A stretch of 64,000 nucleotides of DNA from Myxococcales bacterium. GTDB taxonomy: Bacteria > Myxococcota_A > Polyangia > Polyangiales > Polyangiaceae. A program made the position numbers and the translations under genes. Positions 1-64,000 of this stretch are shown here, piece by piece. The notes under the pieces were generated by a model, which saw nothing but the letters and a program-made list of their open reading frames with translations, was not told the DNA's origin and made no database searches. The stretch lies in NCBI GenBank assembly GCA_903642325.1, contig CAHJWM010000010.1, forward strand, positions 1-64,000, written 5' to 3'. How positions within the stretch are numbered: position 1 is the first letter of the stretch; every line of letters starts with the position of its first letter.

Positions 1-1
1 G

Positions 2-460
2 GCGGGCTCGGCCGGCGCGGGGGCAGGCGGAGCCCCATCGGCTTTGTGCAGCACGGCGATTCCGGCGCGCACTTCTTGGACCGGAACCGCCATGCCCGAG
101 AGCACCGGTGATCGGGCTAACCTCGCCTTCGACGCCAGCCTGACTACACGTTATTCGACCGGTACGAAGATGATTGGCGGCGAGTGGCTTCAGATTGATT
201 TCACGACGAAGGGTACGGTGGATGAGGTAACGATACTTACTTCCAACGGGGACTACGGGCGGCACCTCAAGATCCGAATGTCAAACACGTCGCAGGATAT
301 GAATGCGCCCGTGTTGGCCGAGGCGGATGGACTCATGGGCCTTCAGACGTTCGACCTGATGCCCACCACCGCGCGCTTCATCCTGATCCAGCAGACTGGC
401 ATGCAGTCGATAGATATGGCTTGGTGGTCGGTATATGACGTGAACGCTTACTGCAAATAG
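2..460 (+). CDS. Discoidin (F5/8 type C)-like protein, C-terminal part
   Basis: This is the 3' end of a gene that enters from the left edge; the frame stays open to base 2 and no convincing start is visible. The first visible residues are a Gly/Ala-rich linker, followed by about 135 residues that look like a discoidin or F5/8 type C beta-sandwich: an N-terminal 'NLAFD' stretch, 'EWLQIDF' and the 'VDEVTILT' strand are typical of this fold. Such domains bind carbohydrate or surfaces in secreted proteins, so an extracellular or periplasmic role is inferred. A linker of this kind often follows a lipoprotein or signal segment, which would lie outside the window. The family call rests on short motifs only. 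Confidence 0.6.
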   Translation, partial: AGSAGAGAGGAPSALCSTAIPARTSWTGTAMPESTGDRANLAFDASLTTRYSTGTKMIGGEWLQIDFTTKGTVDEVTILTSNGDYGRHLKIRMSNTSQDMNAPVLAEADGLMGLQTFDLMPTTARFILIQQTGMQSIDMAWWSVYDVNAYCK

Positions 461-499
461 CGTCGTCGAGCGCGCCGGTTCCGCCACATCGAGTGAGCC

Positions 500-3274
500 T
501 CAGTGCGCGTCGTTCCAATTGGGCCCGTGGCCGACCTCTACCGTCAGCGGCACCGCCAACTCGAAGACGTATTCCATCGCCGCCTTGATCTTCGCTTCCG
601 CTTCGGCCACCTCTGCCTCGGGCACTTCGAACACTAGCTCGTCGTGCACGCTGAGGGTCATGCGCGCGCCCGGCGTGGGCGGGTCTTTGAGCGCGAGCAT
701 CGCGAGCTTCAGCAGGTCCGCGGCGGTACCCTGAATCGGCATGTTCATGGCAATGCGTTCGGCGGCCAAACGCTCGGCGCGATTCGCGCTACGAATCGTG
801 GGTAACAGCCGGCGCCGCCCGAGCAGGCTGCGCACGGCTTCGCCCGCCCGGGCGCGCTCCAGAGTCTCGTTCATGAAGCGGCGTACGCCCTGGTATTGGC
901 GAAAATACGCGGCAATGAAGCTCGACGCCTCCGCACGAGGGATGCCCAGAGATTTGCTGAGCCCGCTGTCACCTTGTCCGTATATCACCCCGAAATTCAC
1001 GGCCTTGGCCCGCGAGCGGTGATCGCGTGTGAGCTCCTCCTCGCGCACCTCGAAGATCTCCATCGCCGTGCGCGTATGAATGTCCTGGCCTGTGCGGAAG
1101 GCGTCGAGCAGTACGGGATCCTGAGACAGGTGCGCCAGCACGCGCAGCTCGATCTGTGAATAGTCTGCGCTGACCAGCACGTGACCGGGCGGCGGCACGA
1201 ATGCCTGTCTGATCTTTCGCCCAAGCTCGGTGCGGATGGGAATGTTCTGCAGGTTCGGATCGGTCGAAGACAGCCGGCCGGTGGCGGCGACCGCTTGCTC
1301 CCAGGACGTATGAATACGCCCCGTGGCCGGGTTCAGGAGCAAGGGTAAGGCATCGATGTACGTGCCCTTGAGCTTGCTCACCTGGCGAATTTCCAAGATC
1401 ACCTTGGGTAGGGGGTGCAGGTCGGCCAAGGCCTCCAGTGTGTCGGCGTCGGTGGAGCGGGATGTCTTCGTCCGGCGTAGCGGTTTGAGCCCGAGCTCGT
1501 CGAACAGCAGCGTCTCGAGTTGGCGCGGCGAGTTGACATTGAAGACCTTGCCCGCAAGCTGATGGGCTTCGCCTTCCAAGCGTTTGATCTCGCGCTCGCA
1601 TTCGCGACCGAGCACGGCTAGGTGCGCCGTGTCGACGAGCACGCCGCGCTCCTCCATGCGCGCCAAGAGCGCGGCCAGCGGCAGCTCCACATCGCGGAGC
1701 AGCTTGTCGAGCCCGTCCTCGGCCAAGCGCGGCTCGAGGCGCTCTCGCAAGTGGTAGCTGAAGACTGCGCTGCCACCCACGAACTGACTGGCCTCTTCGA
1801 CCGACATTTCGTCGAAATCTTGCGGCTTGCCGCGCTTTTTCTTGGTCAGCGAATCGTAGCTCGAGGCCACGATGCCCAGCTCGCGCTCCACCAAGGGCTC
1901 GCGGTCGTTGCGCGCTTCGGGGTCCAGCAGGTAAGCGGAGAGCGCGGCGTCGAACGCATAGCCCGAGAATTCGAGCCCGGCGTGACTTAGGATCACGTCA
2001 ACGCGCTTCAAGTCCAGTGCCGACTTGCGAACGGTCGGGTCAGCCAAGAGCGGCCCCAGATCTCGCTTTATATCAGCCAACGTTAGCTGCGCTGGACAGC
2101 CAATGTAGCGGTGTCCAAGCGGAACATAGACGCCTCTACCCGGCTGCCAGGCGAGGGCCATGCCCACCAATGCCGAGCGCAAGGTGTTCGGCGTGCTGGT
2201 CTCGACGGCAATGGAGAATGCGCCGGCCTCGCGCAGCGTCCGAGCCAGCTCGCGCAGCTCGGCTTGGCCGTTGAGCACGCTGATTTCCGGCGCTCCCAGC
2301 GCTTCTGCCGCCGGCTCGCTGAGCGCGCTCTTACGCGGGGCGGATGGCGCACTCAAAAACAGCGGAGTCTGGCCCGCACTCGACGGTTCAACGCCCTCGT
2401 TGTTCAAGGCCTGCAATTGACGCGTAAACCCGAGCTCGCTGTACAGCGCGCGGAGCGCGTCCACGTCGCGACCGCCATAGCGTAGCGATTCGATGTCGAT
2501 CGAAACCGAGCAATCGGCCTTGAGCGTGACTAGGCGCTGGCTGAGGAACGCCTGCTCGCGGTTCTCGATCAACTTGTCGCGCAGGCCTTTTTTCTTCACC
2601 TCTTCGACGCGTGCATACATGGCCTCCAAGGTGCCGAATTCGAGCAGTAGCTCTTTGGCCGTTTTGGGACCGACCGAGGGCACGCCCGGGATGTTGTCCG
2701 AGGTGTCCCCGGTCAACGCGAGTAGATCGCGCAGCTGGTCGACGCGCACGCCGAAGCGCTCTTCGACCTCCGGCACACCGAAGACGCGGTCACGCATCGT
2801 GTCCCACATGATAGTGCGCTCGCTGACGAGCTGCATCAGGTCCTTGTCGGCGGCCACGATCACTATCTTGAGATGTTGGTTCGCGGTGCACTGCACCACG
2901 CTCGCGATCAAGTCATCGGCCTCTACGCCATCTTGCTTGAATATCGGGATGTTGAAGGCGCGTACGATCTGCTCGCAGCGTGCGATCTGTTGGGACAGAT
3001 CAGCGGGGGATGCCGGTCGGTTGGCTTTGTAAGCCTCGTAAATCTCTTTTCGAAACGTGGCGCGTCCCGAGTCCATCGCGATCGCAAGCAAGGAAGGTTG
3101 GCATTGTCGTACCAGCCGCTCGAGCATGCTCACCGTGCCGTGCACCGCGTGCGTCGGTTCGCCAGCGGGGTTCGAGAGCGGCGCGATCGCGTGGTACGCG
3201 CGCAGCACGTAACTGCTCAGGTCGACGATGTACAAAACATCGGGAGCTCCAGCCGGAAAGAGGGGCGTCGCCAT
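500..3274 (-). CDS. polA: DNA polymerase I
   Basis: PolA of 924 residues, about the usual length, acting in Okazaki fragment maturation and repair. Residues 1 to about 310 form the 5'-3' nuclease domain. The polymerase domain carries motif A (DYSQIELR, 704-711), motif B (Lys757 with the following NFG and YG) and motif C (VHDE, 876-879). The middle domain, about 330-520, aligns with the 3'-5' exonuclease but the acidic metal ligands look lost: the first motif reads AVET instead of DTET, the position of the second Asp is Val in 'DLKRVD', and the third is replaced in 'FVGGSA'. Proofreading is therefore probably absent, as in Taq-type enzymes. The ATG start is divergent from the kinase gene, with 155 bp between them. 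Confidence 0.95.
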   Translation of the reverse strand: MATPLFPAGAPDVLYIVDLSSYVLRAYHAIAPLSNPAGEPTHAVHGTVSMLERLVRQCQPSLLAIAMDSGRATFRKEIYEAYKANRPASPADLSQQIARCEQIVRAFNIPIFKQDGVEADDLIASVVQCTANQHLKIVIVAADKDLMQLVSERTIMWDTMRDRVFGVPEVEERFGVRVDQLRDLLALTGDTSDNIPGVPSVGPKTAKELLLEFGTLEAMYARVEEVKKKGLRDKLIENREQAFLSQRLVTLKADCSVSIDIESLRYGGRDVDALRALYSELGFTRQLQALNNEGVEPSSAGQTPLFLSAPSAPRKSALSEPAAEALGAPEISVLNGQAELRELARTLREAGAFSIAVETSTPNTLRSALVGMALAWQPGRGVYVPLGHRYIGCPAQLTLADIKRDLGPLLADPTVRKSALDLKRVDVILSHAGLEFSGYAFDAALSAYLLDPEARNDREPLVERELGIVASSYDSLTKKKRGKPQDFDEMSVEEASQFVGGSAVFSYHLRERLEPRLAEDGLDKLLRDVELPLAALLARMEERGVLVDTAHLAVLGRECEREIKRLEGEAHQLAGKVFNVNSPRQLETLLFDELGLKPLRRTKTSRSTDADTLEALADLHPLPKVILEIRQVSKLKGTYIDALPLLLNPATGRIHTSWEQAVAATGRLSSTDPNLQNIPIRTELGRKIRQAFVPPPGHVLVSADYSQIELRVLAHLSQDPVLLDAFRTGQDIHTRTAMEIFEVREEELTRDHRSRAKAVNFGVIYGQGDSGLSKSLGIPRAEASSFIAAYFRQYQGVRRFMNETLERARAGEAVRSLLGRRRLLPTIRSANRAERLAAERIAMNMPIQGTAADLLKLAMLALKDPPTPGARMTLSVHDELVFEVPEAEVAEAEAKIKAAMEYVFELAVPLTVEVGHGPNWNDAH

Positions 3275-3429
3275 GGCGGCGTCTTAACCCGACTCGTCGG
3301 ACGCGGCGGGAGCCGTAACGTAACGGCGTTCTTTCCGTGTGGCGGCCTCAGGGCCGGTCGGCTTCAGGCGGTGCGCCCGCACGCGGGCTCCTGGATCCGC
3401 GGGCCGGGGCCCGCTAACATGAGAAGCTC

Positions 3430-4839
3430 GTGGCCAACTCGGATCTCATCGCTCCACCGGGCTTGGTGGCGGGAAAATACCGCCTCACGCGGCTACTCGG
3501 TCGCGGCGGAATGGGCGCGGTTTGGGAGGCAACGCACGCATCTCTGGGGACGCGCGTGGCGGTGAAGCTCATCGACGCCGAATACGCCGAAAGCCCCGAG
3601 GCCCGCCGCCGGTTCGAAAACGAGGCCCGAGCCGCGGCTAAGTTACGCAGCAAGCACGTGGTCGAGGTCTACGACCACGGCGTTTCGGAGGACGGCCGAC
3701 CGTTCATCGTCATGGAATTCCTGCAAGGCGAGCCGCTCGACAAGCGGCTGGATCGCCTCGGTCGGCTGCCCGCCAAAGACACCGCTCAAATCATCCTGCA
3801 GGTGTGTCGCGCGCTGACCAAGGCTCACGCCGCAGGCGTGGTGCACCGCGATCTGAAACCCGAAAATGTGTTCCTGGTTTGGGACGATGACGAGGGCACT
3901 GACGTGGTCAAAGTCGTCGACTTCGGCATCGCGAAATTCACCGATGCTTCATTCGCGGTGTCGTCCTCGTCGACCCGCACGGGTTCCGTGCTGGGCACTC
4001 CGCACTACATGAGCCCGGAGCAAGCGCGTGGCCTGCGGAATCTCGACTATCGCTCGGACCTGTGGTCCGTCTCGGTGATCGCCTACCGCTGTATCGTCGG
4101 CGCTTTGCCCTTCGAAGGCGAAGCGGTAGGCGATCTCTTGGTCAAGCTGTGCACGGCACCGATCCCCGTGCCCTCGCACATCGTTCGCGATATTCCACCG
4201 GGCTTCGACGCCTGGCTCGCCAAGTCTTTGAATCGCGATCCCGCACACCGCTTCACGTCTGCCGCGCAGTTGGCGGATTCGCTGGCCGCGGTCTGTGGTC
4301 TGTCCTTACGCGGTCACTTCGGGAGCAGTGAGCTGCCAATGCAGGCCGGGAGTGGCGGGTACGCGGCGCTCGGCACCGGCCCGAGGGCGGCCTTCAGCAC
4401 CGATCCGAACGCCCAGGCGCCGATCGGTCAGGCCGGGTCTGCCACCGGCGCACCGACCACTCAAACACCGGCACCGATGCGGGCGCCCACCTTGCCGCGG
4501 ACGAGCGTGGGGGCGATCATCGCGGCCTCGCTCACCGCACTCGTCGTACTCGGCATTGGTGGCGCCCTGCTCGTCAAGCGCCTCAGCGGGGAGCGGCCCA
4601 CGGAGGCCACGTTGGTCCCTACAGGTGCAGCGTCTGCCGCCGCTCCGGAACCCGCGCCTGCAGTCCTCCCGCCGGCGCCCGTTGTGGTGGCATCGGCGCC
4701 CAGTGTCGCGCCGAGCCCGGCTCCGGCCCCCACCGCGCCGCCGGTACGGGCACGTCAGGCGCCGCACTCGCCCGCGGCGAAGGGTCCCGCGGCGCCGGCG
4801 CCGCCCCCCCGCAGAGACCGGGACGACATTGGCTTCTGA
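3430..4839 (+). CDS. Membrane-anchored Ser/Thr protein kinase (PknB/Pkn type)
   Basis: A eukaryotic-like protein kinase. The kinase domain spans about residues 17-285, with a glycine loop (GRGGMG, 24-29), catalytic Lys46, the HRDLKPEN loop with Asp141, the DFG with Asp164 and the MSPE activation-segment end near 194-197, so it should be active. A Ser/Thr-rich activation loop lies between 174 and 190. A single membrane segment follows at about 360-383, and the remaining 85 residues are Ala/Pro-rich, an extended extracytoplasmic tail with no recognised sensor domain. Topology is N-terminal kinase in the cytoplasm. The start is GTG. This multiplied kinase type is a hallmark of myxobacteria; its targets could include the FHA proteins encoded elsewhere in the window, which is a guess. 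Confidence 0.93.
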   Translation: MANSDLIAPPGLVAGKYRLTRLLGRGGMGAVWEATHASLGTRVAVKLIDAEYAESPEARRRFENEARAAAKLRSKHVVEVYDHGVSEDGRPFIVMEFLQGEPLDKRLDRLGRLPAKDTAQIILQVCRALTKAHAAGVVHRDLKPENVFLVWDDDEGTDVVKVVDFGIAKFTDASFAVSSSSTRTGSVLGTPHYMSPEQARGLRNLDYRSDLWSVSVIAYRCIVGALPFEGEAVGDLLVKLCTAPIPVPSHIVRDIPPGFDAWLAKSLNRDPAHRFTSAAQLADSLAAVCGLSLRGHFGSSELPMQAGSGGYAALGTGPRAAFSTDPNAQAPIGQAGSATGAPTTQTPAPMRAPTLPRTSVGAIIAASLTALVVLGIGGALLVKRLSGERPTEATLVPTGAASAAAPEPAPAVLPPAPVVVASAPSVAPSPAPAPTAPPVRARQAPHSPAAKGPAAPAPPPRRDRDDIGF

Positions 4840-4968
4840 CTAGGCGCGGCTCGGGCAACGGGCTCAGCACGCGAACCGTCGGCATTACGGGGTACGACAG
4901 GAACGTGCAATGTATTACATCTGGATGACAATCAGGCGTTCAGTGTTTGCTAATGCTCATGACGAAGC

Positions 4969-6510
4969 ATGCAAATTGCCCTTCTTGCGCTGTATTGCAG
5001 CGTACTTTTGGTCCTCTGTACCTACGGTGCGCACCGCGCTTCGCTCGTGTTTCAGTGCTTGCGCTACAAGCGTCGCTTAGAGCGCGCCGCCCGCTCGGTC
5101 CCGGTTCCAGAGCTCCTTTTGCCCACGGTGACCGTGCAGCTGCCCTTGTACAACGAGGCGACCGTCGTGCGCCGCTTGCTGGAAGCGGCGGGTGCTCTCG
5201 ACTACCCGAATCACCTGCTCGAGCTGCAGGTGCTCGACGACTCCACGGACGAGACCGAAGGGATTGCCCGAGCCGCGGTCGACGAGCTGCGTGACCGCGG
5301 CATCAACGCCGTTTATCTGCGCCGACCCGACCGCCACGGCTACAAGGCGGGTGCGCTCGAGTTCGGGCTTCGGCAAGCGTCTGGTGACCTGATAGCGATC
5401 TTCGATGCGGACTTCGTGCCGCAAGCATCGTTCTTGCGCGACATCGTCGGGCACTTCGCGGACCCGCGCATCGGCATGGTGCAGACGCGCTGGGAGCACA
5501 TGAACCGCGACCACAGCTTACTCACCAGCATCCAAGCACTGATGCTGGACGGCCATCACATGGTGGAGAATCGCGCGCGTTTCGGCGCTGGTAACATGTT
5601 CAATTTTTCCGGCACGGGCGGGATGTGGCGTCGTCAGGCCATCCATGACGCGGGCGGGTGGCAGCACGATACGCTCACCGAAGATCTGGATTTGTCTTAC
5701 CGCGCGCAGCTCGCCGGCTGGCGTTTCGTCTATCGGGGTGACGTGCTCACGCCGGCCGAGCTTCCCGAAGACATGTCGTCCTTCCGCGCTCAACAGTATC
5801 GCTGGGCGAAGGGCACCGTGCAGACGGCGCGTAAGCTGCTCGTGCGGGTCGCCAAGTCGGAGCTCACGCTGGCGCAGAGGTTAGAGGCTTGTTTTCACAT
5901 GCTCCCGCACCTCGCTTATCCGATGATGGTGCTGCTCACCTTGCTGCTCCTGCCAGCGCTCGTGTTCATGCCCGCCAGCGACGTGCGCACTTTGCTGCTC
6001 ATCGATTTGCCGCTCTGCATTGGGGCGACGGGCTCGTTGGCCACGTTCTACGCCATGGCCGAGGTCGCGCAGGGCCGTTCGGCGTGGGGCGCCATGAAGC
6101 GATTGCCGGCGCTGATCGCGCTGGGCGCGGGCCTCGCGCCGCACCTGAGCTCCGCCGTGATCGACGGCATGCGCTCCATGTCCGGTGAATTCGTGCGCAC
6201 GCCCAAGCGCGGCGAGCAACGGGGCCGCTATCGGCAGTATGCGAAGTTGCCGCTGACCGAGGTCGCCTTGGCCGCTGTGTGCGCTTGCAGCGTCGTTGCG
6301 TCCGTGCAAACGGGCCACTATTTCGCGACGCCCTTCGCTGCCCTCTTCATGTCCGGCTACGCCTACGTCGCGGCCTTGGTCATTCAAGAGCAGTTCGGCT
6401 TTGGCCGCTCGGGCGTCACTCGTGCGTTCGGCTCGGGCGCGTCCGTCGAAGACGGCCCCGAGAGTGGTCGCTCTGCCGCGCGCGAGGCTGGCATGGCGCC
6501 GGCCGCTTAG
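4969..6510 (+). CDS. Family 2 glycosyltransferase, cellulose/mannan synthase-like
   Basis: A processive-type GT2 membrane enzyme of 513 residues. An N-terminal membrane segment (about 2-20) precedes the catalytic domain, which holds the conserved signature in order: DD at 90-91, DAD at 146-148, TED at 237-239 and the QxxRW box at 275-279. Several membrane segments follow from about 305 to 470. The motif spacing and the 'GTGGMWRR' acceptor-site stretch resemble plant CslA-like mannan synthases and bacterial homologues more than BcsA, and no PilZ domain is seen. It likely polymerises a beta-linked polysaccharide at the inner membrane. No polysaccharide export genes are adjacent. A short palindrome (4910-4920) lies about 50 bp upstream of the ATG and might be an operator. 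Confidence 0.88.
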   Translation: MQIALLALYCSVLLVLCTYGAHRASLVFQCLRYKRRLERAARSVPVPELLLPTVTVQLPLYNEATVVRRLLEAAGALDYPNHLLELQVLDDSTDETEGIARAAVDELRDRGINAVYLRRPDRHGYKAGALEFGLRQASGDLIAIFDADFVPQASFLRDIVGHFADPRIGMVQTRWEHMNRDHSLLTSIQALMLDGHHMVENRARFGAGNMFNFSGTGGMWRRQAIHDAGGWQHDTLTEDLDLSYRAQLAGWRFVYRGDVLTPAELPEDMSSFRAQQYRWAKGTVQTARKLLVRVAKSELTLAQRLEACFHMLPHLAYPMMVLLTLLLLPALVFMPASDVRTLLLIDLPLCIGATGSLATFYAMAEVAQGRSAWGAMKRLPALIALGAGLAPHLSSAVIDGMRSMSGEFVRTPKRGEQRGRYRQYAKLPLTEVALAAVCACSVVASVQTGHYFATPFAALFMSGYAYVAALVIQEQFGFGRSGVTRAFGSGASVEDGPESGRSAAREAGMAPAA

Positions 6511-6726
6511 ATGTTACGGGCATCGTTGGTGTTCTTTCTTTAGCTCACTCTCCGGCGAGGGCGCCCTCGCTTCTGCAAGCGCCGTACGGCTTTGGCTTTT
6601 AGGGCGCTGAAGGAAGAGTCGGCAAGAGCAGACGCGAGCTTACGTATGGACTTCCTCAAGCCCCCCGGTAATATCTAGCTACGCTGGCCCTCACGTTCTC
6701 TCACGAGGCTAGCTCCTAGGGCGACC

Positions 6727-7056
6727 ATGACCAAGGCTGAGATCGTTCAAGCCGTGTACTCCCGATTGGGAGGGTTTTCGAAGAAAGAGTCCGCGGACCT
6801 CGTCGACCTCGTCTTCGAGACGATGAAGGAAACTCTCGGCCGCGGCGAGAAGATCAAAATCTCCGGCTTCGGGAACTTCGTGCTGCGGGACAAGCGCCAG
6901 AGGCAAGGCCGGAACCCGCAGACGGGAGAGCCCATCACGATCACCGAGCGTCGTGTGTTGAACTTCAAGGCAAGCCAGCTCTTGAAGGAAGCGCTGAACG
7001 ACGCCGTCGCCGAAGCTTCGCCTGCCGCTGAACCCCTTCAGCCTGCCAAGGTTTGA
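6727..7056 (+). CDS. ihfA: Integration host factor subunit alpha
   Basis: A 109-residue member of the HU/IHF family. It has the N-terminal helices, the 'KISGFGNF' strand, and the DNA-intercalating beta-arm centred on 'RNPQTGEPI' with the minor-groove Pro. The alpha type is supported by the 'LRDK' and 'ITITERRVL' stretches. IHF bends DNA and supports recombination, replication and sigma-54-type transcription. A short Ala/Pro-rich extension at the C-terminus goes beyond the usual end. The MerR-like gene begins inside or just after the stop codon, a pairing found in many deltaproteobacteria-like genomes, so co-translation is likely. The 216 bp upstream hold no gene. Confidence 0.94.
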   Translation: MTKAEIVQAVYSRLGGFSKKESADLVDLVFETMKETLGRGEKIKISGFGNFVLRDKRQRQGRNPQTGEPITITERRVLNFKASQLLKEALNDAVAEASPAAEPLQPAKV

Positions 7057-7490
7057 CCGTGTCCGACGTGCTGCGCGAGCTTCCGGTCAAACTCTATTAT
7101 CGCATCGGAGAGGTATCCGAGATCGTCGGCGTCGAGCCGCACGTGCTCCGTTATTGGGAAACCGAATTTCGTTCGATTCGACCGCAGAAGTCGCGCAAGG
7201 GTCAACGTATCTACTCGCGGCGCGACGTGGACAAACTGCTCAAGGTCAAGGACCTGCTGTACGCGCACGGCTTTACCATTGCGGGCGCTCGCAAACGGCT
7301 GCGCGAAGGCGGCGCCGAGCCAGAAGCGCAGGCCATAGTCCCCGCGGTAGCCCCGCCAGCGCCTCGCCCCGGCGCGCCCCTGCGCGCGGCTTTAGCCGAG
7401 ATTCGACGCGATATCGTGGCTCTACTGTCCGAGCTCGAGAATCCGAGCGTAGAAGTGTCCGGTCGCGCGCAGGGGGCCACGGCGGGCTGA
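7053..7490 (+). CDS. MerR-family transcriptional regulator
   Basis: A 145-residue protein whose first 75 residues are a winged-helix MerR DNA-binding domain ('YYRIGEVSEIVGVEPHVLRYW' begins the helix-turn-helix, with the wing around 'GQRIYSRRDVDKL'). There is no obvious cysteine-based metal site or large ligand domain; after residue 90 the sequence is Pro/Ala-rich and then has one amphipathic helix. Two starts are possible: a TTG at 7053 that overlaps the ihfA stop, or a GTG at 7059; both keep the domain. Gene order ihfA-merR is a recurrent pair and suggests a shared function, but the regulated genes are unknown. Confidence 0.88.
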   Translation: MTVSDVLRELPVKLYYRIGEVSEIVGVEPHVLRYWETEFRSIRPQKSRKGQRIYSRRDVDKLLKVKDLLYAHGFTIAGARKRLREGGAEPEAQAIVPAVAPPAPRPGAPLRAALAEIRRDIVALLSELENPSVEVSGRAQGATAG

Positions 7491-7615
7491 GCGGCGGCCG
7501 ATCTAGCTCCGCTATCCGCTGGCCGTGCGTGGGACGTAATATATCCGAGCGCGCTTGACGCCTCCCTGGCTCGAGTTCACATGCCTTCGGTCACTGTGTT
7601 GTAGGAGGAGTCCCG

Positions 7616-8149
7616 ATGGCTGAAGGTCTGAATCGCGTCATGTTGCTCGGAAACCTCGGCGCCGATCCCGAGCTCAAGATGACGAGCGGTGGTCAAGCCG
7701 TGCTCAAGCTGCGGCTCGCCACTTCGGAGACGTATCTGGATCGAAACAAGGTGCGCCAGGAGCGCACCGAATGGCACAGCGTAGTGGTCTGGGGCAAGCG
7801 CGCCGAGGCACTCGGTAAGTTTTTGACCAAGGGCTCACGCCTGTTCATCGAGGGCGGGCTCCGCACCTCGAACTACGAAGACAAGGACGGCAACAAGCGT
7901 TACCGAACCGAGATCGTAGCCAGCAACATCATCCTATCCGGCGGCGGTCGTGGCGGTGCGGGTGGCGGTGGGGGCGGTGGGGGCGGTGGTGATTACGGCG
8001 ACGACTTCGGAGGGCCCGGCGGCGGTGGTCGCGGCGGTGGTGGCGGCGCACCTTCGGGCGGCGGCGCACCTTCGGGTGGCGGCGCACCTTCGGGCGGCGG
8101 CGGGTTCGACGATGCCGATTACGGCGGGGACGACGACATCCCGTTCTGA
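7616..8149 (+). CDS. ssb: Single-stranded DNA-binding protein
   Basis: SSB of 177 residues. The OB-fold occupies about residues 3-108 ('NRVMLLGNLGADPE' at the start and 'RYRTEIVA' at the end). A Gly-rich disordered linker follows, including three perfect-length copies of a GGAPSG unit, and the protein ends in the acidic tip DDDIPF that recruits partner proteins of replication and repair. The start is an ATG with a strong purine-rich ribosome site (AGGAGGAG) about 7 bases ahead. The linker DNA is a run of G-rich tandem repeats, so its length is likely to vary between strains. The next gene starts 4 bp downstream. Confidence 0.96.
   Translation: MAEGLNRVMLLGNLGADPELKMTSGGQAVLKLRLATSETYLDRNKVRQERTEWHSVVVWGKRAEALGKFLTKGSRLFIEGGLRTSNYEDKDGNKRYRTEIVASNIILSGGGRGGAGGGGGGGGGGDYGDDFGGPGGGGRGGGGGAPSGGGAPSGGGAPSGGGGFDDADYGGDDDIPF
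8042..8095 (+). repeat. Three 18-bp tandem repeats in the ssb linker
   Basis: Three consecutive 18-bp units, differing at one third-codon position, encode GGAPSG three times in frame (residues 143-160 of SSB). They follow a longer irregular G/C-rich stretch. Repeat expansion or contraction here would change linker length without a frameshift because the unit is a multiple of three. Confidence 0.9.
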
Positions 8150-8153
8150 GCGG

Positions 8154-9899
8154 ATGCGTGTTTCGCTGAAGCAACCCGTGCGTGCCCGCTTCTGCGTGCT
8201 TGCCGTGGCGCTGGCAGTCCTTTCGGACTGCGCGAGCAAGGAGCCGGCCGCGGAGGCCAGCGCGAGCGGAGCTCGCGGGTTACCGGACCTCGGCGAGCCG
8301 CCAAGCCTGCTGGGGGTATTGACCATCAGCCACCCGGGCGCTGCCTATCAGGCGCTGCGAGATCTGAGCTCGCCATTCTCCGGGCTGTTGCCGGCCGGCC
8401 TCCCGATGATGGTCGTCAGCGCGCTCGGCTTGCCACCGCTCGCGGCTGACTCTTTCGATCCGCGGTTGCCGGTCTTTGGCGCCGTGCTGCGCGGCGACGG
8501 CGCCGCTCCGGGCTGGGTCCTGGCGATCCACGCCGTGGCAGGTCCGGAGCTGGTCGCCAAGCTGTGCAGCGGTTCGCAAGCGCCGTTCCGCGCGGTCACG
8601 AGCAGCACGCCGGGCCTGACGGCGCTGCAGCCGAGCCACCCGCCAGACGGGTCAGCCGGGGCGCCCCCCCTAGCCGCATTCGACAATTACTTGTTGGTGG
8701 GGAGCGATGCAGAGGCTCTGGCCTCGGCCGGGCCGTACGTTGCACGCATGCTGCCCAAACGCGCGCTGCCCACGGCGGCCGTGGCCGTGCACTTTTCCAA
8801 GCAGGCGTTGTCCAGTCAACTGGTGCCTGCGCTGCGTGGGCTCTGGGCCAGCTACCGGACCACGCTCGCCCATGCTGAGCAAATCGAGCGTTCGGCGCAC
8901 GGCGGACGCTCGCCCGACTTTGCAGATCCGGCGCAAGTCATTCTGGGCGCGGACGCCGCCATCGAGGCCGCGCTCTCTATCATCGCCGACGCGAGCGGGC
9001 TCGAATTGGACGTGGAGCCCTACGCGGACCGCCTGGAAGCGAACCTCGTGCTCACGCCGGACGATGGTTCCAGCACTCAGCACAAGCTTTCCGCGCTGGC
9101 CGGCGGCACGGCCCGAGCGCTTTTGACCTTGCCGGCCGGGACTCAACTCGCCCTTGGTTTTATCCGTAGCCCCGCAGAGCGGGAGGCCGCCGGGAGCGCA
9201 GCTGCCGAAGACTGGGTGCGCTTACTGGGCCAGCGCTTGTCAGAGGCGGGCGCGCAGCAACTGCGCGCTGTGCTCGCGGACTGGGAGCTCGGCCGCGGTA
9301 CACAGAGCAGTTACGGCTTCATCGCTGGCAACCAGCCTGGTGCCTACCTGGTCACGGACGTAGCGGACGAGGCTCGCTTGCGGCGCGCCGGCGCGGGTCT
9401 ATTCGGCCTACTCGCGCTGCCCGGGTTACGCGCTCCGCTCAGCGAATTTTTAGGGCGGCCTGAAGTCACGGATGTCGTCGCCACGCAGGCGGCGGAATTT
9501 CCAAAGGCGTCCCGGAAGCGAGTGGTGTTTGCGCCCAGCACTGGGCACAAGCCGGCTGTGCCGCCCCTTTCGTTTTCTTGGCTCGTGGAGGAGAAAACCG
9601 GCTTCGCCGTTGCCGGCAAGGATGCCGACGCGCTGCTCAAGGAGGTGGTAACCAGCGCTCGTGGCCAAGGCGAAACGCTGGCGAGCTCCGCGCACATCAC
9701 AGAAAGCGTACAGCGCATCGGCGAGCAAGCCGCGCTGTTCGCCTTCCTCGACGCGCGCGTCACCGGGCTAGGGCCGGAAACGGGCCCGCCCGCGCCCGTA
9801 TTGTTAGCTCTGGCAAAGCGCGGCAGCAGCGGCTACCTAAGCGTTGAAATCACGAAAGCGGCGGCAGACCTCGCCCTCCGGGGCGCCCTCGGGCTGTGA
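8154..9899 (+). CDS. Secreted or lipid-anchored protein of unknown function
   Basis: A 581-residue protein with no family I recognise. The first 25 residues form a basic then hydrophobic export signal ending at Cys26; the box before it (LSDC) has an atypical Asp at -1, so lipid attachment is uncertain and simple export or an inner-membrane anchor are alternatives. The rest alternates hydrophobic strands with Ala/Gly-rich turns and contains repeated motifs of the type 'LPAG...' and 'GSDAEALA', reminiscent of paralogous myxobacterial surface proteins. An ATG at 8154 is preferred over upstream in-frame starts that lie inside ssb. It overlaps nothing, sits 4 bp after ssb and 1 bp before the next gene, so it is probably co-transcribed with both. 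Confidence 0.7.
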   Translation: MRVSLKQPVRARFCVLAVALAVLSDCASKEPAAEASASGARGLPDLGEPPSLLGVLTISHPGAAYQALRDLSSPFSGLLPAGLPMMVVSALGLPPLAADSFDPRLPVFGAVLRGDGAAPGWVLAIHAVAGPELVAKLCSGSQAPFRAVTSSTPGLTALQPSHPPDGSAGAPPLAAFDNYLLVGSDAEALASAGPYVARMLPKRALPTAAVAVHFSKQALSSQLVPALRGLWASYRTTLAHAEQIERSAHGGRSPDFADPAQVILGADAAIEAALSIIADASGLELDVEPYADRLEANLVLTPDDGSSTQHKLSALAGGTARALLTLPAGTQLALGFIRSPAEREAAGSAAAEDWVRLLGQRLSEAGAQQLRAVLADWELGRGTQSSYGFIAGNQPGAYLVTDVADEARLRRAGAGLFGLLALPGLRAPLSEFLGRPEVTDVVATQAAEFPKASRKRVVFAPSTGHKPAVPPLSFSWLVEEKTGFAVAGKDADALLKEVVTSARGQGETLASSAHITESVQRIGEQAALFAFLDARVTGLGPETGPPAPVLLALAKRGSSGYLSVEITKAAADLALRGALGL

Positions 9900-9900
9900 C

Positions 9901-11010
9901 ATGACGCTTGGCTCAGAGACGGTGTTGGTGACCGGTTTTCCCGGCTTTCACGCCCGGAAGCTCGCATTTCACCTGCTTCGGGCAGAGTCCGAGTTGCGGC
10001 TCATTCTCCTCCGTCGCGCAGAGGACGCGGAACGCAGCTCCGAGCTGTTGTTCGAGCTGGGCGCGGCCGATCGGGCGCGGGTCGTCGAGCTCGAAGCCGA
10101 TCCGGCCGCGCTCGACTTCGGGCTGAGCGGGGTCGATTACCTCCGGCTCGCGGGCTCGGTTCAGCGCGTGTTCCACTTTGCTTCCGTGCTCGAGGGGCGG
10201 CGGAAAACTTCCGATCTGGCCGCGCACAACCTGGCCTGTGCGCGGGAAGTGCTCGCGTTTGCAAAAATCGCCGGTGATGTGCGCGGGCTCGTGCTGCTGT
10301 CCAGCGTGAAAGTATGCGGCACGCGCACCGGCGTCATCCGTGAGGAAGAGCTGAGAGAAGGTCAGTCGTTCCGCGGTTGCTTGGACGAGTCTTTGGCGAC
10401 GGTGGAACTGATGTTCGCGCGTGAGCCTCGTTTGCCGTCGATCATCCTCCGCCCCTCTCAGCTCGTAGGCGATTCGCGCACCGGCGAGTTGGAGCAGCTG
10501 GGCTTCCCTTATCCTTGGCTGGTGTTCATCGAACGCGGTCCGAAGGAATTGATCGTGCCTGTGCCGCATCGACCGGAAGCGCCCGTGCAAATCGTGCCCA
10601 TCGACTTCGCGGTGAGCGCTGCCCACGCGTTGAGCGCACAGCCCGGTGCGTACGGCAAGCGCTATCACCTCGTCGACCCAGCGCCCCCGACGCTCAGGCA
10701 GTTTTTAGGTATGGCGGCGTTGGCTTCCGATAAGCGCCTGGCCGACACTTTCAACGCGGGCGCGTTCACACGCGGCCTAGTTGCCAACCCAGGCTTGCGC
10801 TTGCTCGCGCACAGCGCGCGCGGGCTGCGTGATCTGTTTGCGGCCGCGCCATACTTCGACGCCTCGCAGGCACAGGCGGCTTTGGCCGCGGCCGGGGTCC
10901 ACTGTCCGCCGGTGTCCAGCTACTTGGACCGCATGCTCGAACGCGCACGCGCAGTCTCCGCAGCCCATGAAGTCGAGCCACTGGGTCCCGAGTTGGATGA
11001 CGATGTCTGA
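9901..11010 (+). CDS. Extended SDR / NAD-dependent epimerase-like protein
   Basis: A 369-residue Rossmann-fold protein. The nucleotide motif at the start is 'TGFPGFHARKL', a variant of the TGxxGxxG loop, and the fold continues with 'VDYLRLAGSVQRVFHFAS' typical of extended SDRs and of the thioester-reductase / male-sterility group. The usual YxxxK catalytic pair is not clear ('SSVKVCGT' occupies the Ser strand and no YxxxK follows), so it may not be a classical oxidoreductase. The C-terminal 120 residues cap the active site. The ATG at 9901 is chosen because earlier in-frame starts lie inside the previous gene. It is in the same run as ssb and its stop overlaps the SGNH gene start. Confidence 0.7.
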   Translation: MTLGSETVLVTGFPGFHARKLAFHLLRAESELRLILLRRAEDAERSSELLFELGAADRARVVELEADPAALDFGLSGVDYLRLAGSVQRVFHFASVLEGRRKTSDLAAHNLACAREVLAFAKIAGDVRGLVLLSSVKVCGTRTGVIREEELREGQSFRGCLDESLATVELMFAREPRLPSIILRPSQLVGDSRTGELEQLGFPYPWLVFIERGPKELIVPVPHRPEAPVQIVPIDFAVSAAHALSAQPGAYGKRYHLVDPAPPTLRQFLGMAALASDKRLADTFNAGAFTRGLVANPGLRLLAHSARGLRDLFAAAPYFDASQAQAALAAAGVHCPPVSSYLDRMLERARAVSAAHEVEPLGPELDDDV

Positions 11011-12385
11011 GCCGTCGGAGCCGGCGGAGACCAAGGCGGCAGAGGTCGAGCGTGGCATAGGGCTAGCACTCGCCGCCGCGGCGGCCGTGATCGTGGTCAC
11101 GTGCGCCAGCCGGGGCGGCCTCGAGCCAATGTCGACCGCGCCGCGGGCTTCGGCCGCGGTTTCTAAGGCCGCGGTCGTGCGAGCGGTCCCAGGCGCGCCC
11201 AGCGCGCAACCGGTCGCGCTCGGCTCCGCCGAGCTCATGCCAAGCTCAGTCGGGGCCGTGAACGAGGCGGCGCAGCTCGTTTTTAGCCATTTTTACGCGG
11301 ACCTGGCCGGGCTCGATCAGCGCACGCGCACGGTCCCGGTACGTATCGTGTGGCTTGGTGACTCGCACACGGCCGCGGATTACCTGACGGGTGGGGTGCG
11401 CGCGCGCTTGCAGGCGCGCTTTGGCGTCGGCGGTCCTGGCTTCGTGCGCATTGGCGTCGAGCCGTATCGGCACGCGCAAGTGCGCGTCGGTTGCGACGGA
11501 ACGTGGCGCGTCGAACCGCCGCAACCCTCACGCCGCGCCCCGTTCGACGATGCCATCTTTGGCCTGGGCGGCATGCGCAGCTCGCCGGGCGGCGCGCCGG
11601 CACAGGCCGGCTTCGAGCTGAGCCCGGGCACCGCTTACGGCCGGCTGCACTGGCAAGTTTGGTATTCACTTCGGAAAGGCGAACGCTTTCGCGTATCGCT
11701 CGGCGGCGTCACGCAGGTCGTCGATGAGACCACGGCGCAGGGCGACATTGCCGGCGCTGGTTTTGCGAGCCTGGCGCTGGACAGCGCGCTTTTGGACCGG
11801 CTCGAGCTCGTGGCCTTGGCGGGCTCACCGCATTTCTATGGCCTGATTGTCGAGGGAAGTGAGCCCGGCGTGGTACTCGACACGGTCGGTATCGACGGTG
11901 CACGGCTGGCGACGGCGCTGGCTTGGGGGGCGTCGTCGTTCGAAGCGGCGCTGGCCGCCCGTGCCCCGTCGCTGGTCGTATTCGCCTTTGGCACGAACGA
12001 AGCATTCGATACGGACAAGGTCGACAAGTACCGAGCTCAGTATCGAGAGCTTTTGGCGCGAGTGCACGTAGCGGCGCCCACTGCCGATTGCCTATTCGCC
12101 GGTCTGCCCGACGCGAACGCGGTCGGTGGCGGCTCCGAGCCTCGCGTTGTAGAGATCGACGCGCTACAGCGCTCGCTCGCTGGCGAGCTGGGTTGCGGCT
12201 TCATCAGTCAGCTGGACATCATGGGCGGTTCCGGCGGGTACTCGCGCTGGGCGAACCAGAGCCCCCGGCTCGCGCGGGGCGACCGCCTACACCTGAGCAT
12301 CAAGGGATATGAACTGATTGCAGACGTCATCTCGGACCGCTTGCTCGCGGCGTACGACGCGCAGCCGAAGAACGCGGCGCATTAG
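11003..12385 (+). CDS. SGNH/GDSL-family hydrolase, membrane anchored
   Basis: A 460-residue protein with a transmembrane or signal segment at about 18-35, then a spacer, then an SGNH hydrolase domain. The catalytic elements are visible: block I GDS with Ser121, block III 'GTNEA' with Asn332, and block V 'DRLH' with Asp427 and His430. Block II Gly is probably in 'GVGGPGF'. Such enzymes are often O-acyl esterases acting on cell-wall or exopolysaccharide acetyl groups, but the substrate here is unknown. Two starts are possible (10997 and 11003); both overlap the stop of the SDR gene. It faces a paralogue on the other strand (12399-13880), sharing the GVVLD-x-x-G and GDS-flanking stretches. Confidence 0.75.
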   Translation: MSEPSEPAETKAAEVERGIGLALAAAAAVIVVTCASRGGLEPMSTAPRASAAVSKAAVVRAVPGAPSAQPVALGSAELMPSSVGAVNEAAQLVFSHFYADLAGLDQRTRTVPVRIVWLGDSHTAADYLTGGVRARLQARFGVGGPGFVRIGVEPYRHAQVRVGCDGTWRVEPPQPSRRAPFDDAIFGLGGMRSSPGGAPAQAGFELSPGTAYGRLHWQVWYSLRKGERFRVSLGGVTQVVDETTAQGDIAGAGFASLALDSALLDRLELVALAGSPHFYGLIVEGSEPGVVLDTVGIDGARLATALAWGASSFEAALAARAPSLVVFAFGTNEAFDTDKVDKYRAQYRELLARVHVAAPTADCLFAGLPDANAVGGGSEPRVVEIDALQRSLAGELGCGFISQLDIMGGSGGYSRWANQSPRLARGDRLHLSIKGYELIADVISDRLLAAYDAQPKNAAH

Positions 12386-12398
12386 GCGGCATTACGGC

Positions 12399-13880
12399 TT
12401 AGTGCCCGTGCCTTGCGGCATTGTAGGCCTGCATCAAGGCACGAAACACCCAGTTTCCGATCACTTCGGAGCCAACGGCGCTGGGGTGGGTCATGTCCGC
12501 TTGGCCCAAACCACGGCGTACCCACGTGGGCATGGAGTGCGCCCCGCCCATGGCCGTGTAGGTGTCGAAGAACGCGCAGCCCACCTCGGCGGCGGCGCTG
12601 CGTTGCTCCGCGACGATGGCGGGGATGACGCGCATGCTGACGATCTCCTCGCCTACCTTCGCCGCGCGATCCATGGCGCCAATGACCAAGCAGCTGGCGC
12701 TAGGCCGCGCGCGCTGGCCTTGCAAGAGCACGTCCTTCATCGTGCGGTGGTAATCGGTCATGGGGTACAAGAAGCCGTCACCACTTTCGTTCGCGCCAAA
12801 CTCGTAAATGAGCAGATCTGGCTTTCGCCAGGCCAGCTGCTCCGCCCAGTGCGCATCGTCTTCTTTATCTAAAAAGCGAATACGCGCGCCTTGCACGCCG
12901 AGCGCGTCCAACACCACGCCGGGCGTATCGCGCTCCAGTACGACTCCGAACGCACGTGACACACCGCTCTTCGTGAAGATTTCGAACTCGTGCGCATCGT
13001 CCGGCACCGCGATCGTAAAATAGGCGGATTTCTTTGGCCCTCGTGTATCGAGTAAGGCCCGTTCGAGCCCGTCCACGCTCACTTGCAGCGTCCCACCGTC
13101 CGGATCAGCCAAATAATCCAGCGTGAAGCGGCTGGCGGTTCTGCCGAATGGCCCGCTTTTAGCAGTGCCAAAACGCGCAAGCACGTTCCTATCGGCCTTG
13201 AACGATACCCCGCCCAGCCCGTACAGACCATCCGCCGCGTACGGCCCAACGATGCGACTCACGCTCCAGCCAGCGGTCGCAAAACGCGTCACGTCATTGT
13301 GGAAGTAGGCCGGCCAAGCGTTGGCGATCAGCATGAAGCCGTGTCCTGAGTCACCAAACTGTGCTTGCAGTTTGCGGCGCAACGTCCCGCTCACTAAATC
13401 GCTGACCACGATTGAATCGCCAAAGTGCGCGATGCGCGTGACGGCGTGCGCCTCCTTGCGCGCGGTGGCGGTCAGCGCGCGAACGAAGCCATCCAGCGCA
13501 TGCCCACTCGGATCGGCCAGGGGCAGCGGTGGGTCGGCCGCGTCGATGGCCGGTAAAGGCACGTCCCCCGCGCGCGCCTCCGCGCGGAGCTCACCCTCGA
13601 GCGACTCCGTATCGGGCTGGGCGAGCTCGCTACGGGTTTCGGTTTCGCGGGTCAGCTTGGCCTCGCCAACGGGCACGGCGGCTTCCATCAGCTTTCCTCG
13701 CGCATTTTCCGGCGTCCGGGGAGCGTGAAAAATTGCGAGCGGTTCCAGCCGCGGCACGCGCTCCGCCAGCATCCCCAACGCGATCACCGTCAACGCCGCG
13801 ATGCCGGGGGGCGAGCCAAACGGCGTGCTCACGAACCACGCTCGGAAGCGTCGATCCCGTTCAGTTGCTGCAGGACACAT
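12399..13880 (-). CDS. SGNH/GDSL-family hydrolase, paralogue of the convergent gene
   Basis: A 493-residue protein with one N-terminal membrane segment at about 23-42 and a Pro/Glu-rich spacer. The hydrolase domain has GDS (Ser156), 'GANES' and a C-terminal 'DMTHP' that provides the catalytic Asp/His. The stretches 'HFGDSIVVSDLVSGTLRRKLQ' and 'GVVLDALG' match the neighbouring plus-strand SGNH protein, so the two are paralogues placed tail to tail with only 13 bp between the stop codons. The start at 13880 overlaps the end of the FHA gene by 20 bp, suggesting co-translation. Likely an extracytoplasmic esterase; substrate unknown. No membrane-bound O-acyltransferase is next to it. Confidence 0.75.
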   Translation of the reverse strand: MCPAATERDRRFRAWFVSTPFGSPPGIAALTVIALGMLAERVPRLEPLAIFHAPRTPENARGKLMEAAVPVGEAKLTRETETRSELAQPDTESLEGELRAEARAGDVPLPAIDAADPPLPLADPSGHALDGFVRALTATARKEAHAVTRIAHFGDSIVVSDLVSGTLRRKLQAQFGDSGHGFMLIANAWPAYFHNDVTRFATAGWSVSRIVGPYAADGLYGLGGVSFKADRNVLARFGTAKSGPFGRTASRFTLDYLADPDGGTLQVSVDGLERALLDTRGPKKSAYFTIAVPDDAHEFEIFTKSGVSRAFGVVLERDTPGVVLDALGVQGARIRFLDKEDDAHWAEQLAWRKPDLLIYEFGANESGDGFLYPMTDYHRTMKDVLLQGQRARPSASCLVIGAMDRAAKVGEEIVSMRVIPAIVAEQRSAAAEVGCAFFDTYTAMGGAHSMPTWVRRGLGQADMTHPSAVGSEVIGNWVFRALMQAYNAARHGH

Positions 13881-15438
13881 CAGCGAGCTGCTTACACAAT
13901 GTGTGCAGCATCTTCAGATCGCGCTCGCTGCCCAAGCCGCTGGCGATCTTTTGTTGCAGCGAAGACTTGGCTTGTAGGAGCTTGCTGCGGTCTGGCTCTG
14001 CCGTCGTCACTCCGGGCGCCTCGTCGAACGGATTCTTTCGAACCAGTGTCGAGGGCGCAGCGGCTTTTGCCGCCGCCACTTGCCTCGGCTCGTTGCCATT
14101 GCTCAGCTCGGGGCTGCCGGCGGGGGAGCGCGCTTGTGCTACGCCCTTGGCGAGAGGTTTGGGCGCGCTCGGCAACTGACTGACGTCCACGAATTCGGCG
14201 CCGGTGCCCGTCAACTCGTTGGCGGCGCGCTTGCGCCGAATGGAGTCGACCGTGGTCGTGCGCGAAATTCGATCGAGCAGCGCGCGTTTCTCGGCCGGAT
14301 CGTTGCTAGCATTGGCTTTGGCGAACAACGAGTCGGCCCATGCGCCTTGAATTTGGCGGTACTCGGCCGTGTTACGCGCGTTGCTCGAATCCGGAATCTC
14401 TGCCGCTCGGCGCTCCGCGCCGTCGACATCGCCCTTGTCGAGCAGGGCCTTGGCATCCGAGAGGCTGTGCATGGTCGCCTCCGCAGACTCGTGCCCGCTT
14501 CCGATATTTGGCGCCGGCGACGTGCCGCGCGTCGCGACGATCAGCCCAAGCGCGACCAAAACGGCGACCCCGCCGATGGCCGCTAGCTTGACGCCCTGGG
14601 GTAGGTTGCCGAGGCGTGGGCCAGAGTATTCGCCGAGGGCGCTGCCGCTGAAGGTGAGGGCGCTCGCCTGTTGGCTTTCGTCGGCCCCAGGCACGTAAAT
14701 ATCGCCGGCGGGAATGAACTTCAGGATCACGTCACCGAGCTCGATCACATCGCGCGCGTCGAGCAAAGTACGCGGTAGCTCGACCCCATTCACACGCACG
14801 CCGTTGGCGCTTTCGCGGTCGACGATTTCGTAGCGGCCATCGCCAAGCGGCTTGACCTCGGCATGGATGCGGCTCACCGACGGGTGATTGATGGGCACAT
14901 CGCACTCTTCGCCGCGCCCCATGACAACTACCTGGTCTTGGAGCAGGGGGTACTCTGCGCCCATGGTCGGTCCGACGACCATCACGAGACGGTCGGGCTG
15001 ACCGAGCAACGCTTGGCTGCGCGGGGCGGCGGGCATGGTCACGGCTTTGTCGAAGGCTTCAGGCTCGATGATGGTGTCGTCCAACACCTGCAGCCGATAG
15101 TCGCCGAGCTGAACTAGGTCTCCGTGGACTATCTCGTGATGCTCATTTACGCGCTGCCCGTTTACGTAGCAGCCGTTGTAGCTCGTGAGGTCGACCAGCA
15201 ACCAGCGTTCACCGGGCTTACTGAGACGCGCGTGACGGCGCGAGATGTTCCGCTCGGTCAAGCGCACGGTGTTCTCTTCCGCGCGGCCGATCGTGTAATC
15301 GTCACGGACGAGGTGGACGACCGTCTTCATCGCCTGGTCGTCCTCGATCGTCAACTTCCACATCGGTGCGCCCGGTGCCTCGCCGCGGTCAACGCCATCG
15401 AAACGCTCTTGCCGCGACAGACCGTCCAAATTTGTCAT
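13861..15438 (-). CDS. Membrane protein with two FHA domains
   Basis: A 525-residue protein. The first FHA domain (about residues 30-120 of this start) shows 'GRAEENTVRL', 'ISRRHARL' and 'SYNGCYVNG'; a second (about 155-250) shows 'GRGEECDVPI', 'VSRIHAEV' and 'SANGVRVNG'. These are the phosphothreonine-binding motifs. A single membrane segment at about 290-315 follows, then a roughly 190-residue extracytoplasmic region with helical character. It probably reads Ser/Thr kinase activity. Start choice: ATG at 15438 avoids the overlap with the beta-lactamase gene stop, while an ATG at 15501 would add 21 residues; the choice is not certain. The SGNH gene downstream overlaps it. Confidence 0.85.
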   Translation of the reverse strand: MTNLDGLSRQERFDGVDRGEAPGAPMWKLTIEDDQAMKTVVHLVRDDYTIGRAEENTVRLTERNISRRHARLSKPGERWLLVDLTSYNGCYVNGQRVNEHHEIVHGDLVQLGDYRLQVLDDTIIEPEAFDKAVTMPAAPRSQALLGQPDRLVMVVGPTMGAEYPLLQDQVVVMGRGEECDVPINHPSVSRIHAEVKPLGDGRYEIVDRESANGVRVNGVELPRTLLDARDVIELGDVILKFIPAGDIYVPGADESQQASALTFSGSALGEYSGPRLGNLPQGVKLAAIGGVAVLVALGLIVATRGTSPAPNIGSGHESAEATMHSLSDAKALLDKGDVDGAERRAAEIPDSSNARNTAEYRQIQGAWADSLFAKANASNDPAEKRALLDRISRTTTVDSIRRKRAANELTGTGAEFVDVSQLPSAPKPLAKGVAQARSPAGSPELSNGNEPRQVAAAKAAAPSTLVRKNPFDEAPGVTTAEPDRSKLLQAKSSLQQKIASGLGSERDLKMLHTLCKQLADVSCSN

Positions 15439-15472
15439 GCTTTTGCGCACTCTTAAATACCCTTCCGCTCTT

Positions 15473-16576
15473 TCAGGGCCGAAAGGCGAAAAGCGCATCA
15501 TTGACCGCAGGCCGGGCCGCCCGGATTCGTGGATTGTTCCGCGTCGGGCAGACGCGGTTACTCAGCAGGACCAAAACACGCTCGGCGTCGGGATCACACC
15601 ACAGGCTCGTGCCCGTGAACCCCAGATGCCCAAAGCTGCGCCCGCTTGCAAGCTCGCCGGCCGAGGATTGCTGCGCCGATTTCCCGTCGAAGCCCGCGCG
15701 GAGCGTCCCGCCCGGACGCACCGCGAGCAGTGGCGCCAAGCCTGGAGCGTCGAGCCATGCGTCCGCGCGTCCGTGACAGACATCGAGCAGGGCGCGCCCG
15801 AAGCGTGCGACACCTGCCGCGCTGCCGAACAACCCGGCGTGGCCGGACAGCCCGTGGCCGGACAGCGCCCAGGCATTTTCGTCGTGCACCACCCCCTTCA
15901 CAACCCCGCCGCGGAAAGCGATGGTCTCGGTCGGCAGACAACGCTCGACGAAGTCCCGGTGGCGGCTCCTGAGCAGTCGGGCGGAGCCCACCTCCAAGCC
16001 AAGCGGGGCGCACACCTCGCGCTCGACGAGCTGATCGAGCGGGATGCCCTCGAGCCGTTCCAGCGCCAAGCCGAGCAGCGCGTAGCCGAGGTCACTGTAC
16101 ACCGGCGCATAGCCGCCATCGTCCGCCGGCAGCGCGCACCCCTCACGCCGCCCGTCGAGCGCCTCCGCGATCGCCGCTCCGCGTTCGAACGGCAAGCCCG
16201 CTATCAGTGGGGCAAACAGGCTGCGATGGGCTTCGAGCCCAGAGCGATGCGAAAGCAGAAGCAGCAATGACGCCGAGCCAGTGAGGGTGCCACGCGCTTC
16301 AGGCAAAAGATCTGCGAGCGTGGTCTCGAAGGTCAGGCGACCGAGGTGCACCAAGCGAGCCACGGTGAGCGCGGTGAACGGTTTGCTGACCGAGGCCAAA
16401 TCGAAAAATGCGTTGCAGTCGACCTCCGGTTGCGCAGGCTTCAGTGCGAACGAAGCGCCGTCGGCCTGCTCCCAGCCTCGAGCGCCGCGCCAAGCAACGG
16501 CGACGACGGCAGCAGGCGCCGCGCCCGGTTCGATCACGAATCGCCGCGCGATGTCGCTGAGGAGTGGATGTGGCAT
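15473..16576 (-). CDS. Serine hydrolase, class C beta-lactamase / esterase family
   Basis: A 367-residue protein of the beta-lactamase/transpeptidase-like fold. The SxxK nucleophile motif is 'SVSK' at 62-65, a Tyr-containing second motif is 'YSD' at 160-162, and the third is 'HLGFTG' near the end (HxG type). The family contains esterases, D-aminopeptidases and AmpC-type enzymes; no signal peptide is evident, so it is probably cytoplasmic, favouring an esterase or peptidase role. An in-frame TTG at 16597 would extend it by 7 residues, but the ATG at 16576 is preferred. No ribosome site is obvious for either. It is first in a minus-strand run with the FHA and SGNH genes. Confidence 0.8.
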   Translation of the reverse strand: MPHPLLSDIARRFVIEPGAAPAAVVAVAWRGARGWEQADGASFALKPAQPEVDCNAFFDLASVSKPFTALTVARLVHLGRLTFETTLADLLPEARGTLTGSASLLLLLSHRSGLEAHRSLFAPLIAGLPFERGAAIAEALDGRREGCALPADDGGYAPVYSDLGYALLGLALERLEGIPLDQLVEREVCAPLGLEVGSARLLRSRHRDFVERCLPTETIAFRGGVVKGVVHDENAWALSGHGLSGHAGLFGSAAGVARFGRALLDVCHGRADAWLDAPGLAPLLAVRPGGTLRAGFDGKSAQQSSAGELASGRSFGHLGFTGTSLWCDPDAERVLVLLSNRVCPTRNNPRIRAARPAVNDALFAFRP

Positions 16577-16687
16577 AATGAAGGGGGAGAGCCGCAAGCG
16601 CGGCTTTGAAATCCAAGCGATTTTGACCCGCCGGGAGCTCTACCGCTATCCTCAAGTGGCCGTACAAGGATTGGAAGGCGAGAAGCG

Positions 16688-17905
16688 ATGGCCGAGTTTA
16701 CTTGGGAAGCCCGTGGCCGGACCGGCGAGGTTCGGAAGGGTGTCATGGAGGCTGAGAACGAAGATGCGGTAAATAACCGTCTTCGCCAGCAGCAGCTCGC
16801 GCCGGTCCGCGTGAAAAAGAAGAGCCGGCTCGCCGACTTGAAGTTTGGGCGCGGCAGCGTCAACACGAAAGACCTCGTCACGTTCACACGCCTGTTCGCG
16901 ACCATGATCGATGCCGGGTTGCCGCTCGTGCAGTGTTTGGAGATCTTGGGCTCGCAGCAGTCGAATGCCGCCTTTGGCATCGTGCTGAAAGACGTCCGGA
17001 GCGCCGTCGAGCAGGGTGCCACGTTCAGTGAGGCGCTCAAGCGCCACCCCAAGGTGTTCGACGACTTGTTCACCAACTTGGTCCACGCGGGCGAGGTGGG
17101 CGGCATCTTGGACAGCATCATGAGCCGGCTCTCGGTGTACCTCGAGAAGCGCCAGAAGCTAATTCGGCAGGTGCGCGGCGCATTGGTGTACCCGTCCGTG
17201 GTGGTCGTGATCGCCGGGGCGGTGATGACCGTGCTGCTCACGTTCGTCATCCCCGCCTTCGAGTCCATGTTCAAGGACTTCGGCGGCGGCTCGCAGAATC
17301 TGCCCAAGCTCACGTTGTTCATGGTCGGCGTGTCGCACAACTTCGTCACTTACTTCCCGTTCATCGTTGCCGCGCTCGTGGCCCTGGTCGTGGGCTTTGG
17401 TTACATGAACCGCACGCCCGCCGGCAAAACGCTCGTGCACAAGACGATCCTGCGTCTGCCCATCATGGGCCCGGTGCTGCGCAAGATCGCGGTGGCGCGT
17501 TTCACGCGCACGCTCGGCACGCTTCTCCAGTCGGGTGTCCCCATTTTGGATGCGCTGGAAATCTGCGCGGTGACCTCGGGCAACGTCGTGATCGAAGTCG
17601 CGGTGATGCACGTCCGGCAGAGCATCAGCGAAGGCAAAAACATGGCCGAGCCGCTGATCGAGACCAAAGTCTTCCCAGATATGGTGGTGCAGATGATCGC
17701 GGTCGGCGAGCAGACCGGCGCGCTCGATCAGATGCTGAACAAGATCGCCGACTTCTACGAAGAAGAAACGGACGTTGCGGTGGCCGCGCTCACCAGTGCG
17801 CTCGAACCGATCATGATGGTCGGCGTGGGCGGCATGGTGGGGGTGGTGCTGATCGCCATGTACCTGCCGGTCTTCTCCCTGGCTGGCAATATCCACGCGG
17901 ATTGA
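16688..17905 (+). CDS. pilC: Type IV pilus inner-membrane platform protein PilC
   Basis: A 405-residue GspF/PilC-family protein with two repeated cytoplasmic helical domains (about residues 70-190 and 275-395) and membrane segments at about 170-195, 220-240 and 375-400. Strongly conserved stretches include 'FTRLFATMIDAGLPLVQCLEIL', 'VHAGEVGG' and 'MIAVGEQTGALDQML'. PilC anchors the assembly ATPase and organises pilin assembly at the inner membrane. A purine-rich site (GGAAGGCGAGAAG) precedes the ATG. The expected partners pilB, pilT, pilM-Q and pilA are not in the window; only the PilS-like kinase follows, and the minor pilins lie 14-20 kb away. Confidence 0.95.
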   Translation: MAEFTWEARGRTGEVRKGVMEAENEDAVNNRLRQQQLAPVRVKKKSRLADLKFGRGSVNTKDLVTFTRLFATMIDAGLPLVQCLEILGSQQSNAAFGIVLKDVRSAVEQGATFSEALKRHPKVFDDLFTNLVHAGEVGGILDSIMSRLSVYLEKRQKLIRQVRGALVYPSVVVVIAGAVMTVLLTFVIPAFESMFKDFGGGSQNLPKLTLFMVGVSHNFVTYFPFIVAALVALVVGFGYMNRTPAGKTLVHKTILRLPIMGPVLRKIAVARFTRTLGTLLQSGVPILDALEICAVTSGNVVIEVAVMHVRQSISEGKNMAEPLIETKVFPDMVVQMIAVGEQTGALDQMLNKIADFYEEETDVAVAALTSALEPIMMVGVGGMVGVVLIAMYLPVFSLAGNIHAD

Positions 17906-17935
17906 GCGCAGCGTGGCGCGCGTAGCGAGCCCGCG

Positions 17936-19264
17936 TTGAGCCTCCGTCTCAAGCTCGGCTTGCCCGACATGCTGAGCTCGGCCCCGCTCGCGCGGCGGCT
18001 GGCGGGGCTCACGGCCGCGCGCTTGCTACTGCTCTCGCTGTCCTTGATCTTGGTCGGCGCCTTTTACTTGCGCGGCAGATTCGGATTCGGCTCGTACACC
18101 ATGCGCGTGGCGCTCGAAACCTTCGGGCTGTCCTTTGCCTTGACCGGTGTGTACGCCGCGTTGCTCCGCCAGGGTCGGCACATCGAGCGGCTGGCCGAGG
18201 CGCAACTGGTGCTCGATCAGATGACCTGGACGGTCGTCGCATATTTGACGGGGGGCGCCGCCAGCGGCGCGACCTCGTTTTACGGCCTTTCATGTCTGGT
18301 GGGCGCAAGCCTCATGGGTCTGCGTGGCGCCGCGCTGGCCGCGCTGTCCGGGGCCATCAGCTACGGCGCGCTCGTTTTTTCGCTGCAGCGCGGGCTCTTG
18401 TCCTCACCGCCCGACCAACCGCCCTCGATCTACCACCTGTCGACCGACGAGCTCACCTTCTACTTGCTCGTCAATCTGTTGGTGCTGATCGTGGTCGCCC
18501 TGCTCGCCGGGACCCTCGCTGAACGCTTGCGTTGGACGGGCGGCGCGCTCGCGGCGGCAACGGAGCGCGCGGATCAAGCGGAGCGCATGGCCGGGCTGGG
18601 ACGCCTGGCCGCCGGCCTGGCGCACGAGATTCGTAATCCCCTCGGCTCGATCGCGGGCTCGATTCAGCTCCTGCGCACCGCGACCGGGCTCTCGGACGAA
18701 GATCAGAGGCTGTGCGACATCATTCAGCGCGAAACGGGCCGCCTGAACGATCTGGTGACCGACATGGTGGACCTGTCCAAGCCCAAGAAGCCCATGTTCG
18801 CGAGCGTGGATGCGGCGCGCGTGGCGCGCGAAGTGGTGTCGCTGTCGGCTCGGAGCGGCCGCGCGGTATCCGACGTGGACGTGGCTTATTCGGGTGCAGA
18901 CGCGGCTCCGATCTGGGCCGACGGCGCGCAGCTGCGGCAGATGATCTGGAACCTGGTGCGGAACGCCGTGCAGGCCAGCAGCCCCGGCGACGCGGTAGAA
19001 GTCGCGGTCGAGGTCGCTGGCGCGGTCGCCTGGCTGCGCGTCTCCGACCGCGGCGTGGGCATCGACGAGGCGGCCCGCGCGCGCCTGTTCGACGCCTTCT
19101 TCACCACCCGCTCGCAAGGCACGGGCATGGGCCTCGCGCTGGTCAAACGCATTGCCGACGAGCACGGGTTCGCGATCGTCGTCGACAGTAGCCGCGGCCG
19201 CGGCGCCACCTTCCGGGTGAACCTAGGCGCGCTGCGCTTCTCCCGGCCGCCCGAGCCACATTGA
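17936..19264 (+). CDS. PilS-like sensor histidine kinase
   Basis: A 442-residue histidine kinase. The N-terminal 200 residues contain five or six membrane segments (about 24-45, 58-78, 95-115, 117-150 and 174-196) with no large extracytoplasmic loop, the PilS arrangement. The HisKA motif 'AHEIRNPLGS' gives phospho-acceptor His230, followed by N box 'NLVRNAVQAS', 'DRGVGID' and the G2 box 'GTGMGLAL'. No PAS domain is evident. It follows pilC by 30 bp in the pil context, so regulation of pilin transcription is plausible, but no PilR-type NtrC regulator is in the window. The start is TTG at 17936; ATG at 17969 is also possible. Confidence 0.88.
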   Translation: MSLRLKLGLPDMLSSAPLARRLAGLTAARLLLLSLSLILVGAFYLRGRFGFGSYTMRVALETFGLSFALTGVYAALLRQGRHIERLAEAQLVLDQMTWTVVAYLTGGAASGATSFYGLSCLVGASLMGLRGAALAALSGAISYGALVFSLQRGLLSSPPDQPPSIYHLSTDELTFYLLVNLLVLIVVALLAGTLAERLRWTGGALAAATERADQAERMAGLGRLAAGLAHEIRNPLGSIAGSIQLLRTATGLSDEDQRLCDIIQRETGRLNDLVTDMVDLSKPKKPMFASVDAARVAREVVSLSARSGRAVSDVDVAYSGADAAPIWADGAQLRQMIWNLVRNAVQASSPGDAVEVAVEVAGAVAWLRVSDRGVGIDEAARARLFDAFFTTRSQGTGMGLALVKRIADEHGFAIVVDSSRGRGATFRVNLGALRFSRPPEPH

Positions 19265-19618
19265 GTTATCGGACCTGAACGCGTTGCGGATGCCGCTCCA
19301 GATTTTTTGATGGTCACGAGGTTCGCTGGGCGAAGCTCAGCCTTCGGCGTCGCGGCCCGCGGACGTCGACTTGCCCGGCGCGCTTCGGCTCGTCGGCCCC
19401 CGCCTTCGGTCGCTCGCCTACGTGCCGCACGGCGATCCGGCCGGCCAGGCGGGAATCGCGCCGCCGCGTGAGGTGCGAGGCGGGTCGGGCTCGCTCCCTC
19501 TTGACGCGGAATTTCTGAATTGATTTCACGACTTAACAAAAGATAGCGCGCCCGAGAAGATTGCCGCTTTCCCTTGCGTATCACTCAGCCAGATACCAAG
19601 TAAGTCAGCGAGACCGCC
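19265..19618. other. 354-bp intergenic region, no gene seen
   Basis: Between the PilS-like kinase and the mlaC-like gene I see no convincing coding frame or RNA gene. The first two thirds are very GC-rich with repeated CCTTCGG-type words. The last 100 bp turn AT-richer, with a TTGAC word at 19501 and the AT-rich stretch TTGATTTCACGACTTAACAA nearby, and probably contain the promoter for the next gene, but no clean -35/-10 pair is visible. Confidence 0.5.
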
Positions 19619-20233
19619 ATGAACATCATTCGTCGCACTAGCAAAGTCGTTACCGCCTTCGCCCTAGCCATCGGCCTGTCTTTCACGAGCTCGGTCTTTG
19701 CGGCCGAAGCGGAGAATTTCGTCAAGGGCAAGCACACGGAGCTGACCGAGCTCGTGTCCAAGGCCAAAACCGCGGATGACGAGAAGAAGCTGGACGCCGC
19801 TTTCGACGCGGTCTTCGACTACCAAGCGCTCGCCAAAGCCACCCTGCAGGATTCGTGGGACGCGCGCACGCCGGCCGAGCGCGGCGAGTTCACTCTCGTG
19901 CTGAAGGATCTGGTGCGCAACGCCTACCGCCGCAACATCAAGAAGACGCTGGGCTACGAGGTCGACTACAAGGGCGAGGAAGACGGCGAGGCCGGCAAAG
20001 TGGTGCGCACGGTCGCCCACAACAAAAAGAACAACCGTGAGGAACCGGTCAGCATCGACTACGTCGTGCACCAGGTCGACGGCAAGTGGTTGATCAACGA
20101 TATCGTCACCGAAGGCGCCAGCATGGCTCACACGTACCGAAGCCAGTTCCGCAAGGTCATCGATAAGAAGGGCTTCGCCGAGCTGCTGAAGCGCATGAAG
20201 GCCAAACGCGACAAGGGCGGCGACGTCGAGTGA
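19619..20233 (+). CDS. mlaC: MlaC-family periplasmic lipid-binding protein (Ttg2D-like)
   Basis: A 204-residue secreted protein with a clear signal peptide (basic start, hydrophobic core, cleavage near 'VFA|AEA', residue 28). The mature part matches the MlaC/Ttg2D family: 'FDYQALAKATLQDSW' near residue 70-85, the 'RNAYRRNIKK' stretch, and a C-terminal 'YVVHQVDGKWLINDIVTEGASM'. MlaC shuttles phospholipid between the MlaA-OmpC complex and the MlaFEDB transporter. No mlaA, B, D, E or F is present here, so this is a stand-alone copy and might serve another lipid or solute export process. Confidence 0.82.
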   Translation: MNIIRRTSKVVTAFALAIGLSFTSSVFAAEAENFVKGKHTELTELVSKAKTADDEKKLDAAFDAVFDYQALAKATLQDSWDARTPAERGEFTLVLKDLVRNAYRRNIKKTLGYEVDYKGEEDGEAGKVVRTVAHNKKNNREEPVSIDYVVHQVDGKWLINDIVTEGASMAHTYRSQFRKVIDKKGFAELLKRMKAKRDKGGDVE

Positions 20234-20382
20234 ATCGCGGGCTAGCGTTTTGGAAGGCGCGCTGTACTCGCGTTCAGCCCGGCCCTCGAAACGGGGGTAT
20301 GTACCGTCGCCGAGCACGGCCGCCTGCGGTTTGCCGGGGAAATTGGCCGGCCTGGGCGCCTGACTGATACGATCGACGGACC

Positions 20383-22287
20383 TTGGGTCCGTCTCGGAAT
20401 CCGTCCAGCGCGCCGCCGCTCGCTTTGCCCGCGCCCGCCGCAGAAGGGCCCGCGCGTGGTGCGTTCGCATTAGGCGAGGAGCAGCGTGTCCCGCTGCGCT
20501 TGACGGTGACGCGCGGCGTCCTCGGCATGGAGCTTTACGAGCCGATCGATGTTGGGCCGATCGAGGTGAGGCGGCTCTCCTTGACGCTGCCGAACCTCAA
20601 GTTCCCACTCGACCTAAGCGGCGGCGTGCCCCAGTTCCGGCATCGACGGGGGGAGCTCGAACACGCCACGCTGTGCAGCAGTGGGCTGCGCTTGGCGAAA
20701 TTTTTCGAGCCGCGCGTAGCGGGGGTGCTGGGAGCTCTGCTGCGCGCGCCCGCGGTGTTTGCGCGTCCGCAGGGTATCGGCGTGGGCTTGGTTGCCGAAC
20801 AGGCCGCCCTCGCCTTCGATCTTTTGTGGGTGCCAGACGGTCGGCACGCGCGCTTCGTAGTCAGCGAAGCACGGGGCGTGGGGCTTCGGGGCGCGGCGCT
20901 CGGCTATGCCTTGCGGGCACTGGACGGCATTTTTCTCGGCCTCGCCGAGCGCGAGGGCAGGGTGATCGCAATCCGCGACGCGGGTGCGGCCCTCGGGCGA
21001 CTGCTCTTGCCAGCCGTCGGTGCGCGCGCTCCCTCGGCGCGCCGGGTGACCTTTGGACGGCTCGGGACGAACGCGGACGAGCTCAGCGTGCAGCTCGATG
21101 AGAGCTTCGGGCCTGTTGCGTTTTCGCCCGCCGGCACGCGCGCTCTCGAGCTCGCGGGCCTCGTGCGCTCCGCCGACGACGCCCTGGCGCGAGGCGCGGC
21201 CGACGATGCGCGCTCCGGCTATCTGCTCGCGCTCGAGCAGGCGCCCCGTCACCCCGAGCTGGTGCGCCTGGTCGCCGACATCGATTTGCAGGTGGGCGAT
21301 CGCGCAGAAGCGGCGCTTGGCATGGTGGTCGAGAGCATGCAAGCGATCGAGGCCGGCCTCACCGGGGCCGAGCTGCTGTGGCGCGTGGGGGACGTGGACG
21401 GCGCGCGCCAAGCCGTGATCGAGGCGGTGCGACACGAGACCTTTGCCCCGCTTTCGGCGCTGATCTGGTGTCGCTTGGCCGAACGCGAGACATCGGCGAT
21501 CGAGCGGCGTACGGCGCTCGATCGCGCCGTCGCGCTCGCGCCCGGGCTGGAGCTGCCGCGTGGGCGCCGTTTCGCGGCTAGGCTCGAGCGCGGCGACAGC
21601 GAGGGCGCGCTCGCCGACGCCGAGCACTTGGAGGCGATGACGCCCGGCGCCCGTGGCAAACACGAGCAGAATCTGCGCGCCGCGCGAGCATTCGCGGCGG
21701 CAGGCTTCGCGCACGAGGCGCGGCGCTGCTTCGAACGCGCGTTGCGCTATGCGCCCGACGATGCGCGCGCTACGGCCGGGCTCGCACGCACGTTGCTCGA
21801 AGCCGGCCTGCGTGAGCGCGCGACGACGCTCTTGGCGCGCGCGGTCGCCCTCTCCGAACAGAGCGGAAAGCCCGACGCGGACGCCTTGATCGATCTCGCG
21901 CTCGTGCTCGCGCGCGATCTGCAAGATCTGCCGCAGGCCGTGGCGCGCGTTCGGCAGGTGTCCGCTGCCTCTCCTCGGCACGTGGAGGCGCGGCAGTTGG
22001 AGGCCCATTGGCGAGCGCTCGTGGGGGACGTCGCGGGCGCCTCACTGGTCTATGGTCGGATGCGTGAGGCCATCGAGCTGGGTGCTGAGGTTCCGCCCAA
22101 AGCCGCGCTTTACCTCCTGGAGGCGGCCGAATTCGAGCGCACGGTCGAGGGTGATGTGCTCGCGGCCGAGCGCCACCTCGCGGTTGCGCTGCGCGTCGCG
22201 CCCCAGGATGAAGCCATCGCCGAGCGTTACCGCGCGGTCGCCGCCGAAGCGGCGCTCTTGCAGCGCGCGCGCAAACGCGACCGCTGA
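20383..22287 (+). CDS. TPR-like repeat protein, unknown function
   Basis: A 634-residue protein I do not recognise. The first 240 residues are mixed, with no signal peptide evident. The second half is alpha-helical and Ala/Leu/Arg-rich, with repeated paired-helix units of about 34 residues ('LGMVVESMQAIEAGLTG', 'FAAAGFAHEARRCFERALRYAPDDARA', 'AERHLAVALRVAPQDEA'), typical of tetratricopeptide repeats. Such repeats scaffold protein complexes. The start is a TTG at 20383, the first possible after an in-frame stop at 20365; a later start is possible because residues 1-30 are Ala/Pro-rich. It converges with the next gene, leaving only 4 bp. Confidence 0.65.
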   Translation: MGPSRNPSSAPPLALPAPAAEGPARGAFALGEEQRVPLRLTVTRGVLGMELYEPIDVGPIEVRRLSLTLPNLKFPLDLSGGVPQFRHRRGELEHATLCSSGLRLAKFFEPRVAGVLGALLRAPAVFARPQGIGVGLVAEQAALAFDLLWVPDGRHARFVVSEARGVGLRGAALGYALRALDGIFLGLAEREGRVIAIRDAGAALGRLLLPAVGARAPSARRVTFGRLGTNADELSVQLDESFGPVAFSPAGTRALELAGLVRSADDALARGAADDARSGYLLALEQAPRHPELVRLVADIDLQVGDRAEAALGMVVESMQAIEAGLTGAELLWRVGDVDGARQAVIEAVRHETFAPLSALIWCRLAERETSAIERRTALDRAVALAPGLELPRGRRFAARLERGDSEGALADAEHLEAMTPGARGKHEQNLRAARAFAAAGFAHEARRCFERALRYAPDDARATAGLARTLLEAGLRERATTLLARAVALSEQSGKPDADALIDLALVLARDLQDLPQAVARVRQVSAASPRHVEARQLEAHWRALVGDVAGASLVYGRMREAIELGAEVPPKAALYLLEAAEFERTVEGDVLAAERHLAVALRVAPQDEAIAERYRAVAAEAALLQRARKRDR

Positions 22288-22291
22288 GGTC

Positions 22292-23713
22292 TCATGCGGA
22301 CGCGTCCGCAGGGCCGTCCAATGCGGGCGCGATGCGCGCGACGCCGAAGCCGCCCACGGCCCACAGCGTCTGCGTCGCCGCATGCCAGGTGAGCCGTGAG
22401 ATCTTCGCCCATTCGCCGCGATCGGCCGCGTCCGAGTGCACGGAGCTGCTGTCTACCGTGGCGATGCACACCGCGCTCGCGAGCTCGGGGTCCACGAGCA
22501 AGATCTGGCTTTCATCGCTGGTCTCCCGATAAATCGCGCTGAAAAATTGCGAGCTACCGGCGAGCTCTGCGCCAGCGATGGCGGTGGCGTTGGCGCTGCC
22601 GGGCACGGGCCGAAAGGTCTTGCCGCGGTCGGCCGAGACGAGGAGCGCGCGCCCGAACTCCGCGAGCGCGACCGCGGCTCCTGAAGTGGCCAAGAGCGGC
22701 GCCGCGCTCTCTGCCACGAGCAGCGCGGGCGCGTTCAATGCGCGGCTGCTGACGCCTTCATCGTTCAGAAAAACGATCGAACGCTCCCGACCGTTGGCGA
22801 GCAGTGCGGTGGCGCTTTCGCGCGCCAACGCTCGTACCTGGCCCGGCATCTCCAAGCGCTCGAAGCGATCCCCAGCTTGCAACACATCGAGCAGCGCGCC
22901 ATCGCCGGTGAGCAGCAGCACGCGGCCGTTTTTTTCAGTCAGTGCTCCCCCGAAGCACAGCTGGAGACGGGCGCCCGGAGCACTCTTCAGCGCGTCGCGA
23001 AAGCGCGTAAGCTGCTCGGCTTGCGAGGCGAAGCGCGCACGTCGAAAGAGCTGACCACTTTGCGTACACGCGAGGGCGATGTCTTGGTCGGCGCCGACCA
23101 ACGCCAAGTCTGCTAGGGCGCTGCCGTCCACCGCCAGCCGCAGCGGAGCTCGCGAATCGGCGCGGAACCAGAGCAAGTCGGAGCTGCCGGCCACGACATC
23201 AGCGAGTGCGGCGCAGGTCAACGCCGCACACGCTTCCAGCGATGCGGCTGGCAGGAGCACGCGCCAGGGCGACGACAGCATAGGCAAGGGCGCTTCGTCG
23301 CTGGCCGTGCCCAATGAGATTTCTCGCTCCGCCGCAATGCCTTCCTCGCCATCGTCCATCTCGAGCGAGGGGAACTTGCTCTCGTCCACCTTGATCGCGC
23401 CGTCGTCGAGACCCTCCGAGCCATCGTCCGGTTGGAGTGCCTCGGGCAGGGCCAGGCCGACCGAGGGATCCACCTCGAAGCCCGTGTCGTTGTCGTCGCC
23501 CCCACGCGATGCATCGTCCAGACCTACGAGGGTACCTAGATCGAGCTCGATGGGCTCGTTGTCGCCGATGGCCTCGGCCAAGATGTCGGTTTCTTCGCCC
23601 ACGTCCAAGGTCGTCGACTCTTGATCGTCGTTTCCCAGATCGTCGATGAGGTCCATCTCGATCGGCATCTCGAAGTAGGTTTCTTCATCTTCGGTCGAGC
23701 TGGGTTGGCGCAT
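22292..23713 (-). CDS. Acidic N-terminus plus beta-propeller-like protein, unknown
   Basis: A 473-residue protein without a recognised family. Residues 1 to about 135 are very acidic and probably disordered (many DDG, EMD and EEGI words). The remaining 330 residues carry recurring strand patterns such as 'LLLTGDGALLDVL', 'ERSIVFLNDEG', 'GRALLVSADRGKTFRPV' and 'TLWAVGGFG', close to the sialidase/BNR and YCF48-type beta-propeller repeats. There is no signal peptide, so a cytoplasmic location is inferred. The ATG at 23713 is preferred over a GTG at 23728. It converges with the TPR protein. Confidence 0.6.
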   Translation of the reverse strand: MRQPSSTEDEETYFEMPIEMDLIDDLGNDDQESTTLDVGEETDILAEAIGDNEPIELDLGTLVGLDDASRGGDDNDTGFEVDPSVGLALPEALQPDDGSEGLDDGAIKVDESKFPSLEMDDGEEGIAAEREISLGTASDEAPLPMLSSPWRVLLPAASLEACAALTCAALADVVAGSSDLLWFRADSRAPLRLAVDGSALADLALVGADQDIALACTQSGQLFRRARFASQAEQLTRFRDALKSAPGARLQLCFGGALTEKNGRVLLLTGDGALLDVLQAGDRFERLEMPGQVRALARESATALLANGRERSIVFLNDEGVSSRALNAPALLVAESAAPLLATSGAAVALAEFGRALLVSADRGKTFRPVPGSANATAIAGAELAGSSQFFSAIYRETSDESQILLVDPELASAVCIATVDSSSVHSDAADRGEWAKISRLTWHAATQTLWAVGGFGVARIAPALDGPADASA

Positions 23714-23781
23714 GCTGAGCTGGCGCACAGGTTAGCAGCATTTCCATCACTCTTCCGGCGCTGCCTCTGCTAGCTTGACCA

Positions 23782-24036
23782 TTGACCCTGGTGCAGCTTC
23801 ACGAACTACTCGACCCAAGCTTCGTCACGCGTCAGCTCATGGTACGAAACGAAGACGTGGTGTTCGTCAAGGGGATCTTAGAGGCGAGCGAGGGCCTCTG
23901 TGCATTGTTCGCGGAGCGCGGCGGCGACCTGACGTTGCTCGCGCCATCTTCGCGCGCGGCGGAGCTGGACGCGGTCTTGGATGACTTGCGGGTCGAGCTC
24001 GATGGCGTGCTGGGTGCTCGAGCCCCCGTGCCGTAA
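23782..24036 (+). CDS. Small DUF4911-like protein
   Basis: A protein of 81-84 residues. Its pattern 'VFVKGILEASEGLCALF...GDLTLLAP...L..LL' is close to the small DUF4911 family of unknown function found in deltaproteobacteria and Clostridia. The start is not settled: TTG at 23782, GTG at 23791 or ATG at 23839; the GTG is reasonable. It has no signal or membrane segment. It precedes another unknown gene by 92 bp and lies divergent from the acidic beta-propeller-like gene, 68 bp apart. Confidence 0.6.
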   Translation: MTLVQLHELLDPSFVTRQLMVRNEDVVFVKGILEASEGLCALFAERGGDLTLLAPSSRAAELDAVLDDLRVELDGVLGARAPVP

Positions 24037-24128
24037 ACCCCCTCCGTGACCGTGGCGCGGTATACGGTGATGAAGCGCGGCCCGGGAGCGTTGCGAGCGG
24101 GGGCTCGATGACTTAGCGTCTGCGGTCG

Positions 24129-24833
24129 ATGCCGGAGCCGTTTGCGCCGTCTCATGTTGCTGCTGTCCCGTCGTCTGCGGAGCGCACTCCGCTGCCGCTC
24201 GATGGTCGTTCGGACACACGTCTGCTCGACGCGTGGTGCGAGTGGCTCGGCGCGCTCGCGACAGACGCTGAGGCTGCGCTCGCCGCCGCGATCGCTTACC
24301 GCGAGCTGGACGGTGGCGCCCGCGATCATTGGCTCTCGGCCCTCGACCAAGACGCCGTTCGCTTGAAGGTGCCGCGTATCGCCGTGTACGCCCCACTGTT
24401 GGCCGTCGAATCTGACCCCGACCGCCGAGCGCGGATCACCGATGCCATCGGCCCGGTCGAGGCTGCGGCTAGCCCGCGCTACGCGCCTCAGGGCTTGTGT
24501 GGTCGTCTTGCCGATGGCTCGAACGTGGCCGTCTTAATCACGCCACTTTACCTGGATTTCGTGCAGGTCTTGGCCTGCTCGTACCGCATGGATGCAGGAT
24601 TTGGCTGGGTCCGGCACGATCCAATCGTCGACCGGCGGCAGGCCCCACGTCACGGCGAGCGCATCGACGGCAGCCTGGTGGAGCGCACGCCGCTGAAAAG
24701 CTTGGTCGATGATCTGGCGCACGCTGTCCTCGCTCACAAACGCAGCGGTCGAGAGCTACCCGAGGCGTTGCGCGTCTTCGCCGATCTGTTCGGGCCGAAC
24801 GTCGGCGGCTCGAGCCCGCCCTCGGCCACGTGA
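24129..24833 (+). CDS. Hypothetical protein
   Basis: A 234-residue protein of no recognised family, without signal peptide or membrane segment. It is Ala-rich with a helical first half and a strand-rich middle ('NVAVLITPLYLDFVQVLACSYR'). Its stop codon overlaps the start of the following thioredoxin-fold lipoprotein by the GTGA pattern, so the two are probably translated together. I see no motif that suggests function. Confidence 0.6.
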   Translation: MPEPFAPSHVAAVPSSAERTPLPLDGRSDTRLLDAWCEWLGALATDAEAALAAAIAYRELDGGARDHWLSALDQDAVRLKVPRIAVYAPLLAVESDPDRRARITDAIGPVEAAASPRYAPQGLCGRLADGSNVAVLITPLYLDFVQVLACSYRMDAGFGWVRHDPIVDRRQAPRHGERIDGSLVERTPLKSLVDDLAHAVLAHKRSGRELPEALRVFADLFGPNVGGSSPPSAT

Positions 24834-25348
24834 GGAGGCGCGCGCTGCTACTCGGCGTGGTGCTCGCCGCGTGTCAGCGCGTGGCGGAACCCGCTGCCAG
24901 TAGCGAAGACGCCGCCGCAACTCAGGGCCGCGTACAGCGCTTCGCGTTCGGGACGACCGACGGCGAGGAGCTCAGCAGCGAGACCACGCGCGGACGAGTC
25001 ACCGTTCTCGTGCTCGTCACGACCTTCGACCTAGCGTCGCAGGTCGCCGCCAAGCGCGTCGATCAAATGCTGCATGTGCATCGTCCGCGCATCAATGCCG
25101 GCGCGGTGGTGCTCGAGGCCGCCAAGTATGCGCCGCTCGCCGACGTATTTCGAAGCGCGCTCGAGCTGTCTTATCCCGTGGCTTTGGCCGACCTCGCCGC
25201 GTTGCAGGAGAGCTCGACCTTCGGGGAGGTGCAGAGCGTGCCCACGCTGCTGGTGCTCGACCGCGACGGTCGAGAAATTGCCAGAAAGCTCGGTAATTTC
25301 AGCGTTGCCGAGCTCGAGGCTTGGCTCGCGCAGGCCGAGCGGCGGTGA
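24830..25348 (+). CDS. Thioredoxin-fold (TlpA-like) lipoprotein lacking CXXC
   Basis: A 172-residue protein with a short lipoprotein signal (lipobox LAAC, Cys15) and a thioredoxin-like fold: 'GRVTVLVLVTTFDLASQ' takes the place of the redox strand and active site, and 'VQSVPTLLVLDRDGREIARKLG' supplies the cis-Pro motif. The position of CXXC is 'TTFDLAS', with no cysteines, so it should not be a disulphide reductase or thiol oxidase; it may be a chaperone or scaffold in the periplasm. The GTG start overlaps the previous stop by 4 bp, and its own stop overlaps the DUF72 gene start, giving a coupled trio. Confidence 0.75.
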   Translation: MRRRALLLGVVLAACQRVAEPAASSEDAAATQGRVQRFAFGTTDGEELSSETTRGRVTVLVLVTTFDLASQVAAKRVDQMLHVHRPRINAGAVVLEAAKYAPLADVFRSALELSYPVALADLAALQESSTFGEVQSVPTLLVLDRDGREIARKLGNFSVAELEAWLAQAERR

Positions 25349-26352
25349 GGCGCGTCAAGACCGAGCTGCCCGCGGCGCCGGCCGAACGCTACGCCGCCGC
25401 ACGGGTGCTGGCCGAGCGCGCCTCACTTCCGGCGCGGTCTGAGCCGTTTTGGTTCGGCACGGCCAACTGGTCCGACCCCGCGCTGTCGCAAGACGCGTTA
25501 TTTTATCCGAGCCTGGTGAAAACGCCCGAAAGCCGGCTCCGCCATTACGCCGAACACTTCCGCGTGCTCGAGGTGGACGCTACCTACTATGCCCTGCTCT
25601 CGGCGGACGTGGTTGGGCGCTGGGCTCAATGGACGCCAGATGACTTTCGTTTCAGCGTCAAGGCGCATCCGGTGTTCAGCGGGCATCCGATCGACCGAAA
25701 GCGCTTACCGAAAGAGCTCGACCTCGCTCTTCCCGCAGCGAGCGACGCTCGCCTTTACCCCAAAGATCTTCCGCCGACCGTCGCGCGCGAGATCGAGCAA
25801 CGTTACTTTGCGGGGCTTGCGCCCCTGATCGAGTCGGGCCGCTTGGCGGCGATTCTAGTCCAATTTCCTCCTTGGTTCGACGCCACGCGCGGCAACGCGC
25901 GGCACATAGAAGGGCTGCGCCGGCGCTTTCCGGAAGCGCCCTTTGCGATCGAATTTCGCCATCGCAGCTGGCTTTTGCCCGAGCGCCGCGAGCGAGTCTT
26001 TGCGCTCCTACGCGCGCTCGAGCTCGTGTATGTCGCGGTTGACGAGCCGGTGGTGGAGCGGGCGGGGGTGCCCCTAGCGCCGGTCGTGACCTGCCAACGG
26101 CTGGCGATCCTCCGCTGCCACGGGCAAAACCATGCCGCCTGGGCAAACCCCAGGGCAAGCATCGCCGAGCGCTTCAATTACTTGTATGCGCCCGCCGAGC
26201 TCTTGGTGCTCGCGGGCGCGCTCGAACGCATGTCGCAGGAAGCGGCAGAGGTGCACACCGTATTCAGCAACTGCATCCGCGATTATGCGCTGCTCGGCGC
26301 AAAGGGCTTGTGCGGGCTGATGGCGGACTCATTTGCACGGCGCGGCACCTAG
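25345..26352 (+). CDS. DUF72 (YecE-like) family protein
   Basis: A 335-residue TIM-barrel protein of the DUF72/YecE family. Typical blocks are 'FGTANWSDPALSQDALFYPSLVKTPESRL', 'HYAEHFRVLEVDATYY', 'FRFSVKAHPVFSGH', 'AILVQFPPWF' and 'FAIEFRHRSW'. The biochemical role of the family is not established; a fold similar to sugar isomerase or nuclease barrels has been proposed. The start is the GTG at 25345 overlapping the previous stop by GTGA; an upstream in-frame start at 25321 lies inside the lipoprotein gene. It ends a three-gene run. Confidence 0.85.
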   Translation: MRRVKTELPAAPAERYAAARVLAERASLPARSEPFWFGTANWSDPALSQDALFYPSLVKTPESRLRHYAEHFRVLEVDATYYALLSADVVGRWAQWTPDDFRFSVKAHPVFSGHPIDRKRLPKELDLALPAASDARLYPKDLPPTVAREIEQRYFAGLAPLIESGRLAAILVQFPPWFDATRGNARHIEGLRRRFPEAPFAIEFRHRSWLLPERRERVFALLRALELVYVAVDEPVVERAGVPLAPVVTCQRLAILRCHGQNHAAWANPRASIAERFNYLYAPAELLVLAGALERMSQEAAEVHTVFSNCIRDYALLGAKGLCGLMADSFARRGT

Positions 26353-26455
26353 CGCGGCTGCGCACTTCGGGCGTGGTCAGGGCACGGCTGCGTGCAGAAA
26401 TTCGGCATTGCACAGTGTTGCCCTTGGCTTTGATCGAGTAGCAGACGTTTCCGCG

Positions 26456-27082
26456 TCAGCGGTTTCCGCCCGAGCTTCCTGTCGCGTCCGGCGTTTGGCG
26501 ATTCTCCGGGCGATACGCCGGGAACGGATTGAGAAACCAACTCGTGCCCGCATTTCGATACACAGTGAGGCGTGCGAAGTCGATGCCGAGGATCGCGGAC
26601 AGTCCGTTCTCGGAGTGGCTACCGACACTGCCACCCACGCCTAGCGCGATGCCCCAAGGCGCACCGAGCCAGAGCGTGCCGGCGCCACCGACGGAACCTT
26701 GACCCCAAAATCGCTCGTACGGCCCCAGATCTACCGCCAGCCCGAAGTCGCCGTTCACGTAGCTGCGGGAAGCGCCCCGCACCAGCAACGACAGGTCACT
26801 GCCGTAGCCGAAGTGGGGCTCTATCGAGAGTAACCCGCCGATGATCAGTGGACGGGACGGGTCGCTGCCCATGCCGAACTGGAGCCGCATGGATCCGACT
26901 GCCCGCGATGACAGCCTAGCTTGGTGGAGCTGTGAGACGCCGCCGCCCACGAAGACCCAGGACGAAACGTCGGCCCGCGCTGGGCGAACGCCGAGCAGGG
27001 CGGCGAGGCTCGAAGCGAGCCACAAAAAGCCGCGCAAGGGGCGGCGCGGACGCGCCGTTGAGTGTCGCCGATGACTGTTCAC
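26456..27082 (-). CDS. Secreted outer-membrane-like protein
   Basis: A 208-residue protein with a signal peptide (Arg-rich start, hydrophobic core 19-31, cleavage near 'ARA|DV' at 37). The mature part is Gly/aromatic-rich with alternating strands ('SWVFVGGGVSQLHQARLSS', 'SIEPHFGYGSDLSLLVRG', 'DFGLAVDLGPYERFWGQGSVG'), characteristic of small beta-barrels. No family is identified and the last residues lack a canonical C-terminal Phe. The start is GTG. It is placed 15 bp downstream of gcvPA on the same strand, so it may be part of that transcript, without an obvious metabolic link. Confidence 0.65.
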   Translation of the reverse strand: MNSHRRHSTARPRRPLRGFLWLASSLAALLGVRPARADVSSWVFVGGGVSQLHQARLSSRAVGSMRLQFGMGSDPSRPLIIGGLLSIEPHFGYGSDLSLLVRGASRSYVNGDFGLAVDLGPYERFWGQGSVGGAGTLWLGAPWGIALGVGGSVGSHSENGLSAILGIDFARLTVYRNAGTSWFLNPFPAYRPENRQTPDATGSSGGNR

Positions 27083-27097
27083 GCTGGCCGTCCGATG

Positions 27098-28465
27098 CTA
27101 CGCGCCGTCTGCGGCGTGTGAAAGTGCGGTGACCAAGCGATCGAGATCTTCGCGCCGATGCTCTTCGGTCACGGCGATCAACAGCCGGTCGGCGAGCTTT
27201 CCGTCCACCCGCCCGAGGTCGAAGCCGGCGAGCATGCCTTCTGTCTCGAGCTTGCGGCATATGCTCGCCGCACTTCCAGAGCGCACGCGCACGGCGAACT
27301 CATTGAAGAAAGGCGCAGCCTCGAACGCTGGCACGTAGCCGGGAAGCTCGAGTATCCGAGCCCGCAGGTAGTGAGCTTTGGCCAAGCATTGCTTGGCGGT
27401 CTCGATGAAGCCCGTTTTACCTAGAATGCTCATGCGTATGGCGAGAGACAAGGCAAGCAAGCCCTGGTTCGTGCAAATGTTGCTCGTGGCGCGCTCGCGG
27501 CGAATGTGTTGCTCGCGCGTGGAAAGCGTCAGCACGAAGCCGCGCTCCCCGTTGCTGTCGACCGTCTCGCCGCAGATGCGGCCCGGCATCTGTTGCAAAA
27601 ATTGCCGGTCATCTCGGCATGCGAACAGCCCGACGCCGGGACCACCGAATTGCGGTGGGCAAGCGATGGCTTGGCCTTCGCCGACGGCGATGTCCGCGCC
27701 CAAAGCGCCCGGCGACTCGGCCAGCGCCAATGCGTACGGCTCACTCGTGGCCGTGATCAAAAGCGAGCCCCGATCATGCACGGCCTTGGCCAACGGCCGC
27801 AGATCTGCGAGCGGCCCGACGAAGCTCGGGTAACCGACGATCACACCGGCCGTGTCGGCATCGATTGCGGTGGACAGTGCGGCTACGTCGGGCAAGCCGT
27901 CGTCGCCAAATGGTACCTGCACACACGTCATGTCGTCGCGACCGGCGAAGTAGGTGAGGGTCACCGCGCGGTAGTCGGGATGCACCGATTGACACAGCAC
28001 GATCTTGCCGCGCTTGCTCAGCCGGCATGCCATGAGCGCCGCCTCCGCCGTCGCGCTCGCGCCGTCGTACAAGCTCGCGTTCGAAAGCGGAAGCCCGAAG
28101 AGCTCGCTGACTATGGTCTGGTACTCCCAGATCGCCTGCAGCGTGCCCTGAGCCACTTCCGGTTGGTACGGCGTGTAGGAGGTATAAAACTCGCTGCGCA
28201 AGAGCAGTTGATCCACGGCGGGCGGGATGTGATGCGCGTACATGCCGGCGCCCAGAAAGCTGAGCAGACTGGCGCCCGTATTCTTGCCAGCTAAGTCGCG
28301 CAAGTGACGCATGAGCGCGGCTTCCCCGAGAGCGGGCTCGAGCGCCAAAGCCCCCGAGAAGCGTGCGACTTCCGGGATGCTTTCGAACAGACCGTCGAGT
28401 GACGATTGACCGATCGCGTCGAGCATCGCGCTGACGTCTTCGGGGGTGTGCGGCAAATAACGCAT
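27098..28465 (-). CDS. gcvPA: Glycine dehydrogenase (decarboxylating) subunit 1
   Basis: The N-terminal half of the two-subunit P-protein, 455 residues. It carries the N-terminal 'YLPHTPEDVSAML' motif, 'YTPYQPEVAQGTLQ', 'ASLYDGASATAEAALM' and 'AVGEGQAIACPPQFGGPGVGLFA', all diagnostic. P-protein decarboxylates glycine with PLP bound in the partner GcvPB, loading the aminomethyl group on the GcvH lipoate. The start codon ATG overlaps the gcvH stop (ATGA). GcvPB, which carries the PLP lysine, is not downstream, which is unusual, so it must be encoded elsewhere. A longer in-frame extension lies inside gcvH and was not used. Confidence 0.95.
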   Translation of the reverse strand: MRYLPHTPEDVSAMLDAIGQSSLDGLFESIPEVARFSGALALEPALGEAALMRHLRDLAGKNTGASLLSFLGAGMYAHHIPPAVDQLLLRSEFYTSYTPYQPEVAQGTLQAIWEYQTIVSELFGLPLSNASLYDGASATAEAALMACRLSKRGKIVLCQSVHPDYRAVTLTYFAGRDDMTCVQVPFGDDGLPDVAALSTAIDADTAGVIVGYPSFVGPLADLRPLAKAVHDRGSLLITATSEPYALALAESPGALGADIAVGEGQAIACPPQFGGPGVGLFACRDDRQFLQQMPGRICGETVDSNGERGFVLTLSTREQHIRRERATSNICTNQGLLALSLAIRMSILGKTGFIETAKQCLAKAHYLRARILELPGYVPAFEAAPFFNEFAVRVRSGSAASICRKLETEGMLAGFDLGRVDGKLADRLLIAVTEEHRREDLDRLVTALSHAADGA

Positions 28466-28860
28466 CAATGATCCGCGTGCGCCAGATGCTCGGAGTAGCT
28501 CGCGGCATCCATCAGCTCGGCGTCTGCATCGGCCTCGATCGCAACCATCCAGCCCTTCCCCCAACAATCCTCGTTGACGAGCTCCGGGTTGTTCTCGAGC
28601 GCGGCATTGACCCGCGTGACTTTGCCCTTCACCGGCGCAAACAGGTCGCTCAGAGTCTTGACGCTTTCGATCGTGCCGAAGGCCTTGCCGGCGCTGACCG
28701 TGTCTCCCACCTTCACATCCAGGCTGACGAGCGTGATGTCGCCGAGTGCATCGACCGCAAACGCGGTGATGCCCACCACTAGCTCGTTGCCCTCACTTTT
28801 GGCCCACTCATGGTCCTTCGTGTACTTCCGATCGTCTTTTACTGCTTTGGGGCTCGACAT
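28465..28860 (-). CDS. gcvH: Glycine cleavage system H protein
   Basis: A 131-residue lipoyl carrier with the expected barrel core. The lipoylated Lys68 sits in 'ESVKTLSDL', the hallmark of the family, and 'KYTKDHEWA' at the start and 'GWMVAIEADADAE' near the end match. It shuttles the aminomethyl group between the P and T proteins. It lies between gcvT and gcvPA, overlaps the latter by 4 bp (ATGA) and lies 27 bp after gcvT, so the three are one unit. Confidence 0.96.
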   Translation of the reverse strand: MSSPKAVKDDRKYTKDHEWAKSEGNELVVGITAFAVDALGDITLVSLDVKVGDTVSAGKAFGTIESVKTLSDLFAPVKGKVTRVNAALENNPELVNEDCWGKGWMVAIEADADAELMDAASYSEHLAHADH

Positions 28861-28887
28861 CGCGGGGCGTCTCCTCGGGCTCTTGGC

Positions 28888-29991
28888 TCACGTGCGCTTG
28901 TAAAACGGAGTCTTCACGATCTGTGCAGGTATTTTTTTGCCGCGGCAATCGACCAGCAACTCCGTACCGAGAGCGCTCGAAGCAAGCGGGACGTAGCCAA
29001 GACCGATACTCTTGCCCAACGTCGGCGAAGGGCCACCCGAGGTGCAATGCCCGACGGGCACACCCTGAGTATCCAAGAGCGGGTAGCCATGTCGGGCGAT
29101 GCCCCGACCGGTCATCTCGAAGCCCACCAAGCGGCGGCGGAGGCCATTTTCCTTGATCGAGCGCAGGGCCCGCTGACCGACGAATGGCGGCTTGTCTAGC
29201 TTGGTGACCCAAGCGAGGCCGGCCTCGAGCGGATTGGTCGTCTCGTCGATTTCGTTGCCATACAGCGAAAGCCGCGCATCCAAGCGCAGCGTATCCCGAG
29301 CGCCCAGCCCGACAGGCTCGATGCCATAGGTGTTGCCCGCCTCGAGTAGTGCTCGCCAGAGCGCGGGCGCGTCGTCCCACGCGCAGAACAACTCGACGCC
29401 GTCTTCCCCGGTATAACCGGTGCGAGCAATCAAGCACTGGATCCCGGCGATCGTGCCGGGCGCGAAGCGAAACGTCGTCACGGTCGATGGGTCGAGACTG
29501 ATGCCGGCCTGACTCAGAATGCCGAGCGCCCGCGGGCCTTGCAACGCGAGCAACGCCGTCCCGTCACTGACGTCTTCGAAGTCGCACACCGCGCGGGCCG
29601 CAGCCGCAAAATGCCCGGCGATTTTCGCTCGATTAGAGGCATTGCAGACTACCAGTAGCGCCCAGGCGGAGCGTCGGTAGACGATCAAATCATCCAAGAT
29701 CATGCCCTGTTCGTTGCAGCAACAGGTGTACGTAGCTTGACCGTCGGCGGCGCGCGCGATGTCATTGGTGACCAAGGAATTGACGAGCTCGAGGGCCTTG
29801 TCCCCACGTAGCTCGAGCTCACCCATGTGCGAGACGTCGAACAGACCCGCCCGCTCGCGCACCGCCTGGTGTTCGAAGGAGATGCCCTTGTATTGAATGG
29901 GCATCTCCCAGCCCGCGAACGGCACCAGACGCGCTCCCAGGGCGGCGTGCTGTTCGTACAGGGAGGTGCGCCGCAATGACTCGTCACTCAC
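28888..29991 (-). CDS. gcvT: Glycine cleavage system aminomethyltransferase
   Basis: A 367-residue T-protein that transfers the methylene group from lipoate-bound glycine to tetrahydrofolate. It begins 'SLRRTSLYEQHAALGARLVPFAGWEMPIQY', and has 'GLFDVSHMGE' with the Asp-rich loop, 'GYTGEDGVELF' and the C-terminal barrel, all at normal positions. The start is GTG. It is first in gcvT-gcvH-gcvPA. The 108 bp upstream were searched by eye for a glycine riboswitch and none was seen. A separate gene on the same strand ends there. Confidence 0.95.
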   Translation of the reverse strand: MSDESLRRTSLYEQHAALGARLVPFAGWEMPIQYKGISFEHQAVRERAGLFDVSHMGELELRGDKALELVNSLVTNDIARAADGQATYTCCCNEQGMILDDLIVYRRSAWALLVVCNASNRAKIAGHFAAAARAVCDFEDVSDGTALLALQGPRALGILSQAGISLDPSTVTTFRFAPGTIAGIQCLIARTGYTGEDGVELFCAWDDAPALWRALLEAGNTYGIEPVGLGARDTLRLDARLSLYGNEIDETTNPLEAGLAWVTKLDKPPFVGQRALRSIKENGLRRRLVGFEMTGRGIARHGYPLLDTQGVPVGHCTSGGPSPTLGKSIGLGYVPLASSALGTELLVDCRGKKIPAQIVKTPFYKRT

Positions 29992-30099
29992 TCAGCCCGC
30001 GTACCGCGACCCTGTCAGCGGGACAAGGGAGACCCAAAAGCCCAGCGCGGGCGCCCGCGGCCGGCCCGCCGTTAGCGAAAAAGCGCGCTCAGGTCGCGC

Positions 30100-30702
30100 T
30101 CATTCGAACTTTTTTGGGTCCAACGGGCGACCTTGGGGGGTGAGCCCGGCTTGTCGCCAACGCTCAGCGTCGCTCAGCCCCGGGATGACCTTGAGGGGCG
30201 TCAGATCGCGAATCACGAGCCGTGTGCCGCCGGGCTCGGGCACCACGTCCAGCTCGTACACTCGATCGGCGGCGCCGGCCTTGATGCGCGCGTTCGGAAA
30301 AATGGTGCGCTCGGCGTCAATCTCCACGTGCGAGACGATCACTCGGTCGCGCACGTAATTGGCTAGCGCGTCCGGCTTCACGGCTCCGACGATCGCCGCC
30401 TCCTCCACATAGCGGTGCTCGATCCGCATGCCGCGCGGCACGCTGAATCCCCAGACCTCGCCGCTGCCAGAGGTGAGCTCGTCCGGAGCTAGTCGATCGA
30501 CGGGCTTGCTCGCGATATTTCCTGCGGGCGCGGCCGAAGCAACGGCGGCGGGGCTTGGTTTTGGGTGGCAGCTGGCGCACCACAGACAGACACACAGCCA
30601 GGGCAGGCCGGGGTGGATGGTCACGCGCAGACCCGCGGCTCGACCCAGCCTTCGGCGATGAGGTTCGGCTCCGCGGGCGCTCATGCTTGGGCCGACATTC
30701 AT
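30100..30702 (-). CDS. Pilin-operon lipoprotein of unknown function
   Basis: A 200-residue protein with a long Arg-rich N-terminus and a hydrophobic stretch ending in 'LWCASC' (Cys45 the likely lipidation site); a GTG at 30624 would place the signal peptide closer to the start and is a good alternative. The mature part includes 'GSGEVWGFSVPRGMRIEHR', 'DRVIVSHVEIDAERTIF' and 'VYELDVVPEPGGTRLVIRDLTP', beta-rich, with no family recognised. Its ATG overlaps the pilY1 stop by ATGA, so it is translated with the minor pilin operon and may help assemble or localise the PilY1 tip. The role is inferred from position only. Confidence 0.65.
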   Translation of the reverse strand: MNVGPSMSARGAEPHRRRLGRAAGLRVTIHPGLPWLCVCLWCASCHPKPSPAAVASAAPAGNIASKPVDRLAPDELTSGSGEVWGFSVPRGMRIEHRYVEEAAIVGAVKPDALANYVRDRVIVSHVEIDAERTIFPNARIKAGAADRVYELDVVPEPGGTRLVIRDLTPLKVIPGLSDAERWRQAGLTPQGRPLDPKKFE

Positions 30703-33700
30703 TCGACGATCGAAGCCCAGGCTTCCACGTGCGCCGGCGTGGCCAGAGGGGGCAGGGTGATCGCGCTGCTGCCGGCCGTGCTCACGTCGGCTTTGCCGCC
30801 CGTGCCAAGCTTGGCCGAACCGGTTTGGATCACCAGTTGGGTTCTACCGGGATTGATTGAGCTGAGCCGACTGCTCGAGCCCAGATAAGCATCGGGAATC
30901 GTGTCCGTTGCATAACACGTGGGGACCTGGGCCACCGCCACTCCGAAGATCACCGCTTGTTTGGCGGCTGACGTTCCAAGCAAGGTCGTGTCGGTGACGA
31001 ACTGATCGGTGACGCCTAGCTGCTGGAGAAACGGCGCGGCCAAGCCGCCCACCGTGCGCACGGCCGGCACCGCCAACGTGCCCGGGCCATCGCGCGGGGT
31101 GATGTAATGCATGCCCCAAATATTGGCGCCGTTGCTAGATGTGCACAACGCGCTCGGGTCCGGCGGCTTGACGGATGAGAAATAGAGAAAGGAGTTGAAC
31201 AGCGACATCGGGCCCGTCACGCGCTCGCCGTCCGCCAGCTGCAGGAGCCAGAAGGGGTCAGCGAAAAACACGTGATTGGCGTCCGGTAGATCGCGCAGCG
31301 ACCAGACGTAGTTCGACATCCCGGGAGCCGAGCCGAGAGCTGTTTGATCGCCGGTGGAGAATGCCACCGTCACGTTGCTACTGGCGTCCACCGAAAGGAT
31401 GGGCAGGGTGGCAATTGGCTGCCCATCGCTCCACAGCGGCGCAGGCTTACCGTTGATTGCCACGGCCGGGTAAGCGTCCCAAAAGAGCGACATTGTCCAC
31501 TGATCGGGGGATTTATTGGACACGTCCAGCTTCCAAAGCGCGCCGTCTTGATCGCCCACGAAGATGCGATCGGCCACCGCGCCCACGTCACCCGGAAAGG
31601 CAACCGGCTGCCCCGTGATCGGTGAGTCGATGGGCGATTCGATCACCCGCGCTTGCAGCGCGACGGGGAGCTCGGTCTTGCTGCGCCGGAAGGTGCGAAT
31701 GATTTTGCCGGTGTCCAAGCGCACGATGGTGAGCGAGCGAGCGCCTAGGTTCGCGGTGTAGCAGGGCACGCGCGGCCGTGGAGGATAGCTGCCAAACTTG
31801 CCCAAGTAGGCGCTCGACGACGCGCGCGGACAGCCCGGCGTGGCCAGCGTTCCCGCGGTACCCGCCCCGCCCGTTCCGCCGGGCAGGAGAGCGACCGGCA
31901 CTTCACGCGCCCCAGTGCCATCTTCGTCGACCAAGAGCGATGTGATGGTAGGCGTCGCGCCGCCGCTGCCGAATAGCGGATTGCCGCTCACGTCCGACGT
32001 GATTTGCCAGAGAAACTTCGGGCCGCCCGTTTCGCCGTTGATCGTCATGCTCGGATCGGGGTTCGTGACGTCGAGCGCGAAATAGCCGGGAAACGTGGTG
32101 CCAAAGCCCTGCACCAGGATCGTGCGCCACGTGACGTTGGGGCTCGAGCCGGCCTGCGCGTCGGCGATCGTACGCTCGAACACGTACGGGTAGGTGCCGC
32201 TCGTCTTGCGCGCTACGACGTCCTTGATCACGGACACGCCGTCCAGCAATAGCTGGTGCGTGTAGGGATACTCGGATGAGATGCGCGGTAGCACCTCGGG
32301 CGGGACGAAAGACCACAGCTCGTTGTTCTTCAAGCCGTCCACGAGCTCAGTGTCGTCTTTCACGTTGCTTGCCGCCTTGAAAGCGTGCAGCTGACCGTCG
32401 TTGCTGGAGCTATAGACGGTCAAGGGTCGCGTCGCGTAGAGCGACTGGAACGTTTGATAGGTCTCGTCCGGGGTCAGCTCGATCGGTGCATTCACGATCC
32501 GGGGCGTGGCATGAAAAATATCGCCGAGCAGGTTGCAGCCGCCCGCTTGGCAGCGGCTGAAAGTGGTGTTTCGATCGTCGCCAACCAGCCATTTCAAGTA
32601 CCGGTCCCGGCAGGCATTGGCGCTCAAGGTGACTGGCGTCCCGCTGCTGGAATCGTAGCAAGACGTACCGGTGAGCTGCATGGAAGCGGGCGAGGTATTG
32701 GCTTCGAACGCCGAGGAAGTACCCGAAGTTTGCGTGCCCGTGCCGGCGCCCAAACCGTCGGGGTTGGTGCCGCCCAGGTTGGGACGGATACTGCGGTCCG
32801 AATTCACACCGCTGCCGCTGTCGGTCGCCTGCACGGTGTAGAACGTGCGCGCGCGGCCTACGCCCGAGTTCAAGTTGGCCGCAAACGAGTCACCCTTGCT
32901 CGCGTCCGGATCGACGCGGCTTGGTTGATGCGTGTCCTTGTCGCACGTCCAACGTTCGCGCTGTATCTCGCCGCTCCAAGTCTGCGATTGAACCGGCACG
33001 AAGTTGCTGAAGAAGCGGTAAGAAGCAGCGGGGGCTAGAGTGCTCGCGCTGGTGCCGGCGACCGACGAGAACGCGGCCTGCGTGCGGCTGGTGCGCGGCA
33101 GATTGCCCGCGATGATGTTCGATACGTCGCTCCGAAGCTGATCGCGATTGTCGGCGAAAAACGCGCGCTGGGTCGGAGCGTCGGTCGCAAGTTGGGGCGG
33201 GTTATTGCCCGCTTGGGCGATGCGCGCCAAGTTGCAACAGGCTTGCAGTGCGGGTTGGTCCGGATTAGCCGTGCACAGTGAGCCCGCGGTCGCGTTCAAG
33301 TCGGCTTGCGTCAAAGTGCTGCAGTCGACGGTTTGCGCGCCGATGGTCAGGGTCCGCAGCGCAAACCCGACCACGTACGTCTTCACGGGCTGGTGCCCGG
33401 TGCCTTGCAGGAGATTTGCGGCAATCTCTTCGGGCAGCTGAAACGGGCAGTCGCTGCCCGAACAATGGCCTCGCAAATCCATATTGGGTTGCCCGTCCGA
33501 CATCAAAATGATGCTCGTCTTGCGGCAACTGGCATAGGGGTCAGAGGCGGGGCCAAAGCGCTGCGAGGTGTTCACCAAGTCGTAACTGTTATCATTCCAC
33601 AGAAAATCACGTGCGTCGGACAGCATACCGGCGATCGGCGTCGCCCCGTAGGGTCGGCTTCCGCGCAGCACCTGTTGAATCTGTTGATTCTTATTTTGAT

Positions 33701-34493
33701 ACTCGAGCGAGCCTGGGTCGGGGTTGCCAAACGCCACCAAGCGGCCTTCCCAGGGCGGTGCGGAAGCGTTGCGCGCGCCGACCTCCATGTCGCTGAAAGT
33801 GGTGCAACCGGCGGGCCTACCCTGATGCGACGCGCCGACCACGTAACTATATGTGCCGACCTCGGCCGCACTGGGACTCGGATCGGTGTCGAACGTCATC
33901 AAGCCGAAGCGGACACCACTCTGAAACGCATCCAAGATCCCGTCCGGCGCTTGGCTAAAGGCGCAGGTCGCCGCCGTGTTGTTGTAAGCGTGATAGTTGA
34001 ACGCCGTAGCCGGAAAGTCCGCGGGATTGCTAGACAACGTTCCCGGTCCGGGCGTGCAGCCGCCGCTCAGCGGGCGGTGATAAGCGTTTGCGTACAGGAA
34101 ATCATAGGGGGAGTTGGCGGCGGTGGTGGCTTGATACTCGTTCTTGAATGACGCGGAGCTGCGGTCGAGCGTTTGGCAATCGTAGTTGACGATGCTCCCG
34201 GTGAGCACCTCGACCAGATCGATCCAGCGGCTCTTTTCCGACTGGGCGGGCGGGCTCGCGATCAGCCCCGTCGCGTTGTACCTGCAGATTGGAAACGCGT
34301 TGCTGGAGGTCTTGTATTCCATGGACCCGGACGTATCGATCAACAGCAGTATGTTCGGCGGCTGCGGGTTGACATCGGCTTGCGCGCTGGCTTGCGCGGT
34401 GTAGCCGAGCACCGCGGATAGCACGCCGAACGCACACGCCAAGGTACGCGTTTGGCGTCGGGCGCGGACGGGATACGGATCGAACACGGTCAT
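30699..34493 (-). CDS. pilY1: PilY1-like type IV pilus tip adhesin
   Basis: A 1264-residue protein with signal peptide (cleavage near 'ASA|QA', 37) followed by a von Willebrand A-like domain with intact MIDAS motif 'DTSGSM' (53-58). The C-terminal half is a PilY1-type beta-propeller: 'SSNDGQLHAF', 'FVGDQDGALWKLDVS' and 'VDEDGTGAREVPVALLPGG', with an Asp-rich calcium loop. PilY1 sits at the pilus tip with the minor pilins, governing extension and surface sensing. The start is the ATG at 34493, which overlaps the pilX stop by ATGA; a longer open frame upstream lies inside pilX and reads unlike protein. It is somewhat longer than Pseudomonas PilY1 (1161). Confidence 0.92.
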   Translation of the reverse strand: MTVFDPYPVRARRQTRTLACAFGVLSAVLGYTAQASAQADVNPQPPNILLLIDTSGSMEYKTSSNAFPICRYNATGLIASPPAQSEKSRWIDLVEVLTGSIVNYDCQTLDRSSASFKNEYQATTAANSPYDFLYANAYHRPLSGGCTPGPGTLSSNPADFPATAFNYHAYNNTAATCAFSQAPDGILDAFQSGVRFGLMTFDTDPSPSAAEVGTYSYVVGASHQGRPAGCTTFSDMEVGARNASAPPWEGRLVAFGNPDPGSLEYQNKNQQIQQVLRGSRPYGATPIAGMLSDARDFLWNDNSYDLVNTSQRFGPASDPYASCRKTSIILMSDGQPNMDLRGHCSGSDCPFQLPEEIAANLLQGTGHQPVKTYVVGFALRTLTIGAQTVDCSTLTQADLNATAGSLCTANPDQPALQACCNLARIAQAGNNPPQLATDAPTQRAFFADNRDQLRSDVSNIIAGNLPRTSRTQAAFSSVAGTSASTLAPAASYRFFSNFVPVQSQTWSGEIQRERWTCDKDTHQPSRVDPDASKGDSFAANLNSGVGRARTFYTVQATDSGSGVNSDRSIRPNLGGTNPDGLGAGTGTQTSGTSSAFEANTSPASMQLTGTSCYDSSSGTPVTLSANACRDRYLKWLVGDDRNTTFSRCQAGGCNLLGDIFHATPRIVNAPIELTPDETYQTFQSLYATRPLTVYSSSNDGQLHAFKAASNVKDDTELVDGLKNNELWSFVPPEVLPRISSEYPYTHQLLLDGVSVIKDVVARKTSGTYPYVFERTIADAQAGSSPNVTWRTILVQGFGTTFPGYFALDVTNPDPSMTINGETGGPKFLWQITSDVSGNPLFGSGGATPTITSLLVDEDGTGAREVPVALLPGGTGGAGTAGTLATPGCPRASSSAYLGKFGSYPPRPRVPCYTANLGARSLTIVRLDTGKIIRTFRRSKTELPVALQARVIESPIDSPITGQPVAFPGDVGAVADRIFVGDQDGALWKLDVSNKSPDQWTMSLFWDAYPAVAINGKPAPLWSDGQPIATLPILSVDASSNVTVAFSTGDQTALGSAPGMSNYVWSLRDLPDANHVFFADPFWLLQLADGERVTGPMSLFNSFLYFSSVKPPDPSALCTSSNGANIWGMHYITPRDGPGTLAVPAVRTVGGLAAPFLQQLGVTDQFVTDTTLLGTSAAKQAVIFGVAVAQVPTCYATDTIPDAYLGSSSRLSSINPGRTQLVIQTGSAKLGTGGKADVSTAGSSAITLPPLATPAHVEAWASIVE

Positions 34494-35209
34494 GGAGGAG
34501 CTCCGGCGGAGACGATCGCCCGCACTGCTGTTTGTGCGGCGTTGGGCGTGCTGAGGACGCCGCCAGCGCAGGCCGCCACGGGCCGAACCTGCGCGAAGGA
34601 GGTCAACGTCACCTGATGCAGAACCTGCGTTTCGATCGTGCTTCCGGCGACCGGGAGCCCCGTACTCCGTGCCTCCGTCAGCTCCACGACGAACGCCGCG
34701 TCCGTGGTTTCGTTCGCGTTCAAGCTGGACGTGCTCGTGGCATAGCCCGCAGACGCGGCATTGGACGGAGCGAAGATCGACTCGTTGCTCGACGTGGTGA
34801 AGCTGGTCTGAATGATTCCTGCCGGCGCGCTGTCGATCTTGAAACAAGACGGCGGAAAGGCTGGCGTGGGCGAAGGCGGCGGCGCAGGCGCGATCGGGTA
34901 CGCATTCGATTCGCACAAAGGCGGCGTGTAGAGCGGATTGTTCCGGGACTCCATCATCGTGATGACGGTGCTCGCGATGCCGGTGCCGAGGTAGGCGGCC
35001 GTCGCCGAAATGCCGTATTGCGCGACGAGCGAAGCCTGCGCCCCCTCACGATCGAAGCCGGCGGCCGCGTCCGCCAGGCTCGAGGAGCGAACCGCGAAAA
35101 TGCCCACCGCCGTGAGTAAGGTCAGAACCATCACCACGATGAATACGGCCGCGCCGCGCTGATCTTGCCGGCCCGCCGGTTGCCTACTGGCAGAACCGTG
35201 CCTCACCAT
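34490..35209 (-). CDS. pilX: PilX-like minor pilin assembly protein
   Basis: A 239-residue type IV pilin-like protein. The N-terminal region 'QRGAAVFIVVMVLTLLTAVGIFAVRSSS' is the PilX class signal with hydrophobic helix, though lacking the usual Glu5. The rest is Ser/Thr/Ala-rich and contains a Pro/Ala run. The ATG at 35209 overlaps the pilW stop by 7 bp, and its own stop overlaps pilY1. PilX in Pseudomonas joins the tip complex with PilY1, PilV and PilW. The absence of Glu5 is also known from the GspK-type tip pseudopilins, so a tip position fits. Confidence 0.8.
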   Translation of the reverse strand: MVRHGSASRQPAGRQDQRGAAVFIVVMVLTLLTAVGIFAVRSSSLADAAAGFDREGAQASLVAQYGISATAAYLGTGIASTVITMMESRNNPLYTPPLCESNAYPIAPAPPPSPTPAFPPSCFKIDSAPAGIIQTSFTTSSNESIFAPSNAASAGYATSTSSLNANETTDAAFVVELTEARSTGLPVAGSTIETQVLHQVTLTSFAQVRPVAACAGGVLSTPNAAQTAVRAIVSAGAPP

Positions 35210-36465
35210 AGAACGTCTGCTTGGTTGTGCAGCGCGACGTCTGCTTGAAAGGTACGCACGCGCGCGTAGGCGTCGGTCGTGTTCGCCGCGGTACTCAATT
35301 TGAAGCGAAACAAGCCGGCGCCGTTGCTTCCGCCGCTGCCCACGTCGCTCGGGCGGTCGCCTTCGCGCGATCGCACCCCCAAGCGGACGCGCACGCTGCG
35401 AATCAGCTCCGGCGTATTCGCGGCGCCGAAGCTCGGGCCGGCAAAGCTGCTGAATCGAGCATCCCCCGGGGCAATCACGGTCATTTGCGGGTCGCAGCAA
35501 CCGACCACGCCGGTCACGGCGTTCAGCTGCAAATTGAAGTCGACCGCGTACTCTGCCACGACTTCTTCAGTGCCCGTTAGGGCCTGGCCACTGACGTCCT
35601 GCTCCACGCGCACGAGCTCCGTGCGACCCGCTTCCCCCGGGCCGGCCGCGCTATTGCTATATAGGCTGGCGTAAGTGCTCTGTCCGCTGGCGGTCTGGGG
35701 ATTCGTTGCGAGATTTCTGAGATCATAACGAATGAAGTTCACCACGTTGATGGTGGCGACGGCCGTGCCCGAGTCGGGGTAATGCAGGCCACAGCCGAGC
35801 GCGCTCCCCGAGCGAAGCTGAACCGGAGGCAGGGCGTTGATGCTGACGGTGGGTGCGCTGCCCCCGGTCGCCGTGGTGATCTGCCCATAGTAGGTACGGC
35901 CGTATTCTACGATGCGAAGCGCGCGCGCATTGGCAAATACGCCTTGCATGGTCGTGTTGTCCGGGTTCGCGCCGTTTCCCAAGCGGAGCAAAGCGGGTTG
36001 GCTCGGGGTGAGCAAGAACGTCGTCGTCGTGCCGGTGGCGATGACTTTGGCCGCAAACACATCGGGCGAGCCATACGAGCCCGCGAGCAGCAGCGACGGC
36101 GGCGTACGACCGTTCGCGGTTAAAACCGTGTAGGCGGTTGCCGGCTGGGTGATTTGGATGCCAGCCAAGTTTTTCAAATTCGTCGGCCAGGAGGAGTCCG
36201 GCGCGCCGCACACGGCCGGGTCGCGACTGGCGTTGGCCGATGCTAGAAACCCCGCGCGCGAAAGATCGGTACGCAAGCGCTCGAAGCCCATGAGGGCGCC
36301 GACGGTGGCATTGGCGATGCGCGACTCACGCTGATAAAAGCGCCCGCTATCGCGCGCCAGCGCGAATATCGCAAGCGACACGAAAAGGCCACCGGTGAGC
36401 GCCACCATCAGCTCGACCAAAGTGAAGCCAGCGCTCACCCGCCGCGTGTCGGCACGCCGGCTCAA
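35203..36465 (-). CDS. pilW: PilW-like minor pilin
   Basis: A 420-residue minor pilin with a class III signal: 'SAG|FTLVELMVALTGGLFVSLAIFALA', with Glu5 after cleavage. The remainder has beta-rich segments and ends in 'RVRTFQADVALHNQADVLW'. It belongs to the PilW family (large minor pilin of the priming complex). The start chosen is a TTG at 36465 overlapping the pilV stop (TTGA); a GTG nine codons later (36438) would leave only a three-residue leader, so the TTG is favoured. The reading frame upstream inside pilV is not coding. Confidence 0.85.
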   Translation of the reverse strand: MSRRADTRRVSAGFTLVELMVALTGGLFVSLAIFALARDSGRFYQRESRIANATVGALMGFERLRTDLSRAGFLASANASRDPAVCGAPDSSWPTNLKNLAGIQITQPATAYTVLTANGRTPPSLLLAGSYGSPDVFAAKVIATGTTTTFLLTPSQPALLRLGNGANPDNTTMQGVFANARALRIVEYGRTYYGQITTATGGSAPTVSINALPPVQLRSGSALGCGLHYPDSGTAVATINVVNFIRYDLRNLATNPQTASGQSTYASLYSNSAAGPGEAGRTELVRVEQDVSGQALTGTEEVVAEYAVDFNLQLNAVTGVVGCCDPQMTVIAPGDARFSSFAGPSFGAANTPELIRSVRVRLGVRSREGDRPSDVGSGGSNGAGLFRFKLSTAANTTDAYARVRTFQADVALHNQADVLW

Positions 36466-37070
36466 TTGCCGTTCTCCCGAATCGCCGCAATCTTTTGCAC
36501 GAAATGGAAGGTGCTGGTGGCGCCGCCGATGGCGGCGACCGAGCCGGCCACGCACATGTTTTGCGCGAAGGCCCGCCCGTCCCGAAGCCAAAACACCCGC
36601 ACCTCCGCGCGTATCAAGCCGTTGCCGTCTCGGGTCGGTTGGTACAGCCACGACAATCGCAAATGTGAACAAAAAGCGACCGGGCCCGTCGCTGGGTTCA
36701 CTGGGTCTCCGAGCGCGTTGAAGGCGGGCCCGAAGCTGCGCGCCGCGCTGTACACGGGTAAAAACCAATTGGCCGCTGCGTCCGCGTTGGGCAGCACCGA
36801 TTGTAGCCACACCGTGTCGGTGGCGAGGTCCGACAAGTTCGTCGCGTCACCGGTACGTGGGTGATTCCAGCCGACGGCATCGGTCGACAGCGTGTCCAGC
36901 CACGATTCGGCGATGTGAGTCGCGATGGCCAGATTCTTTGCGTGCTGATTGGAAACGCTCGTTACCTTTTCCATCGAGATGATGCCGGCTACACCGATGC
37001 CGAAGATGCTGATCGCCATCATCAGCTCGACCGCCGTGTAGCCACGTTGAGAACGCCCTTCGGCGTTCAC
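36462..37070 (-). CDS. pilV: PilV-like minor pilin
   Basis: A 202-residue protein beginning with a GTG that overlaps the preceding stop (GTGA). The class III leader is 'SQRG|YTAVELMMAISIFGIGVAGIISMEKV', giving Tyr1 and Glu5. The rest of the protein shows the PilV pattern of a helical stem plus beta-domain ('LSWLYQPTRDGNGLIRAEVRVFW'). PilV connects PilW/PilX to the pilus tip in Pseudomonas. It is the second gene of the minor pilin operon. Confidence 0.85.
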   Translation of the reverse strand: MNAEGRSQRGYTAVELMMAISIFGIGVAGIISMEKVTSVSNQHAKNLAIATHIAESWLDTLSTDAVGWNHPRTGDATNLSDLATDTVWLQSVLPNADAAANWFLPVYSAARSFGPAFNALGDPVNPATGPVAFCSHLRLSWLYQPTRDGNGLIRAEVRVFWLRDGRAFAQNMCVAGSVAAIGGATSTFHFVQKIAAIRENGN

Positions 37071-37723
37071 AGCGCAAGCCTTGCCATGCCATTCGGCAGG
37101 ATGCTCACGTTGCGCGTCAAAGAGCTGCCGCCTCGCGAGAATGCGACGTTGACCATGTCGGTCAATGGCCGTAGTGCGTCCGCGCTCAACGTTCGGTAGT
37201 ACGTGCGACCACGCGGCGAAAAACACATGTCGAGCGTCGTTGCCAGCTGACCGGTCGTGGAGTCGGTCACGACCGCGGTCAGGCTGCCGAACGTTTCGGG
37301 GTTGAACTTGTCGACTAGGTTCCACGCGGCGGCAGTGGCCCATTGCGTGTTGCTACAGGTGAGCGGTAGGTGCGGGGTGCAATTGGCGACGCCGCCCGCG
37401 GGCTTGGTCTCATGAACCTCGAAGCCGCTGCCGGCCGTGTAGGTCACGAGCACGGCGAAGCCCCGGCCGAGCGCGCGCAAGCGCGCATTACGGTACAGGA
37501 GCGCGACGGTTTGAGCGGCTTGGCTCGCGCGCCGTTCACGCATCCGCTCGGTCACCTGTGGCACGGCAATGGCCGCGAGGATGCCGATGATCACCACGAC
37601 GACCATCAGCTCGACCAGCGTGAACCCCCGAGCCGTGGACCTGAGCTGCGTCGGAGTGGGAGTGGAGGGCACGGGTTCTGCTACTGCTTGAGCAAAGGGT
37701 GTGCCGGAAATGGCGCAGAACAC
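37067..37723 (-). CDS. GspH/FimT-family minor pilin
   Basis: A 218-residue pseudopilin. Its class III signal is 'STARG|FTLVELMVVVVIIGILAAIAVPQV', with Glu5 and a long hydrophobic helix, followed by a GspH-like beta domain ending 'SILPNGMARLAL'. It heads the operon fimT/gspH-pilV-pilW-pilX-pilY1-lipoprotein, in which all junctions overlap by a few bases. With GTG 37723 as start the leader is about 33 residues, longer than usual for a prepilin, so a later start (in-frame GTG) may be used. A 16-bp imperfect palindrome lies 53-68 bp upstream. Confidence 0.85.
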   Translation of the reverse strand: MFCAISGTPFAQAVAEPVPSTPTPTQLRSTARGFTLVELMVVVVIIGILAAIAVPQVTERMRERRASQAAQTVALLYRNARLRALGRGFAVLVTYTAGSGFEVHETKPAGGVANCTPHLPLTCSNTQWATAAAWNLVDKFNPETFGSLTAVVTDSTTGQLATTLDMCFSPRGRTYYRTLSADALRPLTDMVNVAFSRGGSSLTRNVSILPNGMARLAL

Positions 37724-37775
37724 GGTCGGCTTTTGCGGCAGATTTCAGGGCCTAGCCGCGAGCAGGCGGTAAGGA

Positions 37776-37791
37776 TTGCAAAGCTCTGCAA
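37776..37791. promoter_or_regulatory. Imperfect 16-bp palindrome ahead of the pilin operon
   Basis: The sequence TTGCAAAGCTCTGCAA differs from its reverse complement at a single pair (positions 6 and 11), and lies 53-68 bp upstream of the first pilin start in the divergent 220-bp region shared with a plus-strand lipoprotein gene. The size and symmetry suit a dimeric regulator. No sigma-54 pair (GG/GC at -24/-12) was found there. The site is only a candidate. Confidence 0.3.
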
Positions 37792-37943
37792 CGGTTGCGA
37801 GGTAAGAGGATGTGTTTAGCCTGCGGGTCGCAGGGCCGGCGAGGCCAATTTCGCAAAGCCCGACCGCATGCCGAGCGGGTGGCTCGCGCGTACCGCTTCA
37901 GCCCAAAGACGGTGCGGCCAAGTAGTACTAGAACGCGGGTGTC

Positions 37944-39050
37944 ATGACATCTAGCCGCTCCGAAAGGATGCTTGCGCAAGTAGCGCTCAGCCTGTGCTTC
38001 ACCTTTGCCGTGTCGTCTTGCTCGAAGGATCGCGCCGTTGACCGCGGCGCCCCGCCGCCGCCCATTACGAGCTCGAAGCCGGGTGCCTGCGCGAGCGGTG
38101 GCGGTACGGTGAAAGACACGGCAAGCGCCGCTTTTTTTCCGCGCGTGGCCGCCGACTATTGCGTCGATCCCAACGGCGAAGCACGGGCTTTCGGAGAGGG
38201 CGCGCCGAGCTCGCTCGAGGCCGTGTGCACCGAGCTCTTCGACGGTGAGTGCGAGGTCTACAAGAGCTTCGGGTTGCGGCGCGTCGTCACGTTGCGCTAC
38301 ATCGACGGCAAGGGTTCGCCCGGCGCGGTCAACGTGAACCTGTCACGTTTTGGCAGCGCCGAAGGTGCGTACGGCTTTTTCACGAAGCGCGTCGTCGCGG
38401 ACGCCGACCCCGCGGACACCGTGCCCACGGCGCTCGACGCGGGCGGTGCCGGAGCGCTCGGTTCCGGCATTGCGTACGTATGGCGGGCAGACAGGGTGGC
38501 CGAGCTGAGCTACACGAATGAGCTTGAGCCCCCCGACCAACTCAAAGCCAGCGCGGCTCGCCTCTTGCCGCCGATCGCTCGAGCGATTGGCGGCGCGCTG
38601 CCCGGCGACGAGCAGCTACCCAAAGCAGTGACGCTTTTGCCGAGCGAGCATCGCTTGCCAATGGGCATCAGCTACGCCGCGAAAGACGTGCTCGGGATCG
38701 CCGGCACTGGCCCCGGGGCACTCGGTTTTTACCGCGACGGCAGCGAGCGCTACCGCATGTTCGCCCTGACCCGCGCTGACGAAGATTCCGCAAAGGACGT
38801 GTTGAAGACGCTGCGTAAGCTGGACGGCGCGAAAGCGCTCAAGGACACCGGCGTCGACGCCATTGCTTTCTCGGCACGCGAAGAAGAGAGCTCGCCCGCG
38901 CTTGGCTGGGTGGTGGGCCGAAAGGGCAGCACCGTGGTCGGTGTAGGCGACGAGCTCTTCGTCCTGCGTAATAAGCCGGACGCAGCGCTCCGCGTGCCCG
39001 AGGCAAAGAAGCTCGAGCGCGTCAAAGCCGCTTTAGCCGACGCGAAGTGA
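37944..39050 (+). CDS. DUF6599-like lipoprotein
   Basis: A 368-residue lipoprotein with signal peptide and lipobox (VSSC, Cys26). The middle holds 'LFDGECEVYKSFGLRRVVTLRYIDG' and 'VNLSRFGSAEGAYGFFTKRVVAD', which resemble the DUF6599 pattern (a short strand, 'G.A.Y..yGf', then a mobile 'fgs..dAfGiys' segment). The function of this family is not known. The C-terminal half repeats the pattern with 'GALGFYRDGSERYRMFALTRAD'. Divergent from the pilin operon with 220 bp between; the acyl-CoA dehydrogenase gene follows by 46 bp. Confidence 0.65.
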   Translation: MTSSRSERMLAQVALSLCFTFAVSSCSKDRAVDRGAPPPPITSSKPGACASGGGTVKDTASAAFFPRVAADYCVDPNGEARAFGEGAPSSLEAVCTELFDGECEVYKSFGLRRVVTLRYIDGKGSPGAVNVNLSRFGSAEGAYGFFTKRVVADADPADTVPTALDAGGAGALGSGIAYVWRADRVAELSYTNELEPPDQLKASAARLLPPIARAIGGALPGDEQLPKAVTLLPSEHRLPMGISYAAKDVLGIAGTGPGALGFYRDGSERYRMFALTRADEDSAKDVLKTLRKLDGAKALKDTGVDAIAFSAREEESSPALGWVVGRKGSTVVGVGDELFVLRNKPDAALRVPEAKKLERVKAALADAK

Positions 39051-39096
39051 GTCCGAGCGCTCTAGGCGTGGCGGGCTTACACTTCGGTGAGCCATC

Positions 39097-40242
39097 GTGG
39101 ATTTCGACTTATCCGAGCCGCACCAGATCTTGCGCGCCACCGTGCGTGAGTTTTGCGAGCGCGAGGTCCGGCCCCACGCGAAACGGTGGGACGAAGAACA
39201 ACGTTTTCCTCACGAGATCATCGCCGGCTTGGCTGAGCTTGGCTTGCTCGGCATCCGCATTCCTGAGGCTTACGGCGGCTCGGGCATGGACATGCTTGCC
39301 TACGCGCTGTGCGTGGAGGAGTGCGCCCGGGTCGACGGCTCCTTGGCGCTCACCGTGGCCAGTCACAATGGGCTCGGCACCGGACACGTGCTGCGTTTCG
39401 GAACAGAGGAGCAAAAGCAAAAGTACTTGAGCAAGGCCTGCACCGGCGAGTGGCTGGCGGCCTGGGCGCTGACCGAGCCGGGCTCGGGCTCCGATAGCGC
39501 CGGCCTCAAAACCACGGCCGTGCGCCAAGGTGACGAGTGGCTGATCAACGGCACGAAGATGTTCATCACGCAGGGCTCGGTCGCGGGCTTCTGCGTCGTG
39601 CTGGCACGCAGCAATCAGGGCGTCCCGGCGCAACACGGCATTACGGCGTTCATCGTGGAGACCCGCACACCAGGCTATTCGGCTAGCAAGAAGCTCGAAA
39701 AATATGGGTGTCGCTCGAGTGACACGGTAGAAGTGAGTCTCGAGAACGTCCGGATTTCGGATGCGCAGCGTTTGGGAAACGTCGACCAAGGCTTTTTGGA
39801 TACGATGCGTATCCTCGATGGCGGGCGGATCTCGATTGCCGCGATGGCGCTTGGGCTCGGCCGCGGCGCGCTCGGCATGGCCATTCGCTACGCCCGAGAA
39901 CGTCAGGCGTTCGGCAAAAACCTGAGCGAGTTCCAAGCGATTCAATGGCTGCTCGCGGACGGCAAGACCGAGCTCGACGCCGCAGAGCTGCTCATACACC
40001 GCGCCGCGTGGCTAGCCGATAGTGGGCGGGGCTTCACGAGCGAGGCATCGATGGCCAAGCTGTACGCGAGCGAAGCCGCCACGCGCGTGTGTAATAACGC
40101 CATGCAGATTCACGGCGGCTATGGCTACACTCGTGAATTCGACGTGGAGCGCCACCTACGCGATGTGAAGCTATGTGAGATAGGCGAGGGCACGAGCCAA
40201 GTGCAACGCATGGTGATCGCGAAGCACCTGATTCGGGAGTGA
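39097..40242 (+). CDS. Acyl-CoA dehydrogenase
   Basis: A 381-residue flavoenzyme of the ACAD family, oxidising an acyl-CoA to the 2,3-enoyl-CoA with FAD. It has 'ALTEPGSGSDSAG' (flavin/substrate loop), the 'MFITQGSVAGFCVV' beta domain, 'MQIHGGYGYTREF' and a catalytic Glu at about 364 in 'GEGTSQVQR', the position used by short-chain and medium-chain enzymes (the Tyr before it is Gly here). The start GTG at 39097 has a plausible purine-rich site. The specific chain length or branched-chain substrate cannot be told. No electron-transfer flavoprotein genes are adjacent. Confidence 0.93.
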   Translation: MDFDLSEPHQILRATVREFCEREVRPHAKRWDEEQRFPHEIIAGLAELGLLGIRIPEAYGGSGMDMLAYALCVEECARVDGSLALTVASHNGLGTGHVLRFGTEEQKQKYLSKACTGEWLAAWALTEPGSGSDSAGLKTTAVRQGDEWLINGTKMFITQGSVAGFCVVLARSNQGVPAQHGITAFIVETRTPGYSASKKLEKYGCRSSDTVEVSLENVRISDAQRLGNVDQGFLDTMRILDGGRISIAAMALGLGRGALGMAIRYARERQAFGKNLSEFQAIQWLLADGKTELDAAELLIHRAAWLADSGRGFTSEASMAKLYASEAATRVCNNAMQIHGGYGYTREFDVERHLRDVKLCEIGEGTSQVQRMVIAKHLIRE

Positions 40243-40245
40243 GAG

Positions 40246-40788
40246 CTACTCCGTGCGTAAAATCACGTGAAAGCCGAAGGGCGTTTCGACGACCTGCGAC
40301 ACTTCGCCGACCTTCAGGGCAAAGGCGGCGTTGCCAAAAGCGGGCACCATGGACGAGCGATCGAACTTGCCCAAGTCTCCGCCGCGGTCAGCCGCGCCCG
40401 GCTCGTCGGAGTACTGCTTCACCAGTGCCTTGAAGTCTTCGCCGGCCGCCGCACGCTGTTGCGCTTCTTCGGCGCGTGTTCGCGCCTCGGCTTTGCTGCG
40501 CCCGATGCCGGGCGAGGCTCGCAATGCGTCCTTGTAGGCGACGAGTAAATGTCGCGCCGAGATCTCCGTCGGCTGCGCCGCGAGCTCGGCTGGGCTCAGC
40601 GGCTTCGGCGCGTTGGGATCGACGGTTTCCGAACGTGTCGCGACCGCGCGCGGCGGCGGCGCGATGCGCGGCGGTTCGCTCTGACTCTCGAAGGTCGTGA
40701 GCACGCAACCCGAGCCTAAGCAAAGCGCGCAAATGCTCGCCGCAGCTCGGCGCACCACCGAACGCCTCGCGTCCAACGCGTGCGTCAC
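40246..40788 (-). CDS. Parvulin-type peptidyl-prolyl isomerase, lipoprotein
   Basis: A 180-residue protein with a signal segment and a probable lipid site (Cys28 in 'LGSGC', a slightly atypical box). The rotamase domain occupies about residues 75-180 and shows '[13 protein letters not shown]', '[27 protein letters not shown]' and '[14 protein letters not shown]', matching PpiC/SurA parvulins. Such proteins assist folding of exported proteins. The start GTG overlaps the stop of the second parvulin gene upstream (GTGA). The 3' ends of the two genes share nearly identical stretches of DNA (around 40265 and 40803), a sign of tandem duplication. Confidence 0.85.
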
Positions 40789-41621
40789 TTGGTGCGCTTG
40801 ATCACGTGAAAGCCGAAGGGCGTCTCGACGAGCCCGGAGACCTGCCCGACCTTCAGCGTGAACGCCGCGTCGGAGAAGGACTTGATCATGCGATCGGCGG
40901 TAAAGTCTCCGAGCGCGCCGCCGCGGGCGCCTGCGCCCGGCTCGTCCGAGTACTCGGCCACGACTTTAGCGAAGTCCTCGCCTTTGCGTACTTTCGCGAG
41001 CCCTTCCAGTGCGCGCGCCTTGGCTTCATCCTTGCTGCGCGTGACCGACTCGGGCGCGCGCAGCGAGCCCTTGTACTGAACGAGGAAGTGGCTGGCGGCG
41101 ACCGAGGTGGGCGGGCTCGCCTCGGGTGCGCTGTTTGCGCCGGTCTCGGTGGGGGCTTGGGTGAACGCGCCCAACCCGCCCACGACGCCAAGCACGACGA
41201 GCAACGCTAGAATCAGCCACGGCGCCCAGTCCGGTAGCCAATCGCCCGACGCGGCTGCGTTGCGGCGCGTCACCGGCGCATGCGCGCGCGCGGTCGGGTG
41301 GTCGTCTTCTTCGTCTTCTTCTTCGTGTTCTTCGTCTTCTTCGTCGTCTTCGTCTTCTTCGTCGCTTTCGTACTGAAAGGTGGGTGGCGGGGGCGTGCCG
41401 GGCGACGCCGCGGTTTCACCCTGGCCAGCGAGCTCCGCTTTGAGCTGTTTGTCGGCGCCCGGCGGGCCAGAATCGGCGGCGGGCGCCACCGCGTCCACGG
41501 CGGCTTGCGTCGCGGTTTTAGTAGGCTTTTCTTCGCTCGCCCGGCTTCCCCACTCGCTATCGATGTCGTCGGTGGGCGGGGGGGGGACCGAGAAAACCTT
41601 CTTGGGAAGTTCGTCGCTCAT
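40785..41621 (-). CDS. Parvulin-type isomerase with acidic N-terminus and membrane anchor
   Basis: A 278-residue protein. Residues 1-85 are mixed and Pro/Ala-rich, and about 85-112 form a nearly pure Asp/Glu stretch, then a membrane segment at about 133-152 ('[21 protein letters not shown]'), then the parvulin domain from about 173 with '[15 protein letters not shown]' and '[18 protein letters not shown]' and the terminal '[14 protein letters not shown]'. The topology is acidic part in the cytoplasm, isomerase in the periplasm. The active-site pattern is the same as in its tandem partner. The DNA of the acidic part is a low-complexity repeat. Confidence 0.85.
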
Positions 41622-41648
41622 GGCATCTCCGAGGTGGAATCGGGAAAC

Positions 41649-42485
41649 TCAGACTTCGGCGTAGGCCGAGGTGATCACGGCCTCTGGCCGATCGCCCGCG
41701 AAGGCCTGCAGTACGATTCGGCCGTCGCCCAGCGCGTAGCCCACGGTGCGAATCGTCTCGCCAGGCCAAACCGGTTTGCGAAACTGCACGGTCAACGTTT
41801 TCAGGCGGTTGGCATCTCCGCCGCAAGCTTCGCGAATCACGGCCCGGGCCACGAATCCATATGTGCACAAACCGTGCAAAATGGGTCCCTGTTCGAAACC
41901 GACCTGGGTGGCGAAGGCCGGGTCAACGTGGAGGGGGTTCAGGTCTCCCGACAGGCGATAAAGCAACGCTTGCTCGGGGCTGGTGGTCTCGCTGTGGCTG
42001 AAATCAGGCGTTTTGCCGTCCGGAATCTTGGGCGTGTCGCTCTTTGGCGGCCGCTCACCGCCGAAGCCGCCCGCGTCGCGCACCAAAAGCTGCCACTCGC
42101 TATCGAAGCAGGGCTCACCTTGCAGCGTGGTCGTCGTCTCGAGAACCACCTGCGCCAGCTTTTTCATGTCGTAAATGCCGCGGATCACCCCCACGCTGTG
42201 CAGCGTCGCGGAAGCGGGCAGTGGCCGATGCATGCGCAGACGCTGCGCGCCGTGCACCAAGCGCGTCATGTCGCAGCGCGTTTTCACGAACAGCTCGCTG
42301 ACGGGTCCATATGCGGGGATCACGCCGAAAGTCGGAAGCACCTTCGGCCCCCGGCCCTCGTACAAGTAGTCGAGCTCGTCGCGCTTGGCCCCGACGCCCA
42401 GCGCATACAACGCCGCCGCCTTCCAGTCGTACGTGAAGACGTGCGGTTCGGTCTTGAAACCAATCGAGGAAAGGTCGAGGCTCAT
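41649..42485 (-). CDS. MaoC-family (R)-specific enoyl-CoA hydratase-like protein
   Basis: A 278-residue double-hotdog protein of the hydratase 2 / peroxisomal multifunctional enzyme C-terminal type. The catalytic hydratase-2 motif is visible in 'YRLSGDLNPLHVDPAFA' followed by 'GPILHGLCTYGF', and the N-terminal hotdog matches 'DELDYLYEGRGPKVLPTF'. It would hydrate (R)-3-hydroxyacyl-CoA dehydration or the reverse in lipid metabolism. The ATG at 42485 is preferred to an earlier in-frame GTG. Downstream genes on this strand are parvulins (28 bp apart), with no clear metabolic link, while the acyl-CoA dehydrogenase is close by but convergent. Confidence 0.9.
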   Translation of the reverse strand: MSLDLSSIGFKTEPHVFTYDWKAAALYALGVGAKRDELDYLYEGRGPKVLPTFGVIPAYGPVSELFVKTRCDMTRLVHGAQRLRMHRPLPASATLHSVGVIRGIYDMKKLAQVVLETTTTLQGEPCFDSEWQLLVRDAGGFGGERPPKSDTPKIPDGKTPDFSHSETTSPEQALLYRLSGDLNPLHVDPAFATQVGFEQGPILHGLCTYGFVARAVIREACGGDANRLKTLTVQFRKPVWPGETIRTVGYALGDGRIVLQAFAGDRPEAVITSAYAEV

Positions 42486-42583
42486 CGGCGCGGTTCGGGC
42501 CGACACCGTTAACGCGCCCCTTCCGATCGGTCAATCCGCGCCGCCGCGCGCCCAGCGACTCACCCGTCACCTTCGTAAACCCC

Positions 42584-43312
42584 GTGATCGCTCCAGCTCA
42601 GATCCTGCTGCCTGTGCTGAGCACGCTCGGCATCGACCTGCGCGGTTGGGCGCTGGCCTGGGCGCGAGTCACGCCCGCGCTCACCCTCGTGCCGGCCTTT
42701 GGGCTGAACGCTTTACCCGCCCAAACCCGAGCCGCGTTGGGTCTCGCGCTAGCGGTGAGCATCGCGCCCTCACTCGCCCCGACGGAATTGTCCGCACCTT
42801 TCGCCGTCGCGCTGCTGCTCGAAGCCGCACGCGGTTTACCCGTCGCGCTCGGGGCTGCGGGCGCGCTGTGGGCCGCGGGCATGGCGGGCGGCCTAGCCGA
42901 CAACATCCGGGGCGCGCGCGAAACGCAAGGCCTGCCCATCGTCGACGAAGACACCACGCCCCTGGGCGCGCTGCTTGCCCTGCTCGTGTCACTGCTGTTC
43001 TTGGAGGGCGGCGGCGCCGCGCGCGTCGCCAGTGCCCTGTCCGGCGCTAGCACTGTCTCGCATGGCACGCTGTGGCACGTCGCTCTCGGGCTGACCCACT
43101 CGGTCGAAATCGCGCTGGCCGTCGCCGCGCCCCTCGTCGCTGTCTCGATCGTCGTCGAAGTCGCCAACGCGCTCATCTCGCGCGCCGCCACCCCCGCCCA
43201 CCTCACCGCGCTGCTCGCCCCCCTTCGTTCGATCATCATTCTCGTCGCCTTCGCACTGCTCTTCGAGCGCATGACCACCCTGCTTGCCGCCCTCGCTGCG
43301 CACGTTCCCTGA
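42584..43312 (+). CDS. FliR/SctT-type export-apparatus membrane protein
   Basis: A 242-residue protein with about six membrane segments, aligned with the FliR/SctT family through 'WALAWARVTPALTLVPAFGLNALPAQTRAALGLALAV' at the start and the 'ARETQGLPIVDEDTTPLGALLALL' stretch before the second half. This protein is part of the export gate of flagellar and type III secretion systems. None of the partners (SctR, SctS, SctU, SctV, ATPase) lies in the window; the gene stands between a MaoC hydratase and decayed DNA, and polyangia lack flagella, so it may belong to a dispersed type III-like system or be an orphan. The start is GTG. Confidence 0.8.
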   Translation: MIAPAQILLPVLSTLGIDLRGWALAWARVTPALTLVPAFGLNALPAQTRAALGLALAVSIAPSLAPTELSAPFAVALLLEAARGLPVALGAAGALWAAGMAGGLADNIRGARETQGLPIVDEDTTPLGALLALLVSLLFLEGGGAARVASALSGASTVSHGTLWHVALGLTHSVEIALAVAAPLVAVSIVVEVANALISRAATPAHLTALLAPLRSIIILVAFALLFERMTTLLAALAAHVP

Positions 43313-43417
43313 GCTGGAAAGGGGCGATCGCGATCCAGCATCGCAGCTCCATGTTAGACCTTGATTCGCGTCATTTGCGGCTCGCCTTCACGTTCGATCG
43401 TGGTTGGCGGGCAGGTA

Positions 43418-43598
43418 CTCGTGGAGAAACTCGTAGGTCCAGTAACTTGCGGTCGTCCGGAGTCGCCGCTGCGCTGGACGTGCGAGAGCACGGTCGTGTT
43501 GTCGGCGGAGCTCTTCGAGGCACGGCGTGCGAATCAGCGACAAGACCGTGGCCAAGTGCTTCCGCAGCTTCAACGTAACCCCTGCACGAACGACGTAG
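43418..43598 (+). pseudogene. Fragment of an ISAzo13-family transposase
   Basis: Two plus-strand frames joined by a frameshift near 43518 read as a short piece of ISAzo13-type (IS630-related) transposase. The first, from 43418, gives 'LVEKLVGPVTCGRPESPLRW' followed by 'TCESTVVLSAEL'; the family has the same 'L..L.PVTRGDPESPLRWTCKSTR.LA.EL' block. The second, from 43518, gives 'RHGVRISDKTVAKCF', matching the next family block ('GH.VS..TVA.LL'), and stops at 43598. The rest of the transposase and its inverted repeats are not recognisable here. The remnant shows the locus was once hit by an IS element. Confidence 0.6.
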
Positions 43599-44376
43599 CG
43601 CGGGAGCTTGGCAGCGGGCGGGGAAAGTGCTTGGGGGATAACGCGGCAGGGTGTCGCGGTGAGTCTTGGCGATGAGATTGCCGCTGGAAGGAACGCTGCT
43701 GGGGATTGCTGTCGCCGGTCGCGGCATGGCGCAGACCGGCACCCAACGCGCTAGATAGCGTATCCAGAACCCATGATGATGCCCGATACGGTAAGTAGAC
43801 GCATCGTTCACCTTCGCGAGCTTCAAAAAGGTCGCTAGCGCAGGTTTTTTCATCCGGCGCTACCGCGGATCCAGAAGCCTCTGGGACTATTGCGCTCCCA
43901 GCGTGCTGAGCGTCGCCTCCGGCATCGCCGGGCGAGGCGGCCATGTATCGAGCCTCATCCTGGCAGGACACCGAGAGCTCGGAAGCGCACGCCAGTAACA
44001 GCGGTCCTGAGTGGTCATGGGCAGGCTTCCTGCAGCGCTTGCGCGCGCTCCCATGTAGCGACCGTTCATTGGGCTCGGTGTTGACCAGTTTGAACCGTTC
44101 TCCGTATCCGGAGCGTCGAGCCCATTCTTGAAGGCTAGGTCCGCGGACGCGATAGTCGCTGGGTGACGGAACGCGCGACTTCAGCTCGACGACGACTGCT
44201 CGGCCGTGTCCTACAAAGGGCCGACGGCACGGAGACGAAGCCCAACTCTGCCTCGAGCTCGACAGGTCCCCTTACCCGCGCCGGCTCGCGTTCGCCAAGC
44301 CGACGGGTGAGTAGAGATGAGCGGCTTTTTTCCGTGCCGCCGAAGGCTGCGACGTGCGCGCCGGGAAACGCGACCA
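43599..44376 (-). pseudogene. Decayed or frameshifted coding region, unknown
   Basis: About 780 bp without a complete gene. On the minus strand one frame runs open from about 44340 to 43570 without an ATG, GTG or TTG start until 43971, yet reads protein-like in parts: 'GHGRAVVVELKSRVPSPSDY' and 'SLQEWARRSGYGERFKLVNT' at 44215-44090, then 'PLLLACASELSVSCQDEARY', which looks like a lipoprotein signal and mature start at about 44005, and 'TCASDLFEAREGERCVYLPY' at about 43830. The upstream start 44377 in another frame gives 'GPVELEAELGFVSVPSA', so a frameshift near 44215 would join the two. I read this as one or two decayed genes rather than intact ones. Confidence 0.35.
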
Positions 44377-44405
44377 TCAAAAAAAAATTCTGGCCTGGAG
44401 CGCGC

Positions 44406-45179
44406 TCAGAGTTGGATCCTGTAAGCGAGTGACAAGCCGAGGGAAAACATCGTATTTCGGCCGGTCAAGGACGCTTCGTCGAGCAGGGGGTCTTTGGCGG
44501 CCTTTTTGGGCAGAAACCAATTGCCGTAACGAAACACCGTGCCGAGGGACCAGTGCGGCGCGAGGTAAAGCACCGCACCGCCCACGAGACCGATGGTTTC
44601 GCCCTCCGTGCGAATCGTCACGCCCCGCCGCCCGACCAGCGCGAGATCGGAATTTTTGCCCTTGACCACAAAGCGGTCGCTGACGACGGCCAGGCCGCCA
44701 GACACTCCCCACCAGAGCTCGAGGCTTTCGCCCACGTAGGGGTAGTGACGAATCATGCCTTCGAGCGTGAGGTAGCTGCGGCTGTGGTCGCGCTCGATGC
44801 CGGGCGGATCGCTGCGCGGCGCATCCGTCGTCGGGATTAACCCAAGCAGCAAACCTGCGCCAAACGCGAAGCGCTTGCTGGTTCGAAACACTTCCCAGGC
44901 TTCCAGATCGAAGCTGGTGTCCCCCTTGCGGCAACCGCTGCCCGAGCTCCGCTCGTTGCACACGGACGCGCCGGGCAAGCTGAGCCAACCGACGCCGACC
45001 TCCGCAATTCCGGTGGGCCGGCTCAGCTCCTGAAAGCCACGCGCGAGGCGCGGGTCCTTGTAGTCCTCGTGGTAGGGGGCTTCGGGCAACGACTGCGCAC
45101 GGCCGCGCGCCCCCCACAGCAAGAGCGCGGCATTGAGCGCAACGCTCGCAACCCGTCGCGCCGCCGGTGCGAGCTTCAC
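44406..45179 (-). CDS. Outer-membrane beta-barrel-like protein
   Basis: A 257-residue protein starting at a GTG. The signal peptide is good: 'KLAPAARRVASVALNAALLL' with cleavage near 'GRA|QS' (29). The mature sequence has alternating aromatic strands ('AFGAGLLLGLIP', 'YLTLEGMIRHYPYVGESLELWWGVSGG', 'LGLSLAYRIQL'), a beta-barrel pattern, and a hydrophobic Leu at the very end. Its start overlaps the stop of a 44-codon ORF upstream (GTGA), making co-translation likely. An overlapping ORF 44377-45294 in another frame lacks protein-like character and was rejected. No family is assigned. Confidence 0.75.
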   Translation of the reverse strand: MKLAPAARRVASVALNAALLLWGARGRAQSLPEAPYHEDYKDPRLARGFQELSRPTGIAEVGVGWLSLPGASVCNERSSGSGCRKGDTSFDLEAWEVFRTSKRFAFGAGLLLGLIPTTDAPRSDPPGIERDHSRSYLTLEGMIRHYPYVGESLELWWGVSGGLAVVSDRFVVKGKNSDLALVGRRGVTIRTEGETIGLVGGAVLYLAPHWSLGTVFRYGNWFLPKKAAKDPLLDEASLTGRNTMFSLGLSLAYRIQL

Positions 45180-45310
45180 TGCGCCTGCCCGACGAAGGCT
45201 CGGCCGCGCCCGGCGTCCGAAAGAAGCTCGAGGGCGGCAGCTTCTGCGCACGTGACCCCGCCGCCCAGCCCCCGAATGAGGTCAGGATCTTCACCGCGCT
45301 GTACGAGCAT
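45176..45310 (-). CDS. 44-residue small ORF coupled to the outer-membrane gene
   Basis: A short ORF with ATG at 45310, preceded by an AGGA purine block 8-11 bases upstream (CCAGGAAACGTC ahead of the ATG), and stop TGA at 45178-45176 that overlaps the GTG of the outer-membrane gene by 4 bp. The product begins 'MLVQRGEDPDLIRGLGGGVT' and then 'CAEAAALELLSDAG'. Its codon use follows the high-GC pattern. No family recognised, no signal peptide. It may be a real small protein or a translational leader that couples expression; the ribosome site and overlap support translation. Confidence 0.5.
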   Translation of the reverse strand: MLVQRGEDPDLIRGLGGGVTCAEAAALELLSDAGRGRAFVGQAQ

Positions 45311-45594
45311 GACGTTTCCTGGCTTCAAGTCGCGTCGCACGATAACACGTCGGTGCGAGATCGGGACCGCTGTCGACCGTGCGCGCGTGAATGCCGAGCC
45401 ATGGCGCGGCCCGACTATCGTACAGTGCTTTGCCTTACCCGTGGCTCGGAGCCGCGAGACAGGCTCGTTCTAGCTCGCAAAGGCTGGCATTTCGCGGTGC
45501 GCGGCCGCGCCGGGGGGGCTTCTTCCGCTTCGACAGGGGATCGGCATCTTTTGTGGTTAAGGCGGAGCAAGTCACGACTAGGCTCCCGCCCGCT
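45311..45594. other. Divergent intergenic region upstream of scpA
   Basis: 284 bp between the small ORF (minus) and scpA (plus). I see no coding frame with protein-like character and no RNA gene. The region should contain the promoters of both units. The open frame running into scpA from 45391 has no credible start and reads Arg-rich, so I do not extend scpA into it. Confidence 0.5.
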
Positions 45595-46632
45595 ATGAAC
45601 GATGAATCGTCCCGCGAGACAGTCCGCGGACCGGCATTAGTGGCGGCCGAGGCGGAGGAGCGCTCGCGGGCGAACGTGTACAGCGTCAAGCTACCGACCT
45701 TCGAGGGCCCTCTCGATTTGCTGTTGCATCTGATCGAAGAGCACGCGCTCGATATCCGAGACATCCCGATCTCGTTCGTGGCGTCGAAGTACGTCGAATA
45801 CATCACGTTGATGGAGGAGCTGAACATCGACGTCGCCAGTGAATACCTCGTCATGGCGGCGACCTTGACTCACATCAAGTCCAAGATGTTGCTGCCCGTC
45901 GTTCCGACCGACCAAGAGGACGAGGCGGAAGCCGAGACCGATCCGCGTGCGGAGCTCGTGCGGCGCCTGCTCGAGTATCAAAAGTACAAGCACGCGGCGG
46001 AGCAGCTGTCCGGTAACCCGGTGCTGGGGAGGGACGTATTTTTGCGCGGCGTCCCCGCGCCCAGCGTGGAAGGCGTGGCCCAGCTCACCGGCCTCAGCTT
46101 ATTCAAGCTGCTCGACGCCTTTCAGGGGGTGCTGTCCCGAGCGAAAACCACGGTCGATCACCATATCGACTTCGAACGTTTTTCGATTACTGACCGAATC
46201 AACGAGCTCTCGGACATGCTGAAAGAGCGCGGCCGTGTGCTGTTCGAGCAACTGTTCGACAGCGGGCGCGGGCGGGCCGACTTGATTGTCACCTTCTTGG
46301 CCATTTTGGAGATGACTCGCTTGCGTTTGACTCGACTGGAGCAGGAGGGGCCGTTGCTACCGATTTTCATCGAGCTGGCCGTGACGGACGAAAGCGATGC
46401 TTCGGCGCGGCTGGACTTGGATGGCGCCTACGAGGGCTCGTCCGATCCGGCGCGGCTAGAATCAGCACCCGCTAGCGCCGGGTTCGAGGACGCCGAGGAC
46501 GACGAATCGGACGGCGAAGAAGACGAGGACGAGCCGGACGGCGAAGACGAGGACGAGTCGGACGGCGAAGACGAGGACGAGTCGGACGATGAGCAGCCGG
46601 ATTCGAAGACGACGGATACGGAGCGGGAGTGA
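45595..46632 (+). CDS. scpA: Segregation and condensation protein A
   Basis: A 345-residue ScpA (kleisin). The SMC-binding N-terminal region 'YSVKLPTFEGPLDLLLHLIEEHALDI' is textbook, as are 'YVEYITLMEELNIDVASEYLVMAATLTHIKSKMLLP' and the C-terminal winged helix near 'FLAILEMTRLRLTRLEQEG'. It links the two SMC heads in chromosome condensation. The protein carries an extra roughly 60-residue Asp/Glu-rich tail with three near-identical repeats not present in most homologues. The ATG at 45595 is chosen; upstream open frame is not coding. Stop and the scpB start overlap (TGATG). Confidence 0.95.
   Translation: MNDESSRETVRGPALVAAEAEERSRANVYSVKLPTFEGPLDLLLHLIEEHALDIRDIPISFVASKYVEYITLMEELNIDVASEYLVMAATLTHIKSKMLLPVVPTDQEDEAEAETDPRAELVRRLLEYQKYKHAAEQLSGNPVLGRDVFLRGVPAPSVEGVAQLTGLSLFKLLDAFQGVLSRAKTTVDHHIDFERFSITDRINELSDMLKERGRVLFEQLFDSGRGRADLIVTFLAILEMTRLRLTRLEQEGPLLPIFIELAVTDESDASARLDLDGAYEGSSDPARLESAPASAGFEDAEDDESDGEEDEDEPDGEDEDESDGEDEDESDDEQPDSKTTDTERE
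46510..46584 (+). repeat. Tandem repeats in the acidic tail of scpA
   Basis: One 27-bp and two identical 24-bp units of the form GACGGCGAAGACGAGGACGA plus a final codon pair, encoding Asp-Gly-Glu-Asp-Glu-Asp-Glu-Ser/Pro repeats in frame. The first unit has an inserted codon. Such low-complexity acidic repeats can vary by slippage. Confidence 0.85.
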
Positions 46633-47792
46633 TGGCAGCCAGGAAACGCAAGATCGCCGAGCCCAAGCCAGTGGCTGCGGAACACGACTCCACGATGACC
46701 GACGCCAGCGAGGCGGGTGGGTCTGAACTGGATGAAGTCGAAGAGGTCGACGAAGAGGAGGAGGAGGAGGAGGAGCAGGGGGACGGGCCCGGATTGGGCG
46801 AAACTGAAGCGCTGCCTCAAGATGACGGGCCTCGAGCCCAGCTCTTCGAGCCCGGCGCTACAGACGAGCCCGAGCTCGATTCGAGCGAGCAATTGTTGGG
46901 TGAAGGGCCCGTGGCCGATGAAAGCGAAGTCGACGATACGGGGGCGTACCTGAAAGGTTTGCTCGAAGCCTTGTTGTTCGTGTCCGATCATCCGCTCGAG
47001 ATCAAAGACCTGGCGCGCGCGGCGAAGATCGACAAGAAGCGAGCGGAAAAGCTGGTACTGGAAATCAAGACGGACTTCCAGGCGCGTGGGCTGCGCCTGG
47101 ACGAGGTGGGCGATGGCTTTGCGTTTCGAAGCAACCCCGCGTACTCGGAGTACGTGCGCGGCTATCTTTCGCTGCGCCCTGTGCGTTTATCGCGCGCGCA
47201 GCTGGAGACCCTGTCCATCGTGGCTTACCGCCAGCCGATCACACGGCCTGAGGTGGACGACATCCGCGGCGTGGATGCGGGGCCGGTGCTGAAGGGCCTG
47301 CTAGAGCGTGATCTGGTGCGCATCATCGGCAAGAAAGACGAGCCGGGTCGCCCGATGCTTTATGGCACCACGCAGACATTCCTGCAGGTGTTTAGCCTGA
47401 AATCGCTGCGCGATTTACCGACTCTGCGTGAATTTACCGAGTTGAATGACGAGTCGCGCAAAACGTTCGAGGAAGAGCTGGGGGAGGAGGCGCCGGAAGG
47501 GCCGGTTAGCTTCGAACAAACCTTGGCCGCTGAGGTCGCGCTCGACGGTGCGCCCCCCCGAGACCCCGCCGGCTTTGATGACGGCTCGGGCACCGAGCTC
47601 GATCAACCGTCGCGGGTCAGCTCGGAGCCCGGCTCCGACGAGGAGCACGGCGACGTCAAGCCGGGGGAGGATGGTGTCGCCAAGCCCGAAGTGGATGATG
47701 ACGGCGATTCCGACGAAAATTCCGATGAAGACGATGAAGACGACGACGATGAAGACGATGAAGACGATGAAGACGACGATGAAGACGAGTAG
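46632..47792 (+). CDS. scpB: Segregation and condensation protein B
   Basis: A 386-residue ScpB of winged-helix fold, partner of ScpA-SMC. The conserved core is at about residues 100-270: '[24 protein letters not shown]', '[31 protein letters not shown]', and '[24 protein letters not shown]'. It carries a roughly 100-residue acidic N-terminal extension and a roughly 120-residue acidic tail ending in Asp/Glu repeats; both are rare in other ScpB proteins (usual length about 190-250). The ATG at 46632 overlaps the scpA stop; a GTG at 46629 is also possible. It converges with the next gene. Confidence 0.95.
47724..47789 (+). repeat. Nonanucleotide repeats ending scpB
   Basis: Six copies of GATGAAGAC, with a few extra GAC codons, encode the Asp-Glu-Asp tail just before the scpB stop. 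The array is in frame and ends 3 bp before the end of the gene. Slippage here would alter the tail length without breaking the frame. Confidence 0.85.
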
Positions 47793-47804
47793 CTTCCCCC
47801 GTCG

Positions 47805-48227
47805 TTATTTCAGGGGGTCTGTCTTCACGCGCGGCTCAGTTGGATCGGCATACGCATCAGCCAGCTTGCACACTTGATCGAACAGAGCGGGATGCTCGAT
47901 AAGCTTTCGCACGAGCTCCCAAAGCTTGGCGTCGGCTAGGCGCGCCATGCCAACCTTGGCCGCGCCGGTCTTGCCTTTCGGAGCCCGCAAAATGGCATCC
48001 TTGCCTTTTTTGCCCAGCGCCTGAAGCTCGCTCACGTGCCGTTTGGTAGGGAAGAGCTCGCCCGCCTCCCACGCGGCGTATTCCTTGGGCTCGACTCCGA
48101 GTGTCAGCGCCAGCTCTTTTGCGGTGCAACTCAGCTCTTTTCGCAGCTGCTTCAGCTCTTCCGGCGACACGCGTGAAACGGTAGCACTTGCCGACGTCTG
48201 TCGCGCGATGCTTTCACGCGAAACCAT
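47805..48227 (-). CDS. Small helix-turn-helix-like protein
   Basis: A 140-residue protein. The middle has a Cro/XRE-like region: 'LKQLRKELSCTAKELALTLGVEPKEYAAWEAGELFPTKRHVSELQALG' resembles an HTH (recognition helix near 'GVEPKEYAAWEAG'). The C-terminal part is helical and ends 'YADPTEPRVKTDPLK'. This could be a DNA-binding regulator, or a distant adapter protein. The start is the ATG at 48227 or a GTG at 48170 nearer the domain; an earlier open frame would run into the divergent gene. Stop is 13 bp from scpB. Confidence 0.6.
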   Translation of the reverse strand: MVSRESIARQTSASATVSRVSPEELKQLRKELSCTAKELALTLGVEPKEYAAWEAGELFPTKRHVSELQALGKKGKDAILRAPKGKTGAAKVGMARLADAKLWELVRKLIEHPALFDQVCKLADAYADPTEPRVKTDPLK

Positions 48228-48247
48228 CGACTCGCCAGCGCCGATGC

Positions 48248-49690
48248 ATGCTCGTGAGAGTTGCATGCATCGCCGCATTGCTCATTTTGGGGTGTGGACC
48301 GCCAGTCCCAGAGCGTGGGTCCGACCCTTCGGCGGCGATGGTCGTGGCGTTCGAACCGCCTTCCGAGCCGAGCTCGGTGGCGAGCGTGGTTCACATTCAC
48401 ATCGCCAGCTCGAGCCTGAGCTCCGGCGACGCTTTGCTGTTTCAAGGTGCTCTGTCCGATTATTACCTGAGCAAGGTTAAACACGGTGAGCTTCCGGACA
48501 CGCTCGCCGCGCGTCAAATTAGCCTGGTCAGCTGGCGAGTGGGACCGGAGTTAATTCTCGCTCCGGTCGCTCCGCTTGCGCCGGGCCCGTATTCGTTAGC
48601 GGCCGCCAGCGGCTTGCTTGCCGAGTTCCAGGTGTCGCAAGGGGCGCCTTTGCTAGCGCGCGTGTGGCCGCCCGCGGGCAGTTTCGGCAGCGCCCGTTTC
48701 GCCATTTATTGCGGGGACGGAAGCTCGCTTCCGAGTGAACCCTCGGTGGCGCTCGAGCCTGGGGAAGCGATCGCGCAGCTCACCGCGGGCGTCGACGCGG
48801 ATCGGTTGTTCGCTGAGCGCTGCCTGCGCTTCGAGCTCACATCCGAGCTGCGAGGTGACGCATTTCTGGTGCCTCCGGTCCGGCTCGGAGCTTGGGCGAT
48901 AGACCCGTCGCCGTTTTCAGGGCTGGCGAGCGAGCCGGCCTCGCCTTTGAGCTGCGCCGCCCCGGAGGTCGCGCTGGGCTTGGGCTGCGCTGCGATTGCC
49001 GATGACCGCGCCGTCGTGCGCACTCCGAGCGCAGCGCTGCTCTGGGTCGTGCACGCGGCCGGCGGCGCCTTCGTCGAGGTCACGCGTCATGGCGCGTCCT
49101 TTGCTGTGCGCGGATTGTCTCCGAGTAGCCACGAGCACATCTGGGGCAGCGTGCATGACGCGGCGGGGGTCGCGCTCGGCTTCGACACATTCGTCGATAC
49201 CAGCACCGCGCGCGCGCGCCCAGTCCTGAACGAAGTCTTGGCCAATCCACTTGGGCCGGAGCCCCAAGCCGAATGGATCGAAATCGGCAACGACGGCTCG
49301 CTTTCGCTCGAGCTGTCGAGCTACGTGCTCCAGGACGGCGGAGGCTCGACGCACCTGCCGGAGGCGCGGCTCGCCCCGCATGAGCTGGCCTTGCTCGTGC
49401 GCAATGACTTTGTACCAGGCGCAAGCGACCCGGCGCCGGCGCCGGCCACGCGTTTGATCCACCTGCCCACGCTGGGCAAATCCGGGCTTTCGAACAGCGG
49501 CGAGCGCTTGGCACTCGTCGACAGCGCGGGTCAGGAATGTTCGGTGATGCCCGCCTTGCCCACGAAGCCGGGGCAAAGTCTGGCGCGGCGTTATCTTTGG
49601 TCACTCGATGGAGACGCCAAGGCCTTCGCCTACGGCGCGCCAACTCCGGGCGCAAGCAACGACGTGGCGGCCGCGCCGCTCATGAAGTGA
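48248..49690 (+). CDS. Lipoprotein with a lamin-tail domain
   Basis: A 480-residue lipoprotein (lipobox ILGC, Cys16). The first 320 residues are beta-rich with Cys pairs, of no known family. The last 140 residues have the LTD (lamin tail) pattern: 'PVLNEVLANPLGPEPQAEWIEIGNDG', 'LSSYVLQDGGGSTHLP' and 'ALLVRNDF', an immunoglobulin-like fold often found in bacterial surface and nuclease proteins. The location is the cell envelope. An ATG at 48248 is preferred to an earlier in-frame TTG at 48188, since the signal peptide begins there. It is divergent from the HTH gene by about 20 bp. Confidence 0.75.
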   Translation: MLVRVACIAALLILGCGPPVPERGSDPSAAMVVAFEPPSEPSSVASVVHIHIASSSLSSGDALLFQGALSDYYLSKVKHGELPDTLAARQISLVSWRVGPELILAPVAPLAPGPYSLAAASGLLAEFQVSQGAPLLARVWPPAGSFGSARFAIYCGDGSSLPSEPSVALEPGEAIAQLTAGVDADRLFAERCLRFELTSELRGDAFLVPPVRLGAWAIDPSPFSGLASEPASPLSCAAPEVALGLGCAAIADDRAVVRTPSAALLWVVHAAGGAFVEVTRHGASFAVRGLSPSSHEHIWGSVHDAAGVALGFDTFVDTSTARARPVLNEVLANPLGPEPQAEWIEIGNDGSLSLELSSYVLQDGGGSTHLPEARLAPHELALLVRNDFVPGASDPAPAPATRLIHLPTLGKSGLSNSGERLALVDSAGQECSVMPALPTKPGQSLARRYLWSLDGDAKAFAYGAPTPGASNDVAAAPLMK

Positions 49691-49702
49691 GGAGTCAGTC
49701 GC

Positions 49703-51067
49703 TCAACTGCCCGAAATCGTCATGCGCGCGGTGCGAAAGGTCGGCGCAGCGGTAGCCGTGATCAAACGCAGGTCCGAGGCGATGCCGTCCACGCCCTTGA
49801 GCATCGCATCGAGCGTGGACGAGATCGTGATTTCACTGACTGGAAATGCAAACTTTCCGTCCTCGATCCAAAAGCCGCCCGCGCCTCTCGAGAAATCCGA
49901 GGTCATTGGGTTGAAGCCGAAGCCCATCATCTCGGTCACGTACAGGCCGCGCGGTGTGCTGGCGATCAATTCTTCGCGCGTCATCGACCCAGCCTGCATG
50001 ACCAGGTTGCTGGTCGATGACGAGATGCTTCCGCCGCTGCGGCCCGCCGAGCCCGTCGATGAACGGCCGAGCTTGCGAGCGCTATATGAGTCGAGCAGGA
50101 AGGTTTTCAGCACACCTGCCTCGACGACCACATTTTTCCGCGCTGGTAACCCTTCACCGTCGAAGGGCCGCGAGCCGGGCGCGCGGGGGATCAACGGGTC
50201 ATCGGTTAACGTGACCCCGGCGCTTGCCACCTGAGTGCCCTCACGGTCCATCAAGTAGCTCGACTTGCGCCAGACCGAGCCGCCCATCACGCAGCTGATG
50301 AAGGCGCCGATGATCGAACGGGAAACGTCGCAATCGAACAAGATGGCGGCTTCTTGGGTCGGTACTTTGCGAGGGTTGAGCTTTGCCAGAGTGCGCCGAG
50401 CCGCCTCTTGCCCAACGAACACGGGGTCTTCCAATTCGGAGCCGTGGCGGTTCGCCGACCAGTAGTGGCCGCGCCGCTTTTTGCCGCCCTCGTCCTCCAC
50501 CACGGGCGCAACCGTGATCGCCGCATACGAGCCGCGTTGCGCCGCCTGAAAACCGCTCGATAGCACGAGCGCGCCGGTGGAATTCGTGCGCGAGAAAGTG
50601 GCGCCCTCGCTCAGCTTGATGCGCGGATCGAAATCGAACGCGGCCTGCTCGGCGATCCGTGCTTGTTCGATAGCGCGGTCGGCGTCGATTCCGAATAGCC
50701 CTTCGTCGAACAGATCGAGATCCGGGAAGGGGGCGCGGGCTAGGAGGCTCGAATCGGCCGGGCCCGCGAACGGATCTGGCTCGCTCAGCTCGGCGAGCAT
50801 CAAGGCGTCGGCCACGCAGCGCTCGATGCCGCGCGGTGTGAGGTCACTCGTCGAGGTCAGCGCCACGCGGTCGCCGCGGATCACACGGAGCGAAATGCTG
50901 TGGTGACCGGCTTCTTCGACCAGCTCCGGCTTGCCGAGCCTGACCCGGGTGCTGAGCTCGGAGCCGCCGCGCGCACTGGCCTCGGCGACGTCCGCCCCGG
51001 CTCGCCGCGCGCGCTCCACGACCTGTGCCGCCAGCTCGAGAAGCTCTTTAGAGTCGTCGTGATCCAT
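49703..51067 (-). CDS. pmbA: PmbA/TldE metalloprotease-like subunit
   Basis: A 454-residue member of the TldD/PmbA family. Conserved blocks: 'ALTSTSDLTPRGIERCVADALMLA', 'EGATFSRTNSTGALVLSSGF', 'GRSSTGSAGRSGGSISSSTSNLVMQAG' and 'VTEMMGFGFNPMTSDFSRGAGGFWIEDG'. In E. coli the TldD-TldE dimer removes a leader peptide and matures microcin and CcdA; PmbA/TldE lacks the zinc motif held by TldD, and indeed no HExxxH is seen. The partner tldD is not in the window. The ATG at 51067 is preferred to a longer frame beginning at 51088. Confidence 0.9.
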   Translation of the reverse strand: MDHDDSKELLELAAQVVERARRAGADVAEASARGGSELSTRVRLGKPELVEEAGHHSISLRVIRGDRVALTSTSDLTPRGIERCVADALMLAELSEPDPFAGPADSSLLARAPFPDLDLFDEGLFGIDADRAIEQARIAEQAAFDFDPRIKLSEGATFSRTNSTGALVLSSGFQAAQRGSYAAITVAPVVEDEGGKKRRGHYWSANRHGSELEDPVFVGQEAARRTLAKLNPRKVPTQEAAILFDCDVSRSIIGAFISCVMGGSVWRKSSYLMDREGTQVASAGVTLTDDPLIPRAPGSRPFDGEGLPARKNVVVEAGVLKTFLLDSYSARKLGRSSTGSAGRSGGSISSSTSNLVMQAGSMTREELIASTPRGLYVTEMMGFGFNPMTSDFSRGAGGFWIEDGKFAFPVSEITISSTLDAMLKGVDGIASDLRLITATAAPTFRTARMTISGS

Positions 51068-51113
51068 ACGGAGTACGTGTAGCACCACCGGGGCAAACTG
51101 GGGCGAGCCGTCG

Positions 51114-51701
51114 TCAGCCGCTGCGGCTCAAGCGCTGCAACGCTCGAAGCGTCCAGGCGGTGGCGGCGGCGAGCACGCCCAACATCCAGATCAAGGCGTA
51201 GCCCAACGGGGAGCCGGCGACTCCGCGCGTGCCGAAGTCACCATGAAATTGCGCGTAGTTTGCGTGCACGCTCAAGCGTGAAAAAGTGGCCAGCAAAAAC
51301 AGCGCGGCCAGCCCCGCGGGCGCGGCGGCTTTGCGCAGCACGCGGCCCAGGCGACGCGCACGGGCGTCTCGCACGGCCGCCAAGAAGCCAGCGGGCACCG
51401 AGGCGGCGGCCAATAGCACCACGCCGATCGGCGCGGCGGCAGACAAGCGCTCACTATCCACGAAGTACGCAAACGACCAGTCGGGCTCGAAGGCCACGAA
51501 ATACCCGGTGATCGGCGCAAACACGAGCAGCGCAAAGGCCGTGGTGATCAAGAGCGCGCGCCCGCCCAGACCGGAGGTGGACCGGCCCAAATCGCCAACC
51601 GCAGCCCACGCGCAGGCGACGCCCAGGGCGAAACCGAGCAGAGGAGTGAGCGGCGCCGGCACCGCTCGACGCTGCCACGTTTTTACGCAGAGGCCGCGCA
51701 T
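51114..51701 (-). CDS. Four-helix membrane protein, unknown
   Basis: A 195-residue membrane protein with membrane segments at about 18-35, 50-70, 88-110, 120-140 and 170-188. The segments are Ala/Leu/Val-rich and I see no family motif. The start at ATG 51701 gives a short basic N-terminus; earlier in-frame starts exist (51776) and cannot be ruled out. It precedes pmbA by 46 bp on the same strand. No function is assigned. Confidence 0.6.
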   Translation of the reverse strand: MRGLCVKTWQRRAVPAPLTPLLGFALGVACAWAAVGDLGRSTSGLGGRALLITTAFALLVFAPITGYFVAFEPDWSFAYFVDSERLSAAAPIGVVLLAAASVPAGFLAAVRDARARRLGRVLRKAAAPAGLAALFLLATFSRLSVHANYAQFHGDFGTRGVAGSPLGYALIWMLGVLAAATAWTLRALQRLSRSG

Positions 51702-51797
51702 AAAAGGCCCAAATGGGACCCTGACCGCCGCTATGGTCGCGAAAAAGTAGCCGGAAGCGGTCGACGGTCGGCGCACGCTGGACTAGAGGACTTCGCG

Positions 51798-52571
51798 ATG
51801 GACGCAGAGCGTTTGCGTGAGCTCTTGGAATCCGTGCGCAGCGGCTCGCTGTCCATCGATTCCGCGCTCGGGGCGTTGGCACGGCTGCCGTTCTCGGATC
51901 TGGGCTATGCGCGCGTCGATCATCACCGCGCGTTGCGCCAAGGCATCGCAGAGGTCGTGTTGGCCGAAGGTAAAGCGCCAGAGCACGTCGTCGGCATCGT
52001 CGAGCAGCTGATCGCCGCAGGCGACAACGTGCTCGTAACGCGGCTCGTCGGCCGCAACGCCGAGGCCCTCGAGGCAGCTCTGCCGAACCTCCGCTATTCG
52101 AAGCTCGGGCGCACCGCGAGCTTGGTGCAAAGGCCGATCCAGGAACGGCGAGGCCCCCCAGTGGCCATCGTCACGGCGGGCACGAGCGATATTCCGGTCG
52201 CGGAGGAGGCGTTCGAAACGCTGGCTATGTTCGGGATCCCGGCACAGCGCTACTTCGACGTCGGGGTCGCGGGCATTCACCGCCTGATGAGTCATTTGGA
52301 GGCGCTCAGTGCCGCGCCCGCGGTCATCGTAGTGGCCGGTATGGAGGGCGCGTTACCCAGCGTCGTCGGTGGCCTGATTGGTGCGCCGATCGTGGCCGTG
52401 CCCACCTCTGTCGGCTACGGCACCGCGCTGGCCGGTTTCACCGCGCTGTTCGGCATGCTGACGAGTTGCGCGTCGGGCATTACGGTGGTGAACATAGACA
52501 ACGGCTTTGGCGCGGCGATGGCCGTCGGCCGCATGATCGCGACGCAGCACAAGGCACAGGCGCCGGCGTGA
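51798..52571 (+). CDS. larB: Nickel pincer cofactor biosynthesis protein LarB
   Basis: A 257-residue protein of the AIR carboxylase-like family. LarB carboxylates and hydrolyses the pyridinium of NaAD to give pyridinium-3,5-dicarboxylate mononucleotide, the first step of the nickel-pincer nucleotide. Recognised motifs: 'VAIVTAGTSDIPVAEEA', 'FGIPAQRYFDVGVAGIHRL', 'VVAGMEGALPSVVGGLIGAPIVAVPTSVGYG' and 'VVNIDNGFGAAMAVGRM'. Its stop overlaps the larC start (GTGA). LarE and LarA are not in the window, so the rest of the pathway is encoded elsewhere or the cofactor is used by another enzyme. Confidence 0.94.
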   Translation: MDAERLRELLESVRSGSLSIDSALGALARLPFSDLGYARVDHHRALRQGIAEVVLAEGKAPEHVVGIVEQLIAAGDNVLVTRLVGRNAEALEAALPNLRYSKLGRTASLVQRPIQERRGPPVAIVTAGTSDIPVAEEAFETLAMFGIPAQRYFDVGVAGIHRLMSHLEALSAAPAVIVVAGMEGALPSVVGGLIGAPIVAVPTSVGYGTALAGFTALFGMLTSCASGITVVNIDNGFGAAMAVGRMIATQHKAQAPA

Positions 52572-53962
52572 AGCTGCCGGTCATCCCCCACGTCCTGGGC
52601 CCTGGCCATCATCACGAGCCTAGTGACGACGCTCATGGTCACGCGCACGAGCCTCCGGACGGCCATGGGCACACGCATGACCACGGGCACACGCATGCCC
52701 ACGGCCGAAACGTCGACGCCAAGGCGGTGATTTTGGCCGGCGATCCCGAGGCGCATCGCGCACCGCTTTCGCGGTACGCGGGCGCTGGCAAAGTGCTTTT
52801 TTTAGATGCATTCAGCGGCATTGCCGGCGACATGACGATCGCTGCGCTGGTCGACTTGGGCGTGCCCTTCGAGGTCGTGCAGGCGAGCGTAGGCACCCTC
52901 GGCCTAAGCGGTTTCGACCTGGAGCTCAGACGGGCTCGAGGGGGGGCCATCGGTGGAACCAAGTTCGACGTGCGCTTGGCATCCAGTCAGCCCGACCGGC
53001 GCTATCGCGCAATCGATGACTTGTTGGCGGCCTCCGTGCTGAGCGCGCCCATCAAGGCGCTGGCTCGCAAGATTTTTCTGCGCTTGGCCGAAGCGGAAGC
53101 GGAAGTGCATCGCAGCACGCTCGACGAAGTCGCATTCCACGAGGTCGGCGCGATCGACGCCCTCGTCGACATCGTGGGTGCTGCGGCCGGCTTCGAATTT
53201 CTGAGCGCGACCGTGCTGTCCTCCCCGTTGCCCATGGGTCGGGGCAGCGTAGTTTGCGCGCATGGCATCTTGCCGCTGCCCGCGCCCGCGACCGTCGCTT
53301 GTTTGCGCGGGGTCCCCACCGTCGATGCGGGCATCGAGGCCGAGTTGGTCACGCCCACCGGCGCCGCCATCGTTGCGAGCGTCGTGAGTGGCTTCGTGTC
53401 CTGGCCGGCGTTTGCCCCCGAGCGCGTGGGCTGGGGTTTCGGAACGCGAGGCCTGCCGGACCGCTTGAACGCCCTGCGCGTGGTGCTCGGCGACACGTCG
53501 CCGACCACCACGCAGGCGACGATTAACTCGGGCACGCACGTCGTGTTGGAGGCCAACGTGGACGACATGAGCGGTGAGCTAGCGGCGCATGCGCTGCGCG
53601 TGCTGCTCGAGAGCGGTGCGCTCGACGCTTGGGCGACGCCCATCGTCATGAAGAAGGGTCGCCCTGCGCTCACGCTGTCGGTGATTGCCGAGCTCGGCGC
53701 ACAGCATCGCCTAGCGGAAGTATTGCTACGCGAGACGAATTCTATTGGCGTTCGCCACAGGCCGGTGTCGCGCACCGAGCGGCCGCGCCGCCTCGTGGAG
53801 GTCAGCACCGAGTTCGGCGCGATCCCGATCAAGGTGAGTGAGGGCCCGTACGGCCCACCGCGCGTGAAGCCCGAGTTCGACGCGTGCGCCGCCGCCGCGC
53901 GCACGGCCGGCGTCGCGGTAGGATCGGTGATCGCAGCGGCGCTCGCCGCCTACGCGCGCTGA
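52568..53962 (+). CDS. larC: Nickel insertion protein LarC with His-rich N-terminus
   Basis: A 464-residue LarC, which inserts nickel into the pincer nucleotide (CTP-dependent cyclometallase). After the GTG start overlapping larB, residues 14-45 hold 13 His with Gly, Asp and Pro, a nickel-binding stretch rare in short homologues. The LarC core starts at about residue 75 with 'KVLFLDAFSGIAGDMTIAAL' and continues with 'FHEVGAIDALVDIVG', 'PLPAPATVACLRG' and the C-terminal 'VLEANVDDMSGELAAHAL' and 'EVLLRETNSIGVRH'. Both LarC1 and LarC2 parts are in one ORF, so the programmed frameshift seen in Lactobacillus is not required here. Confidence 0.94.
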   Translation: MKLPVIPHVLGPGHHHEPSDDAHGHAHEPPDGHGHTHDHGHTHAHGRNVDAKAVILAGDPEAHRAPLSRYAGAGKVLFLDAFSGIAGDMTIAALVDLGVPFEVVQASVGTLGLSGFDLELRRARGGAIGGTKFDVRLASSQPDRRYRAIDDLLAASVLSAPIKALARKIFLRLAEAEAEVHRSTLDEVAFHEVGAIDALVDIVGAAAGFEFLSATVLSSPLPMGRGSVVCAHGILPLPAPATVACLRGVPTVDAGIEAELVTPTGAAIVASVVSGFVSWPAFAPERVGWGFGTRGLPDRLNALRVVLGDTSPTTTQATINSGTHVVLEANVDDMSGELAAHALRVLLESGALDAWATPIVMKKGRPALTLSVIAELGAQHRLAEVLLRETNSIGVRHRPVSRTERPRRLVEVSTEFGAIPIKVSEGPYGPPRVKPEFDACAAAARTAGVAVGSVIAAALAAYAR

Positions 53963-53970
53963 GGCTCGGC

Positions 53971-54612
53971 TCAATCCGGTCGCTCGAGCCGAAAGCCCGC
54001 GGCCTCCCAGCCCAGCACGCCGCCTTCCAAGAAGGCCACCGGCACGCCTTGCTCGGCAAGCTTGGCGGCCAGATCTTTCGTTTGGTCCCCTGAACGACAA
54101 TAAATCACGGGAGTCGCGGGCAACATGTGGAGCTCGGCCAGCCGCGTCTCGATATCCGCCGCCGGCATGTTGACCGCGCCGGGCAGGTGCGCGCGCTTGA
54201 ACACGGCGGCTTCGCGGGTGTCGACCGTGCACACGCGCCCTTCTTTGAGCAGCGCCGCCAGCTCCTCGGGCTTGATGGCGCCCTCGGCCCGCGGCAAGAA
54301 CGGGTCGATCATGTCCCGGAGCTCACGTCGCTGTACTGCGCCGACCTTGCCCCCAACCGGCCGGCCTTGGTGAAAGACCACGAACGTGGGCACCGACTGC
54401 ACGCCCATTTGACGAGCGATCAGCGGCGAACGGTCGATGTCGACGGTCACGACCTTGGCTTTACCCTTCAGCTCGCTCGCCAGAGCCATGAGCTCCGGGA
54501 GCATGGTCTTACAGGGCCCGCACCACTCTGCGCCGAACTCGACCAGCACCGGCTCTTCGCTGAGCAACACCTCTTGTTCGAAATTCTTTTCCGTAACCGT
54601 AGGCAGGGGCAT
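53971..54612 (-). CDS. Thioredoxin-rhodanese fusion protein
   Basis: A 213-residue two-domain protein. Residues 1-105 are a thioredoxin with the WCGPC active site (30-34), a 'VDIDRSPLIARQMGVQSVPTF' block with the cis-Pro, and normal length. Residues 110-210 are a rhodanese domain with the 'DTREAAVFKRAHLPGAVNMP' start and the active Cys172 in 'IYCRSGDQTKDLA'. It may handle sulphur transfer or redox of persulphides. The fusion is unusual; a single ORF supports it. It converges with larC and does not obviously belong to a larger operon. Both active sites appear intact. Confidence 0.88.
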   Translation of the reverse strand: MPLPTVTEKNFEQEVLLSEEPVLVEFGAEWCGPCKTMLPELMALASELKGKAKVVTVDIDRSPLIARQMGVQSVPTFVVFHQGRPVGGKVGAVQRRELRDMIDPFLPRAEGAIKPEELAALLKEGRVCTVDTREAAVFKRAHLPGAVNMPAADIETRLAELHMLPATPVIYCRSGDQTKDLAAKLAEQGVPVAFLEGGVLGWEAAGFRLERPD

Positions 54613-54716
54613 GACTGATTCTCACGAAGAGGAGGAGAGGTGGATAGCCGTCGGGGTCGGTACTCGGCCGAGGCTTCGGCTGTATGGCGCCCACGCTGTC
54701 CGGGGTCAAGACGCAG

Positions 54717-55313
54717 CTAAATCGCGCGTTGCTGGCGAAAGACCCGCTGCAACAGCACGGTCAGGGCGACGACCGAGCTCGCCGCCAGCACGGTCGCCAG
54801 GGGGTCGAGCGGGCGCGCACCGAGCACGATGCCCCAGGTGGGCAGCGCCGCAGCCGGACGCAAGCCGGCCTGGGTGAGGCCGGCGTCGAGGGCCGTGAGC
54901 CAGGCCACGCCGAAGGAAGCGCTGACCAGCAACGGCCCGAGCGCTGCGCGCAATCGCCGCCGCGAAAAGGCTGGGCGTGACGAGTGATGCCCAGGAGGGC
55001 CGCTCGCCGAGGACTCTTCGTCCTCCAACCTGACGAGCTCGCAGCGCAGCAGCCAGGCCTGCTGGAGCCCGCGCAACGCTCCCAACGCGCAAACGTAGCT
55101 CAGGCTGCGGCCGGCCCAAGCCCACAGGACGGCGGCCACGAACAACGTCGGTAGAGAGCTGACCAAGTCACACGCGAAGCGCAGCGCGGTGTCTAGGCTC
55201 GGCGGACCGCTCGCGGCCAGTGCGCCCAACGGCAGCGCTACTAAGAACGCCACGGCGATGATCAACGACCCCGCAAGCGCCGCGAATCCGAGCCCGTGCA
55301 CGTAGTCGGTCAT
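54717..55313 (-). CDS. Oligopeptide-type ABC permease, OppC/DppC-like
   Basis: A 198-residue protein with four or five membrane segments. Its C-terminal part, 'ALDAGLTQAGLRPAAALPTWGIVLGARPL', matches the 'EA.LSFLGLG...PTWG' block of DppC-type permeases; the rest is short, lacking the large N-terminal region and the canonical EAA loop (the helix 'LRGLQQAWLLRCELVRLEDE' stands in its place). It overlaps the preceding gene by ATGA, so the pair forms a heterodimer. No ATPase or binding protein is adjacent, and the degraded EAA region raises doubt about coupling to an ATPase. Confidence 0.65.
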   Translation of the reverse strand: MTDYVHGLGFAALAGSLIIAVAFLVALPLGALAASGPPSLDTALRFACDLVSSLPTLFVAAVLWAWAGRSLSYVCALGALRGLQQAWLLRCELVRLEDEESSASGPPGHHSSRPAFSRRRLRAALGPLLVSASFGVAWLTALDAGLTQAGLRPAAALPTWGIVLGARPLDPLATVLAASSVVALTVLLQRVFRQQRAI

Positions 55314-56716
55314 CTTCGACTCGCCGCGTGCGGCGCGGCACGCGGCCGAACTAGGTCGGCCGCTTGTCGAAGGACCAGCGTTACCAATGCAAGGGTCAAT
55401 GACGCCGCCATCCAGGCGTTCACGTCGCCTGACGCGAGGGCCAATGCCGCGCTGCGCCCCACGCCTGGCAATCGAAAGCCGAGCTCGACCAGCACGATTG
55501 CGCTGAGAACAATCGGCGGATAGGTCGCACCGAGGGGCGCGGATACGGAAAAGGCCGCCGTCAGGCTGGACCTGGGACGCGCCGTCAGCTTCGATCGCGC
55601 GAGATGCCGGGAAACCCAACCGGCGGTCGCGAACATGACCAAGCACGCGGCGGTTCCAAGCCCGGCTCCGCGATCAGCCAAGACACTCACGAGAGTCGCA
55701 CAAGGTATGGCAGCTAGCGCGGTGCCCGTCAGCAAGGAAGCTGAGCGCGGCACGCACGCCGTGCGGCTGCGCTCGAAGCGCGACCAGACGACGCCCAGCG
55801 TGAAGCCGCCACCCAGGCCGATCAACAACAGACAGGCGGTCGTGACGAAGCCCCGCTGGATCAGGCTCAGTGCCGATTCACCGTTACTCGTGCGCCCCAG
55901 GCCCCCACGCAGCACCGCCGCCAACCACTTGCCGTACCGTGTTTCGACGAACGTCGCCGCCAACCGGCGCGGGCCGTCGAGCGCCACGTATTCGCTACCA
56001 TGCACGGCCCAGAAGTCGCGCCACGTGTCGGCCGCGCGCTGCGCGGCCGCGACATCAGCGATCGGCAGGGGGCGCTCCGGCAATTCTGTCACGTGCGAGA
56101 GCACCGAGCTCAGGCGCTGCACGCGCGCGATATCCGCCTCGTTTCGGACCTTTCCGAGCGCCTCGATCAGCGCCGGCATCGCCAAGGTATCGACATGAAT
56201 AAGGTCTTCGCGGCGCAATGCGAGCGAGCGTTCTGCCAAACGCGCGGTCAAATGCCGGACAACGGCAACGCGGAAATCGATGGCTCGGTCTTGCCAGAAT
56301 CTCGTCCAAAACAGCACGGACTGCGCGCCGTCCCGGAGCTCGTCAGCGCTCGCAACGCCCATTCGGACGGCGACGGGGGTGAGGGCGAGAGCGACTCGTT
56401 CCCGGCTTTGCGGCTCCAGCGAGTCGAGCGCCGGCAGGACATACGGTAGCGCTGCACCACCCAAACGTGCCAAGTCGAGCGTCGCCGCGGCCGCCGCCCG
56501 CCCGCCGCGCGCGATGTGCTGCACGTCGGCTGCCGCCAACTCACGCACCCCGGTGGGATGCGCATTGAAAAAGAGCGGAAGCGCGGCAAACGGACTCTGC
56601 TGGACCGCGGGGCGGTGCGCGCCGTACGTCACAACGGCCCAAAGCATGCCAGCGGAAGCCGCGGTCAGGGTGAGGGCGAGCCCGAGCATTCTTCGGATCG
56701 CGGCCCGCGCGGTCAA
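55310..56716 (-). CDS. OppB/DppB-like permease with a large repeat insert
   Basis: A 468-residue protein. It starts with one membrane segment (about 9-31). Residues about 55-255 form a helical extracytoplasmic region with repeats like 'DLARLGGAALPYVLPALDSL', 'AMPALIEALGKVRN' and 'RLSSVLSHVTELP', typical of HEAT-like repeats. From 260 the normal permease continues: 'RYGKWLAAVLRGGLGRTSNG' aligns with the 'Y..wl...l.GDlG.S' signature, then five membrane segments to the end. The usual DppB loop between segments 1 and 2 is only about 60-80 residues, so this insert is the main oddity. It overlaps the OppC-like gene. Confidence 0.7.
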   Translation of the reverse strand: MTARAAIRRMLGLALTLTAASAGMLWAVVTYGAHRPAVQQSPFAALPLFFNAHPTGVRELAAADVQHIARGGRAAAAATLDLARLGGAALPYVLPALDSLEPQSRERVALALTPVAVRMGVASADELRDGAQSVLFWTRFWQDRAIDFRVAVVRHLTARLAERSLALRREDLIHVDTLAMPALIEALGKVRNEADIARVQRLSSVLSHVTELPERPLPIADVAAAQRAADTWRDFWAVHGSEYVALDGPRRLAATFVETRYGKWLAAVLRGGLGRTSNGESALSLIQRGFVTTACLLLIGLGGGFTLGVVWSRFERSRTACVPRSASLLTGTALAAIPCATLVSVLADRGAGLGTAACLVMFATAGWVSRHLARSKLTARPRSSLTAAFSVSAPLGATYPPIVLSAIVLVELGFRLPGVGRSAALALASGDVNAWMAASLTLALVTLVLRQAADLVRPRAAPHAASRR

Positions 56717-56742
56717 GGAAATTGCCTAAGTGAGAGCTGCGT

Positions 56743-57978
56743 TCAACGAACGAGTAGATACCCCGCCAAGGCTACGAACAGCATCGCGCCGAGGACCATG
56801 ATACCGACGAGCGACGGTGGCAGACCGCTAGTCGGAATCGAGACCGGCTCGTTGTCGATGGTGTACGAAGGGGGCGCTCCTGAAGCACGCGGACCGGCCG
56901 GCATCGTCGCAGGCAAGACCCCAGCCAGAGGATTGACCGCGCCGGCGATGGTGTGACCGACCCGCGCTCGACGCGATTCCCGCATCGTTTCGTCACTTGC
57001 GGGCTCGTCCGTCTCGTACGGGCGCTGGGTCACGGCGGGAGCGCGCACCGTGGTGTCCACGGGCGACTCGGGCAGCGCGTACTTCTGATAGGCGACCCTC
57101 GCTTCCGAGGAAAACGGCCGCAGGTTCGGCCCGTCGAACTCCGCAACGATCACCGTGATGTTGTCGTGACCGCCCGCCCGATTTGCGCGCTCGGTGAGCT
57201 CCCGACATGCCTCTAGCGAGTCGCGAGTGTTGAGCAGCACCTCGCGCATCTCCTCCCCCCGAATCATGCCGGACAGCCCATCGGAGCAGAGCAGCAAGCG
57301 ATCGCCCTGACACAAATCCACATAGGTAAGATCCACCTGCACCGTTTCGGCTGTGCCGAGCGCCTGCAAGATGATGTTGTTGTGTTCGAACGTCTCGGCC
57401 TCTTCTTCAGTCAGTTGGCCTGCTTCGATCAGCTGATTGACCAAAGATTGATCGCGGCTCACCTGCGTGAAGCGATCACCGCGCAGCACGTACGCGCGAC
57501 TATCCCCAACTTGCGCAACGAACAGACGCGCGTCCATCAAGGCGGCGATCGTGGCGGTCGTGCCCATGCCGCGTCGCGTGCGGTCAGCGCGCGCCTCATT
57601 GAAAATCCGGATGCCGGCCTCCTCGACCGCTTGAACCAAGCGGCGAGCGAGGTCATCGTGGTTGAGCAGAGCCTCACCCTGCACCAATTTTTCGTAGATG
57701 ATGTCGACGGCGAGCTGGCTTGCGACCTCGCCCGCCGCCGCGCCGCCCATGCCGTCGCACACGCCGAGCAAGGTCCCGCGGTTGCCCACCGGTTGCTCGC
57801 GGTCGCCCTCCATGAGGCTCCGGGTCCTGCGAGTCAGGTCGGCAATGAGGAAGTTGTCCTCATTGTGTTCGCGAATTTGACCCACATCCGTGCGGCCGAA
57901 CACGCGCAGCTTCAGGGTTGCGTCGAGCGGGCCGGCGGGGCTCGACGCGCTGAGGGCGCCCGAAGCGTTGTCAGTCAT
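56743..57978 (-). CDS. PP2C-family Ser/Thr phosphatase, membrane anchored
   Basis: A 411-residue PPM-type phosphatase. The catalytic domain occupies about residues 25-280 with the metal-binding Asp in 'REHNEDNF', 'VCDGMGGAAAGE', 'FVAQVGDSRAYVLRGDRF', 'CSDGLSGMI' and 'GGHDNITVIV', so all expected acidic ligands are present. A disordered Pro/Thr/Ala linker leads to a C-terminal membrane segment at about 388-408. It should reverse Ser/Thr kinase phosphorylation. It overlaps the FHA gene by ATGA, which links phosphatase and phosphothreonine reader. It is a natural counterpart of the kinase at 3.4 kb, though not adjacent. Confidence 0.92.
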   Translation of the reverse strand: MTDNASGALSASSPAGPLDATLKLRVFGRTDVGQIREHNEDNFLIADLTRRTRSLMEGDREQPVGNRGTLLGVCDGMGGAAAGEVASQLAVDIIYEKLVQGEALLNHDDLARRLVQAVEEAGIRIFNEARADRTRRGMGTTATIAALMDARLFVAQVGDSRAYVLRGDRFTQVSRDQSLVNQLIEAGQLTEEEAETFEHNNIILQALGTAETVQVDLTYVDLCQGDRLLLCSDGLSGMIRGEEMREVLLNTRDSLEACRELTERANRAGGHDNITVIVAEFDGPNLRPFSSEARVAYQKYALPESPVDTTVRAPAVTQRPYETDEPASDETMRESRRARVGHTIAGAVNPLAGVLPATMPAGPRASGAPPSYTIDNEPVSIPTSGLPPSLVGIMVLGAMLFVALAGYLLVR

Positions 57979-59342
57979 CGCCCGTCCACCCGCCCGACGT
58001 CGAGCCGAAACAGATGTTGTCCGATCCGCACATGATCGCCCGGTGTGAGCTCGCGCTCGGCGCGGATTGCCAAATAGGTTCCGTTGGACGAGCCCAAGTC
58101 TCGAAGGCTGAACGTTCCGTTGCTGGGGTCCCGGGTGATGGCTGCATGCCGCCGGCTCATGAAGGGATCATTGGTGAAAACGATGTCGCCCTGCTCGCGG
58201 CCGACGATGGCCTCGTCGCGGGTTGGATAGTAGACGTCCCGCGTCACCCCTTCCACCGTCCGTTGACAGAGGCGCATGTGACGCGGCACGGAAGGAGAGC
58301 CGAAGATTTGCGTCCCCCGTTCCACCGCTGGACTGAGCCCTTTTTCCGCGTCGCTCACTACCTCGAACCTTAACACCTCAAGACCTACCAGGACCAAGTC
58401 CGCGTGCTGCAACCGTTCGCTCGCGCGAAGCCTCAGGTATACTCCGTTGCCGGATTCCAAGTCCCTAACAAAAAAACTGCCGTTTTTTCGGGTTAGCCGA
58501 GCATGGCGGGGTGCGACATAGGGGTCATTTGGGAGCACGATGTTGCCCTCCTCACGGCCGATGTCGGTTTGGTCTTCGATCAGGGGATATTCGCGACCCG
58601 GCTTACCGTCCTGACCGATGACCACCAGCCGGCCTTCCGGTGTCGGCTGGCGACTCAGCTCCTGCGTAGCCGCGGGCGCTGGCCCGGCCCCCGCCCGGAG
58701 ACCCGCCGGCGGCGAGGCTTCCGGCCCTTCGGCCAATCGAGCGCCGCAGAACTGGCAGAAGGACATCTTGGGTGAATTAGTGCCAGCGCAACGCGGACAG
58801 ACGAGTGCCGTAAATGAAGTTGGCTTCGGAACCGCGGGCGCGGGCGGCACGCCGCCGGGCACGAGCGCATTCGCTTGCGTGGTGGCGGGTGGCGGGCCCG
58901 CCACCGGCTCGGGCGGGCGCTCCAGGGACACGCCGCAATTGGAGCAGAAGCGCCCGCTTGCTGGGTTTCGGGTCCCGCACCGGCCGCACACGCGATCTGC
59001 GGGCTCCCGAGCGTACGCCGGGCTCGCCGCGGCGGGCGGTGTGCCTTGGCTGTCGCTGGTCCGTGGCACGATGAACGATGGGGCGGCTATGGCCTGCGAT
59101 ACAGAAGCCGCCGGTGAAGCGAAGGTCGCCGGGGGAGCGAAGAAAAACGGCGCCGCGGGCGCAGCCGGCGCTTCGGCTGGCGCCGAGGGCAGCGCGGCGC
59201 CGGGCGCACCGGGCGCAGTGGTCCGCGGCGGCGTCGGCGCGGCTCCTACCGCTTCGGCCGAAACCAAGCGATTGCCGCAGTCCTGACAAAATCTCAGCGA
59301 CTCCGGATTGTCTTTGCCGCAGCGGCTACACCTCACCAACAA
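57975..59342 (-). CDS. Zinc-ribbon and dual-FHA domain protein
   Basis: A 455-residue protein. Three CxxC-x(10 to 14)-CxxC zinc ribbons occur, at about residues 5-22 ('CSRCGKDNPESLRFCQDCG'), about 120-136 and about 182-198, separated by Ala/Pro-rich linkers. Two FHA domains follow: one at about 237-330 with 'IGREEGNIVLP', 'RHARLT' and 'GNGVYLR', and a second at about 360-455 with 'VGREQGDIVFT', 'SRRHAAIT' and 'SSNGTYL'. The order suggests an adapter that recruits phosphothreonine partners. It precedes the PP2C gene with an ATGA overlap. No membrane segment is seen. Confidence 0.9.
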   Translation of the reverse strand: MLVRCSRCGKDNPESLRFCQDCGNRLVSAEAVGAAPTPPRTTAPGAPGAALPSAPAEAPAAPAAPFFFAPPATFASPAASVSQAIAAPSFIVPRTSDSQGTPPAAASPAYAREPADRVCGRCGTRNPASGRFCSNCGVSLERPPEPVAGPPPATTQANALVPGGVPPAPAVPKPTSFTALVCPRCAGTNSPKMSFCQFCGARLAEGPEASPPAGLRAGAGPAPAATQELSRQPTPEGRLVVIGQDGKPGREYPLIEDQTDIGREEGNIVLPNDPYVAPRHARLTRKNGSFFVRDLESGNGVYLRLRASERLQHADLVLVGLEVLRFEVVSDAEKGLSPAVERGTQIFGSPSVPRHMRLCQRTVEGVTRDVYYPTRDEAIVGREQGDIVFTNDPFMSRRHAAITRDPSNGTFSLRDLGSSNGTYLAIRAERELTPGDHVRIGQHLFRLDVGRVDGR

Positions 59343-59415
59343 TGCACGACCTCAGCTCCAGGTTTGCCATTACTTCAAACTGGGTGCGGAGTGAAAGTGA
59401 ACAGCCGTCGTAGAG

Positions 59416-60138
59416 CTACCAGCGCGCTAAAGGGTCGCGCAATTCCAAAGTCAGCTCGAAGCCGATGGTGTGCGCCAATCCAAAGCCGAGGTAGCGGTCC
59501 GCGCGCGCCTGCCCGGTGCTATCAGCGAAGTGGTGCAGTAAAAAACCTCGATAATTGAGAGAGCCGCCGATGACCGTGGATTGCGTAACCTGGAATTCCA
59601 AGCCGAGGCCGGCACTGACCGTTGGCCCTCCCGTGCTCGCATGCCACTCATTTCCGTAAACCGCCGCCCCGAAGCCCAAGCCGGCATAGGGTGTGAGGCG
59701 ATTTCCTACATCTAAATAGTAGCGCGCTTCGGCTCGTAGCTGCTGAAGGATGGCCAATCGAAGAAGGTTGGCCGAATCCATGCGGATGAACTCGTAGGCA
59801 CCACCAACATAAAAGGGGCCGCGCGAGCGATAGCCCATGCGCAGCGCGAGTCCGCCGCCGCTGCCAAGGATACATGGCGTCTTTGCATGCGCCGGGCATA
59901 CGTCGCCCCCCGACGCCAACTTTTCGAGCGCTACGCCGACGCCGTACTGGAAGTACTCCACATTAGTGGGCGCCGGTCGCTGCGACTCCTGGGCCGAGGC
60001 ACGATTCGCACTGCCGATGAGCATGAGCGCGAGGGCCACCGCAGACGCGAACGGTGCGGCTTTTCGGGGCCGCTCGCGACCTTTCCTACATGCTTCGACA
60101 TTCACGGTTGAAGCCCGTTCGCACTTTATCGTCGTCAC
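59416..60138 (-). CDS. Outer-membrane beta-barrel protein
   Basis: A 240-residue protein with a signal peptide (hydrophobic core about 31-44, cleavage near 'ASA|QE' at 49). The mature part has the strand pattern of small barrels: 'YFQYGVGVALEKL', 'LALRMGYRSRGPFYVGGAYEFI', 'AGLGFGAAVYGNEWHA', 'GLGLEFQVTQSTVIGGSLNYRGFLLHHF'. It ends in 'LARW' (terminal Trp; Phe is usual). The start is GTG at 60138; a shorter start within the long basic region is possible. It is divergent from the acidic protein, with 61 bp between them. Confidence 0.7.
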   Translation of the reverse strand: MTTIKCERASTVNVEACRKGRERPRKAAPFASAVALALMLIGSANRASAQESQRPAPTNVEYFQYGVGVALEKLASGGDVCPAHAKTPCILGSGGGLALRMGYRSRGPFYVGGAYEFIRMDSANLLRLAILQQLRAEARYYLDVGNRLTPYAGLGFGAAVYGNEWHASTGGPTVSAGLGLEFQVTQSTVIGGSLNYRGFLLHHFADSTGQARADRYLGFGLAHTIGFELTLELRDPLARW

Positions 60139-60141
60139 GGC

Positions 60142-60171
60142 TTGACTGTACCCGAATCCATCGTCTAAAGC
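60142..60171 (+). promoter_or_regulatory. Candidate promoter for the small acidic protein
   Basis: TTGACT at 60142-60147 is followed, 18 bases later, by TAAAGC at 60166-60171, a weak but plausible -35/-10 pair. The gene starts at 60200 with an AGGAAG ribosome site at 60186-60191. The call rests on pattern alone; GC-rich genomes often show such words by chance. Confidence 0.25.
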
Positions 60172-60199
60172 CGGGTCGAGTCCCCAGGAAGCTACCGGA

Positions 60200-60595
60200 A
60201 TGGAAATTCACCTCGACAAACGCGCTATCCGCCAGATTCGCCTCTCTGCGCAAGAGGCCATCGAGGAGGACGATACTGAGTCACTCAGAGAAGACATTCT
60301 CGAGGCGTTTACCGAAGACCAGGTCGAGGAAATTGAGCGTCGCTTAGACAACGGCGACTTCTTCGAGTTCTTGACCGACGTAATCGACGAATGGAGCGGT
60401 GACGACGTCGACGAGCTGCTCGAGTTACTCGAGACGCAACTCGGCGAGGTCGGAATCGATCTCAAGACAGAAGCCAAGAGCGAAACCGCCGACGACGAAG
60501 ACGAACCGGACGAGCCGGACGACGACTTCGATGACGAGGACGAGGACGAAGACGACGAGGACGACGAAGAGGAGAAGCCCGAAGAGCCCGAATGA
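60200..60595 (+). CDS. Small acidic protein, unknown
   Basis: A 131-residue protein. Residues 1-90 are amphipathic helices ('RLSAQEAIEEDDTESLREDIL', 'EEIERRLDNGDFFEFL', 'DVDELLELLETQLGE'), and the last 40 residues are nearly all Asp and Glu with a few Pro. A good ribosome site (AGGAAG, 8 bp spacing) precedes the ATG. No family recognised. The strongly acidic tail is similar in composition to those of ScpA, ScpB and the parvulin in this window, a taste the genome seems to have for acidic tails. It may serve as a nucleic-acid mimic or chaperone; this is speculation. Confidence 0.6.
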   Translation: MEIHLDKRAIRQIRLSAQEAIEEDDTESLREDILEAFTEDQVEEIERRLDNGDFFEFLTDVIDEWSGDDVDELLELLETQLGEVGIDLKTEAKSETADDEDEPDEPDDDFDDEDEDEDDEDDEEEKPEEPE

Positions 60596-60614
60596 CCCTC
60601 GTCTGGCGGTCGGC

Positions 60615-61706
60615 TTAGTTGGCTGGATCCCGTACGCCGGCTAACGCGCGCTCGATGTAGGCGTGACACTGGCTCGTCGACACGGGGCCCAGCTCTGGGC
60701 ACAGCTTGCGTGCACAAGGCGCGAAGCGAGACTCTGGCAGCTGCGCGACGAGCAGCGCGAGAGGCGCGCAAGCGGCGGAACGATTCGTCTTCCGCGCTAG
60801 TATGGCTTCCTGCCAGAGCGCGTCGTCGCGCAGCGTGCTCGTTGGGTAATCGAGAAATACGCGATGAAATGCTTGGCGCGCCGCCGTTGCGTCGTGTAGC
60901 TCGTCCCGATAAAGCTCAGCTAGCCGAAAGGCGGCTTCTGCATAGCGGGGCCGTTCATAGCTGCCAGACAGATGCGCTACCTCGCGTGCGTCGAGCAGGC
61001 GCGTCAGTAGAGCGAGCGCGCCCTGCGCATCGCCAAGCCGCTGCTTACAATCAGCGCCACGATAAAGCGCGTCGTCCCAGAACGCACCGTGGGGGTAGGG
61101 GTAGCGGTCTGCCAGATCCAGGTACGCCGCCAGCGCCTCGCCGGTGCGTGCGCTCGCGTCTAGACGACGCGCTCGTTCGTACGACAGTTGCTCGCCGAGC
61201 TCGCTCCCGCGCAGCCGCGGTTCGACGCGCGCGACGTAATCGAGCACCGCCTGATCCCCACCGCGTGCGGCGAGATAAGCGAAGTATCGACGCAGAGCCA
61301 GACTCGCGACACCGGAGCTCGGATATCGACGAAGGGCGGCCTCCAAGTCCGCATAGCCGCCGGCTTCATCGCCGCCGCGCAAGCGCAGATCAGCCAGACT
61401 GAAGGTCGAACGGGCCGCACGTTCGCTCCTACCCTGGGCGAGAAGGGCATAGAGAGCGCCCGCTTTTTCGAGCTCACCAGCGCGCTCGTAGCTGGTCGCC
61501 GCGCGGTAGCGTGCTTCGCTCCTGTCCCGGGCCGTCGCCGCGTTCCATGCGGCTGCGAGCCACGCTTTGCCTGCTTCACTGAAGCGGCGGCGAGCATAGT
61601 CGTTCTCTGCCGAGTCGCGCGCGCGCACGTAAGCGTTGGGGAGTTGGGGTGCGCAGGCGAACAAGGTCGTCGAGAGGGCGGCCACGAGCCATGCCCCGAC
61701 CCTCAT
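60615..61706 (-). CDS. TPR-repeat lipoprotein
   Basis: A 363-residue lipoprotein (signal ending at 'LFAC', Cys18). The mature part is alpha-helical with paired-helix units such as '[48 protein letters not shown]' and '[27 protein letters not shown]', a TPR/Sel1 pattern like that of BamD or YbgF-type proteins, with a few Cys near the C-terminus. The ATG at 61706 overlaps the ltaE stop (ATGA). It may help envelope assembly; location in the periplasm attached to a membrane is inferred from the lipobox. No orthologue could be named. Confidence 0.72.
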
Positions 61707-62731
61707 TCCCGGAGAGCCCGGCACAGGCGCTCGCCGGCGCGCTTTACCTGCTCCAGCGTGACGTCTAAGTGTGTGACCGCACGGACCGAATGCGGCCCGG
61801 TGGCATTGATGAGCACTCCGAGCGCCCGCGCTCGCTGCACTAGGCTCTGGGCATCGAGTGCGGTGAGCGTGAAGCTCACGATGTTGGTCTCTGGCGGCAC
61901 GACGCGCACGCTGCTCTGCGCGTCCAAAATGCGGGCCAGCTCGGCGGCCGCGGCGTGGTCGAGGGTTAGCCGTTCGCGCTGGTTTTCAAGGGCAAAGAGC
62001 GCGCCCGCGGCCAGAACGCCGGCCTGGCGCATGCCGCCGCCGAGCATTTTCCGAAAGCGGCGCGCGCGTGCGATTGCGTCGCGGTTGCCTGCGAGCGCCG
62101 AGCCGACAGGCGCGCCCAAGCCCTTAGAAAAACAGACGCTGACCGTGTCGAAGGGCCGCGCGAGCTCGGCTTCGTTCAGACCACCGACGAGTGCTGCGTG
62201 CCACAACCTGGCGCCGTCCAAATGGGCCGCGAGCCCGACCTCACGCGCGCGAGTGAGCACCGATTCGACCTGAGCTTGTGGAAAAACCCGCCCGCCCGCA
62301 CGGTTGTGCGTGTTTTCGAGGCACACGAGCGAGCTGCGGGGGTGGTAATCGGCAAGGGGCTTGACCGCGAGGGAGAGCGCGTGCGCATCGAACAGCCCAC
62401 CCGAGCCTGCGATCGCGAACTGCACTCCTGCGAGCGCTGCGCCGGCGCCTGATTCGTAGAACGCGACATGCGCGCCTTCGCCGATGATCACCTCGTCTCC
62501 CGGTCGAGTGTGGACCAAGAGTGCAATTTGATTGCCCATGGTGCCGGAGGGCACGAACAGGGCGCTCTCTTTGCCGAGCACGTCGGCAGTGCGGCGTTCC
62601 AGCTCGGTCACGGACGGATCTTCACCGTACACGTCGTCGCCCACTGCGGCGTTGGCCATGGCCTCGCGCATCGCCCGCCCCGGGCGAGTGACCGTGTCCG
62701 AACGTAAATCGATCATGGGTTCCGAGCTCAT
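61703..62731 (-). CDS. ltaE: Low-specificity L-threonine aldolase
   Basis: A 342-residue PLP enzyme that cleaves L-threonine and L-allo-threonine to glycine and acetaldehyde. Family motifs: '[11 protein letters not shown]' at the start, '[16 protein letters not shown]', '[15 protein letters not shown]', '[12 protein letters not shown]', and the PLP lysine at about Lys203 in '[11 protein letters not shown]'. Length is normal. It overlaps the TPR lipoprotein start downstream (ATGA) and lies 20 bp after the methyltransferase gene. It makes glycine, so a link with the glycine cleavage operon 33 kb away is possible. Confidence 0.94.
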
Positions 62732-62751
62732 CTTCTTAATCCTACTGAAGC

Positions 62752-63345
62752 TTAGCTTGGACCGGCATTGGAGGGCGCGAGCTCGTTAGTGCGCGCGCGC
62801 TCGGCCAGCGCCGCAATGAACAGCTCGTAGGCGATGATCTGAGCCGCCTGGGCTAGGTTCACCGACGGCTGATCCGCAGCCATGGGGATGCGTACCTGCA
62901 GCGTCGCCCACGCGTGGTCGGCGTCGGACAATCCGGTCTTCTCGTTGCCGAACAGTATCGCCAGCGTGCCACCGCGGGCCGCATGCTCGACGGCGCGGGC
63001 GGCCGCCTCGCGCGGCTGAATGACGCCGGAAAAGCCCCGCCGCGACGTGGTGGCGAGGACTAAGTCGACCTCCCGCACCGCGCTCGCTACGTCGTCGACA
63101 CGGCGAGCCCCCTGAAGGACATCCCAGGACTTGACCGCCATTTTGAAGGCCATCTCGTGTTCGGGGACGGCTAGCCGTCCCGGTTTGACCAGCGTCAGGT
63201 CGGTGAACCCCATGGTCTTGATGGCGCGCGCCACGGCGCCCACATTCTCCGGGTAATGCGGACGAACGAGCACGATGCGAGTGGCGGCATGGATCGGCAG
63301 TCGTAGCGCGGGTTTCGGAATATCGAGGGCCTTGTCGAAGCTCAT
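62752..63345 (-). CDS. TrmJ/SpoU-family RNA 2'-O-methyltransferase
   Basis: A 197-residue SPOUT methyltransferase. Motif 1 is '[31 protein letters not shown]', motif 2 is '[13 protein letters not shown]', and motif 3 is '[23 protein letters not shown]', which together form the trefoil knot that binds S-adenosylmethionine. The spacing matches the TrmJ type (tRNA Cm32/Um32) but the rRNA target cannot be excluded. The ATG at 63345 overlaps the stop of the next gene (ATGA). A longer frame upstream is a shadow of that gene. Confidence 0.9.
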
Positions 63346-64000
63346 GGCATAGCTCCGCGCGTCTTCTGGTGCGACAGCGCGCAGCGAAAGCCAAGAGAAG
63401 GCCGGCGATCGCTGGGCAGTGCAGCCCCGCGCGCGGCGCCTCGCAGCCAAGCCAACGGCGACTCGTAGCTGCCCCCGCGTACGACCCGCGCGCTTGTTGC
63501 GACGGCCGCGTCTGGGCCCAGCGGATCGCGGAGCTCGGCGTCTGGGTATTCGGTCGCGTAACGATCTTCGACCCACTCGGCGGCATTGCCCGCCAAATCC
63601 ATGAACCCGTCTGGCGTTCGACCGGCGCTGAAAGAAGCCACCGGCGCGAGCTCGGAAAAGCCATCGCTGTCGTCGGTAACGTCGATACCCAGGCGGCCGT
63701 GATTGGCGAGATGACCATTGGCGCCTTCGCCCCACGGAAAGCGACGCCCGGTCAGTCCACGCGCGGCGCGCTCGAACTCGGCTTCGGTGGGCAGGCGCGC
63801 ACCTCGGAATGAGCAAAAAGCTCGGGCGTCATCCCAGGAAATGAAGGTGACGGGGAAGCTACCGCGTTTGAAGCGAAGGGCGCCGGCCGCATACGGTGGC
63901 ATCTTGCAGCGTCGTACGCGCACGCACGCTTCGTAGTCTGCCACCGTCACTTCCGTGCGGTCCAAGAAAAACTCTGACAGGTGCACTAGGTGCTGCACTA
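63342..64000 (-). CDS. Formylglycine-generating-enzyme (SUMF1)-like protein, partial
   Basis: The 5' end lies beyond the window. The visible 219 residues match the FGE-sulfatase domain: 'LSEFFLDRTEVTVADYEACV', 'PVTFISWDDARAFCSFRGARLPTEAEFERAARG', 'FPWGE', 'GFMDLAGNAAEWVEDRY', 'RVVRGGSYESPL' and 'LGFRCAL'. The Cys pair of true FGE is not obvious ('FCSFRG' holds one), so it may be one of the many SUMF1-like proteins in myxobacteria, often fused to kinases or involved in signalling and lipoprotein function. Its stop overlaps the methyltransferase start. Confidence 0.8.
   Translation of the reverse strand, partial: VQHLVHLSEFFLDRTEVTVADYEACVRVRRCKMPPYAAGALRFKRGSFPVTFISWDDARAFCSFRGARLPTEAEFERAARGLTGRRFPWGEGANGHLANHGRLGIDVTDDSDGFSELAPVASFSAGRTPDGFMDLAGNAAEWVEDRYATEYPDAELRDPLGPDAAVATSARVVRGGSYESPLAWLRGAARGAALPSDRRPSLGFRCALSHQKTRGAMP

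Follow-up and report, generated by a model that had tools for sequence, protein, structure and literature searches.

What purpose does a permease pair serve when neither an ATPase nor a binding protein is encoded beside it? This question is raised by two adjoining genes at positions 54717-56716 of the window, by which we mean the whole 64,000-nucleotide stretch of Myxococcales DNA that was analysed. Sequence comparisons lend good support to the view that the pair, a DppB/OppB-like protein (B) and a DppC/OppC-like partner (C), is the uncoupled descendant of a genuine ABC importer. Its relatives provide a near-stepwise record of how such an importer was stripped of its partners and its coupling elements, with constraint persisting on a single periplasmic domain, making it testable whether importer membrane domains get reused as signalling or scaffold proteins.

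Gene order and the helical insert

Both reading frames of the preliminary description and their outer limits proved exact. The B gene (55310-56716, reverse strand) starts with TTG and encodes a DppB/OppB-derived membrane protein of 468 aa, whose assignment draws on its homologues and on an AF2 model closest to OppB/DppB. The C gene (54717-55313, reverse strand), with an ATG at 55313 that overlaps the B stop codon (ATGA), encodes a DppC/OppC-derived partner of 198 aa that lacks the N-terminal TM1 segment. Directly upstream of B, across a gap of 26 bp, we detected a gene for a PP2C-type phosphatase whose C-terminal segment is hydrophobic (56743-57978, reverse strand; PF13672/PF00481), which is overlapped by a gene for a protein with zinc ribbons (PF12773) and two FHA stretches (PF00498; 57975-59342, reverse strand). 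Downstream of C lies a gene for a thioredoxin-rhodanese protein (53971-54612, reverse strand; PF00085, PF00581), in a neighbourhood conserved by synteny. Two genes at 51798-53962, presumably related to LarB and LarC, which they resemble, are on the strand opposite to the operon and conserved near it. A promoter and terminator scan at the locus gave a result no better than shuffled sequence. No ATPase or SBP gene was present among the genes neighbouring B and C, as the preliminary description had observed, and across the genome the SBP_bac_5 and oligo_HPY matches all fell on contigs other than the window's own (C10).

The best conserved part of B is a periplasmic HEAT-like insert of about 230 residues between TM1 and TM2 (residues 46-276; 55889-56581, reverse strand), recognised by an insert profile. 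Of the 200-residue HEAT-like insert described previously, the position was upheld, while the length is nearer 230 residues and HEAT denotes a likeness. The AF2 model of B, built with three relatives (mean pLDDT 63, pTM 0.40), places TM1 first, then an all-helical insert at 57-257 and several long helices, and a model of the insert alone was also all-helical (pLDDT 68). Compared with HEAT/TOG structures, the insert alone showed a weak likeness over its first ~100 residues (best Z 6.7) that did not extend to an assignment of its second half, and a Foldseek search with its model returned no E value below 0.001 (best 0.17). With a profile of 20 inserts, alphaReps and engineered repeat proteins came up as marginal matches (best E 0.001), and Pfam HEAT models matched two relatives below threshold. 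These models and searches weakly suggest a domain that is HEAT-like by similarity, rather than a proven HEAT fold.

The position of the insert is better defined. L187, the B protein of a relative with a full operon, can be aligned with E. coli DppB outside the insert, following it to residue 63 and resuming at residue 67 with the insert between. In E. coli, the scoop motif of DppB is periplasmic and binds the DppA cleft, and the region 32-62 is invisible without DppA (PMC12136057, in the portion of the paper available). Because the alignment breaks at 63/67 and the scoop occupies 32-62, the insert follows immediately on the scoop, on the side of B that faces the binding protein. It had no sequence match among known periplasmic loops, though it sits within the loop that holds the DppB scoop motif. 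The insert alone also had no match on plasmids outside the phylum. Full-length B matched 3325 plasmid records, one of which covered at least 80% of the query; in the one frame examined on that record, an SBP reading frame, the profile found no insert. The second long plasmid match of full-length B is an annotated 311-aa permease.

The permease core and its intact relatives

The whole of B was structurally closest to M. tuberculosis OppB (8j5q_B; Z 11.3, rmsd 4.7, 209 aligned), with further matches to E. coli OppB (8z21_A; Z 10.0) and M. tuberculosis DppB (8wda_B; Z 8.6), and several membrane helices are retained according to both hydropathy and the AF2 model. Together with the graded series of homologues described below, these matches establish common descent with an Opp/Dpp-type importer and the overall B fold. 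A Pfam scan of B yielded no match, including to BPD_transp_1 (PF00528), and C scored 17.6 bits against that model, below the curated cut-off of 26.4 that 10 of 10 relatives scanned passed. NCBIfam gave weak, sub-threshold matches to peptide/nickel permeases for both proteins, and the core of B reached 7.5 bits against a profile of the four canonical B permeases from its own genome. In the E. coli system, the EAA loops form the helices through which the permease couples to DppD and DppF (PMC12136057, same portion). The former coupling loop of B, at approximately residues 366-400 (55517-55621, reverse strand; range estimated from the alignment), keeps 4 of 10 key residues, where EAA scores here and below rest on one MAFFT alignment. 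The loop of C is likewise degraded in the C alignment, bearing out the earlier picture of a short partner with a degraded EAA loop.

Relatives of B are present in 117 of the 289 genomes of the window's class, which led us to reject a chance or mis-called reading frame, and the architecture recurs in full operons in other classes. When 377 genomes from across the phylum were searched with a profile, 123 gave a match, those outside the class being mostly partial. The set of loci was drawn from 72 with a B frame, of which 52 were used besides the window after leaving out 15 repeats of a locus, three cut by a contig end and two in which no start codon was found; most of the genomes are drafts, and their kinship labels are tool-assigned.

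In other classes of the phylum, 16 of the 18 loci fetched had complete SBP-B-C-D-F operons around an insert-bearing B, and B scored 9-10 of 10 EAA residues in the 12 of these 18 loci that were aligned. These intact, apparently coupled members are natural controls. Sister families of the window's class have the order SBP-B-C, with the SBP gene within 300 nt upstream of B in all 11 loci and EAA scores of 9-10 in their B genes. An ATPase encoded just beyond the pair, which the preliminary description regarded as counting against its interpretation, is thus absent at the window and present in relatives from other classes. Having no ATPase anywhere was rejected as a trait of the whole group of insert-bearing permeases, in view of the full operons and of free D-F pairs.

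Loss of coupling features in the window's family

The window's family contributed 35 B genes, with EAA scores of 9-10 in 13, 8 in one and at most 7 in 21, and no SBP gene was found beside B in this family. A PP2C gene was located no more than 300 nt upstream of B in 19 of the 21 loci with scores of at most 7, in the one with a score of 8 and in a single locus among the 13 with scores of at least 9 (Fisher P 2e-6, uncorrected for relatedness). The stretch linking TM1 to the insert, which represents the scoop region, measured 32-39 residues at scores of at least 9 and 7-32 residues (median 16) at scores of at most 7; with 18 residues, the linker of the window's B points to scoop loss.

Constraint on the core weakened along with the EAA loop. 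Median core scores against the canonical B profile were 179 bits in a group of 14 sequences (12 from other classes, the group also counting L199 and L200, which belong to the window's class), 173 in the 11 SBP-linked genes, 125 at EAA scores of at least 9, 42 at scores of at most 7 and 12 in family f4. Mean core minus insert identity moved from +0.16 in SBP-linked genes to -0.01 at scores of at least 9 and -0.16 at scores of at most 7, with f4 running opposite to this trend (+0.07). The core was the better conserved part in 53 of 55 SBP-linked pairs, versus 1 of 210 pairs at scores of at most 7.

The C loop was intact in many loci with a B score of 5 to 7 but lost in the window and in both of the fused genes that were aligned. 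Decay thus appears to have begun with B, and the loci that retain an intact C loop may be coupled through one half. On the insert tree, in which several nodes are weakly supported, the state changes between intact and degraded about five times, versus 21 in shuffles. One locus (L036) has an adjacent PP2C gene and a B score of 10, so adjacency alone is no sign of uncoupling; in two more (L033 and L038) the PP2C gene lies about 2.8 kb upstream of a B that scores 10, and from these three loci the proximity of PP2C may be older than EAA loss. Two genes, one for a trypsin-like and one for an FHA-trypsin protein, occur between PP2C and B in another locus (L069:10613-13110), and other genes are also found between the two in L060 and L063.

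Within the window's genus, all eight genomes carry B, in each case with no internal stop codon; the nearest relative found was 48% identical to the window's B over residues 2-303. Identity to the window was 47-53% for the insert, whereas the core did not exceed 40% where a match could be detected; in the genomes that could be read, C was 30-36% and PP2C 80-86% identical. A single open frame of 711-752 codons encodes B and C as a fusion in four of the seven readable genus genomes (L029, L034, L152 and L153). Such rapid change in the membrane core and in C beside a slowly changing PP2C would suit a relic in decay, a former importer whose function is gone and which is held for now by its operon position, and B was absent from six genomes of the family in our sample. 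Fast core divergence also fits simple decay. However, an uninterrupted frame throughout the genus, an insert far better kept than the core and EAA losses that recur without gene loss all speak against a relic, and we regard it as unlikely.

Possible roles and known systems

The pair might instead still function as an ABC importer, borrowing D/F ATPases and an SBP encoded elsewhere via divergent coupling loops. Five sister-family genomes (G032, G014, G008, G044 and G026) are suggestive of this, each having a single SBP_bac_5 gene that adjoins the insert-bearing B, no PF19300 permease and one oligo_HPY ATPase pair elsewhere; G051 is an exception, with one SBP and no oligo_HPY match in a genome that is 89% complete. 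The D-F pair was apart from permeases and SBPs in all 20 neighbourhoods fetched, save one noise-level SBP frame in L120; from the 43 genomes searched, these were picked because they have only one pair, and some of the neighbourhoods run out at a contig edge. A precedent exists in the Borrelia Opp system, for which the available portion of PMC5736914 describes two permease pairs and one ATPase pair. The window genome itself has an SBP gene away from permeases (C65:18051-19124), with no Opp/Dpp-type permease in the stretch fetched (L107).

Several findings weigh against borrowing at the window, beginning with the loss of both EAA loops. Every D-F set of the window genome, a draft assembly from which a further pair may be missing, sits with SBP and permease genes, and all seven of its oligo_HPY matches are on contigs C22, C38 and C25. 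In the SBP tree, the C65 protein groups as sister with the SBP from the operon on C38 and falls outside the insert-linked clade. In seven of the eight genus genomes all oligo_HPY ATPases were on SBP-bearing contigs, which leaves these seven with no evident free D-F pair, while the eighth (G290) has one pair on a contig without an SBP. We also detected a conserved clade of SBP_bac_5 genes (L130-L145) apart from insert-bearing B genes in 16 genomes fetched from families f1, f4 and f6. We rejected these orphans as the lost partner by descent, since their clade is apart from the insert-linked SBPs, though they could serve as a replacement partner. Overall, we consider a borrowing importer quite doubtful. 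An ATP-independent channel or facilitator, in which B and C make up a passive pore and the HEAT-like domain acts as its gate, would suit the retained membrane helices, but the core is the least conserved part of the protein, unlike a conserved pathway, and this reading strikes us as very improbable.

Taken together, common descent, conservation of the insert, loss of coupling features and a place behind the FHA-PP2C genes characterise the pair on the basis of sequence, and the transporter origin and uncoupling put forward in the preliminary description have stood up, given the intact relatives and the loss of the EAA loops, of the adjacent SBP and, judging by linker length, of most of the scoop region. 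Its proposal of a sensor or scaffold role, here linked to PP2C and FHA, is plausible from the operon context and from the part of B that was conserved; the conserved FHA-PP2C context and selective conservation of the insert are the only positive pointers to it. We therefore hold with about even confidence that the pair is an Opp/Dpp descendant, uncoupled from ATP and SBP, that kept its HEAT-like domain and membrane anchor and may act in signalling. The ancestor would have been an Opp/Dpp-type peptide importer whose B carried a HEAT-like periplasmic domain just after the scoop motif. Both EAA loops, the neighbouring SBP gene and most of the scoop region would then have disappeared from the window's lineage, which kept the HEAT-like domain and the B-C membrane anchor, a single chain in sister species. 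The domain may bind a ligand or a protein in the periplasm or envelope, and the anchor formed by B and C may pass or localise that signal for the co-encoded PP2C phosphatase, itself probably membrane-anchored, and the FHA protein.

A second, separate uncoupled form is found in f4, where five loci (L075, L076, L077, L078 and L081) have a lone insert-bearing B with a degraded EAA loop and a conserved core, and no C gene was found within the 19.5 kb fetched in any of the five. With f4 as a second case, importer permeases may have been turned more than once in this phylum into ATPase-free periplasmic receptors, an envelope signal being picked up by the HEAT-like domain and passed on through the former permease pair to the FHA-PP2C module. 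We offer this broader idea tentatively, as a possibility that we would not expect to hold.

In the open-licence literature, we found no paper on a HEAT-like insert beside the scoop motif of a peptide importer, and searches there for HEAT repeats with OppB/DppB, FHA or PP2C with a permease, orphan permease sensors and Polyangiales peptide permeases returned nothing that matched this architecture. HEAT-like repeat proteins such as CpcE/CpcF, TOG domains, SF3B1 and importin-beta share paired helices with the first ~100 residues of the insert, though every structure search fell below significance. DppB and OppB of type I peptide importers (E. coli DppBCDF, M. tuberculosis OppABCD) are built along the same lines, with TM1 followed by a periplasmic loop and then the core. 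The window's B differs from them in its helical insert after the scoop position, and the window in its shortened scoop region, degraded EAA loops and lack of a nearby SBP or ATPase. The P2 loop of MalF, in the maltose importer, is another large periplasmic permease insert at the binding-protein face; its position and fold differ from those of the window's insert, and MalF remains coupled to its ATPase.
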